Shown here: positions 1 to 64,000 of the stretch, piece after piece
Layout: the number at the start of each line of letters is the position of its first letter
Position numbering within the stretch: position 1 is the stretch's first letter
Source: Opitutaceae bacterium EW11
Lineage (GTDB): Bacteria; Verrucomicrobiota; Verrucomicrobiia; Opitutales; Opitutaceae
Direction: 5' to 3'
NCBI GenBank assembly: GCA_003054665.1
Contig: QAYY01000011.1
Location: 594,654-658,653, forward strand
DNA length: 64,000 nt
The notes under the pieces: model-generated
Told to the model about the DNA's origin: nothing
Database searches by the model: none
What the model saw: the letters and a program-made list of their open reading frames with translations, nothing else
Position numbers and translations under genes: made by a program

Positions 1-668
1 TGGATGTTCACGTCAGTCTCCTCCATCAGCTTCAGCAAGTTGACCTGAACGCCGCGTCCGGAGACATCGCGACCGCCCATCGCGTTTGCGGCGGATGCGA
101 TCTTGTCGATTTCGTCGACGTAAATGATGCCGTATTGGGCCAGATCCACGTCGCCATCGGCTGCCTTGACCAGATCGCGGACGAGATCCTCGACGTCGCC
201 GCCCACGTATCCAGTTTCAGAGAACTTGGTCGCGTCGGCCTTGACCATCGGCACGCCGATCAGGCGGGCGATGCAGCGCATCAGATAGGTTTTGCCGACG
301 CCGGTCGGGCCGAGCAGCAGAATGTTTTGTTTGGCGTAATCGCGTTCCCGAAGCTCCGGATGCTCCAGGCATTCCCGGACATGGTTGTAGTGATCACAAA
401 TGGCTACCGATAGGACCTTTTTCGCCTCGGCCTGCTGGATAACAAACCGGTCCAGGTGATCGCGGATTTCCCTAGGTTTCAGGCTGAATTCACGGATCCT
501 TTTCAGCACCTCCGCGTGCTCAGCATCTGGCGCTTCTACGTCACCACGAACTCCTTCCGCGCGGCCCGCAGATCCCGGGAAGAAGGCCCGAAAGGGGGAA
601 CCTTTGAGGATATCCTGAATCTCTTTAGGCAGTTGCCCCGTCGGACTTTGCGCATCTTTTTCACTCAT
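1..668 (-). CDS. ClpX-like AAA+ ATPase lacking the zinc domain (3' end outside window)
   Basis: About 222 N-terminal residues are present; the gene runs off the left edge. It begins ATG at 668 (MSEKDAQS). A ClpX-type AAA+ core is visible: Walker A GPTGVGKT at residues 120-127, the pore-loop motif GYVG followed by GDVE, Walker B with IIYVDEIDK, and a DVSGRGVQ segment matching the ClpX DVSGEGVQ region. Family knowledge: ClpX unfolds proteins and feeds them to ClpP in the cytoplasm. Unlike standard ClpX, the first 60 residues contain no CxxC pairs, so the zinc-binding adaptor domain is absent, and the motif after GVQ reads LLKLMEETD instead of the usual LLKLLEGT. This marks a divergent ClpX-like subgroup rather than canonical ClpX. 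Whether it partners ClpP cannot be told because the IGF loop lies outside the window. Confidence 0.85.
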
Positions 669-761
669 TTTTTATCGGAAATCGGGTCTTGCGGGTTGAC
701 GTAATACTTGAATTGCAAATTACTTAGGCAATCCAAACTGGATACAGAAAAGGATACCAAT

Positions 762-1070
762 ATGTCCACGAATCTAACGAAACGCGAAATCGTCCTGGAG
801 ATTTACGAGAAGACCGGGTTCCCGCAGAAGGAAGTGGTGGCAACGGTGCAGATGACGCTCGATATTATCATGAAGGCACTTGCCGAGGGACGGAACGTGG
901 AGCTTCGCAATTTTGGCGTGCTTGAGGTGCAGAAGCGCAAGTCGCGCATCGGCCGCAATCCGAACAAACCGGAAGCCGAAGTCGTGATTCCCGAGCGCGC
1001 GGTCGTGAAGTTCAAGTCTGGCAAGATCCTGAAGCAACTGCTGAAGAAACTGGATATCCAAAAACTCTAA
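762..1070 (+). CDS. HU/IHF family DNA-binding protein
   Basis: This 102-residue protein (from ATG 762, MSTNLTKREIV) has the full HU/IHF fold signature: an N-terminal helical pair, then the beta-arm with GRNPNKPEAEV and the C-terminal FKSGKILKQLL helix. The family binds DNA non-specifically or at bent sites as dimers and compacts the nucleoid. An in-frame upstream ATG at 708 would add 18 residues with no family counterpart, so 762 is preferred. The gene is monocistronic: it is divergent from the ClpX-like gene (about 93 bp between starts) and closed by a strong intrinsic terminator. Whether it is the HU or an IHF subunit cannot be decided from sequence alone. Confidence 0.93.
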   Translation: MSTNLTKREIVLEIYEKTGFPQKEVVATVQMTLDIIMKALAEGRNVELRNFGVLEVQKRKSRIGRNPNKPEAEVVIPERAVVKFKSGKILKQLLKKLDIQKL

Positions 1071-1096
1071 CTCCCGGGATCCTTTTCCATTTTTCG

Positions 1097-1123
1097 AGCC
1101 GGACCGGACGTCCGGCTTTTTTT
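1097..1123 (+). terminator. Intrinsic terminator of the HU-family gene
   Basis: Perfect 8-bp stem AGCCGGAC/GTCCGGCT with a 5-base loop (CGGAC), directly followed by seven T residues counting the last stem base, 27 bp after the stop codon. Confidence 0.9.
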
Positions 1124-1324
1124 GTGCCCGCAGGTGGGAGTCGGCTAGCCCGCAGCGAGCGGGGATTTCGATCGAGAGCGGACGCGTGAGGCTACCGATG
1201 GGGGGGGCGTCTCGGCGTCAGGCGCAGTTTCGGTATGCAGAGTGGACGTGGAGGGGCGCGGGTGGGGGCTGACGCGATTTTCGTGTCGCGCTCCGTAGGC
1301 ACGAACCGCAACGTTTTCGGCTCC

Positions 1325-2638
1325 ATGGCTACGTTTCAGACTCTACCCGGTTTCCGTGAGTTCTATCCCGACGTCCTCGCGCGTCGGAATCACATCTTCC
1401 GGTTGTGGAGGCAGACGGCGCATACGTTCGGCTTTGCCGAATACGACGCTCCGGTACTTGAGCCGCTCGAGCTCTACAAGACGAAGTCGGGAGACGAGAT
1501 CGAAGCTCAGCTCTTCAGTTTTACGGACAAAGGCGGCCGCGAGGTGGCGTTGCGTCCGGAAATGACACCGACGGTGTGCCGTCTGGTGGGAGACAAGGCG
1601 GCCACGCTGAAGCGCCCGATCAAGTGGTTCAGCATCGCTGAGTTTTATCGGTACGAGCGCATGCAGAAGGGGCGCGGTCGCTGCTTTTTCCAGTTCAACG
1701 CCGATATCTTCGGAGAACCGGGCGTGGAGGCGGAAACCGAGCTGATTGCTCTGCTCGCGCAGTGCCTCTGTTCGTTCGGGCTGACGGAGCACGATTTCTA
1801 TATCCGCCTGAGCGATCGCAATCTTTGGTTCTATTACCTCGAGGCGCTGGGCTTGGACGAAGCCCGCGTTCGCGGCGTCCTGACAGCGGTGGACCGTTAC
1901 GAGAAACTCGGGGACGATGCCTTCAAGGCGTATGCGGAGCAGTTCGGAGCGTTGTCCGACGAGTTGAAGGGCAAGATCCTCGCCTTTCTCCAGGTGAAGT
2001 CGCTGGCCGCGCTGGAAGCCACGGTAGCGGCGGTGGGCGGTGACAAGTTGGCGGCGCGACTGAGCGACTGGCGAAAACTTCTCGGGAATCTCGACGCGAT
2101 GGGCCTGAGCCGATTCGTGGAGGTCGACCTCGGTGTGGTCCGCGGTCTGGCCTACTACACGGGCTTCGTTTTTGAAGCCTTCGACCGCAAGGGCGAACTC
2201 CGGGCCCTCGCGGGCGGCGGACGCTACGACAATCTGGTCGGGAAACTTGGATACGCGGAATTGCCCGCCGTGGGCTTTGCGATCGGCGACATGACGTTTG
2301 CCCTGTTGCTTGAGCAGCGCGGGCTCATGCCGACGCTGGTGCAGGCTCCGGACGTGTATGCCGTGATCGGCGGGGAAAAGGAACGCCTGGCGGCCTTTGC
2401 CGACATCCACGCACTCCGCGCCTCCGGTTTCCGGGTCGACTATCCGATGAAGGAGATCGCCTTCGGCAAGCAGTTCAAAGCCGCAGCCGAATCCGGCGCA
2501 AAACTCGCCTTGATCTACGGTGGAGACGAACTGGCCAAGGGCGTGGTGAAAATCCGCAACCTGGCGGATCGCTCCGAACTCGAGGTGCCGAAGGCGCAAT
2601 TGCACGCCACGGTCCGCGATTTCCTGAGCCACGACTGA
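1325..2638 (+). CDS. hisS: Histidine--tRNA ligase
   Basis: A 437-residue class II aminoacyl-tRNA synthetase that charges tRNA-His in the cytoplasm. Motif 1 region (TLPGFREFYPD), motif 2 (FSIAEFYRYERMQKGRGRCFFQFN), the histidine-specific GLAYYTG motif and motif 3 (GGGRYDNL, then AVGFAIGDM) are all visible in order, and a C-terminal anticodon-binding domain follows (from about residue 340). ATG 1325 is chosen because MATFQTLPGF aligns with the family N terminus; the frame is open further upstream to 1235 but adds unrelated residues. No Shine-Dalgarno sequence is evident, as for many genes here. HisZ, the catalytically dead paralogue, is unlikely because of full length and the intact GLAYYTG. 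Confidence 0.94.
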   Translation: MATFQTLPGFREFYPDVLARRNHIFRLWRQTAHTFGFAEYDAPVLEPLELYKTKSGDEIEAQLFSFTDKGGREVALRPEMTPTVCRLVGDKAATLKRPIKWFSIAEFYRYERMQKGRGRCFFQFNADIFGEPGVEAETELIALLAQCLCSFGLTEHDFYIRLSDRNLWFYYLEALGLDEARVRGVLTAVDRYEKLGDDAFKAYAEQFGALSDELKGKILAFLQVKSLAALEATVAAVGGDKLAARLSDWRKLLGNLDAMGLSRFVEVDLGVVRGLAYYTGFVFEAFDRKGELRALAGGGRYDNLVGKLGYAELPAVGFAIGDMTFALLLEQRGLMPTLVQAPDVYAVIGGEKERLAAFADIHALRASGFRVDYPMKEIAFGKQFKAAAESGAKLALIYGGDELAKGVVKIRNLADRSELEVPKAQLHATVRDFLSHD

Positions 2639-2715
2639 GCGGACTTCGCGCCCGCTGACTTGGCGGGCCTGGCCTGGCGTTGTCGGGCGGACGGTCGCTT
2701 CCGCTCCCTTCGCCG

Positions 2716-3126
2716 TTACGAGAGATTTTCCGGACCGAAGGCGGCGGGCAGGAGGGCGTCGAGCGTCGTCTCGATGAGGTCGGTCGATTTGCAGGTCGAG
2801 ATCACCGTCGCCGTCGGACCAAACTCGTTGATGACCTGCCGACACGCGCCGCACGGAGGCGTAGCGGTGCTCGTCGGCGTGTAGACCGCGATGCACTGGA
2901 TCTTTTTCTCCCCCGCCGCGATCGCGGAGAAGATCGCGGTGCGCTCGGCGCAATTGCAGAGACCGTAGGAGGCGTTCTCGACATTGCAGCCGGTGTAGAC
3001 CTTTCCGGAACCGGCGAGCACCGCCGCTCCGACCTGGAAATGTGAATACGGAGCGTACGCTCGTTTCGATGTCTGGCGTGCAAGCTGGATCAGCCGCTTG
3101 CGAAGGGGAGCTGTGAGTGTGGGCAT
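2716..3126 (-). CDS. cdd: Cytidine deaminase
   Basis: A 136-residue homotetramer-type cytidine deaminase that converts cytidine/deoxycytidine to uridine/deoxyuridine in pyrimidine salvage. The zinc site is intact: C59-A-E61 supplies a ligand and the catalytic glutamate, and PCGAC (C92, C95) supplies the other two thiolates; the substrate-binding NVENASYG precedes it. Length is normal for the family. It converges with hisS (77 bp apart) and is transcribed alone or as a distal gene after nothing obvious; the nearest upstream gene, kbl, lies downstream in the coordinate sense on the same strand at 156 bp distance. Confidence 0.95.
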   Translation of the reverse strand: MPTLTAPLRKRLIQLARQTSKRAYAPYSHFQVGAAVLAGSGKVYTGCNVENASYGLCNCAERTAIFSAIAAGEKKIQCIAVYTPTSTATPPCGACRQVINEFGPTATVISTCKSTDLIETTLDALLPAAFGPENLS

Positions 3127-3282
3127 GGGATCGTCCCGCTGCGGGGCGGGTGGTGGATGATGTGAAGCGTATATTGGCGGGTGCCGGGGGCAGGCGAGCG
3201 CGGGATCGCCGCAGCGCTGGCTGCTCCGATCAGTGGCCTGCGGCGTTTTGCCGGCGAGCTGCGAACGACAAACGGCCCAAAC

Positions 3283-4473
3283 CTATCCCGCCATCTCCTT
3301 CCGAACCGCGGCGAACTGCTCGATGGCGAACGCGAGGTCCTCCTTCGAATGGGCCGCGCTCACCTGGGTGCGGATCCGCGCCTGGCCCTTGGCCACGACC
3401 GGATAAAAGAAGCCGACGGCATACACGCCACGTTCGAGCAGGCGCGCCGACATTTGCTGCGCGAGGTGCGCCTCGCCGAGCATGATCGGAACGATCGGGT
3501 GTGTGCCGGGCTTGATCGTAAGCCCGGCTTTCGTGAGGCCGTCGCGGTAGAATTTCGTGTTTTCCGCGAGGCGATCGCGCAGTGCGGTGGAGGAGCGCAG
3601 GATATCCAGGACCTTGAGCGATGCGCCGACGATGGCCGGGGCCAGCGTATTCGAGAACAGGTACGGACGGGAACGTTGGCGGAGGAGTTCGATGAACTCT
3701 TTTTTGCCGCTGGTGTAGCCGCCGGAAGCTCCTCCCAGGGCCTTCCCCAGGGTGCCTGTGATCAGGTCCAGCTTTCCCATCACGCCGTGGTACTCGTGCG
3801 TGCCGCGACCGGTGCGGCCCAGGAATCCGGCGGCGTGACAGTCGTCCATCATTACGGCCGCCCCGAATCGCTCCGCGAGGGCGATGATGCGCGGAAGGTT
3901 CGCGATGGTGCCGTCCATCGAAAATACGCCGTCGGTGGCGACCATCGAGAACCGCGCGCCGGCGGACCGTGCTGCGAGCAGCTGAGCCTCGAGATCGTCC
4001 ATGTCGTTGTGACGGTAGCGAAATCGTTGTGCTTTGCTCAGCCGGATGCCGTCGATGATGGACGCGTGGTTCAGTTCGTCGCTGATGATCGCGTCTTCGG
4101 CACCCAGCACGGTTTCGAACAAGCCGCCGTTCGCGTCGAAGGCGGACGGGTAGAGAATCGTATCCTCGGTGCCGAAGAAATCGCTCAGCGCTGCCTCGAG
4201 CTGCTTGTGGATGGATTGTGTGCCGCAGATGAAACGGACGGACGCCATCCCGAACCCCCACTGGTCGAGTGCCGCGCGAGCCGCGGCGACGACCTCGGGA
4301 TGGTCCGCCAGCCCCAGGTAATTGTTGGCGCAGAGGTTCAGGACCTCACGGCCGTCAGCCAGGCGAACGCGGGCGTTTTGAGGCGAACCGATGATGCGTT
4401 CGCGCTTGGTCAGGCCGGACGATTCGATCTCGGCCAGCACCGTGCGAATGTGCGAGAGGAAGTCGGGGTTCAT
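3283..4473 (-). CDS. kbl: Glycine C-acetyltransferase (2-amino-3-ketobutyrate CoA ligase)
   Basis: A 396-residue PLP-dependent alpha-oxoamine synthase. It cleaves 2-amino-3-ketobutyrate with CoA into glycine and acetyl-CoA, the second step of threonine degradation. The PLP lysine is K244 in [14 protein letters not shown]; the cofactor-contacting DDCHAAGF (D210-D211-H213) and the [10 protein letters not shown] motif are present. Length matches E. coli Kbl (398). It follows tdh with a gap of a single base, so the two are translationally linked as a tdh-kbl operon; this context separates it from the close relatives BioF and HemA. Confidence 0.96.
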
Positions 4474-4474
4474 G

Positions 4475-5500
4475 TCATTCCCAATTCAATACGATCTTGC
4501 CGCTCTTCCCCGAACGCATCAGGTCGAAGCCGGTTTGGAACTCGGTGAACGGGAAGCGGTGCGTGATGACCGGAGAGATATCGAGGCCGCTCTGGATCAT
4601 GGCCGTCATCTTGTACCAGGTCTCGTACATCTCCCGCCCGTAAATGCCCTTGATCGTGAGCATATTGAAGACCACGGCGTTCCAGTCGATCGCCGCGGCC
4701 TCGGGGATGATGCCGAGAAGGGCAATGCGTCCGCCGTGAAACATGTTCCCGATCATGTCGTTCAACGCCTTCGGGTTTCCCGACATTTCCAGGCCGACGT
4801 CGAAACCTTCCTTCATGCCGAGTTCGCGCTGCACTTCGCGCAACGACTCGGTGCGGACATCGACCGTGCGGGTGGCTCCCATCTTGCGGGCGAGGGCCAG
4901 CCGGTCGGGATTCACGTCCGTGACGACGACGTTCCGGGCTCCGGCCTTCTTGACGATCGCGACCGCCATGCAGCCGATCGGCCCCGCGCCGGTGATGAGC
5001 ACGTCTTCGCCCACCAGATCGAACTGAAGGGCCGTATGCGTGGCGTTGCCCAGGGGGTCGAAGCAGGAGAGAACGTCCAGCGGGATCGCGGGATCGACGT
5101 GCACCGCGTTGGAGGCGGGGATGCAGAGGTACTCGGCGAAAGCGCCGTCGCGGTTGACCCCGACGCCCTTTGTATCCTTGCAGAGGTGACGCCGGCCGGC
5201 GAGGCAGTTGCGGCAATGCCCGCAGACGATGTGGCCTTCGCCATCGACGAGGTCGCCGATGGCGAACCCTTGGACGTTCTCACCGACGGCCGCGATCTCG
5301 CCGACAAACTCGTGGCCGATGACCATCGGCGGTTTGATCGTTTTCTGGGCCCAGGCGTCCCAGTTGTAGATATGGACGTCGGTTCCGCAGATGGAGGTTT
5401 TCTTGATCTTGATCAGGACATCATTGATGCCGGGCGTCGGCACGGGGACTTCGACAAGCTCAAGTCCCGCTGCAGGCCGCGTCTTCGCGATCGCGCGCAT
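4475..5500 (-). CDS. tdh: L-threonine 3-dehydrogenase
   Basis: A 341-residue zinc-dependent medium-chain dehydrogenase, exactly the length of E. coli Tdh. It oxidises L-threonine with NAD+ to 2-amino-3-ketobutyrate, which kbl then cleaves. Catalytic-zinc residues C38 (SICGTD) and H63-E64 (GHEF) are present, as are the four structural-zinc cysteines C93, C96, C99 and C107; a Rossmann glycine motif (GAGPIG) lies in the middle. ATG 5500 (MRAIAKTR) is chosen because upstream in-frame ATGs would translate the intergenic repeat. First gene of the tdh-kbl operon; the repeat element at 5595-5674 lies just upstream of it. Confidence 0.96.
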
Positions 5501-5594
5501 TTTTGAGGGGAGCATTTTTTTGTCCGCAGAAATGGCCCACTTTTCGGAAAATGGAAAGCGTGCCGAAGGGGCAGCCGCCCCGCCGCGGGGCGGA

Positions 5595-5674
5595 GGAGTT
5601 GGAATTTGGGAATTGGAAGTTCGGACCAGGCGCGACGCTTGCGGCCAACTTCCAACCACCAATTTCCAACTTCC
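5595..5674. repeat. Inverted-repeat element with GAAGTTG-type heptamer arms
   Basis: Left arm 5595-5621 and right arm 5647-5674 pair with about 23 of 27 positions matching and one gap. Each arm is a run of degenerate 7-bp units (GGAGTTG, GAATTTG, GGAATTG, GAAGTTC on the left; TTGGAAA-like units in the complement on the right). GC-rich palindromic sequence flanks both arms. It fills most of the gap between tdh and the S9 peptidase stop. A single arm of the same family lies at 16148-16180. Too short to encode anything. Confidence 0.7.
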
Positions 5675-5695
5675 CCCGCCGCGTCCGCGGCGCGG

Positions 5696-7975
5696 CTAAG
5701 GCTCCACCCGGCCGATGAAACGTTGGAAAAACTCGTCGAGCCTCACCAGGCGGTCGATCCGCTGTTTGGGATCTCCGGTTCGACTGAGTTCGTGGGAGGC
5801 GCCGGGGTAGCGGACGTATTCGACGGGCGATCCGAGGACCTTGAGTGACTTGTAGAGCATCTCGCTCTGAATCACGCCGGCGCGCATATCCACGTCGCCT
5901 TGCTTGATCAGGAGCGGGGTGGTGATGCGGGTTACCAGGGAAAGCGGGGACTGCGCGTCGAGCAGAGCGCGAATTTCCGGCTGCCACGGGTAACCGCCGA
6001 AATGATACGGCACGAGCCGCCAGGCGTTTCCTTCGCCGAAGAACATCGAAAGATCGTAGACCCCGCGCTGCGCCGCGGCGGCCTTGAACCGGTGGTCCTG
6101 GGTGATGATCCAGGCGGTGAGATAGCCGCCGTAGCTTCCCCCCGTGATCACCTGGCGGTCCCGGTCGATCCAGGGAAGGGTGAGGGCCGCGTCGGTCGAC
6201 GCGAGCACGTCGGCGCCCGGGCCCGGTCCCCAGTTGCGAAAATTCTCCCGCTGGAATCCGTAGCCGTAGCCGGTCGAACCGCGGGGATTGCAGTACATCA
6301 CGGCGTACCCACGCGATGCGAAGTACTGGAATTCGTGCCACATCGTGGCGTCGCCGGGACCCCACATCGCCTGCGGACCGCCGTGGATTTGAACGAGAAG
6401 GGGGCAACGCCGGTTGCCTTCGAGGCCGGGCGGGCGGAGGACCCAAGAGTCGATTTGGAGGCCATCGGCCGTGGTGATCTCACGCCGCTCGGGCAGGCTG
6501 ATCGCCTTGCCCTTGAGCCAGTCGGCATTGTGCGCGGTGAGGACGATCGGCTCCTCGCCGCGGAGGTTGAAAAGATTCAGCTCAAACGGATTGCTGGGGC
6601 GGGTGACGACGGCGGCGATTCCGCGGCTGGAGACGTCGAACTCGTGGATCCCGTTCACGAAACTGGTGAGCCGTTCAATTTTCCCCCCGAGCAGGGGGAC
6701 GGTGAAAAGCGGATACGCGCCATTGCTCGGGGCGGTGAAATAGATCGATTGGCTGTCGGCCGCCCATTTGAAACTCCGCACGGTCCGGTCGAGCCGGGTG
6801 GTGAGGAAACGGCGGGGTCCGCCGCGCGTCGGCAGAACGCACAGCACGGCCTGCCCGTATCCCGAGAGCGAAAGATCGTTGGCCAGGAACGCGATCATGC
6901 CCCCGTCGGGCGACACCGCCGGAGAGGTGTAGGCGAACTGATCGTCGTGCAGCAGCCGTTTCATCGGGCCGCCGGTGGTGTTCACCACCCACAGATCGCG
7001 TTCCAGGATTCGGTCCGGGTGTTCGCTGACTTGGGCATCGCCGCTGAAGATGATCTGGAGCCCGGTCGGGGAAAAATACCAGCTGGCGTCCTGATAGCTC
7101 GCGAAACCGGGCGTGAGTGGAATCGGAGAAGCGCCTTCTTCCGCTTCGATGACATAGAGGTGGCTGAAGGTTTCCGTTGGCTCGAGATCCTGCTCGCCGA
7201 GGAAATCGAGCCGGGTGGTGACCCTTGGATTTCCTTCGACCTCATTCTTGGCGAGCCATTCGCGCTGTTCTTGAAGAGTGCCATCGGGGCGTGCGACCAC
7301 CGGCGGCTGAACGGCGCCGCCTTTTGGGTTGTGCGACTTGGCGGCCCAGTTGGCCGTATCCGCAAAATCGCGACCCGGCCGCTCGCCGCGCCAGGGCATC
7401 GGGCTGTCCGGCTGAACGAGCTCCAGCTCGCGCCGCGCATCCCAGAGCGCGAGTTGGGCGGAGAACAGAATGCGGCCGCCGTCGGGCGACCAAACCGGGT
7501 GATCCGCGCCGGTCGAAAAGCGCGTGAGCTGGAAAGCCTCTCCGCCTCCCGGCATGCCCAGCGGAAGAATCCAGATCTGCGGTTTTTCCTTCTCTACCCG
7601 GACAAACGCCAGCCTGTCGCCCGCCGGATGCCAAACCGGTGAGAACGAGTCGGAGTCGCCGCGCGTGAGCTGCCGCGGCGGCGCGCTGCTGTCGGCGAGC
7701 GCAAGCCAGAGCTGGGTGCGGTAGACGTAGTCGCCCGGTTTTCCGGGACGCTCTTCGATCGTGCGGACAGTGTAGACGATCTTCTTTCCGTCCGGGGAGT
7801 AGGTGGGGGAATCCAGCTCCTTTACCTTGAGCAGATCCGTCGCGGTGATCAGAGAGTCCGGTTTCGGGGCTGCTGCGACGGAGCGCGCAAGGAAGGGAAG
7901 GCACGCAAACGGCGCGGCGAAAAGGGCGACGCGAAAAAGCCGCAGAAGGCGAGGAGTGTGGCGTTTCCGCGGCAC
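5696..7975 (-). CDS. Secreted S9-family (prolyl oligopeptidase-like) serine peptidase
   Basis: About 759 residues from a GTG at 7975; the frame is open to an ATG at 8086 but only the GTG puts a clean signal peptide (basic VPRKRHTPRLLRLFR, hydrophobic stretch, AAAP cleavage region) at the N terminus. The protein then has WD40-like TolB beta-propeller repeats (several YSPDGKK/WSPDGG motifs, residues ~30-480) and a C-terminal alpha/beta hydrolase domain with HGGPQ, the nucleophile motif GGSYGGY, an Asp in QGDVD and the terminal His in GASHE. Such enzymes are dipeptidyl/acylaminoacyl peptidases acting on short peptides, here probably in the periplasm. Exact specificity is unknown. Not obviously in an operon. 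Confidence 0.9.
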   Translation of the reverse strand: MPRKRHTPRLLRLFRVALFAAPFACLPFLARSVAAAPKPDSLITATDLLKVKELDSPTYSPDGKKIVYTVRTIEERPGKPGDYVYRTQLWLALADSSAPPRQLTRGDSDSFSPVWHPAGDRLAFVRVEKEKPQIWILPLGMPGGGEAFQLTRFSTGADHPVWSPDGGRILFSAQLALWDARRELELVQPDSPMPWRGERPGRDFADTANWAAKSHNPKGGAVQPPVVARPDGTLQEQREWLAKNEVEGNPRVTTRLDFLGEQDLEPTETFSHLYVIEAEEGASPIPLTPGFASYQDASWYFSPTGLQIIFSGDAQVSEHPDRILERDLWVVNTTGGPMKRLLHDDQFAYTSPAVSPDGGMIAFLANDLSLSGYGQAVLCVLPTRGGPRRFLTTRLDRTVRSFKWAADSQSIYFTAPSNGAYPLFTVPLLGGKIERLTSFVNGIHEFDVSSRGIAAVVTRPSNPFELNLFNLRGEEPIVLTAHNADWLKGKAISLPERREITTADGLQIDSWVLRPPGLEGNRRCPLLVQIHGGPQAMWGPGDATMWHEFQYFASRGYAVMYCNPRGSTGYGYGFQRENFRNWGPGPGADVLASTDAALTLPWIDRDRQVITGGSYGGYLTAWIITQDHRFKAAAAQRGVYDLSMFFGEGNAWRLVPYHFGGYPWQPEIRALLDAQSPLSLVTRITTPLLIKQGDVDMRAGVIQSEMLYKSLKVLGSPVEYVRYPGASHELSRTGDPKQRIDRLVRLDEFFQRFIGRVEP

Positions 7976-8326
7976 GTTCAGCGGAGTGCGGCAGCGAGCA
8001 GGCAGCCGAACCTCGGGTACAGGCGGCTTTGAGACCTGATCAGGGCGCCGGAACTGTGAGTCCTCACGACGGGAGGGAAAGGGCAATCACCATGGTGGGC
8101 AATTGTGAAAACGGCACGCAATGTCAGTGACTTGAGCGGGGCGCGAACGTGGCGCTACCTGAGGCAATGACGGCGCGCGTTGTAGTCGAAGCGCAACGCC
8201 TCGGCCCCGACGTTGGCTTCTGCATGCTCGGGCGACCGACGAGACCTGCGACGGAGCGCGTCATCGTGGCCTTTTGCTTTTCCGGATTAAGCGGCCGCTT
8301 CCGGTCGAGAGGATCGTTCGATCCGG
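7976..8326. other. Gap between S9 peptidase and HD gene, no gene recognised
   Basis: About 350 bp between two minus-strand genes. The first 110 bp could be a longer N terminus of the peptidase if the ATG at 8086 were used. I see no conserved open frame, hairpin with a T tract, or repeat arm in the rest. Confidence 0.5.
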
Positions 8327-8947
8327 TTACTTCGCTGAGGCGGGGGCCCCAGGACCTCGTTGTAGGTTTCCCTTGGCTACGGCGTCCTCGATCATTTTCG
8401 CTGCGTACTCCCAGAGGGCGACCGAACCTTCGGCGATGTGTTTGTTGCGGGCGACCACGCGGTCATGGGTGACGCCGTGTTTTTGCCAGGCCGCGCCTTC
8501 CGTGAGGCAGTTGAGCAGCATGGGTTGGAAGCGGTCGAGTGCGGCGGCGAACTTCGCCTCGGGCGTGGTCCGCTCTTCGAATTCGTCCCAGAGGCCGCGA
8601 ATCTCCTTCGTCTGATCGGGCGGCAATAAGCCGAAAATCCGGTCGGCCGCCTTGGCTTCCCGTTCGTGTTGGTCGGCCATCCGGGCTGTGTCGTAGGCGA
8701 ACGTGTCCCCCGCATCGATTTCCACGAGATCGTGGATGATGAGCATTTTGATCACGCGGAGCAGATTCACGTTTGGCACGTTGGCGTGTTCGGCCAGGAC
8801 GATCGCCGCGAGCGTCAGATGCCAGGAGTGCTCGGCATCGTTCTCGCGGCGGCGATCCGTCGTGACCAGCGTCTGCCGGAAGATGTTTTTGAGCCGGTCG
8901 ACCTCGGCGATGAATTGAATCTGCTGCGCCAAACGTTCGGAGATCAT
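8327..8947 (-). CDS. HD-domain hydrolase (YfbR/5'-nucleotidase-like)
   Basis: A 206-residue HD-domain protein of the type represented by YfbR (COG1896). Metal-ligand residues are visible in order: H in ENDAEHSWHLT, the paired HD in IIHDLVEID, and a distal D in ALDRFQPML. YfbR-type enzymes dephosphorylate deoxynucleoside 5'-monophosphates, but many relatives are uncharacterised, so the substrate is left open. ATG 8947 (MISERLAQQI) aligns with the family start; an upstream ATG at 9109 adds an unrelated proline-rich stretch. Divergent from serA with 238 bp between starts. Confidence 0.85.
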   Translation of the reverse strand: MISERLAQQIQFIAEVDRLKNIFRQTLVTTDRRRENDAEHSWHLTLAAIVLAEHANVPNVNLLRVIKMLIIHDLVEIDAGDTFAYDTARMADQHEREAKAADRIFGLLPPDQTKEIRGLWDEFEERTTPEAKFAAALDRFQPMLLNCLTEGAAWQKHGVTHDRVVARNKHIAEGSVALWEYAAKMIEDAVAKGNLQRGPGAPASAK

Positions 8948-9185
8948 AGTTGCAGCGCCGAAGCGCTTCGAAAGGGAAGGAGGGGAGGGACGCGATGGAA
9001 AGGGAAAAGGCGGCGTGCGCGTATCGCCGGTGGCAGTCCGGAGCTGATTCCAAATGGGGACTCGCCAAGGCGGCACAGCTGGCATGCGAAATAGATCCCG
9101 GCTGAACACTGATCATCCTGGGGACGGCCCAAGCTTTTCCTTGCTCCCTCGCGGGGACCACTTTTCGCTGGCCTCTCCCATCCGT

Positions 9186-10775
9186 ATGAAAGTCCTCGTT
9201 GCCGATAAGATCTCGCCCAAAGGTGTCGAATTCCTGCGCAAACAAGCAGGTTTTGAAGTTGTCGAGGCCTACGGCTCCTCTCCGGCCAAGATTCTGGAGC
9301 TGGTGAAGGATGTCGAGGCCATCGCCGTTAGGTCGGAAACCAAGATCACGCGCGAGGTGTTTGCCGCGGCCCCCAAGCTGAAGGTGGTCGGCCGTGCCGG
9401 CGTGGGCGTCGACAACGTCGACGTCGAAGCCGCCACCGAGCGCGGTGTCGTCGTGATGAATACACCGTCGGGCAATACGATCGCCACGGCGGAGCTGACT
9501 TTCACCCACATCCTCTGCGGCGCCCGTCCTGTCCCGCAGGCGGCGGCTTCGATGAAAGCCGGCCAGTGGGACCGCAAGTCCTTTAGCGGCGTCGAACTCT
9601 TCAGGAAGACGCTCGGCATCATCGGCCTCGGCCGCATCGGCGGCGAAGTCGCCAAGCGCGCGCAGGCGTTCGGCATGCGGGTTCTGGCGTACGATCCGTA
9701 CCTGGCCCCGAGCCGCGCGAAGGCGATCCAGGTCGAGAGCGTCTCGCTCGACGATCTTTTCGCCCAGTCCGACTACATCACCGTCCACATGCCGCTGACG
9801 GAAGACACGCAGTACATGGTAGACGAGGCTGCCTTCGACAAAATGAAGAAGGGCGTGCGGATCTACAACTGCGCCCGTGGTGGCATCATCAAGGAGACGG
9901 CGCTGATTGCCGCGCTCAAGGCGGGCAAAGTCGCCGCTGCCGGACTCGACGTGTTTGAAGACGAGCCGCTGGCCAAGGAGAGCGAGCTTCGCCAACTGCC
10001 CAATGTCGTGCTTACGCCTCACCTCGGCGCCTCGACCGCGGAAGCTCAGGAATCGGTCGGCGTGGAGATCGCCGAGCAGATCGCCGACGTGCTCAAGGGC
10101 GGCATCATCAAGAATGCGGTCAACATGCCGTCGATCGACGCCGCCGCGCTGAAGGTTCTCGGACCCTATCTCGATCTCGGCGCGAAACTCGGCACGCTCG
10201 TCCAGCAGATCGCGCCTCAGCAGATCGCGTCCTTGAAGGTCACGTACTGGGGCCGCGCGGCCGACGTGGACGTCAACTCGGTCACTCGTGCGATCGAGCG
10301 CGGGTTCCTCCGCCGCATCAGCGGCGAGGAGATCAATTTCGTCAACGCTCCGGTGATGCTCCAGCGGCTGGGAATTCACGCCGAGGTCGTGAAGTCCAAC
10401 GCCGAAAGCGACTACGCCGAGTTGATCGTCGTCGAAGCCGCTTCGGCCGACGGGAAAACGTTCTCGGCCAACGGCACGCTCATCGGCCGCAACGCCCAGC
10501 CCCGGATCGTCGGCATCAACGGCCGCGAGGTCGAAGTCGAAGCGAGCGGCAAGCTGCTGGTCCTCGAGAACGTCGATCAACCCGGAATGGTCGGCACGAT
10601 CGGAACGCTGCTCGGCAAGGACGGCGTGAATATCGCCGACATGTCTCTCAGCCGCCTCACTCCGGGCGGTACCGCCTACATGGTGGTGCGCGTCGATACC
10701 GAGCCGAGCGAGGCCGCTCGAAAAGAGATCAAAAGCAATCCCGCCATCAAAATGGCGAAATTCGTCCAGTTGTGA
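9186..10775 (+). CDS. serA: D-3-phosphoglycerate dehydrogenase
   Basis: A 529-residue long-form SerA, which oxidises 3-phosphoglycerate with NAD+ as the first committed step of serine synthesis. Domains in order: substrate-binding halves flanking a Rossmann domain with GLGRIG, the family catalytic residues (R in NCARGGI, E in DVFEDEP, H in LTPHLGAST), an intervening ASB domain (residues ~320-450) and a C-terminal ACT domain (LLVLENVDQPGMVGTIG) that binds serine for feedback inhibition in homologues. ATG 9186 (MKVLVADKIS) fits the family start; the frame is open upstream. It heads a row of same-strand genes (plsY, hom, lysC, thrC) spaced 37-377 bp apart. Confidence 0.96.
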   Translation: MKVLVADKISPKGVEFLRKQAGFEVVEAYGSSPAKILELVKDVEAIAVRSETKITREVFAAAPKLKVVGRAGVGVDNVDVEAATERGVVVMNTPSGNTIATAELTFTHILCGARPVPQAAASMKAGQWDRKSFSGVELFRKTLGIIGLGRIGGEVAKRAQAFGMRVLAYDPYLAPSRAKAIQVESVSLDDLFAQSDYITVHMPLTEDTQYMVDEAAFDKMKKGVRIYNCARGGIIKETALIAALKAGKVAAAGLDVFEDEPLAKESELRQLPNVVLTPHLGASTAEAQESVGVEIAEQIADVLKGGIIKNAVNMPSIDAAALKVLGPYLDLGAKLGTLVQQIAPQQIASLKVTYWGRAADVDVNSVTRAIERGFLRRISGEEINFVNAPVMLQRLGIHAEVVKSNAESDYAELIVVEAASADGKTFSANGTLIGRNAQPRIVGINGREVEVEASGKLLVLENVDQPGMVGTIGTLLGKDGVNIADMSLSRLTPGGTAYMVVRVDTEPSEAARKEIKSNPAIKMAKFVQL

Positions 10776-10780
10776 GCCTG

Positions 10781-10810
10781 CGGCTGCAATCCTCTCCGCG
10801 TTTGCAGCCG
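10781..10810 (+). terminator. Hairpin after serA, no U tract
   Basis: A 9-bp stem (CGGCTGCAA at 10781-10789 with TTGCAGCCG at 10802-10810) and 12-base loop, 5 bp after the serA stop. There is no T run, so termination is uncertain; it could also stabilise the 3' end. Confidence 0.35.
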
Positions 10811-10846
10811 ATCTCCGGCGGGACCTGACACATCCAGTTCCCGCCC

Positions 10847-11509
10847 ATGCTCCTCCCGCTTCTCATCGCCGCCGTCGCCGGCTATTTGTTCGGCGCCTTG
10901 CCGTTTGGATACCTCGTGGCCCGCTCGAAGGGCATCAACATCTTCGAGCACGGGAGCAAAAATCCCGGTGCGACCAACGTCCGGAGAGTGCTCGGCGAGA
11001 AGTTCGGACCCTCCGGCAAGATGCTGGGCAACTTGGTCTTTGTCCTCGACGCGCTGAAGGGCGCGGCGGCGGGCGGATGGATGCTGCTGGTGCCGCTGTT
11101 GGGCACGGCCGGTACTTCTTGGGATTCCGAGACGGTTCTTTGGATGCAGGTGGTGGGTGTCGTCGGTGCTCTGCTCGGACACTGCTTCTCCTGCTTCACC
11201 GGGTTCAAGGGCGGCAAGGGCGTGGCCACGGCCGCGGGCTGCATCCTCGTGCTGGTTCCGCTCGCGATCCTGATCGCGGCGACCGTGTGGGTGGCGACGT
11301 TCTACAGCTCCCGTTTTGTATCCCTGGCGTCCATACTGGCGGCGATTGCGCTGCCCATCTCCGCGTTTTTGCTGCACCAACCGCCAGTGTTGTCCTGGCT
11401 GTGCGTCGCGATCGCGCTGCTCGTGCTCCTTCGCCACCGCTCCAACATCGTGCGCCTCCTGAACGGCACCGAGAACCGTTTCGCCAAGAAGACGGCGGCC
11501 ACGAAATAA
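10847..11509 (+). CDS. plsY: Glycerol-3-phosphate acyltransferase PlsY
   Basis: A 220-residue polytopic inner-membrane enzyme with about five membrane segments. It transfers an acyl group from acyl-phosphate to glycerol-3-phosphate, giving lysophosphatidic acid at the start of phospholipid synthesis. The three PlsY signature loops are recognisable: a basic segment after the first helix (LVARSKGINIFEHGSKNPGATNV region), GHCFSCF with GFKGGKGVAT, and the C-terminal RHRSNIVRLLNGTE. Length is typical (~200-220). Confidence 0.95.
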   Translation: MLLPLLIAAVAGYLFGALPFGYLVARSKGINIFEHGSKNPGATNVRRVLGEKFGPSGKMLGNLVFVLDALKGAAAGGWMLLVPLLGTAGTSWDSETVLWMQVVGVVGALLGHCFSCFTGFKGGKGVATAAGCILVLVPLAILIAATVWVATFYSSRFVSLASILAAIALPISAFLLHQPPVLSWLCVAIALLVLLRHRSNIVRLLNGTENRFAKKTAATK

Positions 11510-11546
11510 CCCGCTCGGGCGGAGACCTTTTCCCATCGGGATTCCC

Positions 11547-12875
11547 ATGACCAAACCGTCGACCATCAGAATCGGCATCTGCGGCCTCGGCACCGTCGGG
11601 CAAGGGGTGTGGAAACACCTCGAGCGCTCGCGTGCCGACCTGCAATCGCGGCTCGGTGTGACCATCGAGCTGCACCGCGGCGCAGTCCGCGATCTGTCGA
11701 AACGTCGAACGGTGGACATTCCGGTCGAGAAGCTCACCACGGACGCGCTTGCGGTCGCGACCGACCCGTCACTCCACATCATCTGCGAGCTGATCGGTGG
11801 CACGGGTTTGGCGCGCGAGGTGACGCTCGCGGCGTTGAAAGCCGGCAAGGTCGTCGTTTCCGCGAACAAGGCGCTGCTGTGCGACCATGGGGCGGAGATT
11901 TTCGCAACGGCCCGAAAACACGGCGGCCATTTCTTGTTCGAAGCATCCGTGGCGGGCGGCATTCCGATCATCAAGGCCGTACGCGAGGGACTCGTCGCCA
12001 ACCGCTTCAAGCTGATCTACGGGATCCTGAACGGCACCTGTAACTACATCCTCACGCGGATGGTGCAGGAGGGGGCGTCATACCCGACGATCCTGGCCGA
12101 CGCAAAGCGCCTGGGCTACGCCGAGGCGGACGAGGCGCTCGACGTCGACGGCTGGGACACCGCTCACAAGGCCTCCATCCTGGCCTTTCTCGCCCACGGC
12201 GTCTGGGTGAAAACCGACCAGATGATCGTCGAGGGCATTTCGAAGATCACGCAGGCGGACCTGAAGCACGCCGCGACGCTCGGTTACGGGATCAAGCTCC
12301 TCGCGGTGATCACCCGCGACTTCGAAGCCAACCAGGTTTTTGTCCGTATTCACCCGACGCTGCTTCCGAAGGACCGGGTGCTGGCCAACGTGAACGGCGT
12401 GTTCAACGGGATCGCCGTGACCGGCGACGTCGTCGGCACGACCACCTACATCGGCCGAGGGGCAGGGCAGGATGCCACTGCCAGCGCGGTGATCAGCGAC
12501 ATCGCGGATGCGGTGGCGCTGCTGACGACCGGCAAGGCTCCGATGCTGCCGGAAGAAGCGGCGTCGATCCACGATCGAGGCCGCAATCCCTCGATCGCGC
12601 CCCTCGACAAGATCCGGAGCCGCTACTACCTGCGCATGACGGTGAAAGACGAGCCGGGCGTGCTCGCCCAGGTCGCCACCGTGATGGCGAATCACGCCAT
12701 CAGCATCGCAAGCGTCATCCAGACGAGCAGCGAACGCTCGGATGCCGCGTCGCTCATCCTCACGACGCATGAAAGCGACGAGCGTGCGATGGGCCAGACT
12801 CTCGCCGACCTCCAGAAGCTCAGCAGCATCCTCGAAGCGCCGCTCCTCCTCCGGATCGGGGATTTTGAGGAGTAA
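11547..12875 (+). CDS. hom: Homoserine dehydrogenase
   Basis: A 442-residue NAD(P)-dependent homoserine dehydrogenase that reduces aspartate semialdehyde to homoserine for threonine and methionine. N-terminal Rossmann motif GLGTVGQGV, the NGTCNYIL motif of the catalytic domain, the EADEALDVDGWDTAHKA segment carrying the catalytic lysine/aspartate region, and a C-terminal ACT domain (VKDEPGVLAQVA) for threonine feedback are all present. Followed by lysC and thrC, which makes a hom-lysC-thrC threonine cluster. An inverted-repeat element starts 9 bp after its stop codon. Confidence 0.96.
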   Translation: MTKPSTIRIGICGLGTVGQGVWKHLERSRADLQSRLGVTIELHRGAVRDLSKRRTVDIPVEKLTTDALAVATDPSLHIICELIGGTGLAREVTLAALKAGKVVVSANKALLCDHGAEIFATARKHGGHFLFEASVAGGIPIIKAVREGLVANRFKLIYGILNGTCNYILTRMVQEGASYPTILADAKRLGYAEADEALDVDGWDTAHKASILAFLAHGVWVKTDQMIVEGISKITQADLKHAATLGYGIKLLAVITRDFEANQVFVRIHPTLLPKDRVLANVNGVFNGIAVTGDVVGTTTYIGRGAGQDATASAVISDIADAVALLTTGKAPMLPEEAASIHDRGRNPSIAPLDKIRSRYYLRMTVKDEPGVLAQVATVMANHAISIASVIQTSSERSDAASLILTTHESDERAMGQTLADLQKLSSILEAPLLLRIGDFEE

Positions 12876-12884
12876 CGGAAGACG

Positions 12885-13082
12885 AAGGGCTGAAAGGCTG
12901 AAGGACTGAAAGGCTGAAGCCGGAGAGCGCAGCTGTTTGCCTGGCTGCGTCGGGCCGCGGCCGTCCGGGCCGCATTCTAGAGGATGGCGTGCGGCACGCC
13001 CGGGCTCGCTGCGAGATCATGGGCCCCCTGGAACGCTTTCTCACTTCCTTCAGCCCTTCAGTCCTTCAGCCTTTCAGCCCTT
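12885..13082. repeat. Inverted-repeat element with near-perfect 35-bp octamer arms
   Basis: Left arm 12885-12919 and right arm 13048-13082 are reverse complements at 34 of 35 positions. Each arm is four tandem 8-bp units (AAGGGCTG, AAAGGCTG, AAGGACTG, AAAGGCTG) plus a partial fifth. The 128-bp GC-rich loop has no recognisable gene. The element fills the whole gap between hom (stop at 12875) and lysC (start at 13143). Related arms occur at 37911-38057, 55331-55440 and 62643-62908. Confidence 0.9.
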
Positions 13083-13142
13083 TTCCTCTAAAATCCGCTG
13101 GCCGTCGGTGCTATTTCCCGTTTCGACTTACCCTCTCCGTCC

Positions 13143-14363
13143 ATGGCACGCATCGTCCAAAAATACGGCGGCACCTCTGTAGGTGACGTCGAACGCATCA
13201 AAAAGGTCGCCGAGCGCATCAAGGCCGTTCGCGACGAAGGCAATGAACTCGTGGTCGTGGTGTCGGCCCGCGCCGGCGTCACGAACGAACTGATCGCGAG
13301 AGCTCAGGCCGTGTGCAAACAGCCGAGCGACCGCGAACTGGACATGCTCCTCGCCGTCGGCGAGCAGGAGACGATCGCACTCACCGCCATGGCGCTCCAC
13401 GGCGTCGGAGTCGACGCCATCAGCTACACGGGAGCCCAGGCCGGCATTTTCACGGACAAGATCCACACGAAGGCGAAGATCATGACCATCGACGCCCGCC
13501 CGATCGTGAAGGACCTCGAAGCGGGACGTGTCGTCATCGTTGCCGGTTTCCAAGGCATCAACGAAGACGGTCAGATCACGACGCTTGGCCGCGGAGGTTC
13601 CGACCTGACGGCGATCGCGCTGGCTGCCGCGGTGAAGGCCGATAAATGCGAGATCTATACCGACGTCGATGGCGTATACACCGCCGATCCGCGCGTGGTG
13701 AAGGACGCGAAGAAGCTCCAGGAGATTTCCTACGACGAGATGCTCGAACTCGCGTCGTCCGGCTCGAAGGTGATGCAGAGCCGCTCGGTCGAGTTCGCCA
13801 GCAAGTACAACGTCGTTTTTGAAGTGCGCAGCAGCTTTAACCACAATCCAGGAACCATCGTGAAACAAGAAGTCGCCTACATGGAGAAGGTCGTTGTCCG
13901 CGGCGTCGCGGTCGACAAGGACCAGGCCAAGATCGTCGTGAGCAACATCCTAGATAAGCCGGGCTCCGCGGCGAAGGTCTTCCGTGCGCTCGCCGATGCG
14001 AACATCATCGTCGACATGATCGTCCAGAACGTCGGTCGCAACGGCGTCGCCAATCTCACGTTCACGGTTCCGCAGACGGACTCGGTTCGTGCGCAGAAGG
14101 CCCTGGAGCCGGTCGTGCTCGAAATCGGCGGCGGCCACGTCGCGGTGCAGGATCAGATCGCGAAGCTTTCGGTTGTCGGCGTCGGCATGAAGACGCACTC
14201 CGGCGTCGCCGCGACGCTCTTCCAGGCTCTCGCCAACGTGGGGATCAACATCGACCTGATCTCGACGTCCGAGATCAAGATCACCGTCGCGATCGAGAAA
14301 GCCCGCGCCGACGAAGCCGCCCGCGCCGTCCACACCGCCTTCGAGCTGGACAAGCTGGGCTGA
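13143..14363 (+). CDS. lysC: Aspartate kinase
   Basis: A 406-residue monofunctional aspartokinase that phosphorylates L-aspartate, the entry to lysine, threonine and methionine synthesis. The kinase domain has the KYGGTSVGD nucleotide motif at the N terminus, GRGGSDLTAIALA and the TDVDGVYTADPRVV motif. Two tandem ACT domains follow (from about residue 265 and 340), matching the beta-type regulatory region that binds lysine and/or threonine. Lies between hom and thrC, each separated by a repeat element rather than by ordinary spacer. Confidence 0.96.
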   Translation: MARIVQKYGGTSVGDVERIKKVAERIKAVRDEGNELVVVVSARAGVTNELIARAQAVCKQPSDRELDMLLAVGEQETIALTAMALHGVGVDAISYTGAQAGIFTDKIHTKAKIMTIDARPIVKDLEAGRVVIVAGFQGINEDGQITTLGRGGSDLTAIALAAAVKADKCEIYTDVDGVYTADPRVVKDAKKLQEISYDEMLELASSGSKVMQSRSVEFASKYNVVFEVRSSFNHNPGTIVKQEVAYMEKVVVRGVAVDKDQAKIVVSNILDKPGSAAKVFRALADANIIVDMIVQNVGRNGVANLTFTVPQTDSVRAQKALEPVVLEIGGGHVAVQDQIAKLSVVGVGMKTHSGVAATLFQALANVGINIDLISTSEIKITVAIEKARADEAARAVHTAFELDKLG

Positions 14364-14364
14364 C

Positions 14365-14727
14365 CAGATGTCAGAAGGCAGAGGTCAGAGGCCAGAGGAA
14401 GCCGTCGAGGAATCTCGTCCCATCAGGCGCTTCTCCGGCCTCTTTGTTTGGCAGCGCATCTTCTACGTCGCTACCGAGGTTTTCGTAATCTCGAAGTCGT
14501 GGTCCCCTGATGAACGTTATTCCCTGACCGATCAGATACGCCGTTCAGCTCGGTCGTTAGGCGCCCATATCGCTGAGGTTTGGGGCAAGCGACCAGCTCT
14601 TGGAACAAGTTCGGCAAATGGGCAGGATGCACGGCGGCGTAATGGCCGATCCAACACCGTTTCTGCGTCGCTTGTAAGGGGACTGAATGCTGTTTTCTGA
14701 CATCCGACCTCTGACCTCCGACATCTG
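14365..14727. repeat. Inverted-repeat element with CAGAGGT-type heptamer arms enclosing a gene remnant
   Basis: Left arm 14365-14396 and right arm 14696-14727 pair at about 26 of 32 positions. Both arms are tandem degenerate 7-bp units (CAGATGT, CAGAAGG, CAGAGGT, CAGAGGC and so on). The left arm begins one base after the lysC stop and the right arm ends 13 bp before the thrC start, so the element occupies the entire 377-bp intergenic gap. The loop holds a damaged four-helix-bundle protein gene. Confidence 0.85.
14368..14677 (+). pseudogene. Four-helix-bundle (S23/IVS-type) protein remnant, internally deleted
   Basis: Frame 1 (from 14368) encodes the first two helices of the S23-like four-helix-bundle family: FVWQRIFYVATEVF, then SPDERYSLTDQIRRSARSL and GAHIAEVWGKR, ending at about 14592. 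The frame then becomes meaningless, but in the +1-shifted frame 14594-14677 encodes QLLEQVRQMGRMHGGVMADP, which matches the last helix of the same family, ending at TAA 14675. Roughly 40 residues (third helix) found in intact relatives are missing at the junction, so this is a deletion-frameshift remnant. Its apparent ATG lies inside the left inverted-repeat arm. Family proteins form pentamers and are best known from 23S rRNA intervening sequences and as Avd partners of diversity-generating retroelements; function mostly unknown. Confidence 0.75.
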
Positions 14728-14740
14728 ATCTCTGTCTCCC

Positions 14741-16102
14741 ATGCGCTTCATCTCCACTCGCGGACAGACATCGCCGCTCGGGTTTTCCGATGCGGTGGCC
14801 ACCGGCTTGGCTCCCGACGGAGGGCTTTTCCTGCCCGAGACTCTGCCGACGTTCACGGCGGCGGAGCTGACGCGTTTCGAGGGTCTCAAGTACGCGGAGC
14901 TTTGTTTCGATTTCCTTCAGCGGTTCGCGACCGATATTCCGGCCGGTGAACTGCGCGAGATCGTGCGGAAGTCATACACGACGTTTTCGCACCCCCAGAT
15001 CGCGCCGCTCGAGCAGCTCGGCGATAAGCTCTTTGTCTTGGAGTTGTTTCACGGCCCGACGCTCGCGTTCAAGGACTTCGCCCTCCAACTGCTGGGCAAT
15101 CTCTACGAGCGCCAATGCCGGGTTCGCGGCGAAACGATCAACGTGCTCGGGGCGACCTCCGGCGACACCGGCGCGGCCGCGATTCACGGACTGCTCGGCA
15201 AACCGGGCACCGCCATCTTCATCCTCTATCCGGACGGCCGCGTTTCACCTCTCCAGGAACGCCAGATGGCCTGCACGGGCGCCTCGAACGTTTTCGCCCT
15301 CGCGGTGGACGGTACCTTCGACGACGCGCAGGCGGCGCTGAAGGACGTGTTCGGCGACCAAGCCTTCCGCACCCGGCACCGGCTGTCGGCGGTGAACTCG
15401 ATCAACCTGGCCCGTGTGTTGGCTCAGTGCGTGTATTACCTCTACGCCTGGCTTCGCCTTCCTCCGAAAATCCGGACCGAAGTCGAGTTTGTCGTTCCGA
15501 CGGGCAACTTCGGAAACGTATTGGCGGGTTGGATGCTTCAGAAGATGGGCGTGCCGATCCGGGGCTTCCGCGTCGCGACCAACCAGAACGACATTCTCTA
15601 CCGGCTCTTCACCACCGGCGAGTATCGGGTGGCGGATGTGCATCCGAGCCTGGCTCCCTCGATGGACATCCAGGTGGCGTCGAATTTCGAGCGTTTCCTT
15701 TATTACAGCGTGGGCTGCAATCCTGAGCGCGTCCGCTCGATCATGCACACGTTCAAGTCGACCGGCGCCTATGTCTTCGACGCCTTCGACCGCGACAGCT
15801 TCACCGCTTCGTGCACCACCGACGCGGAGATCTCCGGGATCATCAAGCACGTGTACCAAAAGTACGGCTACACGGTCGATCCCCACACCGCGTGCGGTTT
15901 CAAGGACCTTGATCCCGCCAAGCCGACCGTCGTCCTCTCGACCGCCAGTCCGGCGAAGTTTCCCGAGACGATCGTCGCCGCCACCGGGCGGGAACCGACC
16001 GATCCGGCCCTCGAAGCGCTCAAGTCCAGATCCATCGTCAAACACCGGATCCAGGCGACTCCCGCCGCGATCAAGGCGTTCATCGACGAGCGGGCGGTTT
16101 GA
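14741..16102 (+). CDS. thrC: Threonine synthase
   Basis: A 453-residue PLP enzyme converting O-phosphohomoserine to threonine, the last step of the pathway begun by lysC and hom upstream. N-terminal MRFISTRGQTSPLGF, the PLP-lysine motif FHGPTLAFKDFALQ, the phosphate-binding GATSGDTGAAA and the NSINLARVLAQ segment are characteristic of the long (class I/yeast-like) ThrC type. ATG 14741 follows the repeat arm by 13 bp. Homoserine kinase (thrB) is not in the window. Confidence 0.95.
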   Translation: MRFISTRGQTSPLGFSDAVATGLAPDGGLFLPETLPTFTAAELTRFEGLKYAELCFDFLQRFATDIPAGELREIVRKSYTTFSHPQIAPLEQLGDKLFVLELFHGPTLAFKDFALQLLGNLYERQCRVRGETINVLGATSGDTGAAAIHGLLGKPGTAIFILYPDGRVSPLQERQMACTGASNVFALAVDGTFDDAQAALKDVFGDQAFRTRHRLSAVNSINLARVLAQCVYYLYAWLRLPPKIRTEVEFVVPTGNFGNVLAGWMLQKMGVPIRGFRVATNQNDILYRLFTTGEYRVADVHPSLAPSMDIQVASNFERFLYYSVGCNPERVRSIMHTFKSTGAYVFDAFDRDSFTASCTTDAEISGIIKHVYQKYGYTVDPHTACGFKDLDPAKPTVVLSTASPAKFPETIVAATGREPTDPALEALKSRSIVKHRIQATPAAIKAFIDERAV

Positions 16103-16104
16103 GG

Positions 16105-16123
16105 CGCGGCGCGATGCGCCGCG
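16105..16123. terminator. GC hairpin between convergent thrC and ABC ATPase, no U tract
   Basis: Perfect 8-bp stem CGCGGCGC/GCGCCGCG with loop GAT, 2 bp after the thrC stop. No T run follows, so its role in termination is uncertain. Confidence 0.35.
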
Positions 16124-16147
16124 ACGCAGTGTCGTCGATCCCCGACC

Positions 16148-16180
16148 GAACTTCGAAATCCCAACTTCCAACTTCCCGCG
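16148..16180. repeat. Single arm of the GAAGTTG heptamer repeat family
   Basis: Contains ACTTCGAAAT, CCCAACTTCC and AACTTCCCG and then GGCGTCCGCCG, which aligns with the right arm plus GC-rich flank of the element at 5647-5690. No matching left arm is visible here, so this is a solo or eroded copy lying between the convergent thrC and ABC ATPase genes. Confidence 0.55.
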
Positions 16181-16202
16181 GCGTCCGCCGTCGCGCAGCG
16201 CC

Positions 16203-17177
16203 TCAGCGCGACGTGAACAGCTCGGCGATCACGTCTTCCAGGGGCACGTCCTCGATCGTGATGTCGGCGACGGGACCGGCGGCGAGGACTTCCTGCGAGA
16301 CGGAGACGACCTGGTCGCTGGCGATGCGCAGTGTGTACTGTCCTTCGCTGTTGCGTTCGACTTCGCTGTAACGCGACTTCCAACCTTCGGGAAACGATCC
16401 GTTTTGCGGGAGAAAGCGAATGATCTTCTTGCGGCTGCCCGAGGTGGTTTCGAGCCGGGCGAGTTGGCCGTCGTAGATCTTGGTGCCCTTGTGAATCACG
16501 ATCACGCGCTCACAAAGCTCCTTGATGTCGGCCATGTAGTGGCTGGTGAGCAGAATCGTGACGCGGTGCTTCCGGTTGTACTCGCGGAGAAACTGCCGGA
16601 CCGCCTTCTGCGAAACCACATCGAGCCCGATCGTCGGCTCGTCGAGAAACAGCACACGCGGACGGTGGAGCAGGGCTGCTATCAGCTCCATCTTCATCCG
16701 TTCGCCGAGGGAGAGCTCACGCACCATCACGTTGAGCTTTTCGCTCACGCCGAGCAGCGTCACGAGTTCGTCGAGGGTGCTTTTGTATTGGTCTGCGGAG
16801 AGCCCGTAAATGTGCCTGAGCAGGGAAAACGACTCGATCGCCGGGAGATCCCACCAGAGCTGGTTTTTCTGTCCGAGCACCAACGCGAAGAGGCGCCGAT
16901 AGGCGTTTTCGCGTTTCGAGGGGTCGTAGCCGGCGACGCGGGCCGATCCGGAAGTCGGGTAGATCAGTCCGGATAACATCTTCAACGTGGTTGTCTTGCC
17001 CGCACCGTTGGGGCCGAGGAAGCCGACGAACTCACCTTCGGCGATGTCGAACGAGATATCCTTCGCCGCCGCGGTCTCCTCGAAGTCACGCTTGATCAGT
17101 CCGCGGATGCCACCCCAGAAACCCGGTCGTTTCTTGTAGGTGCGGAAGACGCGCGTCAGGTTGCGAACCTCGATCAT
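16203..17177 (-). CDS. ABC transporter ATP-binding protein (ABC-2 export type)
   Basis: A 324-residue ATPase with Walker A GPNGAGKTT, Q-loop (LVLGQKNQLWW), signature variant LSLGERMKMEL, Walker B VLFLDEPTIGLD and the H-loop histidine in LLTSHYMADI. The long N terminus before Walker A (with RPGFWGGIRGLIKRDF) and the C-terminal extension of about 90 residues are typical of the COG4586-type ATPases that work with two ABC-2 permeases. No permease gene is adjacent on either side, so its membrane partner is unknown. ATG 17177 (MIEVRNLTRVFRTYKK) is the natural start; an upstream ATG at 17294 adds unrelated residues. Divergent from the phospholipase gene. Confidence 0.88.
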   Translation of the reverse strand: MIEVRNLTRVFRTYKKRPGFWGGIRGLIKRDFEETAAAKDISFDIAEGEFVGFLGPNGAGKTTTLKMLSGLIYPTSGSARVAGYDPSKRENAYRRLFALVLGQKNQLWWDLPAIESFSLLRHIYGLSADQYKSTLDELVTLLGVSEKLNVMVRELSLGERMKMELIAALLHRPRVLFLDEPTIGLDVVSQKAVRQFLREYNRKHRVTILLTSHYMADIKELCERVIVIHKGTKIYDGQLARLETTSGSRKKIIRFLPQNGSFPEGWKSRYSEVERNSEGQYTLRIASDQVVSVSQEVLAAGPVADITIEDVPLEDVIAELFTSR

Positions 17178-17305
17178 GGAGAGCGGAGTGAAGTGCAAAC
17201 TCCAGGGAATGCAAAACGTAGTTCGAGTTCGGCCGACCGGCCGCGCATCTGGCCTTGTGCTCTCGGCACAACCGCACCGTGATGCCTGGTTCAACCCGGT
17301 TATCC

Positions 17306-18520
17306 ATGCAAATCCCGCGATTCCTTCTGGCTCTTGCCTGTGCAGCGCTCCCGGCGCTCGGCCTCGCCGCCGCGGACCCGGTTTACACGCTGGCGATGCC
17401 CGCCGCCGTTTCCACGGGAGGAGACGTAACAGTGGAGTTGATCCTGCTCAACCCGACCGCGTCGCCGATCCCCGACCGCGCCCCGGTGGAACTCGCAGGA
17501 CGTTTGGTCTCGGAAGGGAAGTCGTGGCCGGTCGTGTTGCGCGAGAAGGCATCGGAACCGCCTGCTTCGGTGCCTGCCGGCGGTTTCGTCCGGCGGAATT
17601 ACGTTTTTTCCCTGCCGGCGGATGTGAACCGCCGCGCCGTCTTGGAGCTTGAGCAGCCTACCACGCTTCGAGCCGTGGTGGACGTCGCCGAGTCGGTGGC
17701 GACGGCGCCGACGGGGACCGCCGCCCAGTCCCATGCCACCACCGGGTCTTCCCGACCCGGGTTGGTGCCACGCGCCGCCGCGTCGCACATCGAACGCACG
17801 TTCCGCGAGCATTTCGAACCGCACGAGCCCGTTTATTTCATCTACGGTCCTGAACATCCGGGCGCCAAATTCCAGCTTAGCTTCAAGTATCGGATTTTTG
17901 GCGACTCAACGTCGGACCAGCCGGAGACGACGAGGAACAGCCTTCAGTTTGGCTACACCCAGCGTTCGCTCTGGGACATCACGGCCAATTCCGCGCCCTT
18001 CGTCGACACGAGCTACATGCCGGAGCTTTTCTATGAGCACCTCGCGCCGGAGCCGGAGGGCAAGCCGGAGCCCTTCACTTGGCTGGGCTTCCAGACGGGG
18101 TTTCAGCACGAGTCGAACGGCAAGGACGGCGCGAACTCCCGCAGCCTGAATATCCTCTATCTCCGCCCGGCGGTGGCCCTCGGCGAATTGGGGGGCTGGC
18201 GCGTGATCTTCGCTCCGCGGTTCTTCAGCTACATCCTCGATATGAGCGACAATTCCGACCTGAACAAATACCGCGGCTACACGGAGGCCCGGGTGGTATT
18301 TGGCCGGAACGACGGACCGGAGCTGACGTTCTCCGGACGGATCGGCACGGGCTGGGATCATTTCACCTACCAACTCGACCTCAGCTACCCGTTGCGTTTC
18401 CATTCCGGCGGTTTCGCCTCGTATTTCCTTCTCCAGTACTTCAACGGCTACGGCGAGAGCCTGATTCACTACACCGACCGGTCCGAGGTGCTGCGCGCCG
18501 GCTTCTCTTTTGTCCGCTGA
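17306..18520 (+). CDS. pldA: Outer-membrane phospholipase A (OmpLA/PldA-like)
   Basis: A 404-residue protein with signal peptide (MQIPRFLLALACAALPALGLAAAD), an N-terminal Ig-like/linker segment (~25-160) and a C-terminal OmpLA beta-barrel. The catalytic triad is recognisable with the exact E. coli spacing: H268 and S270 in GFQHESNG and N282 in RSLNILYL. OmpLA hydrolyses acyl ester bonds of phospholipids in the outer leaflet of the outer membrane and is calcium-dependent as a dimer. The N-terminal ~150 residues are longer than in E. coli PldA (289 residues), as in many non-enterobacterial members. Barrel ends in FSFVR, an aromatic C terminus region suited to BAM-dependent insertion. Confidence 0.88.
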   Translation: MQIPRFLLALACAALPALGLAAADPVYTLAMPAAVSTGGDVTVELILLNPTASPIPDRAPVELAGRLVSEGKSWPVVLREKASEPPASVPAGGFVRRNYVFSLPADVNRRAVLELEQPTTLRAVVDVAESVATAPTGTAAQSHATTGSSRPGLVPRAAASHIERTFREHFEPHEPVYFIYGPEHPGAKFQLSFKYRIFGDSTSDQPETTRNSLQFGYTQRSLWDITANSAPFVDTSYMPELFYEHLAPEPEGKPEPFTWLGFQTGFQHESNGKDGANSRSLNILYLRPAVALGELGGWRVIFAPRFFSYILDMSDNSDLNKYRGYTEARVVFGRNDGPELTFSGRIGTGWDHFTYQLDLSYPLRFHSGGFASYFLLQYFNGYGESLIHYTDRSEVLRAGFSFVR

Positions 18521-18568
18521 ACCGGGGCGCGACAGATTCCTGGACGCCAGTCCCTGGTCGGCGCCCCG
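18521..18568. terminator. Hairpin between convergent pldA and gmhA
   Basis: A 9-bp perfect stem (CCGGGGCGC at 18521-18529 with GCGCCCCGG at 18560-18568) with a 30-base loop directly after the pldA stop. No T tract on either strand; possible bidirectional terminator of weak type. Confidence 0.35.
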
Positions 18569-18586
18569 GAAGGGCGCGCGTCTCCT

Positions 18587-19144
18587 TTACGCGAACTCGG
18601 CGTCGATCCGGTCGCAAAAGTGATGGATGAGGAACAGGTGCGCTTCCTGTGCCGTGCGGCCTGAGTCTCCCGGGACGATCAAATCGACCGTGGCGAGCCC
18701 CTTGGCTTTGCCTCCGCCGCGTCCCAGGAAGGCGATGGAGGCTAGGCTGAGTTCCTTCGCCTTTTTCAACGCCTGCAAAATGTCCGGCGAATTGCCGCTG
18801 GACGTGATGCCGATGACGAGATCGCCGGGTTTGGCCAATCCCTCGACCTGCCGGGAGAAGGCGAAGTCGAACCCGTAGTCGTTGCCGATGCAGGTGACGA
18901 GGGAGCCGTCGGCGTTGAGCGAAACGGCGGGTAGCGACTTCCGGTTCTTGAAATACCGCCCGACCAACTCCGTCGAGAAATGCTGGGCCTCCGCGGCGCT
19001 CCCGCCGTTGCCGCAGATGAGGAGCTTGTTGCCGCGCCGGAGCGCTTCGACGATCAGATCGCTGGCCCGGTCGATCTCAGCGCGGATCGTTTTGAGCGCT
19101 TCGAGGGTGCGGATGGTGTCGGCAAGAGATTGGTCGAGGGACAT
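18587..19144 (-). CDS. gmhA: SIS-domain phosphoheptose isomerase
   Basis: A 185-residue SIS-domain protein matching GmhA (sedoheptulose-7-phosphate isomerase), first step of ADP-heptose synthesis for lipopolysaccharide core. The phosphate-binding GNGGSAAEAQHFSTELVGR and the second SIS motif GITSSGNSPDILQAL are present; catalytic glutamate (in AEAQH) and histidine (HHFCDRID) positions are conserved. Length is typical (~190). Other heptose genes are not in the window. DiaA-like SIS proteins are the main alternative, but the motif string favours GmhA. Confidence 0.88.
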   Translation of the reverse strand: MSLDQSLADTIRTLEALKTIRAEIDRASDLIVEALRRGNKLLICGNGGSAAEAQHFSTELVGRYFKNRKSLPAVSLNADGSLVTCIGNDYGFDFAFSRQVEGLAKPGDLVIGITSSGNSPDILQALKKAKELSLASIAFLGRGGGKAKGLATVDLIVPGDSGRTAQEAHLFLIHHFCDRIDAEFA

Positions 19145-19198
19145 GGCTTGGGTCGCGATCCAGACGTCTTAATCGAACAGCGGTTCACGGTAGAAGGC

Positions 19199-19339
19199 TT
19201 ATTTTCTGGCCCGCAGGTACGCCCAACGTGCCTGGATCCTCGGTGCGGCGTCATCGGGCGGCGACAAGTCGGGTCCCGTGTGTTCGCCGCAGTTGAAGTC
19301 CGCGAGTTTTCTCCGTTGTTTGGACGCTCGTCCGCGCAT
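19199..19339 (-). CDS. Possible small protein upstream of gmhA
   Basis: A 46-codon frame starting ATG at 19339 (MRGRASKQRRKLADF) and ending RIQARWAYLRARK-stop. It is basic, has no recognised domain, and lies 54 bp upstream of gmhA on the same strand, filling the gap to the divergent cysteine desulfurase. The C-terminal half looks protein-like (amphipathic, aromatic) but there is no clear Shine-Dalgarno and no family I recognise. Could be chance. Confidence 0.3.
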   Translation of the reverse strand: MRGRASKQRRKLADFNCGEHTGPDLSPPDDAAPRIQARWAYLRARK

Positions 19340-20489
19340 GCCCTATTTCGACCATAACGCCACCACGCCGCTTTCGCCGGCGGCTCGCGAGATCTGGCTA
19401 CGCGCCTCGGAAGAGCATTGGCATAATCCGTCGAGTCCGTACCGCGACGCGGCCAAGGCCAGAATCCGTCTCGAGGGGGCTCACGAGCGCGTGGCGGAAT
19501 ACCTTGGCTCGACGAAGGAGCGCATCGTCTTCACCTCGGGCGCGACGGAGAGCGCCCATGCGGTGCTACAGCACTGGGGGCGCACCTTCGCGCCCGGCGC
19601 AAAGATCGCGGTGAATCCCACCGAGCACCCGTGTGTCCTGGCGGCGGCGAATCTGGCGTTCGGGGAGCGCATCGTGTGGCTCCCGGTTGACCGCGACGGC
19701 GTCGTGACGGTGCAGGCGGTGCGCGAGGTTGTCTCCGGCGGTCAAATCTCGGGCGTGATCGTGATGGCGGCAAACAACGAAACGGGCGCCCTTCAGCCCT
19801 GGGCCGAAATCGCCCGCATATGCCGCGCAGCGAGGATCCAGTATTTCTGCGACGCCGCGCAATGGCTCGGAAAACTCCCCGCGTCGGGGTTTTCGGACGT
19901 GGATTGGCTGATCGCGTCGGGACACAAGTTCGGAGCTCCAAAAGGCGTGGGCTTCATCAAGCTGGCGGAGCAGTCCGAGAGTTTTTCAACCCAGCCCGGA
20001 GGAGGGCAGGAGTCGGGACATCGTGGGGGGACGGAGAATCTCGCGAGTAGTTGGGCTCTGGCTACGGCGCTGGGCGAGGCGGAACAGAAAAAAGTCTTTT
20101 TGGAGGGCGAGCGCCTGCGTTGGCGCGAGGAGTTCGAGAGGTCCCTGATCGCTTCTTTGCCGGGCGCGCGGATCGTCGCGAAGGATGCGGAACGCCTCTG
20201 GAACACGGTTTCGGCGATCCTGCCTACGGGGGAGAATCACCGGTGGGTGACCCGGCTCGACAAACGCGGCTTTCAAGTCTCCACCGGCTCGGCGTGCGCC
20301 AGCGGCAAGGAAGGACCGTCACATGTGCTCGCCGCGATGGGTGTTTCGGCCGAGGAGTCGAAACGCGTCATCCGGGTCAGCGCCGGTTGGGAAACGACCT
20401 TGGAGGATTGGCGCGGCCTCGCCGCCGCCCTGGCTGAGGTGGCGAAGGAGATGCGCGGCGCAGCCGAAAGCGTCACAGCGGTTCCGTGA
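19338..20489 (+). CDS. Cysteine desulfurase, NifS/IscS type
   Basis: A 383-residue class V aminotransferase that removes sulfur from L-cysteine as enzyme persulfide for Fe-S cluster or thiocofactor assembly. N-terminal YFDHNATTPLS, the PLP lysine K197 in SGHKFGAPKG, and the active-site cysteine in STGSACASGKEGPS on a long loop are all present, fitting group I (NifS/IscS) desulfurases. ATG 19338 is chosen as MPYFDHNATT aligns with family N termini. No iscU or nifU is adjacent; recF begins 13 bp after the stop, so the two are probably co-transcribed. Confidence 0.9.
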   Translation: MPYFDHNATTPLSPAAREIWLRASEEHWHNPSSPYRDAAKARIRLEGAHERVAEYLGSTKERIVFTSGATESAHAVLQHWGRTFAPGAKIAVNPTEHPCVLAAANLAFGERIVWLPVDRDGVVTVQAVREVVSGGQISGVIVMAANNETGALQPWAEIARICRAARIQYFCDAAQWLGKLPASGFSDVDWLIASGHKFGAPKGVGFIKLAEQSESFSTQPGGGQESGHRGGTENLASSWALATALGEAEQKKVFLEGERLRWREEFERSLIASLPGARIVAKDAERLWNTVSAILPTGENHRWVTRLDKRGFQVSTGSACASGKEGPSHVLAAMGVSAEESKRVIRVSAGWETTLEDWRGLAAALAEVAKEMRGAAESVTAVP

Positions 20490-20502
20490 CGAACCCACCG
20501 CC

Positions 20503-21594
20503 ATGCGCCTCCGCCGAGTCACGCTTCAGCACTTCCGGAACATCGCCTTTGCGGACCTCACCTTTTCCGCTCGCCAGCAGTTTTTTGTCGGCGCCAACGC
20601 CCAGGGGAAAACCGCGTTGCTCGAAGCGATCGGAGTCATCACCGCCCTGCGGTCTTTCCGCGCTTCGGACAATCGGCTGCTGATCACGCACGGCCAGACC
20701 GAGGCGGCGATTGCCTGCGAAATCGAACACGAGCGCTTTGGCGCCTCGCGGGTGGTCATCCGACTCCGCACCGCCGGGAAAGAGGTGACGTGCGACGGCG
20801 AACGCATCCAGAGGCTGGGCGATTACCTGGGCCGCTTTCCTACTGTCGTTTTTTCCTCGCAGGATCAGTTGCTCGTCCGCGGTGCGCCGACGGGCCGCCG
20901 GCGCTGGATGGATTCGACACTGTCGGCGATGGACGGAGCCTATCTACGGTCGTTGCAGCAGTATCACCGGGCGCTGGCGGACCGAAACGCGCTGCTCAAA
21001 CGCGGGGCGCAGGCGAAGGAGATCGAAGCCTTCGAGAGACCGCTGGCTGCCGCCGCGGCGATGGTGGTCCAGCAGCGCGAGCAAGGCGCCGCGGTCATCG
21101 GGAGTTTCGTTTCCGCTGCGTATTCACGCATTGCCGACGGCGCCGAGCCATGCCTCTTCGCCTACGAGCCCGATGCGTTATTGCGGACAGAGGAGGCGTG
21201 GTCCGAACGTTTCGAAAGGGCGCGCCAGCGCGATCTTGTGTTCCGATCTACTACCGTCGGGCCGCATCGCGACGACTACGGTCTGTTGTTGAGCGAACGC
21301 CCGGCCCGTGATTTCGGATCCGAGGGCCAGCAGCGAAGCCTGGTTCTGGCGCTGCGGCTGGCGCAGCTGGCGTACTTTCGCGAAAAGTGCGGCGTCGAAC
21401 CCTTGCTTCTGGCCGACGACGTCTTGGGCGAATTGGATCCGCGGCGCCGCGAACGATTCTGGGCCAGTCTCGGGAGTGAGAGGCAGGTGCTCGCGACGGG
21501 GACGCGTTTGCCGGAAGCCGATCTCGGCGCCTGGGAGGTCTTCGACGTCGCATCCGGGGCGTTCGCGCCGCGTCCGGAGGGCCCGGCCCGATGA
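20503..21594 (+). CDS. recF: DNA replication and repair protein RecF
   Basis: A 363-residue SMC-like ATPase that acts with RecO and RecR to load RecA at gaps. N-terminal MRLRRVTLQHFRN, Walker A G30-ANAQGKT-37, the signature region FGSEGQQRSLVLALRLAQL and Walker B PLLLADDVLGELD are all in place. Length is normal. ATG 20503 aligns with RecF starts; the frame is open upstream. It is not beside dnaN or gyrB here. The stop codon overlaps the start of the next gene (ATGA), indicating translational coupling. Confidence 0.96.
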   Translation: MRLRRVTLQHFRNIAFADLTFSARQQFFVGANAQGKTALLEAIGVITALRSFRASDNRLLITHGQTEAAIACEIEHERFGASRVVIRLRTAGKEVTCDGERIQRLGDYLGRFPTVVFSSQDQLLVRGAPTGRRRWMDSTLSAMDGAYLRSLQQYHRALADRNALLKRGAQAKEIEAFERPLAAAAAMVVQQREQGAAVIGSFVSAAYSRIADGAEPCLFAYEPDALLRTEEAWSERFERARQRDLVFRSTTVGPHRDDYGLLLSERPARDFGSEGQQRSLVLALRLAQLAYFREKCGVEPLLLADDVLGELDPRRRERFWASLGSERQVLATGTRLPEADLGAWEVFDVASGAFAPRPEGPAR

Positions 21595-22430
21595 ATTTGG
21601 AACCCTGGCAATGGGCGATCGCCGTCGGGGCGGCGTTGCTTGTGGGGATCTCCAAGACGGGAGTCTCAGGGCTGGGCATGCTCGCGGTCGTGGTATTCAC
21701 CCTCGTGATACCCAGCACCAAACAATCGACCGGGATCGTTCTGCCCCTGCTGATCATGGGAGATGCGATGGCGGTGGCTTCCTATCGCCGGCACACCCGG
21801 TGGAGTTACCTCTGGCGGCTTTTCCCGTGGACCGCGCTCGGCGTGCTGCTCGGGTACCTGGCGCTGGGGCGGATCGACGACCGCCAGGCGAGGGTGCTGA
21901 TCGGCGGAATCGTCTGCGCGATGGTCGCGATGCACGTTTGGCGGAAACAGCGGACCGTGAAACTGAGCGCGGGGGCATCGAAGGTTGTCCCGGTTCCGGC
22001 CATTGCGGGGCGTCCGGAGGCGGCGGGTTCGGAAAGCGCGCCGCCGCCCCAGCCGTCGGAAAATCCCGAAGCCGAGCATCCTGTCTGGTTCGCTCCGCTC
22101 ATTGGCGTCCTCGCCGGATTCACCACCCTGGTGTCCAACGCTGCGGGCCCCTTGATGGCGATCTATCTTCTCGCGATGGGCCTTCCCAAGATGGAATTCA
22201 TGGGGACGGGCGCGGTGTTTTTCATGCTCCTGAATTGGTTCAAGGTTCCGTTCATGGTGCACCTCGGGCTGATCACGGGGCAGTCGTTCACGTTCAACCT
22301 TCTGCTCGCGCCGGCGGTGATCCTGGGGACATTCATCGGGCGATGGCTCCTGCAGCGAATCGACCAGCGCCTCTTCGAGTGGCTCGCGCTTCTCTTGAGC
22401 GCCGCTGCGGGGATCAAACTCTTGCTTTGA
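21591..22430 (+). CDS. TSUP-family (TauE/SafE) membrane permease
   Basis: A 279-residue membrane protein with about eight hydrophobic segments and the duplicated TSUP architecture: G(I)SKTGVSGLGMLAV in the first half and GVLAGFTTLVSNAAGPLMAIYLLA in the second. TSUP members move sulfite, sulfoacetate, or other organosulfur anions; the substrate here is not predictable. A soluble linker of ~50 residues rich in A, P and E separates the halves. It overlaps the recF stop by 4 bp. Confidence 0.87.
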   Translation: MNLEPWQWAIAVGAALLVGISKTGVSGLGMLAVVVFTLVIPSTKQSTGIVLPLLIMGDAMAVASYRRHTRWSYLWRLFPWTALGVLLGYLALGRIDDRQARVLIGGIVCAMVAMHVWRKQRTVKLSAGASKVVPVPAIAGRPEAAGSESAPPPQPSENPEAEHPVWFAPLIGVLAGFTTLVSNAAGPLMAIYLLAMGLPKMEFMGTGAVFFMLLNWFKVPFMVHLGLITGQSFTFNLLLAPAVILGTFIGRWLLQRIDQRLFEWLALLLSAAAGIKLLL

Positions 22431-22463
22431 TTGCGCCGTCAGGAGACCGATAACCTCCTGGCG

Positions 22464-23048
22464 ATGGCACGCATGTCGGTCAGGCAAATGTGGGCGGCAA
22501 AACTCTCGGGCGCAGCCGTGCCCGCGCAGTCCGCTCCGGAGACGAGATTGACCGGTATCCGGGACGTTTTCTCGGGTTGCGTGCTCGGCATCGATCCGAG
22601 CCTTCGCGGCACGGGCTTGGCTTTGATTGAATTTGCGCCGCGTCGTCCGGCTCTGTTGCTGCGATGCCAGACCGTGCATGTTCCGGCAAAACATCCGATG
22701 CCGGTCGCGCTGGCGGAGATCCACAAGGCGGTGACGGCGTTTCTCGCCGATTTCGACGTGCGGCATGTCGCTCTCGAGCAGACGATCTACGTGCAGAATT
22801 TCCAGACGGCCCAGATCCTGGGCGCCGCGCGCGGAGCGGCGATTGCCGCCGCCGCACTGCAAGGGAAACCGGTTTTTGAATACCCTCCGCTGCGCGTGAA
22901 ACAGGCGGTGGTGGGCATCGGACGCGCGAGCAAGGACCAGATGGCGCGGACGGTGATGGGGCTGCTTGGGCACGGTCGCGTCCTGGATCCCGACGAAGCG
23001 GACGCTGCCGGCGTGGCTCTGTGCCATGCGTTCACCTGGCGCGGTTGA
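22464..23048 (+). CDS. ruvC: Crossover junction endodeoxyribonuclease RuvC
   Basis: A 194-residue Holliday-junction resolvase. The RNase H-like acidic residues are visible: D in GIDPSLRGTG, E in ALEQTIYVQN and the terminal pair in DEADAAGVALCHA. Before the first catalytic strand there are about 40 residues not seen in E. coli RuvC (173 residues), partly basic. ATG 22464 is used; a TTG at 22431 in the same frame is possible and would abut the TSUP stop, which would extend the protein by 11 residues. Last gene of the desulfurase-recF-TSUP-ruvC run. ruvA and ruvB are not present. Confidence 0.92.
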   Translation: MARMSVRQMWAAKLSGAAVPAQSAPETRLTGIRDVFSGCVLGIDPSLRGTGLALIEFAPRRPALLLRCQTVHVPAKHPMPVALAEIHKAVTAFLADFDVRHVALEQTIYVQNFQTAQILGAARGAAIAAAALQGKPVFEYPPLRVKQAVVGIGRASKDQMARTVMGLLGHGRVLDPDEADAAGVALCHAFTWRG

Positions 23049-23129
23049 ACGGCCGCCATCTGGCGCTTCGACTCGTGGACTCGGATTCGACGGCCCGTAC
23101 AGGCGCTCGCCGAACCGGCATCGTCTCGC

Positions 23130-25817
23130 TCAACCGATGACCGACTTGAGCGTTTTTCCAAGATCGGCCGCGCGGAACGGTTTGGACAGGTAACCGGAGA
23201 AACCCATGTCGGTGTAGTGCCGGATCATGTCTTCGCTGTCGTAGCCGCTGCAGACGATCGCCCGCACGTCCTTGTCCATCTCGCGGAGCTTGTGGAAGGT
23301 CTCTTCGCCGCCCGCGCCGCCGACGATCGTGAGATCGAGGATGACGGCGTCATAGGGGCGGCCGATGTTGAGATGCCGGCGGTAGAGCGTGATGGCCTCC
23401 TCGCCGTTGCGCGCGATGTCGTACTTGTAGTCGAGGCTGGCGAGCATGCCTTCCGCCAGGTGGCAGATGTCGGGATCGTCGTCCATCAGCAGGACTCGGC
23501 CGGTTCCGAAACGGAGGCTCGGGGCCACGCGCTTGTTCGCCGCGTCGGCCGCGGTTGCGGCTCGGGGCAGCAGGACTTGAAAGGTCGTGCCGGCGCCGAG
23601 CGTGGAAGTGACGCTGACGTCGCCGCCGAACTTCCGAACGATGCTTCGCACCATCGAAAGACCGAGTCCGGTGCCGCTCTTCTTTGTGGTGAAGAACGGC
23701 TCGAAGATGAGCTCCAGATTCTCCGGCGCGATGCCACAACCGTTGTCGCGAACTTCGATCCGGACGTAGCTGCCCGCGGACAACCCGGAAGCGTTTCCCT
23801 CCTCGAGGGCGACATTGACGCCGCTCAGCCAGAGACTGCCGCCTCGCGGAGGCAGAGCCTGAAGGGAGTTGATGATGAGATTCTGGAAAACCTGGAGAAT
23901 CTGCGCGCGATCGACCTGGATCGGATGAATCGAATCCGGAATCTCGATACGAAACTCCGCGTTGGTGCCGGCCCGGGCGAGGCGGACGGCGTCGCGCACG
24001 ACCTCCTGGACCGGAATGGTCTGAACCACCTCCGATTTTCCGCCCCGGGCGACCGCCAGCAGCTGTTTCGTCAGCGCTTTGGCTGCGAGGCAGGCGCGTT
24101 CGCTGTCGGCCAGGTAACTGTAATCCTTGCTGTCCTTGGCCTGGGAAATCCCGCCGAGGATCGTGGTCAGCAGGTTGTTGAAATCGTGGGAGATTCCGCC
24201 GGCGACGATCCCGAGGTTTTCAAAGCGGTTGATCTTGAGCAGCTCGTCGGGCGACAGGCTCATTTCCTCCGGATCGCGGAAGATGATCACGATCCCGCCC
24301 AGCTCGGCTCCCGCGTCGGCGACCCGCCGTGCCGACCAGACGATGTTGCGGAGGCTGGCGTCCGCCACGGAAACAAGCGCGTGGTCGCTGAAGAGGCGGC
24401 CTTCCTCGGAATTTGAGAGCGCGGTTTCAAACGGGTCTTCAACCACCGACCGCGAATCGCGGTATACGAGACGGAACACCTGCTCGAGATTCCGCCCGCG
24501 GGCGTCGCGACGCTCAAGCCCGATGAGCCGTTCGGCCCGGGCATTGAGATGCGTGACGATGCCCTGTGCGTCCGCGACGACAATGCCCTCGCCGAGGGAA
24601 TCCAGGGTCGTTTGAAGCAAGGCGGGCCCGAACGGAAGCGCGGCCGACTTCGGCAGGGCGTCGGGCAGCGCGCAGGCGAAGCCGACAGCGCGGACAAGCT
24701 CCCCCTTGCGAGAGAGCTGGCGGTGCGCGCCGAAAAGGACCGAGACGCTCGAGCCGTCGGCGTGGATCAGTCGAAGCTCGGTGATGAACGAGGGGTGCCC
24801 GACATTGGGCTCCACGAAAAACGATTCCGCTCCGCGCATCGCGCGGCCCGACGGCAGCGCTTCGACAAAATCCTTGAGGGCCTGCGCGCCCTCGAGCGCG
24901 GTCGAGCCAATCAGCTTACGCCAGTGCGGGGAAAACCAGTATTGCTGGCTCGCGAAGTTCAGGTCGAACAGACCGACGTCGCCGCTCTCGACCAGCCGCT
25001 GCATCCGCTCCTCGTTTGCCAGCGTCTGCTCCTCGAGTTCCTTCCGCTCTGTAATGTCGATTTGGAGACCGGTGACGCGCTCCAGTTCCCCCATACTGCC
25101 GTACACCTGGGTTCCCAGGCAATGGACCCAGATGTAGTTGCCGTGGCGATGCAGCATTCGAACCTCGACGGCGAAGCTCCGCGCCGAACGGGGGGCGCGC
25201 TTCCCGGTGTGGTCCGGCGCCGCGGCTGAATCTTCCGGGTGGAGGAGCCGCAGCCAGCTGTCGTAGGTGTTGGCCAGCTCGGTGTCGTTGTATCCGAGCA
25301 TCCGCTTCCAGGCAGGCGAGTAGTAGACCTGCCCCGCCTTGAAGTTGAGGTCGAAGAAGCCGACGGGGCCTTCGTTGGAAAGGAGAGCCAGCCCGGAGTC
25401 CACGACCATCGGCGACACATTCGAGGCGGGGGTCTCCGCGCTTTCGATCTGCGCGAAGTACCGGGCGTCATCGAGGCCTGATTCCTCCAGTCGCACCACG
25501 ACCTTGGGTGCGATCGCGGGCGGGTTCGTGCGAATCGAGCAGGAAAACGGGCGGCCCACGGCGGTTGCCCGAAGAAGCTCCCACTGCGCTGCGGATGGAC
25601 CGGAGTGAACGGACTCCGGGCCGAAGCTGAAGAGCGAGACAACGGGAACGCCGATCAGGCTTTTGGCCGGCGTCCAGTAGACTTCCGCGCTCCGCGAGAC
25701 ATCGACGACGTGACCCTCGGCGTCGAGGGTGAGCAGCACCGGGGCGCCGGAAGGCTGTCCACTCGCCGGAACGGAGGCGCTGCTCCGGCTGGGAGTCTGC
25801 TTCACATACTGCATCAT
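23130..25817 (-). CDS. Hybrid PAS sensor histidine kinase with C-terminal receiver
   Basis: An 895-residue apparently cytosolic kinase: no membrane segment is evident. Order: PAS-like regions at ~25-130, 150-265 (ending DITERKELEEQ, a PAC signature), 275-385 and 395-515; HisKA with phospho-acceptor H544 in GISHDFNNLL; HATPase with N box NLIINSLQALP, G1 DNGCGI and G2 GTGLGLSMV; then a receiver domain with the phospho-accepting D near 828 in VILDLTIVGG, T/S and K (YLSKPF). The H-box type (SHDFNN) is that of the PAS-rich kinases common in Verrucomicrobiota and Myxococcota. No response regulator or output gene is adjacent, so target and signal are unknown. Confidence 0.93.
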   Translation of the reverse strand: MMQYVKQTPSRSSASVPASGQPSGAPVLLTLDAEGHVVDVSRSAEVYWTPAKSLIGVPVVSLFSFGPESVHSGPSAAQWELLRATAVGRPFSCSIRTNPPAIAPKVVVRLEESGLDDARYFAQIESAETPASNVSPMVVDSGLALLSNEGPVGFFDLNFKAGQVYYSPAWKRMLGYNDTELANTYDSWLRLLHPEDSAAAPDHTGKRAPRSARSFAVEVRMLHRHGNYIWVHCLGTQVYGSMGELERVTGLQIDITERKELEEQTLANEERMQRLVESGDVGLFDLNFASQQYWFSPHWRKLIGSTALEGAQALKDFVEALPSGRAMRGAESFFVEPNVGHPSFITELRLIHADGSSVSVLFGAHRQLSRKGELVRAVGFACALPDALPKSAALPFGPALLQTTLDSLGEGIVVADAQGIVTHLNARAERLIGLERRDARGRNLEQVFRLVYRDSRSVVEDPFETALSNSEEGRLFSDHALVSVADASLRNIVWSARRVADAGAELGGIVIIFRDPEEMSLSPDELLKINRFENLGIVAGGISHDFNNLLTTILGGISQAKDSKDYSYLADSERACLAAKALTKQLLAVARGGKSEVVQTIPVQEVVRDAVRLARAGTNAEFRIEIPDSIHPIQVDRAQILQVFQNLIINSLQALPPRGGSLWLSGVNVALEEGNASGLSAGSYVRIEVRDNGCGIAPENLELIFEPFFTTKKSGTGLGLSMVRSIVRKFGGDVSVTSTLGAGTTFQVLLPRAATAADAANKRVAPSLRFGTGRVLLMDDDPDICHLAEGMLASLDYKYDIARNGEEAITLYRRHLNIGRPYDAVILDLTIVGGAGGEETFHKLREMDKDVRAIVCSGYDSEDMIRHYTDMGFSGYLSKPFRAADLGKTLKSVIG

Positions 25818-25939
25818 GCGGCCGTCTGCCGGCGTACCGGTGGAGTCAAATACGCGGTGGGACGCGAAGTTTGCGAGGACAGGTTGGGGGAAGCAGCACT
25901 CATGCAGCGGACGGCAGATGACCGAGGCGCAAAGTCTTG

Positions 25940-27010
25940 TTATCGGTGCACGTGCAGTCTCGCTTGAGTATCATCGGGATGCTCTCCACCGAGCCAGGCG
26001 ACTACACGACCGAAAAGGAATTCGATGTAAGCCGGATGGTCGTTCAAACAGGGGATCTGCTGGAAGGATTCGCCGCCGGCGTCCAGGAAGGTCTTTCGCC
26101 CTTCCACGGACAACTCCTCGAGGGTTTCGAGACAGTCGGCAACAAAGGCGGGCGACATGACGAGGAGCCGCTTGACGCCCTGCTTGGGCAGTCGCTGAAG
26201 CTCGTGATCCGTGTAGGGCGTGAGCCAGGGTTCTCCCGCGAGCCGTGATTGGAACGACACGGAGTATTTCTCCGGTGCAAGGCCGGCTCGGCGAACAAAA
26301 GCCTGGGTCGTCTTCAAGCATTGGGCCCGGTAACACGTCCCTTGAACGGGCGAGCATGTATTACAGCAGTCAGCGACAATCGTGCAATGCGCTTTCGAGC
26401 TGTCGGCCTTTCTGAGGTGCCGAACAGGGACGCCATGGTAGCTGAAGAGCACGTAGTCGTGCGGCTGCTCGAGATACGGCCTCGCCGAGGCATAGAGCGC
26501 CTCGATGTAATCCGAATTCTCGTAAAACGGCTGCTCGGAGGAGATTCTGAGAGTCGTGCCGTATCGGGCGGCTTCTTCGTACACTGCGACGACAACCGTT
26601 TCCCAGGAGGACATCGCGTAGTGCGGGTACTGCGGAAAGAGCAGAATCTCCGACACGCCGTCGGCAACCATCTTGTCGAGCACGGAGCTGATCGACGGAT
26701 TGCCGTAGCGCATGGCCAAGTACACCGGCGTTTCGGGTCCGAGTTTTTCCGCCAGCTTCTGCTGCACCGAAAGCGAGGTGACGATCAACGGAGAGCCCTT
26801 CTGGGTCCAAACGGAGGAGTAGGCGTGCGCTGATTTGGGAGCTCGGAAGGTGGTGATGATCCCGTTCACCAACAGCCAGCGAAAAGGCTGCGGCGGCACG
26901 TCGATAACCCGCGGATCGCCGAGAAACTCTCGCAAATAACGGCGAACGTCGGGCACGGAAGGGGAGTCGGGCGAACCGAGATTGACGAGTAGAACGGCGC
27001 GTTTTGGCAC
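25940..27010 (-). CDS. hemH: Ferrochelatase with internal cysteine cluster
   Basis: A 356-residue ferrochelatase, inserting ferrous iron into protoporphyrin (or coproporphyrin) at the end of haem synthesis. N-terminal AVLLVNLGSPDSPS, catalytic H192 in FSYHGVP and the ETLEEL glutamates near the C terminus are conserved. Six cysteines sit close together at 209, 215, 216, 219, 226 and 231, which fits the known class of bacterial ferrochelatases that carry a [2Fe-2S] cluster in an internal segment. hemB lies 13 kb away in the same window but the two are not clustered. Confidence 0.93.
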   Translation of the reverse strand: MPKRAVLLVNLGSPDSPSVPDVRRYLREFLGDPRVIDVPPQPFRWLLVNGIITTFRAPKSAHAYSSVWTQKGSPLIVTSLSVQQKLAEKLGPETPVYLAMRYGNPSISSVLDKMVADGVSEILLFPQYPHYAMSSWETVVVAVYEEAARYGTTLRISSEQPFYENSDYIEALYASARPYLEQPHDYVLFSYHGVPVRHLRKADSSKAHCTIVADCCNTCSPVQGTCYRAQCLKTTQAFVRRAGLAPEKYSVSFQSRLAGEPWLTPYTDHELQRLPKQGVKRLLVMSPAFVADCLETLEELSVEGRKTFLDAGGESFQQIPCLNDHPAYIEFLFGRVVAWLGGEHPDDTQARLHVHR

Positions 27011-27117
27011 AGAAAGCAGTGGTTACAGAAGCGGAAGCGCTGTCAAACGCCGCCGCTGCACCGGTGATTCGGACAGGAAGATGCCTGTCGTCCACACCAA
27101 GCTTTACCAAAGATACC

Positions 27118-27432
27118 CTAGATACCGCGGACGAATCGAATCTGTCGGATGAGACGGTCGACGTTTTCCGGCGCAATTCGGTCGGTAATCACGGAGCGCG
27201 GGTACGTGTGCTCCACGTCGAGCCGCACTCCGTCCTCGCTGCCCGGCCGAACGAAGTCCTTCACGAAGTCCATGCCGCCCCGGCACTTGATCCATCGATA
27301 ATAGCGGTCGGCATCGTCGGATTCCAAAACAATGTCGAGCCGCAGGAAGACGGCGCAGTAGAGCGTCAGGTCGCGGAAGGACGAGAACCAGGTGGGCGGG
27401 ATGGCCAGTTGGTCTCGGATGATCAGGGTCAT
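27118..27432 (-). CDS. Conserved-looking hypothetical protein, 104 residues
   Basis: Begins MTLIIRDQLAIPPTW at ATG 27432 and ends FVRGI. It is preceded by the best Shine-Dalgarno in the window (AGAGGAG, 6 bases before ATG), which fixes the start. The sequence is rich in aromatic and charged residues (LTLYCAVFLRLDIV, DRYYRWIKCRGG, TDRIAPENVDRLIRQI), with no signal peptide or membrane span. I do not recognise the family. It stands alone between hemH and the divergent gpmI. Confidence 0.7.
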   Translation of the reverse strand: MTLIIRDQLAIPPTWFSSFRDLTLYCAVFLRLDIVLESDDADRYYRWIKCRGGMDFVKDFVRPGSEDGVRLDVEHTYPRSVITDRIAPENVDRLIRQIRFVRGI

Positions 27433-27594
27433 CGGTTTCTCCTCTGAGTAGCACGCGGGCTGCCAACCTGGATATCGGCGCGCCCGCCGCGGATTTAAAC
27501 GAGGGAATGATCCCCGCGAATACCGCAACTTGGCGCCGAGATTTGCCTTCCTTCGCAAGCCAACCCTCTTCATCCGTGAAGGTTTACATCCCAT

Positions 27595-29178
27595 ATGAGC
27601 ACTCAGCGTCCACCCGTCCTTCTCATCATCCGCGATGGTTGGGGTAAGAATCCCGACCCGGCTCAGGCGAACACCAACGCCGTGAATCTCGCAAAGAAGC
27701 CGTGCGACGACATGCTGCACCAGAAATACCCGTTCGCCCTGGTGAAGGCCAGCGGCCTCGACGTGGGCCTGCCTGACGGCGTGATGGGCAACAGCGAAGT
27801 CGGCCACGAGAACATCGGCGCCGGTCGCATCGTCGACCAGGAATTGGTCCGCCTGAACAAGCTTTTCAGCGAAAAGCGCCTCGTCACGAATCCGGTGTGG
27901 CAGGCGGTCGTTTCCCGCGTGAAGACCCGCAAGTCCCGTCTCCACCTGATGGGCATCGTCTCCGACGCCGGCGTGCACGGGATGCTCGAGCACCTCTATG
28001 GCCTGCTGCGCCAAGCCAAGGAAGACGGCGTGCAGGAGGTGTTCATCCACGCCTTTACCGACGGTCGCGATACGCCTCCGTCGTCGGGTCTTGGATACGT
28101 TCGCCAGGTCGATGAACAGTGCCGCAAGATCGGCGTTGGCAAGATCGCCACGGTCTGCGGCCGGTTCTGGAGCATGGACCGCGACAACCGCTGGGAGCGG
28201 GTGAGCAAGGCCTACTACATGCTCACCGGCAAGAAGGCGGAAGCCACCGCGAAGAGCGCGGAGGCCGCCGTCCAGCAATATTACGACAAGCCGGCGAACG
28301 ATTCCCAGAAGGGCGACGAGTTCATCGTTCCGACCTGGGTCGTGGGAGCCGACGGCAAGCCCCTCGCGTCGATCGGCGACGGCGACGCCGTGTTGTTCTA
28401 TAACTACCGCGGCGATCGCCCCCGCGAGATCACCAAGGCCTTTGTGCTGGATGGCTTCAAGGAGTTCGACCGCGGGTCGAAGCTCGACCTGTACTACGCC
28501 ACGATGACGGAGTACGAGGCGGGCCTGCCGGTGAACGTGATCCTGCCGAAGCCGGAAAAGCTGAAGAACATCCTGGGACAGGTTGTGGCGGACGCCGGCA
28601 TCGCACAGTTCCGCTGCGCCGAGACGGAGAAGAACCCGCACGTGACCTTCTTCTTCAACAACTATCGCAAGGATCCGTTCAAGGGTGAGGACCGCGCGTG
28701 TCCGCCGAGCCCCAAAGTGCCGACGTACGATCTGCAGCCGGAAATGTCGGCCGCGGACGTGACCCGCCTGGCGAAAGAGGCAATCTTGTCGGGCAAGTAC
28801 GGCCTGATCGTCGTCAATTTCGCGAACCCTGACATGGTCGGGCATACCGGTTCGCTGCCCGCCGCGACCAAAGCCGTCGAGGCGACGGATCGCGGAGTGG
28901 GCGAGTTGCTCGAAGCTTTGGCAAAAGTCGGCGGTCAGGCGCTGATCGGCGCCGACCACGGCAACGCCGAGCAGATGTGGGATCCTTCGGTCAACGGACC
29001 GCACACCTCGCACACCCTCAACCTCGTGGAGTTTTTCGTCGTCGGTTCGAAGTACGCGGCCGGGAAGACGAAAATGCGCGAAGGTGGCCGCCTGGCCGAT
29101 ATTGCGCCGACTGTCCTCCATCTGATGGGCCTGCAGAAGCCGGCCGAGATGACCGGCCAAAGCCTGATCGTCGAATAA
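27595..29178 (+). CDS. gpmI: 2,3-bisphosphoglycerate-independent phosphoglycerate mutase
   Basis: A 527-residue member of the alkaline phosphatase superfamily that interconverts 3- and 2-phosphoglycerate in glycolysis with two Mn ions. N-terminal LLIIRDGWG supplies a metal aspartate, the phosphoserine S67 lies in GVMGNSEVGHENIGAGR, and the C-terminal metal motifs NFANPDMVGHTG and ADHGNAEQMWD are intact. Length is slightly above the E. coli enzyme (514). ATG 27595 overlaps no other frame choice and is preceded by AT-rich sequence. Confidence 0.96.
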   Translation: MSTQRPPVLLIIRDGWGKNPDPAQANTNAVNLAKKPCDDMLHQKYPFALVKASGLDVGLPDGVMGNSEVGHENIGAGRIVDQELVRLNKLFSEKRLVTNPVWQAVVSRVKTRKSRLHLMGIVSDAGVHGMLEHLYGLLRQAKEDGVQEVFIHAFTDGRDTPPSSGLGYVRQVDEQCRKIGVGKIATVCGRFWSMDRDNRWERVSKAYYMLTGKKAEATAKSAEAAVQQYYDKPANDSQKGDEFIVPTWVVGADGKPLASIGDGDAVLFYNYRGDRPREITKAFVLDGFKEFDRGSKLDLYYATMTEYEAGLPVNVILPKPEKLKNILGQVVADAGIAQFRCAETEKNPHVTFFFNNYRKDPFKGEDRACPPSPKVPTYDLQPEMSAADVTRLAKEAILSGKYGLIVVNFANPDMVGHTGSLPAATKAVEATDRGVGELLEALAKVGGQALIGADHGNAEQMWDPSVNGPHTSHTLNLVEFFVVGSKYAAGKTKMREGGRLADIAPTVLHLMGLQKPAEMTGQSLIVE

Positions 29179-29203
29179 CCTTTCCGAAGCGGTTTCTGCT
29201 GTC

Positions 29204-29232
29204 GGGCGCGGCCTAGCGGTCGCGCCCTTTTT
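29204..29232 (+). terminator. Intrinsic terminator of gpmI
   Basis: Stem GGGCGCG (29204-29210) with CGCGCCC (29221-29227), loop of 10 bases, followed by five T residues; 25 bp after the gpmI stop. Confidence 0.8.
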
Positions 29233-29382
29233 GTTCCCGGCGCTTCGGTTCTCCCGCCGCCGGCTCCGTGGCCCGGCAGGTGGGGCCTGGGCTCAGCACG
29301 CCCGCACGGCGCCTGTCGGCAGCAAATTCTGTTTGCCCGAGCTGCCGTGGGTCCGCTTATGTCGGCCTTTGCGTCTCCTCCC

Positions 29383-31170
<1,788 letters not shown>

Positions 31171-31222
31171 TCCTCGGTAGTTGGGGATCCACTACACGGA
31201 ATCGTTCGAAGCTCTGTTGCGA

Positions 31223-31251
31223 GCCGCGGTCCGATGGACCGCGGCTTTTTT
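31223..31251 (+). terminator. Intrinsic terminator of aspS
   Basis: Perfect 10-bp stem GCCGCGGTCC/GGACCGCGGC with loop GAT, followed by six T residues, 52 bp after the stop codon. Confidence 0.93.
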
Positions 31252-31357
31252 GCGCCTATTGGCGGCCCTGAATGGGCGCCATTCTGGGCGGCGGAGGAAG
31301 GCGAGGACGCACTCAGGCGATTGATGCACCGGATATACGAGGATCCGGGCGATGGCT

Positions 31358-31373
31358 TGGCATGCCCAGTGCT
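31358..31373 (+). promoter_or_regulatory. Sigma-54 type promoter upstream of first amt gene
   Basis: TGGCATGCCCAGTGCT: the -24 GG and -12 GC are 12 bases apart, and 10 of 12 consensus positions of TGGCACG-N4-TTGCW match. It lies 65 bp before the amt start codon, predicting a transcription start near 31384. The same TGGCA-N7-TGCT pattern precedes the second amt gene and the porin-urea unit. No convincing NtrC-type enhancer palindrome was found nearby. Confidence 0.65.
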
Positions 31374-31437
31374 TGGAGCGAGGCCCCGGGGTCCAGCTTC
31401 TTGACCCCGCTCAACAACAACCCTCGCGAATGAAACT

Positions 31438-32919
31438 ATGAACCCAAGGCCTCGGTCGGTTCCCGGTCTGCTGAAATGGGCAGGGGTGCTCTGCGCTCTT
31501 GCTCTGGCGTCTTCCGTATACGCCCAATCCACACCTGTCCCTAAAGCATCGGATCTCTCGGATCTGCGCACGGGCCTGGATACCGTGTGGGTTCTCGTGA
31601 CGGCGATGCTCGTGTTCTGGATGAACGCAGGGTTCGCGTTGGTGGAGTCGGGCCTCTGCCAGAGCAAGAACTGCGTGAATATTCTGGCCAAGAATTTCAT
31701 CGTTTTTGCCGCCTCCACGATTTCGTTCTGGGTGTTGGGATGGGGACTTATGTTTGGCGACGGCAATCTTCTTGTCGGCCTGAAGGGACTCTGGTTCGTG
31801 GGCGGGGCGGACAATTCGCCCGCGCTCGGTGAGGCCTATGCGGCGATGAACCCGTTCGTGACCGACAAATACGACGGCGTTTACAGCGCGATCAATTGGA
31901 CCCCTGTCCCGCTCTGGGCGAAGTTCTTCTTCCAGCTGGTGTTCGCCGGCACCGCCGCGACCATCGTTTCGGGCGCGGTTGCCGAGCGGATCAAATTCGG
32001 CGCATTTTTGATCTTCAGCTTCCTCCTGGTGGCATTTGTCTACCCGGTATCGGGTCACTGGATATGGGGTGGCGGACTGCTGTCGGGCGCGACGGGCGCC
32101 TGGGCCAATATGCGCGACTTCGCGGGCTCGACCGTGGTCCATTCGGTCGGCGGCTGGGCTGCTTTGGCGGGCGTGATTGTGCTCGGCCCACGCCTCGGCA
32201 AATACCGCAACGGGAAGGTGAATCCGATTCCCGGCCACAACATGACGTCCGCCGCACTCGGCGTGCTCATCCTCTGGCTCGGCTGGTTCGGGTTTAACCC
32301 AGGCTCGACGATGTCGGCCGGAAACGGCAAAGCCATCGCGCACATCCTGGTGAATACCAATGTGGCGGCCGCGACCGGCTCCCTCGGCGCCTTGGTCGCT
32401 GCATGGGTCCTTCTGAAGAAGCCGGATCTCTCGATGATTCTGAACGGTTGTCTGGCCGGCCTCGTTGCGGTGACGGCTCCTTGCGCCTTCGTCACGATTA
32501 CGTCCGGCGCGATCATCGGATTGATCGCCGGCGTATTGGCCGTTCTCGCGGTGGTCTTTTTCGACAAGCTGAAGCTCGACGACCCGGTCGGCGCGCTTTC
32601 GGTTCACTTGGTGAACGGTGTCTGGGGAACGCTCGCTCTCGGGCTCTTCTACAACGGCAAGGCTGATTACGGAGACGGTGCGGTGGCGAACACGATCGCC
32701 GCCCTCGACACGGGGCTTTCGCGCGGTGCGCAAACCATCGAGCAACTCAAGGGTATCGCCATCGTGGGTATCTTCGCCTTCACCCTGTCGCTGGTCTTTT
32801 GGTACATCCTCAAGGCGGTTCTTGGAATTCGAGTCTCGGCCGAGGAAGAAACCGAGGGCCTGGACGTCGGCGAACACGGCAACGAAGCCTACCCGGACTT
32901 CTCCACCTCGCACAAATGA
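31438..32919 (+). CDS. amt: Ammonium transporter (first copy)
   Basis: A 493-residue Amt/MEP/Rh channel with a cleavable signal peptide (ending SSVYAQ) and 11 predicted membrane segments. Conserved elements: NAGFALVESGLC near the N terminus, AGTAATIVSGAVAERIKF, the twin pore histidines in STVVHSVGGWAAL and LSVHLVNGVWG, and the cytosolic C-terminal tail ending in GLDVGEHGNEAYPDF that contacts P-II proteins. It imports ammonium across the inner membrane. glnK follows 86 bp downstream, the classic amtB-glnK pair. A sigma-54 type promoter lies upstream. Confidence 0.95.
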   Translation: MNPRPRSVPGLLKWAGVLCALALASSVYAQSTPVPKASDLSDLRTGLDTVWVLVTAMLVFWMNAGFALVESGLCQSKNCVNILAKNFIVFAASTISFWVLGWGLMFGDGNLLVGLKGLWFVGGADNSPALGEAYAAMNPFVTDKYDGVYSAINWTPVPLWAKFFFQLVFAGTAATIVSGAVAERIKFGAFLIFSFLLVAFVYPVSGHWIWGGGLLSGATGAWANMRDFAGSTVVHSVGGWAALAGVIVLGPRLGKYRNGKVNPIPGHNMTSAALGVLILWLGWFGFNPGSTMSAGNGKAIAHILVNTNVAAATGSLGALVAAWVLLKKPDLSMILNGCLAGLVAVTAPCAFVTITSGAIIGLIAGVLAVLAVVFFDKLKLDDPVGALSVHLVNGVWGTLALGLFYNGKADYGDGAVANTIAALDTGLSRGAQTIEQLKGIAIVGIFAFTLSLVFWYILKAVLGIRVSAEEETEGLDVGEHGNEAYPDFSTSHK

Positions 32920-32993
32920 CGCAAAAATCGCCCGATGCTTTCCGCTGGCTTGCGTCGGGCGATGCGACGTCTCATGTAATTGATATCTACTAA

Positions 32994-33344
<351 letters not shown>

Positions 33345-33363
33345 TCGTTCGCAGTTCTTCCAG

Positions 33364-33392
33364 AAGCCGGCCTTTCGAGGCCGGCTTTTTTT
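33364..33392 (+). terminator. Intrinsic terminator of amt-glnK (first pair)
   Basis: Perfect 9-bp stem AAGCCGGCC/GGCCGGCTT, loop TTTCGA, followed by a T run; 19 bp after the glnK stop. Confidence 0.92.
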
Positions 33393-33451
33393 GTGCCCGT
33401 CGGTCTCGAGTTGGGTGGAAATTTGTTCAACTCGTTAGTGAGCGCGATTCA

Positions 33452-33467
33452 TGGCATCGAAGTTGCT
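33452..33467 (+). promoter_or_regulatory. Sigma-54 type promoter upstream of second amt gene
   Basis: TGGCATCGAAGTTGCT: GG and GC 12 bases apart, 10 of 12 consensus positions, including a perfect TTGCT half. Predicted transcription start near 33478, only about 8 bases before the favoured start codon at 33486, so the leader would be very short. Confidence 0.6.
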
Positions 33468-33485
33468 CAAGGGCGCATGCACATC

Positions 33486-34913
33486 ATGAACGCCCTTCAC
33501 CGACTTCGTCGAATACTGCCCTGGACGATGACTCTCTTGTGTTTCGTCGCCGGGCTCCACGCCCAAGCCCCCGCTTCGGCACCTACCACGGACGAGAGGC
33601 TCGCCGCCCTCGAAGCCTACATCAATAACGCGGACCCCGGCAAAAGCCTGACCGGTGTCGCGGGTCCCGGCCACAACGGCTGGATGATGACCTCTGCGGC
33701 CCTGGTGCTCTTCATGACGCTGCCGGGTCTGGCGCTCTTCTACGGCGGCCTGGTTCGCCGGAAGAACGTCCTGTCGGTCCTCGGGCAATGCCTCGGCATC
33801 GCCGGCTTGGTCACGATTCTCTGGTGGGCCTTCGGCTACAGCTTGGTGTTTGGAAAGAGCTTTGGGAATTCGTTCCTGGGCGGCTCCGAATACTTCTTCC
33901 TGAAAGGCGTCACGAGCGCTCCGAACACGGACTACGCTTACTGGGTGTCGCAAAACGTCTTTTCGATGTACCAGCTGATGTTCGCGATCATCACGCCCGC
34001 CCTGATCATCGGTGCGATCGCCGAGCGCATGAAGTTCACGACGATCCTGGCCTTTGTGGCGGTGTGGATGTTCGTCGTCTACTTCCCGCTCGCTCACATG
34101 GTGTGGGGTATCACCGGCTTTATGAACGGCGTTTGGAATCCTTCGGCGACGATCAAGGCGATCGATTTCGCCGGCGGCACCGTGGTGCACATGTCCTCCG
34201 GCTGGTCCGCTCTCGTCCTCTGCCTGATCCTCGGTCCGCGTTTGGGCTTCGGCAAAGAGAAGATGGCGCCGCACAGCATGGTGCTCTGCATGGTGGGCAC
34301 CGGAATGCTCTGGGTAGGCTGGTATGGCTTTAACGCCGGCTCCGCCGTGGCGGCGGACGGCATCGCCGCCAACGCTTTCACCACCACGACGATCGCCGCC
34401 GCAGTCGCCGCGTTCGTGTGGGGCATGATTGAGCTGATGTTCCGCAAGCACGCCTCGATCCTCGGCTTCTGCTCCGGCGCGGTCGCCGGTCTCGTCGTGA
34501 TCACGCCGGCTGCCGGCTTCGTCACCATCAACGGTGCGGTCATCATCGGCATTCTGGCCGCGGTCGTGCCGTATATCTTCGTGACGAAGGTGAAGGCGAA
34601 GTTCGGTTACGACGACGCTCTCGATACCTTTGGTGTCCATGCGGTCGGCGGCACGCTGGGTGCTCTGGTGACCGGCTTCCTCGCAACGAGCGAGGTCAAC
34701 GGAAACCTTAACACGAATCTGAAAGCTATCGTCGGATCCTCTCTCTGGCTCGAACAGCTCAAGGCCATCGGTCTCACGCTCGTGATATCGATCGTCGCGA
34801 CGATCCTGATCGCCTACGCGCTGAAGGCCATCATCGGCCTCCGCCCGGTGCCCGAGGTCGAGCGTCAAGGCTTGGACATCAACGAGCACGGCGAAGAAGG
34901 CTACGTCGACTAA
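33486..34913 (+). CDS. amt: Ammonium transporter (second copy)
   Basis: A 475-residue Amt channel with signal peptide (MNALHRLRR, hydrophobic stretch, GLHAQA) and a ~45-residue periplasmic segment before the first core helix. Core motifs: LPGLALFYGGLVRRKN, AIAERMKF, twin histidines in TVVHMSSGWSAL and FGVHAVGGTLGAL, tail ending QGLDINEHGEEGYVD. It differs clearly from the first copy and is of the more common AmtB type (FYGGLVR), so this is not a recent duplication. Starts at 33477 or 33528 are possible; 33486 is favoured by the signal peptide. glnK copy 2 follows by 21 bp. Confidence 0.94.
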   Translation: MNALHRLRRILPWTMTLLCFVAGLHAQAPASAPTTDERLAALEAYINNADPGKSLTGVAGPGHNGWMMTSAALVLFMTLPGLALFYGGLVRRKNVLSVLGQCLGIAGLVTILWWAFGYSLVFGKSFGNSFLGGSEYFFLKGVTSAPNTDYAYWVSQNVFSMYQLMFAIITPALIIGAIAERMKFTTILAFVAVWMFVVYFPLAHMVWGITGFMNGVWNPSATIKAIDFAGGTVVHMSSGWSALVLCLILGPRLGFGKEKMAPHSMVLCMVGTGMLWVGWYGFNAGSAVAADGIAANAFTTTTIAAAVAAFVWGMIELMFRKHASILGFCSGAVAGLVVITPAAGFVTINGAVIIGILAAVVPYIFVTKVKAKFGYDDALDTFGVHAVGGTLGALVTGFLATSEVNGNLNTNLKAIVGSSLWLEQLKAIGLTLVISIVATILIAYALKAIIGLRPVPEVERQGLDINEHGEEGYVD

Positions 34914-35273
<360 letters not shown>

Positions 35274-35306
35274 GTCTCCCAGCGCGTTGCGCTCTGTAGT
35301 TCCCTC

Positions 35307-35341
35307 GAGGCCGGCCTTCACGGGTCGGCCTCTTTTTTTTG
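35307..35341 (+). terminator. Intrinsic terminator of amt-glnK (second pair)
   Basis: A 10-bp stem GAGGCCGGCC with GGTCGGCCTC (one G-U type pair), loop TTCACG, followed by nine T residues; 33 bp after the stop codon. Confidence 0.92.
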
Positions 35342-35381
35342 TTGGCCCGCGGAAGGAGTCGATGCGGAGAGGGACGCGCTA

Positions 35382-35876
35382 CTAGAGTTTTCCCGCGTGA
35401 AAGCGGAGGCTGCGCTGGTATGCGGCCAAGCCGGGGTCCTCCGTCGTCTCCAGCACCGTTTCAATCAAGAGCCGAACGGCATCTGCGGAGCGCCCTGCGT
35501 CGTGCAGGGCGAGCGAGAGGAAAAGATCGAACTCCCGATGATCGGGAAACTGCCGTTTTCCCGATTCCAGGAGCTCCACGGCGCGGGGCGCAGCACCCGT
35601 CAGGCGGAGGCAGTTTCCCAGACCGATGAGAGCTCCGGAAAGCTCGTTCGGCGGAAGGCCCAGAGCGACGGCGCGTTCGTAGTGTGGAACGGCGTCGGCC
35701 GGCTTTCCCAGGTTGTCGAGCGTCCAGGCCAACTGATACGCGATCTCCGCGATATTAGGAAACCGGTGGTCAAGATCGACCAAGCGGCGAGCGAGCGTCG
35801 CAATCTGACCGCCATGCCGACTGCCGACGATGGCATCGAGTTCGGCTTTCCAAGCAGGGAGAGGATCTGTGGACAT
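35382..35876 (-). CDS. TPR-repeat protein
   Basis: A 164-residue soluble protein made of about four tetratricopeptide-like helical pairs; recognisable repeats include AEIAYQLAWTLDNLGKPADAVPHYERAVALG, and similar segments ending ELLESGKRQFPDH and SLALHDAGRSADAVRLL. TPR scaffolds mediate protein contacts; no partner can be named. It lies 114 bp downstream of thrS on the same strand and converges with the second glnK. Confidence 0.8.
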   Translation of the reverse strand: MSTDPLPAWKAELDAIVGSRHGGQIATLARRLVDLDHRFPNIAEIAYQLAWTLDNLGKPADAVPHYERAVALGLPPNELSGALIGLGNCLRLTGAAPRAVELLESGKRQFPDHREFDLFLSLALHDAGRSADAVRLLIETVLETTEDPGLAAYQRSLRFHAGKL

Positions 35877-35990
35877 GGGCGTGGACGATGGAGGAGCGAT
35901 CGAAACGGAGCGCCGGCGGCGCGTCGGACCGCGAAAGGATGCCGGCTGGAGTGCCGGCTTTCCTTTTCGTCTTCGCGGACGACGCAGGGA

Positions 35991-37898
35991 CTACGCCTTC
36001 TTCTTCTCCGGCAGAGCGCGAGTCGCGACTTCCTGCTTCACGCGTTCGAGGTACTGCGCAAACGGGATCACACCCTCATCGCCCTTGGCGCGGCTGCGGA
36101 CACTGACGGACTGCGCCTCGGCTTCCTTGGCGCCGAGCACGAGCGTGTACGGGACTTTCTCCAACTCGGCGCGGCGGACCTTGGCGCCGAGCTTGTCGCT
36201 GTGCTCGTCGAGCGAAGCGCGCAGGCCGGCGGCGCGCAGCTGCGCGAGCAGGTTGTGGCCGTAGTCGGCGACCTTGTCGCTGATGGGCACGAGGCGGATC
36301 TGCTCGGGGGCGAGCCACACGGGGAAATCGCCGGCGAAATGTTCGATCAGTACGCCGCAGAAGCGCTCCATCGAGCCGAACGGCGCGCGGTGGATCATCA
36401 CCGGACGGTGGGGCTGGTTGTCCGCTCCGATGTAGCTGAGGTCGAAGCGGGTCGGGAGGTTATAGTCGACCTGCACGGTGCCCAGCTGCCATTCGCGACC
36501 GATCACGTCCTTCACCACGAAATCGATCTTCGGACCGTAGAACGCGGCCTCGCCGGGCTCTTCGGTGAAGGACACGCCGAGAGTCTTCGCGGCCTCGCGG
36601 CAGGCCTTCTCGGCCTTGTCCCAGTTTTCCGCGGAGCCGGTGTACTTGTTGGAATCCGGATCGCGGAGCCCGACGCGCACGCGGTAGTCGTGCATGCCGA
36701 GGGTCGTGAGGACGATTTTGACCAGCGAAAGACAGCCCAGCACTTCCTGGCCGACCTGCTCCTCGGTGCAGAAGAGGTGAGCGTCATCCTGGGTGAAACC
36801 GCGGACGCGGGTCATGCCGTTCAACTCGCCGGACTGCTCCCAGCGATAGACGGTGCCGAACTCCGCCAGGCGCACCGGCAGGTCGCGGTAGCTGTGCGGT
36901 TGAGAGGCGAAAATCTTGATGTGATGCGGGCAGTTCATCGGCTTCAGAAGGAAGCCGTCCAGCAACTGGTCGTCGGGCTTGGTGCGGTCCGCCGGGATCA
37001 CCTCGCGGCCGACGCGGCCGTTGATGTCCTGTCGCATTTTCTCGGATACCGCTTCGAGCCGAGAGAACGCCTCGGCGCAACTGCAGTTCTCGCCGATCGC
37101 CTTGGCCAGCGATTCGTTTTCGAAGATGGGGGAGAACTGCGACTCCTTGTAATAGGGGAAGTGGCCCGAGGTTTTGTAGAGCGTCAACTTGCCGATGTGC
37201 GGAGTGAAAACCTGCGAGTATCCCTGCTTCCGCAGTTCCTCGCTGATGAAGGTCTGCAGCTCCTGGCGGATGATCGAGCCCGCCGGGGTCCAGAGGATAA
37301 GGCCCTGGCCGACGTCGTCGTCGATGTGGAAAAGCTTCAGCTCCCTGCCGAGCTTGCGGTGGTCGCGAAGCTTCGCCTGCTCGAGTCGTTCGAGATACTG
37401 CTGGAGCTCGTCCTTGGTCGGAAACGCGGTGCCGTAGATGCGCTGGAGTTGCTTGTTTTTCTCGTTACCGCGGTGGTACGCGCCGGCGATCGAGAGCAGC
37501 TTGAAGGCTTTGAGCTGCTTTGTGTATCGGACGTGGGTGCCGGCGCAGAGGTCGACGAACTCGCCGTTCTGGTAGAACGAGATCGGCTCACCCTCAGGAA
37601 TGTCGGCGAGGCGGCCCAGCTTGTAGCGCTCCTGGCCGATCTTCTTGATGATCTCGACGGCTTCCTCGCGCGGGACTTCGCGGCGGACGAACTGCTGGTT
37701 CTCCTCCACGACCTTCTTCATCTCGGCCTCGATCTTCGCGAGATCCTCGGCGGTCAATTTGTGATCGAGGTCGACGTCGTAGTAAAAACCGGTGTCCGTC
37801 GGGGGCCCGATGTCGAGTTTGGCATCCGGAAACACGCGCAACAGCGCGGTCGCCAAAACGTGGGAACACGAGTGACGGATTTCTTCGAGGGGAGTCAT
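35991..37898 (-). CDS. thrS: Threonine--tRNA ligase lacking the TGS domain
   Basis: A 635-residue ThrRS. The editing domain (HSCSHVLATAL near the N terminus, then DLCAGTHV) and the class II core with zinc ligands C323 (PMNCPHH), H374 (DDAHLFC) and a later H in MIHRAPFGSMERF are intact, followed by the anticodon domain. Two departures from E. coli ThrS: the ~60-residue N-terminal TGS domain is absent, and about 50 extra residues (roughly 259-312) are inserted between the SGH motif and the KPMNCP zinc site. CPHH in place of CPGH is shared with some other phyla. ATG 37898 sits 12 bp from a repeat arm. Confidence 0.95.
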   Translation of the reverse strand: MTPLEEIRHSCSHVLATALLRVFPDAKLDIGPPTDTGFYYDVDLDHKLTAEDLAKIEAEMKKVVEENQQFVRREVPREEAVEIIKKIGQERYKLGRLADIPEGEPISFYQNGEFVDLCAGTHVRYTKQLKAFKLLSIAGAYHRGNEKNKQLQRIYGTAFPTKDELQQYLERLEQAKLRDHRKLGRELKLFHIDDDVGQGLILWTPAGSIIRQELQTFISEELRKQGYSQVFTPHIGKLTLYKTSGHFPYYKESQFSPIFENESLAKAIGENCSCAEAFSRLEAVSEKMRQDINGRVGREVIPADRTKPDDQLLDGFLLKPMNCPHHIKIFASQPHSYRDLPVRLAEFGTVYRWEQSGELNGMTRVRGFTQDDAHLFCTEEQVGQEVLGCLSLVKIVLTTLGMHDYRVRVGLRDPDSNKYTGSAENWDKAEKACREAAKTLGVSFTEEPGEAAFYGPKIDFVVKDVIGREWQLGTVQVDYNLPTRFDLSYIGADNQPHRPVMIHRAPFGSMERFCGVLIEHFAGDFPVWLAPEQIRLVPISDKVADYGHNLLAQLRAAGLRASLDEHSDKLGAKVRRAELEKVPYTLVLGAKEAEAQSVSVRSRAKGDEGVIPFAQYLERVKQEVATRALPEKKKA

Positions 37899-37910
37899 GG
37901 CGGAAAAGGA

Positions 37911-38057
37911 AAGCTGAAGGACTGAAAGGCTGAAGGGCGGAAAAAAAGGCGGGTTCGACGCGGGTGGAAAAGTGAACGGAGTGGGGGAGAAGCTTGGGCG
38001 GAAAAGCGGCGGTTTCGAATCCTTCAGCCTTTCAGCCCTTCATTTCTTCAGCCCTTT
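37911..38057. repeat. Inverted-repeat element, octamer (GGCTGAAG) family
   Basis: Left arm 37911-37936 and right arm 38021-38057 are built of units such as AGGACTGA, AAGGCTGA and their complements; about 22 of 28 aligned positions match as reverse complements. It spans the entire thrS-cysS gap, and the right arm runs into the 3' end of cysS, supplying its last Lys-Gly codons and stop (AAGGGCTGA on the minus strand). Confidence 0.75.
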
Positions 38058-39418
38058 GCCTTTTCCAGCGTGTATCCGTCCTTTCGGTCGAGCATGGACC
38101 AGCCGGCTGCCGCGATTTCGGCCCTCAATTTGTCGGCTGAGGCGAAGTCCTTGGCTTTCTTCGCTGCCCAGCGCTTTTCCGCGAGGGCGATCACTTCAGC
38201 CGGAGCCTCGGGCTTGGGGGCCGCGGGGGCGTCGAGCTTGAGCCCCAAGGCGAACAGAACGCGTGTGAAGGCCGCATGATCGACTCCCGCGGAGCCGCGA
38301 TTCACGACGGTGAACAGAGCGCCGAGGGCGGCGGGTGTATTCAGATCGTCCTGCAACGCGGCGAAGACCGGCGCGAAAACGTCGGGATTTCCTCCGCCGG
38401 CGGGCAGCGAAGCCGAAAACGCGCGCAAGGTGGCGAGGGCCTTCTCGGCAGCGTGCAGGGAATCGAGGGTGAAATTGAGCTGTTTTCGCGGATGGCCCGA
38501 GATCAGAGCGTAGCGCAGAGCCGCCGGCGAAAAGCCTTTCGCCGCCAGGTCGTCGAGCGTGTACAGGTTGCCCAGGCTCTTGCTCATCTTCTTGCCGTCA
38601 ACGAGCAGGTGTTCGCTGTGGTACCAATGGCGCGAGAAGGTCGTGCCGTTGCAGCATTGGCTTTGGGCGATCTCGTTTTCGTGGTGCGGGAAGAGCAGGT
38701 CCACCCCGCCGGTGTGAAGGTCGATGGTTTCGCCGAGGTGTTTTTTGCTCATCGCGCTGCACTCGATGTGCCACCCCGGGCGGCCCTCGGAGGCACCTTT
38801 CGGTCCGGCCCATTTGTTGGGACCGTCTTCCGGCTTCCAGGCCTTCCAGAGCGCGAAATCGCTGCCGTCTTCCTTTTCGTCGTCGTCGAAAGCCGCGGCT
38901 TTGAGCGTCGCTCCTTTCTGGAGTTCGCGCTCCTTCACCCGCGAGAGCGCGCCGTATTCGGGAAACGAGGACACTTTGAAGTACACAGATCCGTCGGCGG
39001 CGCGGTACGCGTTCCCTTTCTGCATCAGCACCTCGATCATATCGACCTGTTCGGCGATGTGGTTGGTGGCGGAGGGTTCGACGTTCGGCGGCAGGCAGTT
39101 GAGCGCCGCGCAGTCGGCATGAAACTTGTCGGTCCAAATTCGAGTGTAGTCGCCCAGACTCTGATCTGCCTCGCGGGAGCGCTTGATCGTCTTGTCGTCG
39201 ACGTCGGTCAGGTTGCGCACGTGCTTCACCTTGCCGGGGAACTCGAGCTCCAGCAGTCGGCGGATGACGTCGTTCACCACGAACGTCCGAAAGTTTCCGA
39301 TGTGAGCGGGTGCATAGACCGTCGGTCCGCAGTTGTAGAAGCGGTACACGCCGTCGGGATGCGCGGGCTTGAGATCGCGGAGCTCTCGGGTGAGCGAGTC
39401 GAATAGCTTGAGGGCCAT
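38048..39418 (-). CDS. cysS: Cysteine--tRNA ligase
   Basis: A 456-residue class I synthetase charging tRNA-Cys. HIGH-type motif in GPTVYAPAHIGNF, KMSKS in KMSKSLGN, and zinc ligands C (NCGPTVY), C (WHIECSAMS), H and H/E (FPHHENEIAQS) are present. The sequence ends EKAKG-stop, with the final codons provided by an intergenic repeat arm. It is upstream of thrS on the same strand, 149 bp apart; with aspS and hisS this window carries four synthetases. Confidence 0.96.
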   Translation of the reverse strand: MALKLFDSLTRELRDLKPAHPDGVYRFYNCGPTVYAPAHIGNFRTFVVNDVIRRLLELEFPGKVKHVRNLTDVDDKTIKRSREADQSLGDYTRIWTDKFHADCAALNCLPPNVEPSATNHIAEQVDMIEVLMQKGNAYRAADGSVYFKVSSFPEYGALSRVKERELQKGATLKAAAFDDDEKEDGSDFALWKAWKPEDGPNKWAGPKGASEGRPGWHIECSAMSKKHLGETIDLHTGGVDLLFPHHENEIAQSQCCNGTTFSRHWYHSEHLLVDGKKMSKSLGNLYTLDDLAAKGFSPAALRYALISGHPRKQLNFTLDSLHAAEKALATLRAFSASLPAGGGNPDVFAPVFAALQDDLNTPAALGALFTVVNRGSAGVDHAAFTRVLFALGLKLDAPAAPKPEAPAEVIALAEKRWAAKKAKDFASADKLRAEIAAAGWSMLDRKDGYTLEKAKG

Positions 39419-39787
39419 GAAGGGAAGGTTGGTGCTAGCGGAAATTCCGCCGCAGCGGAACGAGTTTTTGCAGGGAACGGCGCGCGAATGCGCCGGCGGT
39501 CGGGGCCGTAGCGGCCGCTCAGAGACCGCAGGTGGCCGTTCGCGTCGCGGTGTGCTGGCGCGTCAGGCTGCAAAAACGGGAGAAGGCCGAGTTCACGTTC
39601 AGGCATCGGAACAGCGCGGAAGGGGGTACTTCAAGCCCCATTTGCGGGAGCACCGGCGGACCGGGCGGGGTGGCGGTCCCGGCCGGCCTGTCCTCCCCGC
39701 TGGCCGGGCGGAGCTGAGTACGGCCACCCGGGCAAAGAATCGATTGGCGGGGATCCCTGCTCCATGCTCTAGTGAACACCTTCAACC
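39419..39787. other. Divergent promoter region between cysS and hemB
   Basis: About 370 bp with no convincing gene. It contains GC-rich inverted sequences (for example GCGGAAATTCCGC near 39440 and GGCCGGCC-containing dyads near 39680) but no T-tract hairpin and no repeat arm of the families seen elsewhere. Promoters for both flanking genes must lie here; I could not assign -35/-10 boxes. Confidence 0.5.
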
Positions 39788-40798
39788 ATGGCAGAAGCTT
39801 TCAGACTGGACCTGACGCATCGTCCCCGCCGTCTGCGGCGGAACCCGAGTGTTCGCGGATTGGTGGAAGAGACGCACCTGCGCGCTTCGGACCTCATCGC
39901 GCCTCTGTTTGTCGTCGAGGGAGATGGCCCTCCGCAGCCGATCGCTTCGATGCCTGGCGTGTTCCGGCTGAACATCGTGGATCTAGTGAAGGAGTGTCAG
40001 GCGCTCTTCGACTTGGGCGTTCCCGCAGTGGCCTTGTTTCCGAAACTCGATGCGCGGTTCAAGGACGCGGTCGGTTCTGCCGCGCTGCACGAGGAAGCAC
40101 TGATCTTGCGGGCGGTTCGTGCGGTGAAAAAGGCGGTCCCGGGAATGGTCGTGATGACCGACATCGCCCTCGATCCCTACACGACGCACGGGCACGACGG
40201 CGTGCTCACGCCCGACGGTCGCGACGTGGCGAACGACGTGACGGTCGAGATCCTGGTCAAGATGGCGGTGCTGCACGCGCGAGCCGGAGTCGATTTCGTG
40301 GCGCCGTCCGACATGATGGACGGCCGCGTGGGAGCCATCCGGCGGGCCCTCGACACAGGCGGTTTTTCCCAGACGGCGATCATGGCCTACTCGGCGAAGT
40401 ATGCTTCCGCGTATTACGGCCCTTTTCGGGATGCGGTGGGCAGCGCGACGGCGGCGGGCACACCTCCGCTCGACAAGCGCACCTATCAGCTCAGCCCGAC
40501 GAACCGCCGCGAGGCGCTGGTGGAGGTCGCGCTGGACGAGCAGGAGGGCGCGGACATCGTCATGGTCAAGCCGGCGGGGCCGTACCTGGACATCATTCGC
40601 GAGGTTCGAAACGCGTCGCTCAAGCCCGTCGCGGCCTACCAGGTTTCCGGCGAATACGCGCAGGTGATGGCTGCCGCCCAACTCGGCTGGCTCGATCTCG
40701 AGCGCACGCGCCTGGAGTCGCTGACGGCGATCAAGCGGGCCGGAGCGGACATGATTCTTACTTATTTCGCCAAGGACGTCGCCGCTGAGCTTCGTTGA
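39788..40798 (+). CDS. hemB: Delta-aminolevulinic acid dehydratase (porphobilinogen synthase)
   Basis: A 336-residue enzyme condensing two 5-aminolevulinate molecules to porphobilinogen. The two Schiff-base lysines are K204 (YSAKYASAYYGPFRDA) and K261 (MVKPAGPYLD). The metal-site loop reads DIALDPYTTHGHDG: alanine and aspartates replace the three zinc cysteines, which matches the Mg/K-dependent Pseudomonas-type rather than the zinc-dependent E. coli type. Followed 33 bp later by a small membrane protein. Confidence 0.96.
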   Translation: MAEAFRLDLTHRPRRLRRNPSVRGLVEETHLRASDLIAPLFVVEGDGPPQPIASMPGVFRLNIVDLVKECQALFDLGVPAVALFPKLDARFKDAVGSAALHEEALILRAVRAVKKAVPGMVVMTDIALDPYTTHGHDGVLTPDGRDVANDVTVEILVKMAVLHARAGVDFVAPSDMMDGRVGAIRRALDTGGFSQTAIMAYSAKYASAYYGPFRDAVGSATAAGTPPLDKRTYQLSPTNRREALVEVALDEQEGADIVMVKPAGPYLDIIREVRNASLKPVAAYQVSGEYAQVMAAAQLGWLDLERTRLESLTAIKRAGADMILTYFAKDVAAELR

Positions 40799-40831
40799 CG
40801 GGCCGAATCCCAACCACCTTCCTCGAACCTC

Positions 40832-41050
40832 ATGATCCGAAAAGCCGCCGCCGTCGTCTTCTTCCTTCTCGCCCTGGCCTTCCTGGTGCGTACGGGCCAG
40901 TATGGATACAAGTGGCTGACCCACGCTCCGTCTCAGGATCTCAACTACAAGGCTTTGACGATCTGGTCGCTGATCTACGTGGCGGTCTGCGGAGCGGTCG
41001 GCTGGATCGTCGCGAAGCTACCGCCGGACGACGAAACGGAAGAAGCGTGA
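40832..41050 (+). CDS. Small two-span membrane protein
   Basis: A 72-residue protein with hydrophobic segments at residues ~5-24 and ~43-62 and an acidic tail DDETEEA. No catalytic motif and no family recognised. It follows hemB by 33 bp on the same strand and may be co-transcribed. Codon usage and GC resemble the neighbours, supporting a real gene. Confidence 0.6.
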   Translation: MIRKAAAVVFFLLALAFLVRTGQYGYKWLTHAPSQDLNYKALTIWSLIYVAVCGAVGWIVAKLPPDDETEEA

Positions 41051-41177
41051 GCCGAACGGGCGAGCGGAGATCGAGGCGATAGGCTGCGCGGGATGCCTGT
41101 CGGTGCGGCCGCGTTTGTGGTCTGCCGGCACGAACGCCCGCTGGACGCGCCGAGCGCGCTGAGACTTCACCCTGACG

Positions 41178-41777
41178 TTAGAACGCCGATTTCGGCACCT
41201 GGATCGAATCGCCCGGCATGAGCCGCGGATCTTCCGCGGGGCTCCGCTGGGCGAGCGGCACGTCGATCGAATAGGCGTTCCGGTCCCGCACGAGGCTCAC
41301 CCGGCCTTCTTTTGCGTACAGCGAAAAGCCGCCGGCGGCTTGGATCGCCTTGGCCACGGTCAGGTCCGGGGTCCAGACGATGCGCCCGGGGCGGACCACC
41401 TCGCCGCCGACGTAAACGTAGCGCTCGGTGACGGCGACGGACACGTCGACGGACATGTAGATTTTTTTCGTCAGATAGGCATCGCGGATCCGCTGCGAGA
41501 GCGCGGCGGTCGTGACCCCGGCGGCCTTGATCGTGCCAATGTAGGGCAGCGTGATCAGCCCCTGGTCGTCGACCTGAACGCTGTTGCTGCTGGGGTCGGG
41601 GACGCCTTGGAGGGCGACAACCAAACTGTCTCCAGTCCGGAGCGCGGCGGCGGATTCGCTCGAAGGAATCTTAGGATTGGTCCCGACATTTCCCGCCGGT
41701 GTGCCGCATCCGGCAGCGACCGCGAGCGCGGCCAAGCAGGTTGTGGCAAGCAGACGCAGCCGGGACAGGGGGGCCAT
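41178..41777 (-). CDS. Wza-like polysaccharide export lipoprotein
   Basis: A 199-residue protein with a lipoprotein signal peptide (lipobox LAVAAGC, cysteine at ~24), a Poly_export domain (LRTGDSLVVALQGVPDPSS ... VDDQGLITLPYIGTIKAAG) and one SLBB-like domain (YVYVGGEVVRPGRIVW). Such proteins form the outer-membrane/periplasmic channel for capsule or exopolysaccharide. It is short (Wza is ~380) and no Wzc-type kinase or glycosyltransferase is adjacent, so the exported polymer is unknown. Confidence 0.85.
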   Translation of the reverse strand: MAPLSRLRLLATTCLAALAVAAGCGTPAGNVGTNPKIPSSESAAALRTGDSLVVALQGVPDPSSNSVQVDDQGLITLPYIGTIKAAGVTTAALSQRIRDAYLTKKIYMSVDVSVAVTERYVYVGGEVVRPGRIVWTPDLTVAKAIQAAGGFSLYAKEGRVSLVRDRNAYSIDVPLAQRSPAEDPRLMPGDSIQVPKSAF

Positions 41778-41816
41778 ACTCGAGGTCAGTGGAGCAAACC
41801 TCGTGTAAAGGCAACG

Positions 41817-42632
41817 TTACCGTTTTCCGCGGGACTTCTTCCGAGGCTGATCGTCCTCTTCGTCGCTCTCTTCCTCGTCCTCGTCGCCTTCGTCCTCGTC
41901 AGAGTCTTCGTCCTCGTCGTCGTCGGAACCTTCCTTTTCCTTGTTCTCGTCGTCGGAGTCTTCGCCCTCTTCTTCGTCTTCATCCCACTTCAGGGATTCG
42001 TCGTTCTTGAGCTTCTCTTCCTCCTCTTCGTCGAGTTCGGGCAGGTCCTCGTCGTCGTCTTCTTCGATCGACTTTTCGGTCTGCTCTTCGTCGGTGTCCC
42101 AGCCGGCGGGGACGTAGTCGAGAATGGCGGTGATCTCCTCGAAGGTGTGGGCTGCCTTGCCTTCGATGAAGTTGGTGTTCTGGTCCTCGCGGATCTCGTC
42201 CTCCACCTCGTCGACCGTGAGCTTCGATTCGAAATCGAACAGGTCGTTGAGCATTTTCACCCGCAGGCGGGTGAGGTGATCGAGCAGATCGGCGTACGGG
42301 CCGTTCTCTTCATCCAAGATGTCGGGGAGAGCGAAGAGCTTCTCGTCCGACTCGAAAATCGAATCTTTGACGCGCTTCAGGCGAACTCGGCCCTCGCCCA
42401 GATCCTTCTCGATGCGGAAGGGAATGAACGCGGCCTCCATGATGTCCTGATCAAAGCCGTAGTCACGCAGCGGCTCCACCAATTCGAGCAGATGGGCCAC
42501 CTGGCGGGGATCGACGATACTCAACCCATCAACGTCCCACCGCACCGGGTCGCTTACTTCAGAAACCCACCAGTTGTGGTCTTCGCCCAAGCGCACAATG
42601 CACCAGTCGAGAGTTGTTGAGGATTTGGCCAT
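41817..42632 (-). CDS. Hypothetical protein with long Asp/Glu-rich tail
   Basis: A 271-residue protein. Residues ~1-185 look folded (LDWCIVRLGEDHNWWVSEVSDP, DPRQVAHLLELVEPL, MEAAFIPFRIEKDL), with no domain I recognise. From ~186 the chain is almost entirely D, E, K and S with short acidic runs, ending in a basic RKKSRGKR. No signal peptide or membrane span. ATG 42632 (MAKSSTTLDW) is taken over one 8 residues upstream. It follows no operon partner: the Wza-like gene lies 39 bp downstream on the same strand. Nucleic-acid mimicry or a chaperone-type role is conceivable but not supported. Confidence 0.75.
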   Translation of the reverse strand: MAKSSTTLDWCIVRLGEDHNWWVSEVSDPVRWDVDGLSIVDPRQVAHLLELVEPLRDYGFDQDIMEAAFIPFRIEKDLGEGRVRLKRVKDSIFESDEKLFALPDILDEENGPYADLLDHLTRLRVKMLNDLFDFESKLTVDEVEDEIREDQNTNFIEGKAAHTFEEITAILDYVPAGWDTDEEQTEKSIEEDDDEDLPELDEEEEEKLKNDESLKWDEDEEEGEDSDDENKEKEGSDDDEDEDSDEDEGDEDEEESDEEDDQPRKKSRGKR

Positions 42633-42892
42633 GGCGTTCGTATCTTTTCGGAGCAAAAAGCTCTGCCTTTAGCAGAGTCAAACCGGGAAAGTAGTTTTTT
42701 GGATTTGGATCCACAGGGCCGGGTGGATGGGGCCGGCCGGGGTGGAAATGAGGCCGCAGCGTGTGAGGCGAGTTTCTAAAAACAAGCACAAAAATCGCGT
42801 CGCTAAAAAGATGTGCGAGTCGAATGGGCGGAGCCGACTAGGCCGACTGGTACTCTTGATTTCTCTGGACGGTATTTTCAGTGTCGGCACCT

Positions 42893-43978
42893 ATGGGCTT
42901 TATCTATGAGCACGGAATTCGCCGTGTGCTGTTCAGGTCCGATCCGGAGCGCGCTCACGAGCGCGCCGTCGACGCGTTGGCGTTGTTGGCGAAGATCGGG
43001 CCCCTATGCCGTCTGATGGAGCGGTGGACCCAGCTCGATGCGGCCCGTTACAATCCGGTTCAGGCATTTGGCTTAAGTTTTCCCAACGCCGTCGGTCTTG
43101 CCGCCGGTTTCGACAAGAACGCGCGGTGCTGGCCCGCGATCGCCGCCCTCGGGTTTGGCCATGTGGAGATCGGCACGATCACCGGTTTGCAGCAGCCCGG
43201 TAATCCGAAACCGCGCATCATCCGTTACCCCGCTGAAGAGGCGGTGATCAATCGGATGGGCTTCAACAACGACGGCTGCGAGCTCGTGGCCGCGCGCCTG
43301 GCGCACCAGCCCGGTCCAGGGCAGCGCCGCATTCCCCTCGGGATCAACCTGGGCAAGTCGAAGGCCGCTGCGCTCGACAAAGCCGTCGCGGATTATCTCG
43401 TCAGCTTCGGCAAGCTTGCGGACTACGCCGACTACCTTGTGCTCAACGTGAGCAGCCCGAACACGCCCGATCTGCGAAAACTGCAGGACGAGGACAGGCT
43501 CCGGGAGCTGCTTGGAGTGATCACCACCGCGAATCGCGAGCGCTTCGCACAGCTGGGAAAACCGAAAAAGCCGATCCTCCTGAAGATCGCCCCGGACTTG
43601 AGCTTCACCCAGATCGACTCTGTTCTCGGAACGATCGCTCACTTCGGGCTGGATGGTATCATCGCGACGAATACCACCTTGGGGCGGCCCGGAGCGTTCG
43701 CCTCGGTCAACGAGGCGGGCGGCTTGAGCGGCAAACCGCTGCGCGAGAAATCCACCGAGATCATCCGCTACATTTCGCGGCAGACCGGTGGAAAGCTCCC
43801 CATCATCGGTGTCGGCGGGATTCACGACGCGGCGAGCGCGGGCGAGAAACTCGACGCCGGTGCCGTCCTGGTCCAGGTTTACACCGGCATGATCTATCGA
43901 GGGCCGTTCTTCGCCGCCGACGTCGCGCGCGCCCTGGCGCTCCGTCAGTCGAAGGCCTGGACGATGGGCGCTTCGTGA
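42893..43978 (+). CDS. pyrD: Dihydroorotate dehydrogenase, quinone type (class 2)
   Basis: A 361-residue flavoenzyme (from ATG 42893; GTG 42881 would add 4 residues) that oxidises dihydroorotate to orotate with quinone as acceptor, at the inner membrane face. The N-terminal helices (YEHGIRRVLFRSDPERAHE) typical of class 2, AVGLAAGFDKNA, the catalytic serine in LNVSSPNTPDLRKLQ and the FMN motif IGVGGIHDAASA are present. It is the only pyrimidine synthesis gene in the window. Converges with sucD. Confidence 0.95.
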   Translation: MGFIYEHGIRRVLFRSDPERAHERAVDALALLAKIGPLCRLMERWTQLDAARYNPVQAFGLSFPNAVGLAAGFDKNARCWPAIAALGFGHVEIGTITGLQQPGNPKPRIIRYPAEEAVINRMGFNNDGCELVAARLAHQPGPGQRRIPLGINLGKSKAAALDKAVADYLVSFGKLADYADYLVLNVSSPNTPDLRKLQDEDRLRELLGVITTANRERFAQLGKPKKPILLKIAPDLSFTQIDSVLGTIAHFGLDGIIATNTTLGRPGAFASVNEAGGLSGKPLREKSTEIIRYISRQTGGKLPIIGVGGIHDAASAGEKLDAGAVLVQVYTGMIYRGPFFAADVARALALRQSKAWTMGAS

Positions 43979-44040
43979 GTCTGGGGGAAGCAGGTGCGGC
44001 GACGCCGTAGCCGCCTGCCCGCATCCCGTTTTCCGCGCAG

Positions 44041-44068
44041 AAAAAAGCCGCGCCAAACGGCGCGGCTT
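44041..44068 (-). terminator. Intrinsic terminator of sucCD
   Basis: Perfect 10-bp stem AAGCCGCGCC/GGCGCGGCTT with a 4-base loop; on the minus strand it is followed by a T run, matching termination of sucD. It may also serve pyrD on the other strand. Confidence 0.88.
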
Positions 44069-44095
44069 GAAACGGGAGGAATCGTGGCGCTCGGC

Positions 44096-45019
44096 TCAGC
44101 TGAGCTTCACGTTCTGGGCCTTGGCGGCGCGGATCAGCGCGTCGGCCATGTCGGACGGTGTAACCGCAACTTCGATACCGGCGGCCTTGAAGGCGGCGAT
44201 CTTGGCGGCAGCGGTGTCTTCGGTGCCGCCGACGATCGCGCCGGCGTGCCCCATGCGGCGTCCGGCGGGGGCGGTCGCGCCGGCGATGAAACCGGCGACC
44301 GGCTTCTTGACGTTCGCCTTGATCCATTTCGCGGCTTCAACCTCGGCGGTGCCGCCGATCTCGCCGATCATGATGATGCCGTGCGTGTCCGGGTCGTCGT
44401 TGAAGGCCTTGATCACGTCGAGATGCGACGTGCCGTTGACCGGGTCGCCGCCGATTCCGACGCAGGTCGACTGGCCGATGCCCTTCGAGGTCAGCTGCCA
44501 GACCGCCTCGTAGGTGAGGGTGCCGGAGCGGGAGACCACGCCGACGTGGCCCTTCTGGTGAATGTATCCGGGGGAGATGCCGATGCGGCAGCCGCCGGAC
44601 GACTTCGGGCCCGTGCCGGGCGTGACGAGCCCCGGGCAGTTCGGGCCGACGAGGCGTGTCTTCTTGCCCTGCATCGCGCGTTTCACGCGGACCATGTCGC
44701 GGATCGGGATGCCCTCGGTGATCGCGACCGCGAGGTCGAGACCGGCGTCGCTGCACTCGAGGATCGCGTCCGCGGCGAACGGAGGCGGTACGAAGATAGC
44801 GGATACCGTCGCGCCGGTGGCGACCGCGGCGTCGGCGACGGAGTTGAAGATCGGAACCTTGTGACCGTTGTGCTCGAAGAACTGGCCGCCCTTGCCGGGA
44901 GTGACGCCGGCGACGACCAGCGTGCCGTAGTCAAGGGAGAGCTGCGCGTGCCGCGCTCCGAAGGAACCGGTGATCCCCTGCACGAGGATCTTTGTCTTTT
45001 CGTGGACGAAAATGGCCAT
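44096..45019 (-). CDS. sucD: Succinyl-CoA ligase, alpha subunit
   Basis: A 307-residue alpha subunit that with SucC interconverts succinyl-CoA and succinate with ATP/GTP formation in the TCA cycle. The CoA-binding Rossmann start ([13 protein letters not shown]), and the phosphohistidine H258 in [13 protein letters not shown], are intact. It follows sucC with about 50 bp spacing and ends before a strong terminator. Confidence 0.96.
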
Positions 45020-45070
45020 TTTGAAAGTGGGTTGATGTACCTTGGGTGACGGAATCGTCGGGCTTTCGCC

Positions 45071-46252
45071 TCAGGCGACCAACTTGACGATCTTCTGGGC
45101 CGCATCGGCCATCGAGTCCCCGGAAGTGATCGTGAGTCCGGATTTGGCGAGCGTCTCCTTGCCGGCGACAACGTTGTTGCCCTCCAGCCGGACGACGAGC
45201 GGGAGCTTCAGTCCCACTTCTTTCACCGCATCGACGATGCCGTTGGCGATGATGTTGCAGTCCATGATGCCGCCGAAAATATTGACCAGGATACCCTTCA
45301 CCTTCGGGTCGGTGAGGATGATCTTGAACGCCGCGACAACCTGCTCGCGCGAGGCGCCGCCGCCGACGTCGAGGAAGTTGGCCGGGTTGCCGCCGAAATG
45401 TTTGATGATGTCCATCGTGCTCATCGCGAGGCCGGCGCCGTTGACGAGGCAGGCGATGTTGCCGTCGAGCGCGATGTAGCTCAGCGCGTGCTTCGAGGCT
45501 TCGACTTCCTTCGGGTCCTCTTCGTTGAGATCGCGGAGGGCGACGATCTCCGGGTGGCGATAAAGCGAGTTGTCGTCGAACGAGACCTTGGCGTCGAGCG
45601 CCTCGACTCCGTCGGTCGTCGTCGTGATGAGCGGATTGATCTCCACCATCGACGCGTCGGTTTCCCAGAAAAGGGTGTAGAGGCCGCGGATCAGCTTCGA
45701 CGCGGCCTTCTGCTCGGCGGCGTTGAGGCCCAGCTTGAAGACGAGCTCGCGCACTTGGTAGTCCGCCAGTCCATACGCGGGATCGATGAAGACCTTGAAG
45801 ATCTTCTCGGGCGTCTCGTGCGCGACCTTTTCGATTTCCACGCCTCCTTCCGTGGAGGCGACGATCACGGGCCGCGACGTCGCGCGGTCGAGCAGGATGG
45901 CAAGGTAATATTCCTTTTTGATGCTGCTGGCGGTCGTGAAATAGACCGTCTGAACCTTGCGGCCCGCGGGGCCGGTCTGAACCGTGACGAGGGTCTCGCC
46001 CAGCATTTTGCCCGCGACCTCTTTCGCTTCGGCCTTGGACTTGCAGAGTTTCACACCGCCTTTGAAGCCGCTCTTGAACGTGCCCTTGCCGCGCCCGCCG
46101 GCGTGGATCTGGGACTTCACCACGGTCGTGCCCTCGGGCAACTGCGAGAGGGCTGTGTCGAACTCCTCAGGAAATTTAGCCGCGGCGCCCTTCGGCACCG
46201 CGATGCCGAACTTCTCAAAGAGCGCCTTCGCTTGATACTCATGAATGTTCAT
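45071..46252 (-). CDS. sucC: Succinyl-CoA ligase [ADP-forming], beta subunit
   Basis: A 393-residue ATP-grasp beta subunit. It opens with the canonical [16 protein letters not shown], which fixes ATG 46252 even though the frame stays open for another 770 bp upstream. GGRGKG, the nucleotide and metal-binding EINPLI, and the [19 protein letters not shown] motifs that contact the phosphohistidine are visible. First gene of sucCD. Confidence 0.96.
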
Positions 46253-46369
46253 AACTGCGCAGGAATTTGCCACAGCGAGGTGGGGAAGGGCACGAAAAAA
46301 CATCAGAGCCAAAATCTTCCAGACCGATTGCGGATTGCGTTTGGACGGTTGCTCAACACGATCCAGCGC

Positions 46370-46867
46370 ATGCAATCGCACGAGCTGCTGAAAGAGGTTC
46401 TGAAGAAGACGAGCGCGAAGCAGATTGCCGCAGATATGGGACTCTCGCTCTCGCTTATCTATAAGTGGGCCGAGCCTCCATCCGACGATTCGGGAAGTGG
46501 CGCTAATAATCCGCTCGACCGTATCGACCAGCTTCTGCGCATCAGCGGCGACAAACGGATTGCCCAGTGGGTTTGCGAGCGGGCCGGAGGGTTCTTCATC
46601 ACGAATCCTCATGCCAAGCCCCACAACACTTCCCTCATTCCGGCGACCAACGACATCGTCCAGGAATTCGCCGATATGCTGCAGGTGATCGCGACCGCTG
46701 CCGCCGATCAGCAGATTTCGCCGGACGAAGCGAAGGCGATCCGTCAGCGATGGGAAGAGCTGAAAAGCGTCACCGAAGGGTTCGTGCATTCGGCCGAGCT
46801 CGGAAAATTCACCGAGCTCCAGAAGGAGATCAAAGATCATCCTCATCATACCCCGATCGCCGGATAG
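46370..46867 (+). CDS. Helix-turn-helix protein, phage CII-like
   Basis: A 165-residue protein: N-terminal helix-turn-helix ([23 protein letters not shown]), a middle segment [26 protein letters not shown] and a C-terminal helical half. This layout resembles the phage regulatory CII family, yet there are no phage genes nearby and base composition is ordinary, so it is probably a resident regulator. ATG 46370 ([11 protein letters not shown]) is chosen; the frame is open far upstream, antisense to sucC. It is divergent from sucC (118 bp between starts) and ends at a clear terminator. Confidence 0.8.
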
Positions 46868-46893
46868 CCCGGCTGGGGAGAGCGACGAAGAAG

Positions 46894-46918
46894 CAGAGCG
46901 CAGGCTCTGTTTTTTTTG
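46894..46918 (+). terminator. Intrinsic terminator of the HTH gene
   Basis: Stem CAGAGC/GCTCTG (6 bp), loop GCAG, followed by nine T residues; 26 bp after the stop. Confidence 0.85.
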
Positions 46919-47209
46919 TGCCTGGACGCCGCGATTTGCGGTCTGCGTGCGAGCGGCGCCAGCTTTTTGTCGCTTTCCCTCAGGCGGTGGAGCGTCGTGC
47001 TCCCGGGCGGACGCGGGCACGCGGGCGCGAGTTGTCGCAAGAATTCAACTACGCGGAAATAGCGGGCCGGGCCGATGTTCGGGGAGGCGCCGGTCGGAAA
47101 GAAAGCGGGCGCGCGATCCTGGCAAGCATCCTGCTTAGGCGGTTACCGGGGCGGCTCCTTCGGGACGTTCCCGAGGTGGTCGCTCCAACCTAAAACCAAC
47201 CATACTGCT
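46919..47209. other. Promoter region of the porin-urea transporter unit
   Basis: Together with the terminator before it this is a 342-bp gene-free stretch. It holds the sigma-54 type sequence at 47120-47135. No conserved coding frame was seen and no clear activator palindrome could be identified. Confidence 0.55.
47120..47135 (+). promoter_or_regulatory. Sigma-54 type promoter upstream of porin and urt genes
   Basis: TGGCAAGCATCCTGCT: -24 GG and -12 GC 12 bases apart, 10 of 12 consensus positions match. It lies 75 bp before the porin start codon, with a predicted transcription start near 47146. Same TGGCA-N7-TGCT pattern as at 31358 and 33452. Confidence 0.65.
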
Positions 47210-48226
47210 ATGATCAAACGTGCCATCCAGCTGGGGGCTTCGGCGACTTCGCTCCTTGCGCTCGCCGCGTCGGCCTCCGCGGAAATCAAGCTCAACGACA
47301 ACTTCTCCATCAGCGGCTACGCCGCGGCGTCCTACGAGTACAGCAAGGTCAAGGGTTCGCCGTCCTGGGATTCCCTGTTCGACGGATCGAAAAGCACGCC
47401 CAGCGCGGACGCCGTGAAAACCTCGCTCGCGGCCAATTTCAAGCCCGTCACCGGTGTTGTCAGCCTGTACTACGTGCCGAATCTGCCGAAGGACGAACTG
47501 ACCGTGCTCGATGCGTACGTCACCTATGACGCCGGAGGCGGCGTCACGATCACCGGTGGAAAGTTCCTGAGCTGGATGGGCTATGAGGCGTTCGATACGC
47601 CCAACATGTCCCAGATCACCTACGGCGCCCCGACGGTCGGCGCGCTCGCCGCGATTCCAGGATACCACTCTGGCCTGAAGATAGAGTACTCGGACAATGT
47701 CTTCGGCTCCGGCGTGGCGCTCGTGGATTCGGTCTACTCTCCCAACGGCTTCTCGCGCGGCGACGGCGAACTCCGCCACAACGCCGGTTTTGAAGGCTAC
47801 CTCACCTACAAGGGCGTTGAGAATCTCACGCTTTGGGGCGGCATCATCTACGACACCAAGGGCGGCTTCGAATCGCACTCCGTCGTGATGGTCGACCTCT
47901 GGGCCCAGTACCAGCTGACGAAGGAGATCACCATCGCCGGCGAGGTCACCGACAAGAACGGCGGCGACGCGCTCAAGGGCTGGGACTGGCTGGCGTACTT
48001 CAACTACGCCTTCACCGACAAGTTCTCGACGGTGCTGCGCATCAGCGGCGAACAGCTGAGCTCCGAGACCAAGGCGACCGGCAAGAGCGACTACGTGCAG
48101 TACACGATCGGCCCCTCCTACAAGCTCACCGACAACCTGACGGTCCGCGCCGAGTACTCTCTCTACAACTACAAGGACGCGTCCGACAAAAACTTCTTCG
48201 GCGTCCAGGGCATCTTCAAGTTCTAA
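47210..48226 (+). CDS. Outer-membrane porin-like beta-barrel protein
   Basis: A 338-residue protein with signal peptide (MIKRAIQLGASATSLLALAASASAE) and amphipathic beta strands throughout (e.g. NFSISGYAAASYEYS, VRAEYSLYNY), ending in FGVQGIFKF with a C-terminal phenylalanine suited to BAM insertion. It fits the putative beta-barrel porin-2 type (my family assignment is from overall pattern, not a specific motif). It is the first gene after the sigma-54 type promoter and urtA follows by 130 bp, so a role in letting urea through the outer membrane is a reasonable inference, unproven. Confidence 0.82.
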   Translation: MIKRAIQLGASATSLLALAASASAEIKLNDNFSISGYAAASYEYSKVKGSPSWDSLFDGSKSTPSADAVKTSLAANFKPVTGVVSLYYVPNLPKDELTVLDAYVTYDAGGGVTITGGKFLSWMGYEAFDTPNMSQITYGAPTVGALAAIPGYHSGLKIEYSDNVFGSGVALVDSVYSPNGFSRGDGELRHNAGFEGYLTYKGVENLTLWGGIIYDTKGGFESHSVVMVDLWAQYQLTKEITIAGEVTDKNGGDALKGWDWLAYFNYAFTDKFSTVLRISGEQLSSETKATGKSDYVQYTIGPSYKLTDNLTVRAEYSLYNYKDASDKNFFGVQGIFKF

Positions 48227-48246
48227 GCCCGCTCCCTCTCCATCGC

Positions 48247-48287
48247 GCCGGCTCCGCCGCGGTCGTGTGACCGCGGCGGAGGCCGGC
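48247..48287 (+). terminator. Strong hairpin between porin and urtA, no U tract
   Basis: About 18 paired bases (GCCGGC then TCCGCCGCGGTC, with one bulge) and loop GTGT. No T run follows, so it may act as a partial terminator or mRNA stabiliser that lets the abundant porin be expressed above the downstream transporter genes. Confidence 0.55.
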
Positions 48288-48356
48288 TGAACTCTGCCCC
48301 GTTTTCCCGCCGGGCCGCATGGCCCGATAGCCACTGCTTTGTCCCCGCAACTCCTC

Positions 48357-49613
48357 ATGATAAAGAAACTGCCTCGCTTCCTCGCCGCCGGCGCTTTGGC
48401 GCTCGGTCTGGCCTTCTCCGCCCGTGCCGCTGAAAAGACGATCAAGGTCGGCGTCCTCCACTCGCTCTCCGGCACGATGGCCATCAGCGAAACCTCCCTG
48501 CGCGATGTCCTGCTTTTCACTTTCGACGAGATCAACGCCAAGGGCGGCGTGATGGGCTACAAGATCGAGCCTGTCGTCGTCGACGGCGCGTCGAACTGGC
48601 CGCTGTTCGCCGAAAAGGCCAAACAGCTCCTCGAACAGGACAAGGTCGCCGTCGTATTCGGCTGCTGGACTTCGGTGAGCCGAAAGTCCGTCCTCCCGGT
48701 CTTCGAGAAGAATAACGGTCTGCTCTTCTATCCCGTGCAGTACGAAGGTGAGGAAGAGAGCCAGAACGTCTTCTACACCGCGGAGGCCGTCAACCAGCAG
48801 GCCACGCCCGCGGTCGATTACCTCCTCGATCAGGGCTACACGAAGTTCTACCTGCTCGGATCGGATTACGTGTATCCGCAGACCACGAATCTCGTTCTCC
48901 TCGAGTACCTCCGCAGCAAGGGCATCCCTCTCGAGAATATCGGCGGCGGTTTCAAGAAGGACGAATCCGGCGCGATCATCTCGGCCGGCAAATACACGCC
49001 CTTCGGCCATACCGACTACCAGCAGATCGTCGCCGAGATTAAGCAGTTCGCCGCGGGCGGCAAAGCGGCCGTGATCAACACGCTCAACGGCGACACCAAC
49101 GTGCCGTTCTTCAAGGAATACGCCGCCGCGGGCCTCACCTCCGAAACCTGCCCGGTCGTGTCGTTCTCGATCTCCGAAGACGAATTCCGCGGCCTGCCGG
49201 CCAAACAACTCGTGGGCCAGCTCGGCTGCTGGACGTATTTCCAGTCGATCAATTCGCCGGCGAACAAGCTGTTCGTCGCCGATTTCAAGAAGTGGCTCGG
49301 CGCGACGAGTGTCCCCGGCATCGTGAAGGAAGGTCGCGTGACCTGTTCGCCGATGGTGCTGAGCTATGACGGCGTTTACCTCTGGAAAGCCGCGGTCGAA
49401 AAGGCCGGCTCGTTCGATGTCGACAAGGTCCGCGCCGCGCTGAAGAGCGGCCTCACTTTCGATGGCCCGGGCGGCACCGTGAAGACGCAGAAGAACATGC
49501 ACCTCACGAAAAACGTGTTCATCGGCGAAACCAAGGCCGACGGCCAGTTCAAGATTCTGAAGGAATTCAAGGACGTGTACGGCGAGCCCTGGCTCAAGGG
49601 TAAGTTCAAGTAA
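48357..49613 (+). CDS. urtA: Urea ABC transporter substrate-binding protein
   Basis: A 418-residue periplasmic binding protein with signal peptide ([25 protein letters not shown]). It matches UrtA of the branched-chain amino-acid/amide family: [62 protein letters not shown] and the C-terminal [17 protein letters not shown]. The GCWTSVSRK and YPVQYEGEE segments distinguish UrtA from LivJ-type proteins. Start 48357 gives the best signal peptide. First of urtABCDE. Confidence 0.95.
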
Positions 49614-49722
49614 GCGGACCATCGATTCCCGCGCACGGGCCCGAGGCTCCGCCAGAACGCTGGCGCGGGTCCTGCTGAACGGGATTTCAGCCTTGGTATT
49701 TGGTCGTCGTTCGTAGCGAGGA

Positions 49723-49749
49723 GGGGCGCCGCCGCGAAGGTGGCGCCCC
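49723..49749 (+). terminator. Hairpin between urtA and urtB
   Basis: An 11-bp stem GGGGCGCCGCC/GGTGGCGCCCC (one G-U type pair) with loop GCGAA, followed by the weak tract TTCTTTG. Probably attenuates transcription so the binding protein exceeds the permease, a common ABC-operon device. Confidence 0.5.
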
Positions 49750-49789
49750 TTCTTTGACGCAGAGTTTCCACCCCAACCCTTACTTTCTC

Positions 49790-51511
49790 GTGCGAAAGAA
49801 CCGTCGCATATCCGCCATCGTCTGTCTCGTTCTGCCGCTCTTCCTTGGCTGCTTTTCGGCCCGGGCGGACACGGCACGCCAGATCGTCGCCCGCGCTGCC
49901 ATGGCCGGCTCCGATGCGGAGAAAATCCGGCTGATTCAGAGTCTCGCGCTGGAGCCCGATGCGGACACACCGCGACTGCTCGATGCCTGGCGGGAGGACG
50001 CCTTGTACGTCTTTCAAGGAAGCGCTGGTCACCCGATCCCGGTTCAGCTGACGGGCGAAAAGGACGAGCGGGACGCGCAGGTCGCGGTGGTCGTCGAAAC
50101 GGGGAAAGCGCTGAACGACGCACACGGCGCTCCGCTGCGCCTCGTCGGCTCCGATCTCACCGCGGTCGAACATGACGCGAAGCTCCGGCGGACGATGAAG
50201 GAGGTTCTGGATACGCTGGAACTCGCCGCGCCGGATCCGAAAAAACGCGTCGATGCGGTCCAGGCGATCGGCTTCGCGCAAAACTTCGAGAAGCTGCCCG
50301 CCCTGCAAGTCCGGTTTTCGCGCGAGACGAACCCTGAGGTGCGCCGGGCGATGGAGGAGGCGATTGCGTTGATCCAGCTGAAGGCGCCCGACGACGTGGT
50401 GAAACTCCAGGCGCTCGGCGAGCTGCGGGGACTGCACACGCTCGCCAGTTTCGACTTTGTCCGTGCGGCCCTGCGCGAGGCCGAAGCGGCGAAAAAAACG
50501 GCCGTCGCAAAAGCGGCTGCGGTCGCTCTCAGCGCGATCGAACAGCACAAATCGGCGGTCAATTTCTTCGGCACGATCTTCCGCGGTCTGAGCCTTGGCA
50601 GCATCCTGCTCGTCGTGGCGTTGGGACTGGCGATCACGTTCGGACTGATGAAGGTGATCAACATGGCGCACGGGGAAATGGTCGCCGTGGGCGCGTACAC
50701 CACGTACCTCGTGCAGAACCTTTTTGGCGGCGGGGTCGCGCTCTCGCCGCTCGGGTTTTCGCTCAGCATTCCCGGCCTGCAGGCGACCGGCTGGAGGTAC
50801 GACGCCTACTTCATCGTCGCGCTTCCGCTCAGTTTCCTTTCGGCGGCGGTGGTGGGCATCGCGCTCGAGCGTACGGTCATTCGGTTCCTCTACCGCCGAC
50901 CTCTCGAGAGCCTGCTCGCAACCTGGGGCGTATCGTTGGTCTTGCAGCAGGCGTTTCGGCTGATTTTCGGGGCGAACAACGTGCAGGTCTACAGCCCCGC
51001 ATTCCTCAGCGGAAACTGGACGGTCAACGACATCCTCTTCGGGTGGAACCGCGTTTTCGTGATCGGGTTTGCGGGGGCGGTGGTATTCGGAACGTGGCTC
51101 ATCCTCACTCGCACGCCGCTCGGGCTCTTGATCCGCGCGGTGATGCAGAACCGCTCGATGGCCTCATGCATGGGCGTCCGCACGGAGCGGGTGAACATGC
51201 TCACGTTCGGACTCGGCAGCGGTTTGGCCGGCCTGGCGGGCGCTTTTCTGAGCCAGATCGGAAACGTGGGCCCCTCGCTTGGGCAGAGCTACATCGTCGA
51301 CTGTTTCATGACCGTGGTCGTCGGCGGAGTGGGGAACCTCGCCGGAACGGTGATCAGCGCGTTCGGCATCGGTCTGGCCGACCAATCGCTGCAGCAGATT
51401 CTCCTCAATCCCGTGCTCGGGAAGATCCTCGTGCTCGTTTGCATCATCCTGTTCCTGCAATGGCGCCCGGCGGGAATCTTCGTTACTCGCAGCCGCAACC
51501 TCGATGAATAG
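49790..51511 (+). CDS. urtB: Urea ABC transporter permease UrtB with N-terminal extracytoplasmic domain
   Basis: A 573-residue protein from GTG 49790, which places a signal peptide (VRKNRRISAIVCLVLPLFLGCFSARAD) first. Residues ~30-280 form a helical, HEAT-like region (AQAIGFAQNFEKLPALQVRF, PEVRRAMEEAIALIQL). The LivH-type permease follows with GLSLGSILLVVALGLAITFGLMKVINMAHGEM and the permease motif MGVRTERVNMLTFGLGSGLAGLAG. The long N-terminal domain is a known feature of many UrtB proteins. With UrtC it forms the inner-membrane urea channel. Confidence 0.95.
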   Translation: MRKNRRISAIVCLVLPLFLGCFSARADTARQIVARAAMAGSDAEKIRLIQSLALEPDADTPRLLDAWREDALYVFQGSAGHPIPVQLTGEKDERDAQVAVVVETGKALNDAHGAPLRLVGSDLTAVEHDAKLRRTMKEVLDTLELAAPDPKKRVDAVQAIGFAQNFEKLPALQVRFSRETNPEVRRAMEEAIALIQLKAPDDVVKLQALGELRGLHTLASFDFVRAALREAEAAKKTAVAKAAAVALSAIEQHKSAVNFFGTIFRGLSLGSILLVVALGLAITFGLMKVINMAHGEMVAVGAYTTYLVQNLFGGGVALSPLGFSLSIPGLQATGWRYDAYFIVALPLSFLSAAVVGIALERTVIRFLYRRPLESLLATWGVSLVLQQAFRLIFGANNVQVYSPAFLSGNWTVNDILFGWNRVFVIGFAGAVVFGTWLILTRTPLGLLIRAVMQNRSMASCMGVRTERVNMLTFGLGSGLAGLAGAFLSQIGNVGPSLGQSYIVDCFMTVVVGGVGNLAGTVISAFGIGLADQSLQQILLNPVLGKILVLVCIILFLQWRPAGIFVTRSRNLDE

Positions 51512-51613
51512 CCGGGAAACGACGGATAAGCCCAGCTGGCTCGACGGAATGTTTTCCAGTCGCCGGTGCAGCATCCGCGCACAGGGGCGCTTTTCACACC
51601 TTTCGGCCTCCCG

Positions 51614-52777
51614 ATGATCTCACGCACGAAGCTTGGGCTGCCTTTCATCCTGGGCGCGGGTGTGCTGCTCGCGCTGGTCCTGCCATTGCTGAACGCGCAC
51701 GGCGTGGTGAGCGACTTCACGCTCAACCTCTGGGGAAAATATCTCTGTTACGCGCTTCTCGCGATTTCGGTGGATCTGCTCTGGGGCTACACGGGATTGC
51801 TCAGCTTGGGGCAGGCGCTCTTTTTCAGCCTCGGCGGCTACATGATCGGCATGCACCTCATGCTGATGATCGGCGATCTGGGAGTGTATGCGCAGGCGGG
51901 AAAAAACCCGCACGGCTTGCCGGATTTCATGATTTTCCTCGGGCATACGTTCCTTCCGAGCTTCTGGCGGCCGTTCTACTCGTTTGCCTTCTCAGTCTTC
52001 ATGGTCCTCGCCCTGCCGGGCCTGCTCGCGTCGATCTTCGGCTACCTGGCATTTCGCTCCCGCATCAAGGGCGTGTATTTCTCGATTCTCACCCAGGCGC
52101 TGACCTATGGCGCGGCCCTGATGTTTTTCCGGAACGACCTGCTGATGGGCGGCAACAACGGCTTCACGGACTTCAAACGGATTCTGGGGCACCCGATCCT
52201 TTCGACCGAAACGCAGCGCGGCCTGTTTGTCGCAACGGCGGTCGCGCTCACCTTCGTCGTTCTCGGCTGCCGCTGGCTGAGCGGAACGAAATTCGGCCTG
52301 GTGCAGCGCGCGATCCGCGATGGCGAGAATCGCGTGCTCTTCAGCGGGTACGCGTCGGCCCACTACAAGCTGTTCGTGTTTGTTCTCTCGTCGGTGATCG
52401 CCGCGATCGGCGGAGCCCTCTACGTGCCGCAGGTCGGCATCATCAATCCGAGCGAGATGACGCCCGACAAATCGCTCGAGGCGGTGGTGTGGGTCGCCGT
52501 CGGCGGACGAGGAACGCTGATCGGACCGGTCATCGGCGCGGTTTCGGTCAACGCTCTGAAGAGCTGGGCGACTCGCGCCTTCCCCGACCTCTGGCTGATC
52601 ATCATCGGCGTTCTCTTCATCGTCGTGGTCCTCTTCCTGCCGGGCGGCATCGTCAGCATCCCCGGCCGGCTGGCGGCGTTCTGGTCGCGTTTCCGGAAAC
52701 CGGAACCGGAGGAGCAGGCGCTGCCGGAGACAGCATCTCGGAACGCCTCGGCCGACCCGGTATCCCGCACCTCCTGA
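51614..52777 (+). CDS. urtC: Urea ABC transporter permease UrtC
   Basis: A 387-residue LivM-type permease with about ten membrane segments; [29 protein letters not shown] and [43 protein letters not shown] are diagnostic, and [16 protein letters not shown] is shared by UrtC proteins. ATG 51614 ([11 protein letters not shown]) is chosen over an in-frame ATG 16 residues upstream. Lies 102 bp after urtB and 3 bp before urtD. Confidence 0.95.
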
Positions 52778-52780
52778 GCC

Positions 52781-53545
52781 ATGGCCAAGAATCTCCTGCT
52801 CACGGTCGAGGATGTCTCGAAAACCTACGATGGTTTCAAAGCCATCTCGGACCTGACGTTTTACTTGTTCGAAGGCGAACTGAGGACGGTCATCGGCCCA
52901 AACGGGGCAGGAAAATCGACGTTCTTTGATCTGATCAGCGGTCGGGCGCAGCCGGATCGCGGAAAGATCATGTTCGGCCTCGAGGACGACCTCACGACGA
53001 TGAACGAGTACGAGATCAATCGGCTCGGCATCGGAAGGAAATTCCAGACGCCGAGCGTCTACGGCGAGCACACCGTATGGGACAATCTGGTCCTTTCACT
53101 GAAGGGTCCGCGCGGAGTGTTTTCGTCGCTCTTCCGCCGGCTGACCTCGACGGATCGGGACCGGATCGACGAGGTGCTGGAGTTGATACGGTTGTCCGGC
53201 AAGCGGCACTGGAAGGCAGGCCAGCTCGCCCACGGCGAGAAGCAGTGGCTGGAGATCGGTATGCTGCTCGCGCAAGAGCCGAAGCTGCTCCTCGTCGACG
53301 AGCCTGCGGCCGGGATGACCGACGAAGAAACGCATCGGACAGGCGAACTGCTGCTCTCTCTCGCCGGAAAGCACAGCCTGATCGTGGTCGAGCACGACAT
53401 GACGTTCGTCCGCCAGATCGCGCGCGACGGCAACGTGACAGTGCTGCACCAGGGCACGGTGCTGTGCGAGGGCAAGTTCGACGCGGTCCAATCCAACCCC
53501 AAAGTGCGCGAGGTCTACCTCGGGCGCGGAAAGTCCGGCCGATGA
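52781..53545 (+). CDS. urtD: Urea ABC transporter ATP-binding protein UrtD
   Basis: A 254-residue LivG-type ATPase: Walker A GPNGAGKST, Q-loop in RKFQTPSVY, signature region LAHGEKQWLEIGMLL (LSxGQ replaced by LAHGE as in UrtD proteins), Walker B KLLLVDEPAAGMTDEE, H-loop VVEHDMTFVRQIA. The start is 3 bp after urtC and the stop overlaps urtE by 4 bp (ATGA). Confidence 0.95.
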   Translation: MAKNLLLTVEDVSKTYDGFKAISDLTFYLFEGELRTVIGPNGAGKSTFFDLISGRAQPDRGKIMFGLEDDLTTMNEYEINRLGIGRKFQTPSVYGEHTVWDNLVLSLKGPRGVFSSLFRRLTSTDRDRIDEVLELIRLSGKRHWKAGQLAHGEKQWLEIGMLLAQEPKLLLVDEPAAGMTDEETHRTGELLLSLAGKHSLIVVEHDMTFVRQIARDGNVTVLHQGTVLCEGKFDAVQSNPKVREVYLGRGKSGR

Positions 53546-54546
53546 TTCTCTCCACCCGGGAAACTACGTCCGGAGCCGCGATCGCGCCGGCTTCCGGGTC
53601 ACTGCTCCAGCTTCGCGCCATCGAAACTTACATCGGCGGCTCGCGCATTCTCCGTGGCGTCGATCTCGACGTCGCGGCTGGCGAGGTCGTCGCTTTGATG
53701 GGCCGAAACGGCGTCGGCAAGACCACCACGTTGAAGTCGATCACCGGCCTTTTGCCTCTCCGTTCGGGGGAAATCCGCTTCGATGGCAAGAGGCTGGATC
53801 GTCTCGCACCGGACGCCCGGGCCCGCTCGGGAATCGGCTACGTTCCGCAGGGTCGGGATGTTTTCCCTCATCTCTCGGTCCAGGAGAATTTGGAGATCGG
53901 ATTGGTGGTGCACGGCCGGCGGGCAGCGGCCGCTCGCTCCGCCATGGACCGCGTGTTCGAGCTGTTTCCCGTGCTCAAGCAGATGCTCGGCCGAAAAGGC
54001 GGTGTGCTCTCCGGCGGGCAGCAGCAGCAGTTGGCGATCGGGCGCGCGCTGCTGACGGATCCGAAGCTCATCATCCTCGACGAGCCGACCGAGGGTATTC
54101 AGCCCTCCATCATCGACCAGATCGGCGACACGTTGAAAAAGCTCAAGAGCGAGGGACCGCGCCGGTACCTCGTGGGCGAAATTGACCACATGCTGCTTCA
54201 TCTTGAACTCCAGGGCGTGCCGCCGGCCAACCTGGATCCCATTCGAAGCCGAGTAACGGTGCTTCAGAATGAAGGGCCCCGATCCGACCTCATGGCGGAG
54301 GTTGCCGAACTGCTCGCCCACGTGCAGCAGGAGGCGGCGAAGCCGGAAATCATCGAGCCGATCGGCAACGCACTGAAGAAGCTGAAGGGCGACGGCTCGC
54401 TCGCCATCCTGGTCGTGGAGCAGTTCGTGGATTTTTGCCGAGAAGTGGCCGATCGCTTTTACGCGATGGACCGCGGTGCGGTGGTAGCGTGGGGTCGCAT
54501 CGACGCGCTCACCGACGAAGTAGTGAAGGAACACCTACAAGTGTGA
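53542..54546 (+). CDS. urtE: Urea ABC transporter ATP-binding protein UrtE with triplicated 40-residue segment
   Basis: A 334-residue LivF-type ATPase, about 100 longer than usual (~230). Walker A G54-RNGVGKTT, Q103 (VPQGRD), signature LSGGQ 156-160 and Walker B LIILDEP 176-182 are intact. Between the D-loop and the terminal LVVEQ switch lies an 80-residue insertion (194-273) that resolves into two 40-residue units similar to each other and to the native segment starting at 274: IGDTLKKLK (194), IRSRVTVLQ (234) and IGNALKKLK (274), with EGPR at 204 and 244 and P at 233 and 273. The N terminus also has ~20 extra residues. The urtDE overlap couples translation. Reading frame is intact, so the enlarged protein is probably made. 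Confidence 0.93.
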   Translation: MILSTRETTSGAAIAPASGSLLQLRAIETYIGGSRILRGVDLDVAAGEVVALMGRNGVGKTTTLKSITGLLPLRSGEIRFDGKRLDRLAPDARARSGIGYVPQGRDVFPHLSVQENLEIGLVVHGRRAAAARSAMDRVFELFPVLKQMLGRKGGVLSGGQQQQLAIGRALLTDPKLIILDEPTEGIQPSIIDQIGDTLKKLKSEGPRRYLVGEIDHMLLHLELQGVPPANLDPIRSRVTVLQNEGPRSDLMAEVAELLAHVQQEAAKPEIIEPIGNALKKLKGDGSLAILVVEQFVDFCREVADRFYAMDRGAVVAWGRIDALTDEVVKEHLQV

Positions 54547-54615
54547 ATCCCGAATGAGCAAGATGACGCGAAATGAAGCGCCGGCCGCAGCCGGTCGACG
54601 GGGAGGGCGTTTCCC

Positions 54616-54918
54616 ATGCACCTGACCCCGCGCGAACGCGAGAAGCTGCTGATCGTCACGGCGGCGGATCTGGCCCGGCGCCGGCAGGCGAGGGGACTAA
54701 AGCTCAATTACCCCGAAGCCGTCGCCATCATCACCTACGAGATCGTCGAGGGCGCCCGCGACGGGAAGTCGGTGGCCGACTTGATGAGTTTCGGCACGAC
54801 GATCCTCAAGGCCGGCGACGTCATGGAGGGCGTTCCAGAGATGATCCACGAGGTGCAGGTCGAGGCGACGTTCCCCGACGGCACGAAGCTCGTCACCGTG
54901 CACAACCCGATCCGATGA
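54616..54918 (+). CDS. ureA: Urease gamma subunit
   Basis: A 100-residue gamma subunit, the standard length. [40 protein letters not shown] and the conserved GTTIL and [20 protein letters not shown] are typical. A GGGAGG ribosome-binding sequence lies 9 bases before ATG 54616. It follows urtE by 69 bp, so uptake and hydrolysis of urea are likely expressed together. Confidence 0.97.
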
Positions 54919-55009
54919 ATACGCGTGCTGCCGTGAGGGAGCGCCGGCCTGCGACCGGGGCTTCGATGTCCCAGAGACGCCCGTGCGCCCTGAAAACCTC
55001 CTATCTCCC

Positions 55010-55348
55010 ATGATTCCCGGTGAAATCATTGTCGTGGCCGACGAAGCGCCGCTTGACGCGAACATCGGCCTCGAGACGGTCACGATCGACGTGGTGAACA
55101 CCGGCGACCGTCCGATCCAGGTCGGATCGCATTTCCACTTCTTCGAAGTCAACGAGGCGTTGCACTTCGACCGTGCCGGCTCTCGGGGTTTCCGGCTGAA
55201 CATTCCGGCGGGCACCGCGGTGCGTTTCGAAGCCGGGGACAAAAAGCGCGTCGAACTCGTCGCCCTCGCCGGTACGCGGCAGGTGTACGGCCTCAACGGC
55301 AAGGTGAATGGGTACCTCGAACCAAAGGCGGAAGGACTGAAGGGCTGA
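55010..55348 (+). CDS. ureB: Urease beta subunit
   Basis: A 112-residue beta subunit ([58 protein letters not shown]). ATG 55010 aligns with the family. The C terminus reads [11 protein letters not shown]-stop: the final residues are encoded by the left arm of the octamer repeat at 55331, which therefore provides the stop codon. The structural core ends before this, so function should not be affected. Confidence 0.96.
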
Positions 55349-55440
55349 AAGGCTGAATCGAACCGCATCGTTCACCCCCAACGTTCGTCTCCTCCGCGCG
55401 CCTCCTTCAGCCCTTCAGTCCTTTGGCCCTTCAGCCCTTT
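55331..55440. repeat. Inverted-repeat element, octamer family, overlapping ureB 3' end
   Basis: An 18-bp perfect core (AAGGACTGAAGGGCTGAA at 55332-55349 with its complement at 55406-55423), extended by further degenerate units on both sides. The left arm overlaps the last codons of ureB and the right arm ends 7 bp before the ureC start, so the element is the whole ureB-ureC gap. Confidence 0.85.
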
Positions 55441-55447
55441 TCCTCCC

Positions 55448-57211
55448 ATGCTCTCCCTCACCCGACGCCAATACGCTGAGATGTTCGGTCCCACCCTCGG
55501 TGATCGTGTCCGACTGGCGGATACGGAGCTCGTCGTGGAAGTCGAGCGCGACCTGATCGCCGAGCGCGGCGGCTACGGCAACGAAATCAAGTTCGGCGGT
55601 GGCAAGGTCATCCGCGACGGCATGGGGCAGTCGCCAAACGCTTCGGATGCCGACTCGCTCGATCTGGTCATCACCAACGCGCTGATCCTCGATCCGGTTC
55701 TCGGCGTCGTCAAAGCCGACATCGGAATCAAACACGGCGTCATCGTCGGCATCGGGCACGCCGGGAATCCCGGCATCCAGGATGGGATTGGCTCCGCGTA
55801 TCCGGAGCCGCGCACGGGAAAACCGAATCCGATGATTGTCGGCGCCTGCACGGAAGTGCTCGCGGGCGAAGGCTGTATCGTCACGGCGGGAGGGATCGAC
55901 ACCCACATCCATTTCATCTGCCCGCAGCAGATCGAAGAGGCGATTTCCAGCGGGGTGACGACGATGCTCGGCGGCGGCACGGGACCGGCGACCGGCACGT
56001 TCGCGACGACGTGCACGCCGGGTCGTTGGAACATCCACCGCATGCTCCAGGCGGCGGAGGCTTATCCGATGAATCTCGGATTCCTCGGAAAGGGAAATTG
56101 CGCCACGCCCGGTCCCTTGCGCGAACAGGTGCTGGCAGGGGCCATCGGCCTCAAACTCCACGAGGACTGGGGAACGACGCCGGCTGCGATCGACACCTGC
56201 CTCGCGGTGGCCGATGAACTCGATGTCCAGGTGGCGATTCACACCGACACGCTCAACGAGGCGGGTTTTGTCGACGAAACCATCCGTGCCTTCAAGGGCC
56301 GCGCGATTCACACCTACCACTCGGAAGGTGCCGGGGGCGGGCACGCGCCGGACATCATCCGTGTCTGCGGCGAGGCGAACGTCCTGCCATCGTCGACGAA
56401 TCCGACGCGTCCGTTCACCGTGAATACGATCGACGAGCATCTCGACATGCTCATGGTCTGCCATCACCTCGACGCGAAGATTCCCGAGGACGTGGCGTTC
56501 GCAGAGTCCCGGATTCGGCCGGAGACCATCGCGGCGGAGGATTGCCTGCACGACCTCGGCGCCATCTCGATGATGTCGAGCGACAGTCAGGCGATGGGCA
56601 GGGTGGGCGAGGTGATCATCCGGACGTGGCAGACCGCTCACAAGATGAAGGTCCAGTTTGGCCGCCTCTCAGGGCCATCGCATCCGGCGGCCGACAACTT
56701 CCGTGCCCTACGGTACCTCGCGAAATACACCCTGAATCCCGCGATCACACACGGCATTCGACATATCGTCGGGTCGCTCGAGGTCGGCAAACTTGCCGAT
56801 ATCGTGGTATTCAAACCGGCACTCTTCGGAGTGAAACCCGAACTGGTGCTCAAGGGCGGCTTCATCGCCTGGGCGAACATGGGCGATCCCAATGCATCGA
56901 TCCCGACGCCGCAGCCGACGTTCTACCGTCCGCAGTTCGGCGCGGCTGGGCGGGCGTTGTCCGCCACGAACGTGACGTTCGTCAGCGAGGCGGCCCTGCG
57001 CGCGGGATCCGTCGCCGAACTGGGGCTGCAGCGACGGGTCGAGGCGGTGCGGAGCTGCCGCACGATCACGAAGCGCGACATGGTTCTCAACGACGCTCTG
57101 CCGAAAATCGAGGTGGATCCGGAAACCTACACCGTCAAGGCCGACGGCCACGTGCTCACCTGCGAGCCCGCAAAGAGCCTTCCGATGGCCCAGCGGTACT
57201 TTTTGTTCTAG
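55448..57211 (+). CDS. ureC: Urease alpha (catalytic) subunit
   Basis: A 587-residue nickel amidohydrolase producing ammonia and carbamate from urea. Nickel ligands and active-site residues are all present: H153 and H155 (DTHIHF), the carbamylated K236 (GLKLHEDWG), H265, H291, the mobile-flap C338-H339 (MVCHHL) and the D in SSDSQAMGR. It is about 15-20 residues longer than the Klebsiella protein, mainly from an insertion near 110-130 ([13 protein letters not shown]). The stop codon lies within a palindrome. Confidence 0.98.
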
Positions 57212-57266
57212 GGCGTGTTTGCAGAACGGGAAGCAGAGCGTTTCCCATTTTGCAGACACGCCCTAG
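57208..57266. repeat. Long palindrome at the ureC/murI junction
   Basis: Left half 57208-57232 and right half 57242-57266 are reverse complements at 22 of 25 positions with a 9-base centre, beginning and ending CTAGGGCGTGT/ACACGCCCTAG. It includes the ureC stop codon and ends 10 bp before the murI stop. No T tract on either strand. Bidirectional terminator or a small palindromic repeat; it is unrelated to the TCAG-rich families. Confidence 0.75.
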
Positions 57267-57276
57267 TCGCGTTGTC

Positions 57277-58146
57277 TCAACCGATCTCCGTCTCCAATTC
57301 CCGGAGACGCACGTGTTCCGCCCTCAACCTCTGTCCGAGGAGCCGTTCGCCACGGGCGGCGAACCATTCCGGGTCGTCGGTCGTCGCGAACCGCCGGGCG
57401 CCTCCTCGGCTGAGCCGTGTCTCGAAATCGCGATGCCGCTCGAGCCAGTTTGCAAAACGGGACGAGACAATCTCACCCTGCGAGAGAATCTCGATTTCCT
57501 TCGGGACGATATGCCGGATAGCGGGCAACAGCAGCGGATAGTGCGTGCAGCCGAGCAGGAGGCGGCGGGGCGGGTGTGGGCGGAAAAGGACGGGGTCGAG
57601 CGCCTGCCGCAGGAAGTATTCGGTGCCGACGCCGCCGAGTTCGCCCGCCTCGACCAACGGAACCCAGAGCGGGCAGGACTGCTGAATGAGTTCGATACCG
57701 GGAGCGAGTTTCCTGAGTTCGATGCCGTAGGAATCGGAAGCGATGGTGCTCTCGGTTCCGAGGACGGCTACGACATCGACCGCATCCGACGGCTGAGTCT
57801 CGCCCGGAATGGCGCCGGGCGGGAGTCCCGCGAGCGCTTCGACCGACGGACGCACGACACCCAGCACGCGCCGGTCCGAACGGTGCGCGGGCAGGTGCAA
57901 CTGCTGAATGTTGCGGAGGGCTCGGGCGGACGCCGTGTTGCAGGCGAGGACAACGACCACGCAGCCTTGGTCGAAGAGCCATTCGACCGCCTCCAGTGTA
58001 AAGCGGCCGATCACGTCGGCGCTCCGCGCCCCGTATGGCGCCCGCGCGCTGTCCGCCAGGAACAGGTAGTCGTACTGGGGCAGCGTCTGGAGAAGAGAAC
58101 CCAGAATGGTCAGACCGCCGAAGCCGGAATCGAACACGCCGATCAT
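57277..58146 (-). CDS. murI: Glutamate racemase
   Basis: A 289-residue racemase making D-glutamate for peptidoglycan. The two catalytic cysteines are C69 (LACNTASA) and C200 (GCTHYPLLL); the N-terminal IGVFDSGFGGLTI and ADSARAPYG motifs are conserved. ATG 58146 is chosen since MIGVFDSGFGG is the canonical start. It is antisense to the surrounding urease genes, separating ureABC from ureEFGD, and starts 142 bp from divergent ureE. Confidence 0.95.
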   Translation of the reverse strand: MIGVFDSGFGGLTILGSLLQTLPQYDYLFLADSARAPYGARSADVIGRFTLEAVEWLFDQGCVVVVLACNTASARALRNIQQLHLPAHRSDRRVLGVVRPSVEALAGLPPGAIPGETQPSDAVDVVAVLGTESTIASDSYGIELRKLAPGIELIQQSCPLWVPLVEAGELGGVGTEYFLRQALDPVLFRPHPPRRLLLGCTHYPLLLPAIRHIVPKEIEILSQGEIVSSRFANWLERHRDFETRLSRGGARRFATTDDPEWFAARGERLLGQRLRAEHVRLRELETEIG

Positions 58147-58288
58147 CCCGAGAGCGCAGGCGAACTGCTCCAGAGATGCAAGTCCGCTGGCTTCCGTGGT
58201 GAGTCGTGCCGGGAAAAGAACGTTCGCATCAAGTCGGCTTGAGGCGGCGCGGTCGGCACAGCTGCTGCTATCAACGGCGCTCATCGTC

Positions 58289-58789
58289 ATGCTCCACCTT
58301 GTTCATGCACCCGTAGAACGACCGACCCCGGGCCTGCCGGCGGTCGTGCTCTGGACGGACCGGCAGCATCTTTCAAAGCGGATTTGGCGGGGCACGGCCG
58401 ACGATGGCGTGGCGTTCGGCTTCGACCTGCAGCAGCCGATGGCGCCAGGGACGACGTTCTTCGAGACTGGCGACAAGCGGTACTTCGTCGATCAGGTGTC
58501 CGAACCGGTGCTCGAAATCTCCCTCGAGATGACAGCCTGCGCCGCCGCGGGCGTCGGCTGGGCAGTAGGCAATCTCCATCTCGAGCTGATGGGAGAAGCG
58601 GGCCGGCTTCTCACCCCCGACAGCAAGGCGGCGCGGCAGCTTTGCGAACGGCTCCGGATCCCCTATCGCGCCGTTTCAGTGGTGTTCCGGCCCGGGCGAT
58701 TCGTTCGCGGCGCAATTGCCGGAGCCGCGGTTCAGGAACTCGGCTCGAGTCATCAACACGGCGAGCCGGCGGAGAGACCGGAAAGTTAG
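58289..58789 (+). CDS. ureE: Urease accessory protein UreE (nickel chaperone)
   Basis: A 166-residue UreE: N-terminal peptide-binding domain (LSKRIWRGTADDGVAFGFDLQQPM) and C-terminal metal-binding domain with AVGNLHLELMGE and ACAAAGVGWAVGNLH (the GNxH nickel-site histidine). The tail carries only HQH rather than a long poly-His run. Delivers nickel to the UreDFG-apourease complex. First of ureEFGD. Confidence 0.92.
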   Translation: MLHLVHAPVERPTPGLPAVVLWTDRQHLSKRIWRGTADDGVAFGFDLQQPMAPGTTFFETGDKRYFVDQVSEPVLEISLEMTACAAAGVGWAVGNLHLELMGEAGRLLTPDSKAARQLCERLRIPYRAVSVVFRPGRFVRGAIAGAAVQELGSSHQHGEPAERPES

Positions 58790-58798
58790 GCGCTGGAA

Positions 58799-59560
58799 AT
58801 GGATCCCGCTAGGCCCAATTCCGCGGACAGTCCCCTCCACGAAGGATCGTTGATCTCTTCGGCCTTTCAGCCGTTTCCGGTCTGGCTCACGGCGCTGCTT
58901 CAGCTGAACGACACGTTTTATCCGACGGGAGCCTACGCTCACTCGTATGGGCTCGAGGGACTGATCGCCGAGGGCGTGGTTCGCGATCGCGATACCCTCG
59001 AGCGGTTTCTCAACGTGAGCGTGGTGCCGGGCCTGCGACAATTGGAGCTTCCGCTCGTGGCCCACGCGTGGGAGGGACTGCATTGCGGAGACTGGGAACG
59101 ACTCGCGCGGTTGTCCGTGCTCGCTTCCGCATCTCGGACGCCCAAGGAGGCACGCGCGGCCTCGGAGGCCATCGGGCGCCAGCGCATCGAGCTCTGCGCG
59201 CGGCTGAGAAACGCGCCCCTGGCGGTGGAGTTTTTGCGACGGGCGGAGAGGGGAGCCTGGCCGTTCTCGGCCGGAATCGCGGCGGCGGTCGAAGCCAGAG
59301 TCCTCGGTGCGCCGGTGGAGGCCGCCTTGAGTTCGGTGTTTTACGCTGCTGTTGCCGGGACGATCGCGGCGGCGATGAAGCTGCTCAGACTTGGTCAGAA
59401 CGGCGCGCAATCGCTCCTCACCGCGATGCTCGCGCTTGCGCCGGAGACCATGTCCCAAGCGCTTCATGTCTCGGAAGCGGAGATCGGCTGGTTCAACCCG
59501 TGGCTCGATGTCGCGGCGGCGCGTCATGAAACGGCCGATGCGCGGCTCTTCATCTCATGA
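58799..59560 (+). CDS. ureF: Urease accessory protein UreF
   Basis: A 253-residue helical protein; [24 protein letters not shown] is the family signature and the C-terminal RLFIS tail (needed for UreG contact in homologues) is present. UreF acts with UreD as the platform on which UreG activates urease. ATG 58799 lies 9 bp after ureE. About 25 N-terminal residues precede the conserved part. Confidence 0.95.
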
Positions 59561-59651
59561 GTTTCCCGAAGATCAGCCCCTTCAGCGGAGCTTCGGGGCG
59601 GGCGCAAGCGAAGCCCGTACCGAACGCCTTTCCACTCTGTTTTTCCTCTCG

Positions 59652-60272
59652 ATGAATCGTTCACGTCCTCCTCGAATTGGCATCGGCGGCCCGGTGGGTT
59701 CGGGCAAAACCATGCTCTGCCTGAAGCTCTGCGAAAAGCTGCGCGACCGGATATCGATGGCTGTCGTGACGAACGACATCTACACCTCCGAAGACGCGCG
59801 CTTCCTCAAGGAGCAGAACGCGCTCAACCCGGATCGTATCGTCGGCGTGGAGACGGGCGGATGTCCGCACACGGCCATCCGGGACGATACGACGATGAAC
59901 GAGCAGGCCGTGCGCGGACTGGAGGCGAGGTTTCCCGACCTGCAACTCATCCTGGTGGAGAGCGGCGGCGACAACCTTACCGCGACCTTCTCACCGGAAC
60001 TGGTGGATTGTTTCATCTACGTCCTCGACGTCGCCGAAGGGGAGAAAATGCCGAGGAAGGGAGGGCCCGCTATCAAGTACAGCGATCTTCTGCTCATCAA
60101 CAAAATCGACCTCGCCCCCTACGTCGGCGCCGACCTGACCGTGATGGAACGCGATGCCCGGGTGCAGCGCGGCAACCGGCCTTTCATCTTCTGCGACCTG
60201 AAGCGCGAGCAGAACTTGAACCTCGTCCTGAAGTGGATCGAGCGAGAGGTGCTTTTCGCTGTGCTCGCGTGA
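59652..60272 (+). CDS. ureG: Urease accessory GTPase UreG
   Basis: A 206-residue SIMIBI GTPase: P-loop GGPVGSGKT, metal-binding CPH motif in [12 protein letters not shown], switch residues in [15 protein letters not shown] and guanine motif NKIDL. It powers nickel insertion into urease. ATG 59652 ([16 protein letters not shown]) fits the family; the frame is open upstream across the 91-bp gap to ureF. Its stop overlaps the ureD start (GTGA). Confidence 0.96.
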
Positions 60273-61093
60273 GCGGAATCCGCGGACATCTTTCGCTGCG
60301 CGCCGAAGCGCACCCCGGCGGCCGCACGGTCATCGACGAGCAGTCGTTCAGCGCGCCGTTTCACCTCAGCAAACCGTATTGGGACGGACGCGTGTTGATC
60401 GTGCAGGTGGTGAATCCCACGGCGGGCGTTCTTTCTGGCGACGGACTCCGTTCGAACATTGGCGTGGGGCGCGATGCGGCGCTGCTCGTGACGACGCCGA
60501 GTGCAACGCGGGTGTTTCAGGCGTCCGGCGCGCCCGCGCAGTCCGAACAGCGTTTCGCCGTGTCCGACGGAGGCTGGCTCGACTATCTGCCGGAACCGCT
60601 CGTGCCCCATCGCGGTTCACAGTTTTTCCAGTCGACCACGATCGAGGCGTCCGCACACGCGGAGCTGTTTTATGCCGACCTCGTGATGCCCGGGCGGCTC
60701 GGCCGCGGCGAGGCTTGGTCTTGGGATCGATTGGTGCTGGCCCTCCGGCTCAGCGTCGGCGGAGACCTCTTGCTGTGCGAACGCTGGGACCAGAGCGGGG
60801 CCGAGGCGAAGGGTCTGGCAACGTTGGCGGGAAGAGAGGCGGGGGCCTGTTTTGCGAACCTGGTTGTTGTCTCGCCCCGCCTGAAAGAGGCCGGCGTGTG
60901 GACGGAGCGGATACGGGGCTTGCACCGCGAAGGTTGCTGGGTGGGCGTCAGCGCCTTGCGGGGAAACCGTGGCGGTTGGAGCGTGAAAATGATCGCCGAA
61001 GATTCGATCGGTCTGCGTGCGGCGCTGGCGGAGGTGCGCGAGTCCCTGGCGGCGGAACTGCCCCGGCTGCGAAGTTTGCCACGGAAATTCTGA
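60269..61093 (+). CDS. ureD: Urease accessory protein UreD (UreH)
   Basis: A 274-residue UreD from GTG 60269, overlapping ureG by 4 bp. [39 protein letters not shown] and [14 protein letters not shown] are family motifs. UreD binds apourease and contains the channel for nickel transfer from UreG/UreF. In many bacteria ureD is the first gene of the cluster; here it is last of the forward set. Confidence 0.94.
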
Positions 61094-61149
61094 GGTCCGG
61101 GAAGGGACTGCGCGGCCTGAAATCGTCGAGGCGGTTCGACCGGCGAGAC

Positions 61150-61734
61150 TCAGCGCAGGAGCAGGATCAAGCCAAAGGCGGCGACGAAAAGACCGGCGGC
61201 GCGGGCGAGTTGGCGCTCAGCGGAGAATCGGCTGGCGAAATAGTAGCCAACGAGGTGAAGAGCGGTAGTGGCGGCGACGAAGCCGGCGGCGTAGCCGAGA
61301 ATATTGGCCCCTGAGGGAAGCTCCGCTCCGTGAGCCATGCCGTGGAAAGCTGCAAAAAGCGCGACGAGCGGCACGCCAACTTGCAGACGGAGATGCATGG
61401 AGAACGAAATCAGCAGCCCGAGCACAAGAAGCGACGCGGCGATCCCTTGTTCGGCAAGCGACGGCAGGAATCCCGTGCGGCAGATCACCGCGGCGGCCGC
61501 CATTGCCGCGACGAAGGTGGCGGGTATCAGCCAGCGCGCGCGGCCCCCGAGTATGAACGCCCAAACACCGACAGCAACCATGGCGAGCCAATGATCCCAA
61601 CCGGAGAAAGGATGCCCGAAACCGCTGGTGAAGTCCCAGGTGAGCTCATGTCCGTCATGGCCTGGGTGCGCGGAGGCAATCGTCGGAAACGTCACAGCAG
61701 CAGCGGCGAAGCAGGCGAGGATGCGGGTCTTCAT
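61150..61734 (-). CDS. HupE/UreJ-family nickel permease
   Basis: A 194-residue membrane protein with signal peptide ending TIASAHPGHDGH and six membrane segments. The nickel-binding HPxxGxDH motif (GHPFSGWDHWLAM) in helix 1 and FHGMAHGAELP in helix 4 are intact. HupE/UreJ proteins import nickel; its position converging with ureD points to supplying urease. Either hupE or ureJ could be used as a name. Confidence 0.93.
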   Translation of the reverse strand: MKTRILACFAAAAVTFPTIASAHPGHDGHELTWDFTSGFGHPFSGWDHWLAMVAVGVWAFILGGRARWLIPATFVAAMAAAAVICRTGFLPSLAEQGIAASLLVLGLLISFSMHLRLQVGVPLVALFAAFHGMAHGAELPSGANILGYAAGFVAATTALHLVGYYFASRFSAERQLARAAGLFVAAFGLILLLR

Positions 61735-61841
61735 CGGTGGAGTAGGTTCCCACCCCCCATAGCAGCCCGCGGGCCAAGTCCCGCGCCGGCGAGCGCAGCT
61801 GAGGCGAAAGCCGGGGCGCGCCGCAGATATCCGCGTTCCGC

Positions 61842-62603
61842 CTACAGCTTCAGAGTGCCCAGCAGCTGTTTTGTCAGGAAGGCGGTCTGAAGCACGGCGA
61901 GTTCCTTCAGGCCCTTGCCGGCTAGCGCGAGCAGGCTGTGGAGCTGGTCGTAGGAGAACGTCGATTCTTCGCCCGTGCCCTGAACTTCCACGAACTGCCC
62001 CTTGCCGGTCATGACGACGTTGAAATCGACCTCCGCGTCCTTGTCCTCGACGTACGCCAGATCCAGCAATTCGCGTCCACCGAAGAGACCGACGCTCACC
62101 GCCGCGACGGAGTCGCTGACGGGATTTTCGGCGAGTTTCTTCTCGTCCATCAGTTTTTGCACCGCGAGTCGGGTGGCGAGGTAGGCGCCGGTGATGGAGG
62201 CCGTGCGCGTGCCGCCGTCGGCCTGAAGGACGTCGCAATCGACCCAGAGGGTGTTTTCGCCGAGCTTCTGGAGGTCCACCACGGCACGCAGGGAGCGACC
62301 GATGAGCCGTTGGATCTCCACCGTGCGTCCGTCGAGTTTGCCCCGGGAAATGTCGCGCTGTTTGCGATCGAGGGTGCTGTAGGGGAGCATCGAATACTCC
62401 GCGGTGAGCCAGCCGCCCTTGACCCCTTGCTGCCGCATCCAGGTGGGCACTTTGGGTTCGATCGTCGCTGCGCAGATCACTCGGGTCAGACCGAAGCTCA
62501 CGAGCACCGAGCCGGTGGCGTACGGAGCGATATTGGGTTCGAAGGTGACCGTGCGAAGCTGGTCGGCGCGGCGGCCGTCAGCACGGGTGGGGGCGTTGCT
62601 CAT
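61842..62603 (-). CDS. rph: Ribonuclease PH
   Basis: A 253-residue phosphorolytic 3'-exoribonuclease that trims tRNA 3' ends. [11 protein letters not shown] at the N terminus, [16 protein letters not shown], the phosphate-site [20 protein letters not shown] and [19 protein letters not shown] are conserved. ATG 62603 ([11 protein letters not shown]) is preferred; upstream codons would translate a repeat arm. Downstream of hprK on the same strand but 305 bp away. Confidence 0.96.
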
Positions 62604-62642
62604 GGGAGAAGAAAGGCGGAAAGGCAGAAGGGCTGGAAGAGG

Positions 62643-62908
62643 AAAAAGGCTGAAGGGCTGAAAGGCTGAAGGTCTGACGGAAGAAAAACGGCTGAGGAGT
62701 AGCGGGACGCAAGGGGCGAACCGCATCAGCATGCGCTTAGCAGCCTAGTTCGTGAGAGTATCGCAGCGCACCGCGATGCAAAGTCTGGTTCGGCGATCTG
62801 ACGATTTCGCCTGCCTTCCGGCGCGAGATCCAACGGCAGCGCGCCGCCAACGGCTACCGCCGGATTTGTCCTCAGCCCTTCAGCCTTTCAGTCCTTCAGC
62901 CCTTTGCC
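62643..62908. repeat. Inverted-repeat element, octamer family, between hprK and rph
   Basis: Left arm ~62644-62681 (units AAGGCTGA, AGGGCTGA, AAGGCTGA) and right arm 62871-62908 match as reverse complements at about 33 of 37 positions. Additional weaker units (AAAGGCGG, AAAGGCAG) extend left to ~62610. The ~190-bp loop has no recognisable gene. The right arm abuts the hprK stop codon at 62909. With flanks this is a 305-bp gene-free stretch. Confidence 0.85.
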
Positions 62909-63907
62909 CTACCCCTGCCGCTCTTCCACGTCGGCCAAGCGGACGACTTTGTCGGGGTTTTCCGCCTGGCGCGTCATGAAGGCGATGAGGCGATCGTTGA
63001 AGTCTTTCGCCGGGTCGTGCCCCATCTTCTTGAGCGCTTGAGTGAGGGCGGCGACTTCGACGAGGCGGGCCATGTCTCGGCCGGGGCGCACGTACAGCAC
63101 GATGTGAGGGATCTTTTTTCCCAGAATCTCGTAGTAGTTCTCCTCAAGGCCGGTGCGCTCTTCGACGACGTCGGGCGTCCATTCGACGAGCGACACCACC
63201 ATGTCGATGCGCTTCTCGACCCGAATGCTCTTAATGCCGAACATCTCCGCGATATTGATGATGCCAATGCCGCGGCACTCCATATAACCGCGGTTGAGCG
63301 GACGCGACGTGGCCATGAGTTCACGTTCGTCGAGAAGCTTGATGACCGTCAGGTCGTCGGAAACGAGGGAGTGTCCGCGCTCGATCAGCGCCAGGGCGCA
63401 CTCGCTCTTGCCGACGCCGCTCGTGCCGCGAAGGAGGACGCCGATGCCTTTGATGTCGAGCGTCGTGGCGTGCTCGGTCGTGGCGGGGGCGAATTCATTG
63501 TCGATGCACAGTGTCGCCAGATTCACGTAGTTCATCGTGATCAGCGGCGTCCGGAAGAGAGGCAGGTTGCGCTCCTCGGCCACGACCAGCATCGGGTGCG
63601 TGGGATTGAAATTGCGGGTCAGGACGAGACAGGGGATCTGCCGATCCGCCATTTCGTTGATGATTTCGATCTGACGCGGCTGAGGCAGCGTTTTCAGGTA
63701 CGTCATCTCGGCCGCCCCGAGGACTTGAATGCGTTTGTTCGCGAAGTATTTGAAAAATCCGGTGAGCGCCAACGACGGGCGGTTGATGCTTCCTTCGCGA
63801 ATGAGCCGGTGCAGGCCTGCCTCGCCCGTGACGAGTTCCATTTTCAGTTTATCGCGGTACGTCTCGTAGAAGTGGGCGATGGTGATGCCCTGAATGGCTT
63901 TCTGCAT
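62909..63907 (-). CDS. hprK: HPr kinase/phosphorylase
   Basis: A 332-residue bifunctional enzyme that phosphorylates and dephosphorylates a serine of HPr (Ser46 in Bacillus), linking carbon metabolism to regulation. Walker A GTSGVGKS at 161-168, the catalytic histidine H146 just before (TTEHATTLDI), the acidic SDDLTVIK motif and the family signature MECRGIGIINI are visible. In Gram-negatives without classical PTS sugar uptake, it often controls nitrogen, cell-wall or virulence functions via HPr-like proteins. No HPr gene lies in the window. Confidence 0.95.
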   Translation of the reverse strand: MQKAIQGITIAHFYETYRDKLKMELVTGEAGLHRLIREGSINRPSLALTGFFKYFANKRIQVLGAAEMTYLKTLPQPRQIEIINEMADRQIPCLVLTRNFNPTHPMLVVAEERNLPLFRTPLITMNYVNLATLCIDNEFAPATTEHATTLDIKGIGVLLRGTSGVGKSECALALIERGHSLVSDDLTVIKLLDERELMATSRPLNRGYMECRGIGIINIAEMFGIKSIRVEKRIDMVVSLVEWTPDVVEERTGLEENYYEILGKKIPHIVLYVRPGRDMARLVEVAALTQALKKMGHDPAKDFNDRLIAFMTRQAENPDKVVRLADVEERQG

Positions 63908-64000
63908 GGGCTAACGGCGATGACGGTGAGGAGCGTAGGCAGCAAGAAGCTGCAGGAGGACGCAGGGGATGGGGGAGCTTGGGCAATCCGGCACGGCGCA
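63908..64000. other. Upstream region of hprK to window end
   Basis: 93 bp with no recognised gene, repeat or hairpin; probably the hprK promoter region. Confidence 0.4.

Follow-up and report, generated by a model that had tools for sequence, protein, structure and literature searches.

The closest known system to the elements described here is the intervening sequence (IVS) of 23S rRNA that carries an S23p open reading frame. To our knowledge, the S23/IVP protein family has neither an assigned function nor a known enzymatic activity. The IVS elements of Coxiella and Leptospira are described as being a few hundred nucleotides long, with inverted complementary borders and with an S23/IVP open reading frame or none (PMC4990558), and in these respects our elements are alike. 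In the account given there of the Coxiella IVS, tandem heptamers lie at the 5′ border just upstream of the S23p start, strains differ in the number of heptamers, and RNase III is said to cut at the first repeat (PMC4990558). The same source presents IVS elements as thought to be mobile, with the open reading frame as a possible component of mobility (PMC4990558). Unlike the IVS of 23S rRNA, the elements described here lie between protein genes and not in rRNA helices, and they have word arrays at both ends, many copies per genome and many different words. No intergenic S23 cassettes with word-array ends are reported in the open-access S23 literature that we searched; that work describes the rRNA element.

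REP, REPIN and MITE-type non-autonomous elements are also small inverted intergenic repeats with many copies, some of them with a common spacer. The elements studied here, however, end in arrays of a 7–8 nt word, and their spacers are mostly unshared within the genome under study. The STRR sequences of cyanobacteria are degenerate heptanucleotide arrays between genes, and we know of none that form inverted pairs or are linked to S23. Arrays of the heptamer TAACTGA have been reported from Beggiatoaceae and from some Cyanobacteria and Bacteroidetes (PMC4679880). They too are tandem arrays of a short word at many intergenic sites, often directly before start codons, but they are direct repeats of one exact word and the abstract of that paper names no link to S23 (PMC4679880). 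Finally, the 23S rRNA IVP domain is given among the proteins newly associated with CRISPR arrays (PMC10910872); this association might be due in part to word arrays being misread as CRISPR-like repeats.

The inverted repeat between hom and lysC

We analyzed a stretch of 64,000 nt from the genome of Opitutaceae bacterium EW11, here called the window. Between hom and lysC it contains an inverted repeat with the following parts and neighbours.

11547..12875, + strand, homoserine dehydrogenase gene (hom), left neighbour
12885..12919, + strand, left arm, AAGGGCTG AAAGGCTG AAGGACTG AAAGGCTG AAG, that is four AARGRCTG octamers and AAG
12920..13047, spacer of 128 nt
13048..13082, − strand, right arm, AARGRCTG array on the opposite strand, with 34 of its 35 positions complementary to those of the left arm
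13143..14363, + strand, gene of an aspartokinase-type kinase with ACT domains (lysC), right neighbour

The left arm starts 9 nt after the hom stop codon, the right arm ends 60 nt before the start of lysC, and thrC follows farther downstream of lysC. An earlier note on this DNA had described near-perfect arms of 35 nt, placed 128 nt apart and built from tandem octamers. This description is accurate: each arm consists of four AARGRCTG units, and read from the outside inwards the right arm differs from the left arm by one base. For the transcript of the gap RNA folding predicts a long hairpin (−134.7 kcal/mol, z = −5.96). The repeat does not have the form of an intrinsic terminator, that is a short GC stem followed by a T run, and a scan of positions 12800-13200 yielded neither a terminator nor a promoter pattern. 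No Rfam family reaches its gathering score over the repeat. At a lax threshold the family sR30 matches the end of hom and the left arm (12858-12919) with 14.4 bits and E 0.29, which is the level of chance.

With the S23/IVS elements the repeat shares the inverted complementary borders and the tandem repeats of a short word at the border. It has no S23p/IVP open reading frame, which is present in an element with the same word on contig C4, and it is located between protein genes and not in 23S rRNA. A remnant of S23 was looked for in the spacer 12920-13047 and is absent, and the sequence of this spacer is not common to other octamer elements of the genome. As in MITE-like elements, the ends are common to a larger gene-bearing element, namely to the S23 cassette on C4, which has the same word (score 28). 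The sharing of spacers known from MITE-like elements is not seen in the EW11 genome and is seen for the AGGAGTC copies of the genomes G002 and G070 described below. In our view the hom–lysC repeat probably belongs, as a member without a gene, to a class of small intergenic repeat elements that resemble S23/IVS.

The AARGRCTG family in the genome and the same gap in relatives

The octamer is dispersed over the genome. A pattern of two octamers has 28 near-matches in the window compared to 0.23 in shuffled sequences. In the 6.4-Mb genome this 16-mer pattern is matched exactly 125 times, spread over about 30 or more sites, with 0 matches to the reversed pattern; with 24-mers of AARGRCTG and at most two mismatches there are 139 matches and 0 in the control. 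Three further inverted pairs of AARGRCTG arrays are present in the window (37909/38025, 55324/55408 and 62612-62645/62873), all with the polarity of the hom–lysC pair, and elements with other words are found as well.

5597..5671, small TTGGAAG-type inverted pair, its word being common to the S23 gene on contig C45
14364..14727, + strand, second element, TCAGAGG-type inverted arrays in the lysC–thrC gap, enclosing a truncated S23/IVP gene
14368-14700, + strand, truncated S23/IVP open reading frame, covering PF05635 positions 3-53 of 106
37909..38056, AARGRCTG inverted pair with a thrS-like and a cysS-like gene as neighbours
55324..55439, AARGRCTG inverted pair between the urease beta and alpha genes
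62612..62904, AARGRCTG inverted pair whose left side has two arrays, with an RNase PH-like and an HPr kinase gene as neighbours

Close to the urease pair, the Rfam family 5_ureB_sRNA matches positions 55609-55940 of the window on the minus strand (89.5 bits), antisense to the urease alpha gene; this match probably reflects coding conservation rather than an sRNA.

The arms were surveyed in the window, in 26 stretches of the same genome with matches and in one stretch around an S23 gene. Exactly four units make up 43 of the 59 AARGRCTG arms, and in every pair the array on the upper strand comes first. The analysis of neighbouring genes covers 20 of the 24 pairs, three overlapping rows and one row without neighbour being left out; the genes were called with a simple script and long distances are unreliable. 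At least 17 of the 20 pairs are located between co-directional genes and none between divergent genes. For the left arm a called gene is at most 25 nt away in 13 cases, and for the right arm at most 26 nt away in 16. In the window, too, all six elements, including one in the gap between an alcohol dehydrogenase and a peptidase gene, are found between co-directional genes. Apart from local duplication, the spacers of the octamer elements are unshared between sites of this genome, and therefore copying of whole elements is not visible here. S23 remnants are absent from 23 of 24 octamer spacers, the sole find being the known cassette on C4.

Homogeneous expansions of AAGGGCTG occur in the stretches L017 (2375-2486, 14 units) and L022 (2593-2747, 5 and 8 units around an N gap). 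Both adjoin a common inner sequence; normal arms instead alternate their units.

Searching relatives for the same gap, we found 80 loci with Hom, 71 of them with a measurable hom–lysC gap. None of these 71 gaps has AARGRCTG arms, and a recent formation, as the earlier note had proposed, is possible for the hom–lysC copy. Many of the gaps are only 15-30 nt long and contain no element. By eye, inverted arrays of a GTTGAG-type heptamer are seen in the gaps of at least 12 relatives (e.g. L047, L064, L074, L084 and L085), and different words in those of L060 and L099. In L045, L048, L084, L085 and L088 the gap downstream of lysC, at 6.1-6.7 kb of these loci, contains word elements too; the long ones are of the TCAGAGG/GCCAGA type and the short gene-less ones have another word.

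Coupling between the arms

The near identity of the two arms had been ascribed, among other possibilities, to gene conversion between them. This idea fails. Within the 24 AARGRCTG pairs of the genome the arms are 81.6% identical, compared to 81.7% after shuffling of the pairs (p = 0.58). Where the hom–lysC gap of relatives has GTTGAG-type arms (11 relatives), the own pairs score 20.5 and permuted pairs 21.6; the arms of relatives drift independently, a result obtained with the GTTGAG word and not with AARGRCTG. Permutation thus leads us to reject arm-to-arm conversion, both in the EW11 genome and in the relatives with GTTGAG arms. Because the identity within pairs equals that of shuffled pairs, the 34 matches in 35 positions mark the high end of the distribution in a family whose arms all resemble one another. 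Arms taken from different pairs agree at 31 or more of 32 positions in 20 of 552 combinations, a level equal to that which the hom–lysC pair reaches. The 34/35 identity therefore reflects the common word and not conversion between the arms, and the conserved feature is the word and not its pairing partner.

A further suggestion of the earlier note, selection on a cruciform or RNA stem, agrees with the prediction that a long stem can form. A functional RNA hairpin would mean that the stem is needed in the hom–lysC transcript, be it as an RNase III site, for attenuation or for stabilisation of the mRNA. The strong predicted fold is consistent with this, as are the location of at least 17 of 20 octamer elements and of all six window elements between co-directional genes and the inverted layout that the different words in the gap of relatives retain. 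However, the arms of a pair are not coupled, neither in the EW11 genome nor in the same gap of relatives, and the compensatory changes between arms that mark a structured cis-regulatory RNA were found in neither of the two. Selection that preserves wobble pairing can be rejected, as in co-directional gaps 28 differences between arms keep G–U pairing in the sense RNA and 49 break it, a trend in the opposite direction. The lack of a terminator or promoter pattern in 12800-13200 and of an Rfam family at gathering score, as well as the many relatives which have a gap of 15-30 nt and no element, also argue against a required stem. We consider it unlikely that the hairpin as such is the function of the repeat.

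S23 cassettes, word turnover and gene-less copies

The protein family PF05635 (23S rRNA intervening sequence protein, S23/IVP) has three matches in the EW11 genome. All three S23 genes are enclosed by inverted word arrays, which are of AARGRCTG on C4, of TTGGAAG on C45 and of the TCAGAGG type after lysC. TTGGAAG arrays have 56 matches in the genome, one pair being that around the C45 S23 gene, and at least two words, AARGRCTG among them, are amplified. Among 100 Opitutaceae genomes, 81 contain the family. We scored the arms at 33 Opitutaceae S23 loci, that is the 30 best loci of relatives and the 3 own ones. The score exceeds 17, the highest value of the shifted control, at 27 of these loci; the count rests on this control, and a cross-locus control reached 211, which we take to stem from near-identical loci of related genomes. 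The same value is exceeded at 26 of 30 S23 loci in four genomes. Phylum-wide, 13 of 26 S23 loci score above 18, the highest of 52 controls, and the median is 18.5 compared to 10. In 40 S23 cassettes fitted with a period of 7 the arms have a median of 4.4 units. A separate count of repeats gave 25 direct and 29 inverted ones and 0 in shuffles. Arm scores within and across cassettes (26.6 and 18.5) were not used, since the arms are defined by alignment within the cassette and the comparison is biased. A rule that the two least conserved positions of the word are adjacent found no support (15 of 40 compared to 13.3 expected).

Word and S23 protein are inherited together. From 87 loci, 76 had an arm score of at least 15, and 70 cassettes remained after six near-identical ones were dropped. 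In this set the similarity of the S23 proteins correlates with the similarity of the words (Mantel r = 0.38, 0 of 5000 permutations). With flipped, that is reverse-complemented, words r is −0.02, with arms trimmed to 28 nt it is 0.39, and for pairs without flank homology it is 0.23, again with 0 of 5000 permutations. There are 54 pairs in which S23 and word are both alike, 38 with flank homology and 16 without; much of the co-inheritance is therefore vertical, but not all. The S23 protein of the AARGRCTG cassette on C4 has its best match among the 87 in G006 (57% identity), where the arms also consist of AARGRCT octamers and the flanks are homologous to those of the C4 cassette.

Elements are replaced between near-identical genomes. 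We compared 160-kb stretches of G002 and G070, whose blocks are mostly 92-98% identical. At one site with flanks of 96-97% identity the S23 cassette has TTTTCGA arms in one genome and ATGCGGA arms in the other, and the two S23 proteins are 57% identical. The swap between TTTTCGA and ATGCGGA is seen again at a gene-less site nearby. In another gap G002 has an AARGRCTG element and G070 an unrelated sequence of 80 nt. A clean empty site or a target duplication of a word element was not found; the gaps of G002 and G070 show replacement.

Gene-less copies can share inner sequence with an S23 cassette. In G002/G070, which represent a sister genus, eight gene-less AGGAGTC copies have a spacer of about 85 nt in common, and over the first 10-25 inner bases they match the S23 cassette with that word, best in copy A_11517. 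Among 22 gene-less elements detected regardless of their word, 14 reach a score of at least 20 with an S23 word from the genome in which they lie, eight of them belonging to the clustered AGGAGTC copies; an S23 word of G001 is matched by none of the 22. Nine of the 22 elements are in G002, and only 4 of those match an S23 word of that genome. AARGRCTG 24-mers have 52 matches in G002 and 9 in G001, and none of the S23 genes found in these two genomes carries the AARGRCTG word.

Alternatively, a host regulator, such as ribosomal protein S1 or a Csp- or CsrA-like protein, might bind the arrays at the edges of genes, with the S23 genes as passengers. In 16 of 20 pairs no more than 26 nt separate the right arm from a called gene, and right arms often end a few nucleotides before the start codon. 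Such positions would suit binding sites, and a like proposal has been published for the TAACTGA arrays of Beggiatoaceae (PMC4679880). Those repeats, however, are reported as direct (169 sets), with one indirect, and not as inverted pairs (PMC4679880). Moreover, the type of S23 and the word go together, and at one and the same site two genomes of 96-97% identity have entirely different words, a change with which it would be difficult for a host regulator to keep pace. We thus regard a host regulator as very unlikely. Neutral slippage with template switching, in which an octamer expanded by slippage would be copied to the other strand by hairpin-mediated repair, has the homogeneous AAGGGCTG expansions in its favour (14 units in L017, 5 and 8 in L022) but is hardly credible, as an octamer equals its neighbour in 9 of 144 cases where 29.6 are expected, the opposite of slippage, as the two arms of a pair resemble each other no more than other arms do, and as AARGRCTG at more than 20 unrelated sites is left unexplained.

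Taken as a gene-less S23/IVS-like element, the hom–lysC repeat fits the following scheme. An element is bounded on both sides by a 7-8 nt word repeated in tandem, typically 4-5 times, with the two arrays inverted. Larger members enclose the gene of an S23/IVP four-helix-bundle protein, and many others only a short non-coding spacer. In the EW11 genome AARGRCTG bounds one S23 gene (C4) and more than 20 gene-less spacers, one of them in the hom–lysC gap. The S23 cassettes could be mobile units with the word arrays as their recognised ends, and the gene-less copies would then depend on a factor supplied in trans, either S23 or its system. In mRNA the paired arms may form a long hairpin which RNase III could cut, as in the S23-bearing IVS of 23S rRNA. 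Three results weigh against our reading: the spacers of the EW11 genome are unshared, AARGRCTG arrays occur in G002 and G001 although the S23 genes found there carry other words, and the gaps compared gave neither a clean empty site nor a target duplication.

The S23 homologues 2gsc and 2rld are structure-bank entries with five chains, and an S23-type protein of Xanthomonas is described as a homopentamer of toroidal shape (PMC4990558). It is conceivable, although we give it a low probability, that an S23 homopentamer wraps an arm of 4-5 repeats, one repeat to each subunit, and so marks its own element and the gene-less copies of the same word for processing or copying. That the 4-5 repeats per arm suit one repeat per subunit is a conjecture. 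TRAP offers a comparison for a ring protein with one repeat per subunit. If this idea is true, the word changes in step with S23, and sites all over a genome can be taken over by a new S23/word pair; sequence-specific, ring-shaped binding of nucleic acid would then be a function for a family that has none. Both the recognition of a specific short repeat by S23 and the spread of elements driven by S23 are now testable.

The hom–lysC repeat is ordinary within its family, yet it leads to a general anatomy. In Verrucomicrobiota, S23/IVP is for the most part encoded between other genes, in cassettes that end in word arrays, and the word moves with the protein. This explains intergenic repeats that differ in almost every genome and therefore escape searches for repeat families.

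The comparison of G002 and G070 showed some further sequences. Two similar gene-sized inserts of contig G002:C1 (about 24146-25020 and 32166-33068, in L177) are missing from G070; one splits a gene-less word element and the other has TTCATCAG at both sides. Other inverted families are present in the gaps of G002:C1 and G070:C1, for example with the ends ACCACGGA..TCCGTGGT and GTAGGGGCGCACC..GGTGCGCCCCTAC.

Follow-up and report, generated by a model that had tools for sequence, protein, structure and literature searches.

What occupies the space between lysC and thrC in Opitutaceae bacterium EW11? Within the window, by which we mean the whole stretch of 64,000 nucleotides that was analysed, the lysC stop codon ends at 14363 and the thrC ATG lies at 14741, and all 377 bp between them are taken up by one element with the following parts:

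14364 to 14740, plus strand: the whole element, identical with the entire lysC-thrC gap (377 bp)
14365 to 14396, plus strand: left arm of inverted repeat I1, period 7, about 4.6 degenerate heptamers (CAGATGT CAGAAGG CAGAGGT CAGAGGC CAGA)
14422 to 14592, plus strand: N-terminal part of the S23 (PF05635) remnant, comprising helices 1-2 (57 aa)
14591 to 14674, plus strand: C-terminal helix of the remnant, read in the next frame (DQLLEQVRQMGRMHGGVMADPTPFLRRL, ended by a stop) and aligned to intact homologues
14703 to 14734, minus strand: right arm of I1, inverted copy, period 7, about 4.6 heptamers

The two arms, 32 nt each and 306 nt apart, are 78% complementary, and both are period-7 arrays of CAGAGGT-like heptamers; the arm score of the locus is 17.5, against a maximum of 13.5 in 60 shuffles. 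The loop ORF matches positions 3-53 of the 106-position PF05635 profile (23S_rRNA_IVP, E=1.8e-11), and TIGR02436 as well, and the N-terminal 57 residues of the remnant are 63-65% identical to intact homologues occupying the same gap in relatives (65% in G030). Between this part and the C-terminal helix, the roughly 39 residues of helix 3 are absent. A first-pass annotation of this DNA had read the gap as a single element, with two 32-bp heptamer arms pairing as an inverted repeat around an S23 gene that has lost its third helix and continues with the C-terminal helix in the next frame; the extent and complementarity of the arms and the alignment to homologues bear it out on each of these points. 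Its start at 14365 stands, and its end at 14727 falls 7 nt short. The locus is probably the decayed form of a small selfish element measuring about 400-550 bp when intact.

The lysC-thrC gap among relatives

In the 30 genomes in which the gap was compared, our own and 29 relatives, it is filled in 7 of the 29 (G049, G050, G002, G030, G006, G022 and G031) by an intact S23 element whose arms are of the [TC]CAGAGG type, and G102 likewise has an S23 element there. In the remaining relatives the gap is 8-84 bp long without S23, or contains unrelated hairpins, and in several of them lysC is not adjacent to thrC. The first-pass annotation had looked for its mobile-unit reading to arms around intact homologues and to strain differences at this junction. 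Such arms are present, including CAGAGGY arms at lysC-thrC in other genomes, and occupied and empty gaps both occur; the target-site duplications that it had also considered were not found.

All S23 proteins from lysC-thrC fall into one clade, with related units, so that site-directed reinsertion and one old insertion with later losses are equally possible. An insertion in an ancestor within the Opitutaceae with repeated loss thereafter, which would be compatible with mobility elsewhere, is an account that we regard as tentative and somewhat less probable than its opposite: other hairpin types occupy the gap in some genera, G006 and G053 differ within one genus, the backbone forks of the S23 tree are not resolved, and the exchange of a cassette at another site between G050 and G002, described below, is left unexplained by it. 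At L149, L155, L158, L154 and L144, the lysC-thrC gap carries arms of a CTTTCT hexamer, of GCGCAAAG, of GC-rich GGTAGGGCCGGC and of CACAGAG, possibly representing further element families.

The S23 gene between inverted arrays

How general is this layout? Within the family, 126 of the 150 genomes contain PF05635, and to these we added 80 further S23 loci spread over many phyla, one of them from an archaeal record (L113); this cross-phylum set was obtained with one subfamily query. To score arms, the 200 nt preceding the gene were aligned with the 200 nt following it, and the best complementary match had to reach a score of 12 or more. By this measure, 75% of 108 S23 loci have inverted arms, as against 3% of 534 offset control positions on the same contigs (MWU p=1e-43), about a quarter of the loci being without arms at the score threshold used, on which detection depends, and many of the compared genomes being draft assemblies. 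Tandem arrays on both sides (z of at least 4) accompany 50% of S23 loci and 0.4% of controls; their period is 7 in 133 of 179 arrays and 8 in 31. An arm usually comprises 4-5 units (median 34 nt for period 7), and each heptamer has a set of fixed positions, most commonly five, with the remaining ones varying. The elements fill gaps between genes from just past the stop up to just before the start, with a median of 2.5 nt from upstream stop to arm and 10 nt from arm to downstream start. We consider it likely that an intact element consists of one S23 four-helix-bundle gene between inverted arrays of a 7- or 8-nt repeat. The cassette family spans bacterial phyla and is apparently an undescribed kind of mobile DNA; in agreement with the first-pass annotation, which knew of no such family, chromosomal S23 elements with heptamer arms are not described in the full-text literature searched, which includes few subscription papers and no bioRxiv.

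Could the arms be ordinary simple-sequence repeats that arose beside an unrelated small gene? Unit number does shift between species by exactly 8 nt, so slippage does occur. However, comparable arms are lacking at the control positions, the upstream unit resembles the inverted downstream unit more closely within an element (similarity 0.73) than between elements (0.48), and the arms track the protein subfamily, so that we regard this explanation as refuted.

A second alternative is that the element acts as RNA in the manner of the intervening sequences of rRNA, with a stem that is cut from the transcript by RNase III and is itself selected. The arrangement of a gene within a stem is the same in the two cases; the Coxiella rRNA intervening sequence, cut by RNase III, carries tandem GACAGAT heptamers immediately before its S23 start (PMC4990558); and RNA of the window locus has a better fold than its shuffled versions (z=-2.9), with the arm stem present in the predicted fold. 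However, mismatches between arms are not of the kind that G:U pairing on the sense transcript would tolerate, as they comprise 131 G:U against 190 A.C, a deviation (p=0.001) in the direction opposite to selection for an RNA stem. RNA pairing is not the selected property of the arms. Nor are the neighbouring genes more often co-directional than the background (arranged ++ in 81 of 128 cases versus 61 of 99), which also disposes of an operon-orientation bias of insertion, and the rRNA signature motifs searched for were carried by none of the S23 loci. Action as RNA is thus very unlikely.

Exchange of cassettes and gene-less copies

Comparison of the close species G050 and G002 uncovers a replaced cassette. 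At one gap, which separates two conserved genes, the flanks are mostly 97-100% identical right up to the cassette, and the S23 genes within have a pS of 0.86, with units GCGGAAT and TTTTCGA, respectively; the G050 gene of this swapped cassette groups with a gene from another genus. At a second gap shared by the two genomes, G002 has an S23 element whose arms are AAATTCC arrays, and G050 has a gene-less octamer hairpin instead; at atpH-atpA an S23 element is present in G050 and absent in G002. Likewise, an atpA-atpG element of G102 is missing in its congener G079. Several elements are common to more than one species by descent. Element junctions have no target-site duplication, the longest candidates being 0-3 nt. 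Cassettes behave as mobile units, gene and arms being exchanged together between species, as the first-pass annotation had proposed when treating them as one unit.

Copies without a gene also occur. In G079, the S23 element L184 is accompanied by ten gene-less hairpins at unrelated sites, which share with it a 38-nt 5' terminus (91.5% similar) and a 3' terminus (71%), compared with 37-38% similarity outside. In the same genome, short GC-rich segments such as GGCGAGGCAAAGCCTCGCC recur in the loops of the gene-less copies L364, L366, L367, L369 and L371 and may belong to a second repeat family nested within them.

The 6.4-Mb host genome has three PF05635 loci, all of them between inverted tandem arrays and each with a different unit:

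S23 locus L001: arms of GAAGTTG heptamers
S23 locus L002, between atpA and atpG: arms of CTGAAGGN octamers
S23 locus of the window (lysC-thrC): arms of CAGAGGT heptamers

The window further contains, listed here without strand, hairpins whose loops have no S23 similarity and one single array found by the tandem-array search:

5592 to 5676: hairpin of TTGGAAN heptamers without a gene; its unit resembles that of the L001 arms
12885 to 13082: hairpin of CTGAARGN octamers without a gene, located between hom and lysC; its unit is that of the S23 gene L002
16149 to 16176: single TTGGAAN-type heptamer array, after thrC
37909 to 38056: gene-less octamer hairpin
55324 to 55439: gene-less octamer hairpin
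62611 to 62908: gene-less octamer hairpin

The first-pass annotation had taken these other hairpins for decayed copies of the lysC-thrC element. This reading is not supported, because their units, a CTGAARGN octamer or a TTGGAAN heptamer, match those of L002 and L001, the genome's two other S23 genes, and because a search of their loops for S23 remnants found none. Two side observations concern further repeats: window positions 57208-57266 form a palindrome with 25-nt arms, 88% complementary (CTAGGGCGTGTTTGCAGAACGGGAA), which is not tandem and is unrelated to the S23 arms, and G000 has at C2:350881-350980 (L374) a single array in which 13 or more octamers (CTTCAGCC) follow one another without a mismatch, far above the usual length of 4-5 units.

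Where the gene is intact, the protein is maintained by purifying selection, since four of five S23 ortholog pairs between G050 and G002 together show 14 synonymous changes and 1 nonsynonymous change. In the gene-less octamer arrays that these genomes share, CTGAA is conserved as the core, the 3-nt spacer diverges rapidly, and the number of copies varies in steps of 8 nt. Such constancy of unit cores amid changing spacers, together with the selection on S23 and the recurrence of the L002 clade in gaps of the ATP synthase operon, would also be expected if S23 were a host regulator, its arms being operators for autoregulation and the gene-less arrays the sites of a regulon at gene ends. Against this stand the patchy distribution, with sister species differing in presence, the exchange of a whole cassette between species, the apparent location of some arrays within coding genes, and the lack of any single array type from most genomes of the family; we therefore hold a regulatory role to be unlikely and favour a mobile element.

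The S23 genes of the L002 clade (L220-L239, L174) lie in ATP synthase gaps that differ by genus, namely atpH-atpA, atpA-atpG, atpG-atpD and atpD-atpC. In G050, single octamer arrays of about four units (L281, L282, L285, L286, L287 and L293) apparently lie within coding genes, one of these arrays being located in a signal peptide. The arrays at L282 and L290 are 8 nt apart in length between G050 and G002, a difference in unit number that would shift the reading frame within a gene and possibly permit phase variation.

Matched proteins and units, and the nearest known systems

Which property ties a given S23 protein to its arms? Unit similarity climbs from 0.40 to 0.80 with protein identity, clearly so in the sense orientation only, and protein and unit are correlated both overall (Mantel r=0.36) and among cross-phylum pairs only (r=0.38; p<=0.001 for both), with strand polarity kept. 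Horizontal spread of a matched protein-unit pair fits these figures best, over local drift of the repeats. Every one of the 9 genomes that encode an L002-like S23 (at least 56% identity) has octamer arrays, as against 21 of 141 others (p=1.7e-7, kinship ignored), and the reversed control pattern of the octamer was absent from every genome searched. For the L001 unit, a clear L001-like S23 exists in only one other genome (G005), and the TTGGRAN pattern is shared with another S23 clade. The host genome has 81 repeat-pattern matches, with inverted pairs among the arrays, such genome-wide counts being pattern searches that include overlapping matches and the elements' own arms. The pairing of subfamily and unit amounts to a direct prediction of binding for hundreds of S23 proteins, and many tandem 7- and 8-mer hairpins in genomes of environmental bacteria would find an explanation.

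The function of S23 proteins is not known (PMC4990558). Structure entries of the S23 relatives 2GSC and 2RLD have five chains each, and XCC0516 is a homopentamer according to the literature; a pentamer seated on the four to five tandem units of each arm would be an attractive model. We suggest that an S23 homopentamer would bind the repeats arrayed in its own arms, as DNA or single-stranded DNA, and in doing so pair the two ends of the element, whereupon replication or repair enzymes of the host might copy or insert it, and in trans its gene-less relatives too. Among the neighbour families listed, neither a recombinase nor a reverse transcriptase nor a recurrent partner stands out, and the 25 commonest include no reverse transcriptase; a recurrent partner gene was discarded as a candidate, as the commonest families listed match just 5 of 119 neighbours. 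It is for want of a recombinase or reverse transcriptase among these families that we provisionally ascribe catalysis to host enzymes. In our judgement, the likely account is one of selfish elements akin to rRNA intervening sequences, whose S23 protein recognises its own arms and whose gene-less copies spread. Towards the wider proposal we lean only slightly: a transposase-less family that crosses phyla, with a non-enzymatic pentamer, a protein-to-heptamer code, reliance on host enzymes, MITE-like copies, and rRNA intervening sequences as one branch. If true, it would add to the known kinds a mobile element without a recognisable recombinase.

Among known systems, diversity-generating retroelements come into view through their Avd proteins, which are structurally homologous to PF05635 proteins (PMC10053308); no reverse transcriptase appears among the 25 commonest neighbour families listed for S23 loci. 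The TAACTGA heptamer repeats of Beggiatoaceae and cyanobacteria are similar in being intergenic, tandem and patchily distributed, but their description (PMC4679880) gives them as directly repeated apart from one inverted case and mentions neither S23 nor four-helix proteins. Like MITEs, the cassettes have gene-less copies that share the terminal inverted repeats of a coding copy in the same genome (L184 and its ten copies in G079; the octamers with L002); unlike MITEs, they have neither a target-site duplication (0-3 nt at junctions) nor a transposase, and their termini are tandem arrays.

RAYTs are catalytic HuH transposases, and the repeat types of REPINs differ between species. S23 cassettes resemble the REPIN/RAYT system (PMC3116915) in their extragenic, high-copy inverted pairs of short repeats that multiply with one cognate protein. 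Their gene, however, is a PF05635 gene and not a RAYT, encoding a small helical bundle without known catalytic residues, and the repeats are tandem 7- or 8-mers, whereas REPs are palindromic. By this analogy, S23 cassettes would work like REPINs with their RAYTs, minus the transposase.

Of the known kinds, the intervening sequence of 23S rRNA that bears an S23 gene, as in Coxiella and Leptospira, comes closest; it is regarded as selfish and horizontally acquired (PMC4990558). Common to both are an S23-family gene in the loop, a remnant at lysC-thrC and intact in its relatives, and flanking inverted repeats that can form a stem. Intervening sequences, however, reside in helix 9, 25 or 45 of 23S rRNA, whereas our element lies between lysC and thrC, and both of its arms are tandem arrays; with gene and stem in common and the rRNA location not, we do not file the cassettes as rRNA intervening sequences. 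Rather, the S23-bearing intervening sequences may be members of the family that landed in 23S rRNA, relative to which the gene-less copies and the matching of protein to unit are new.
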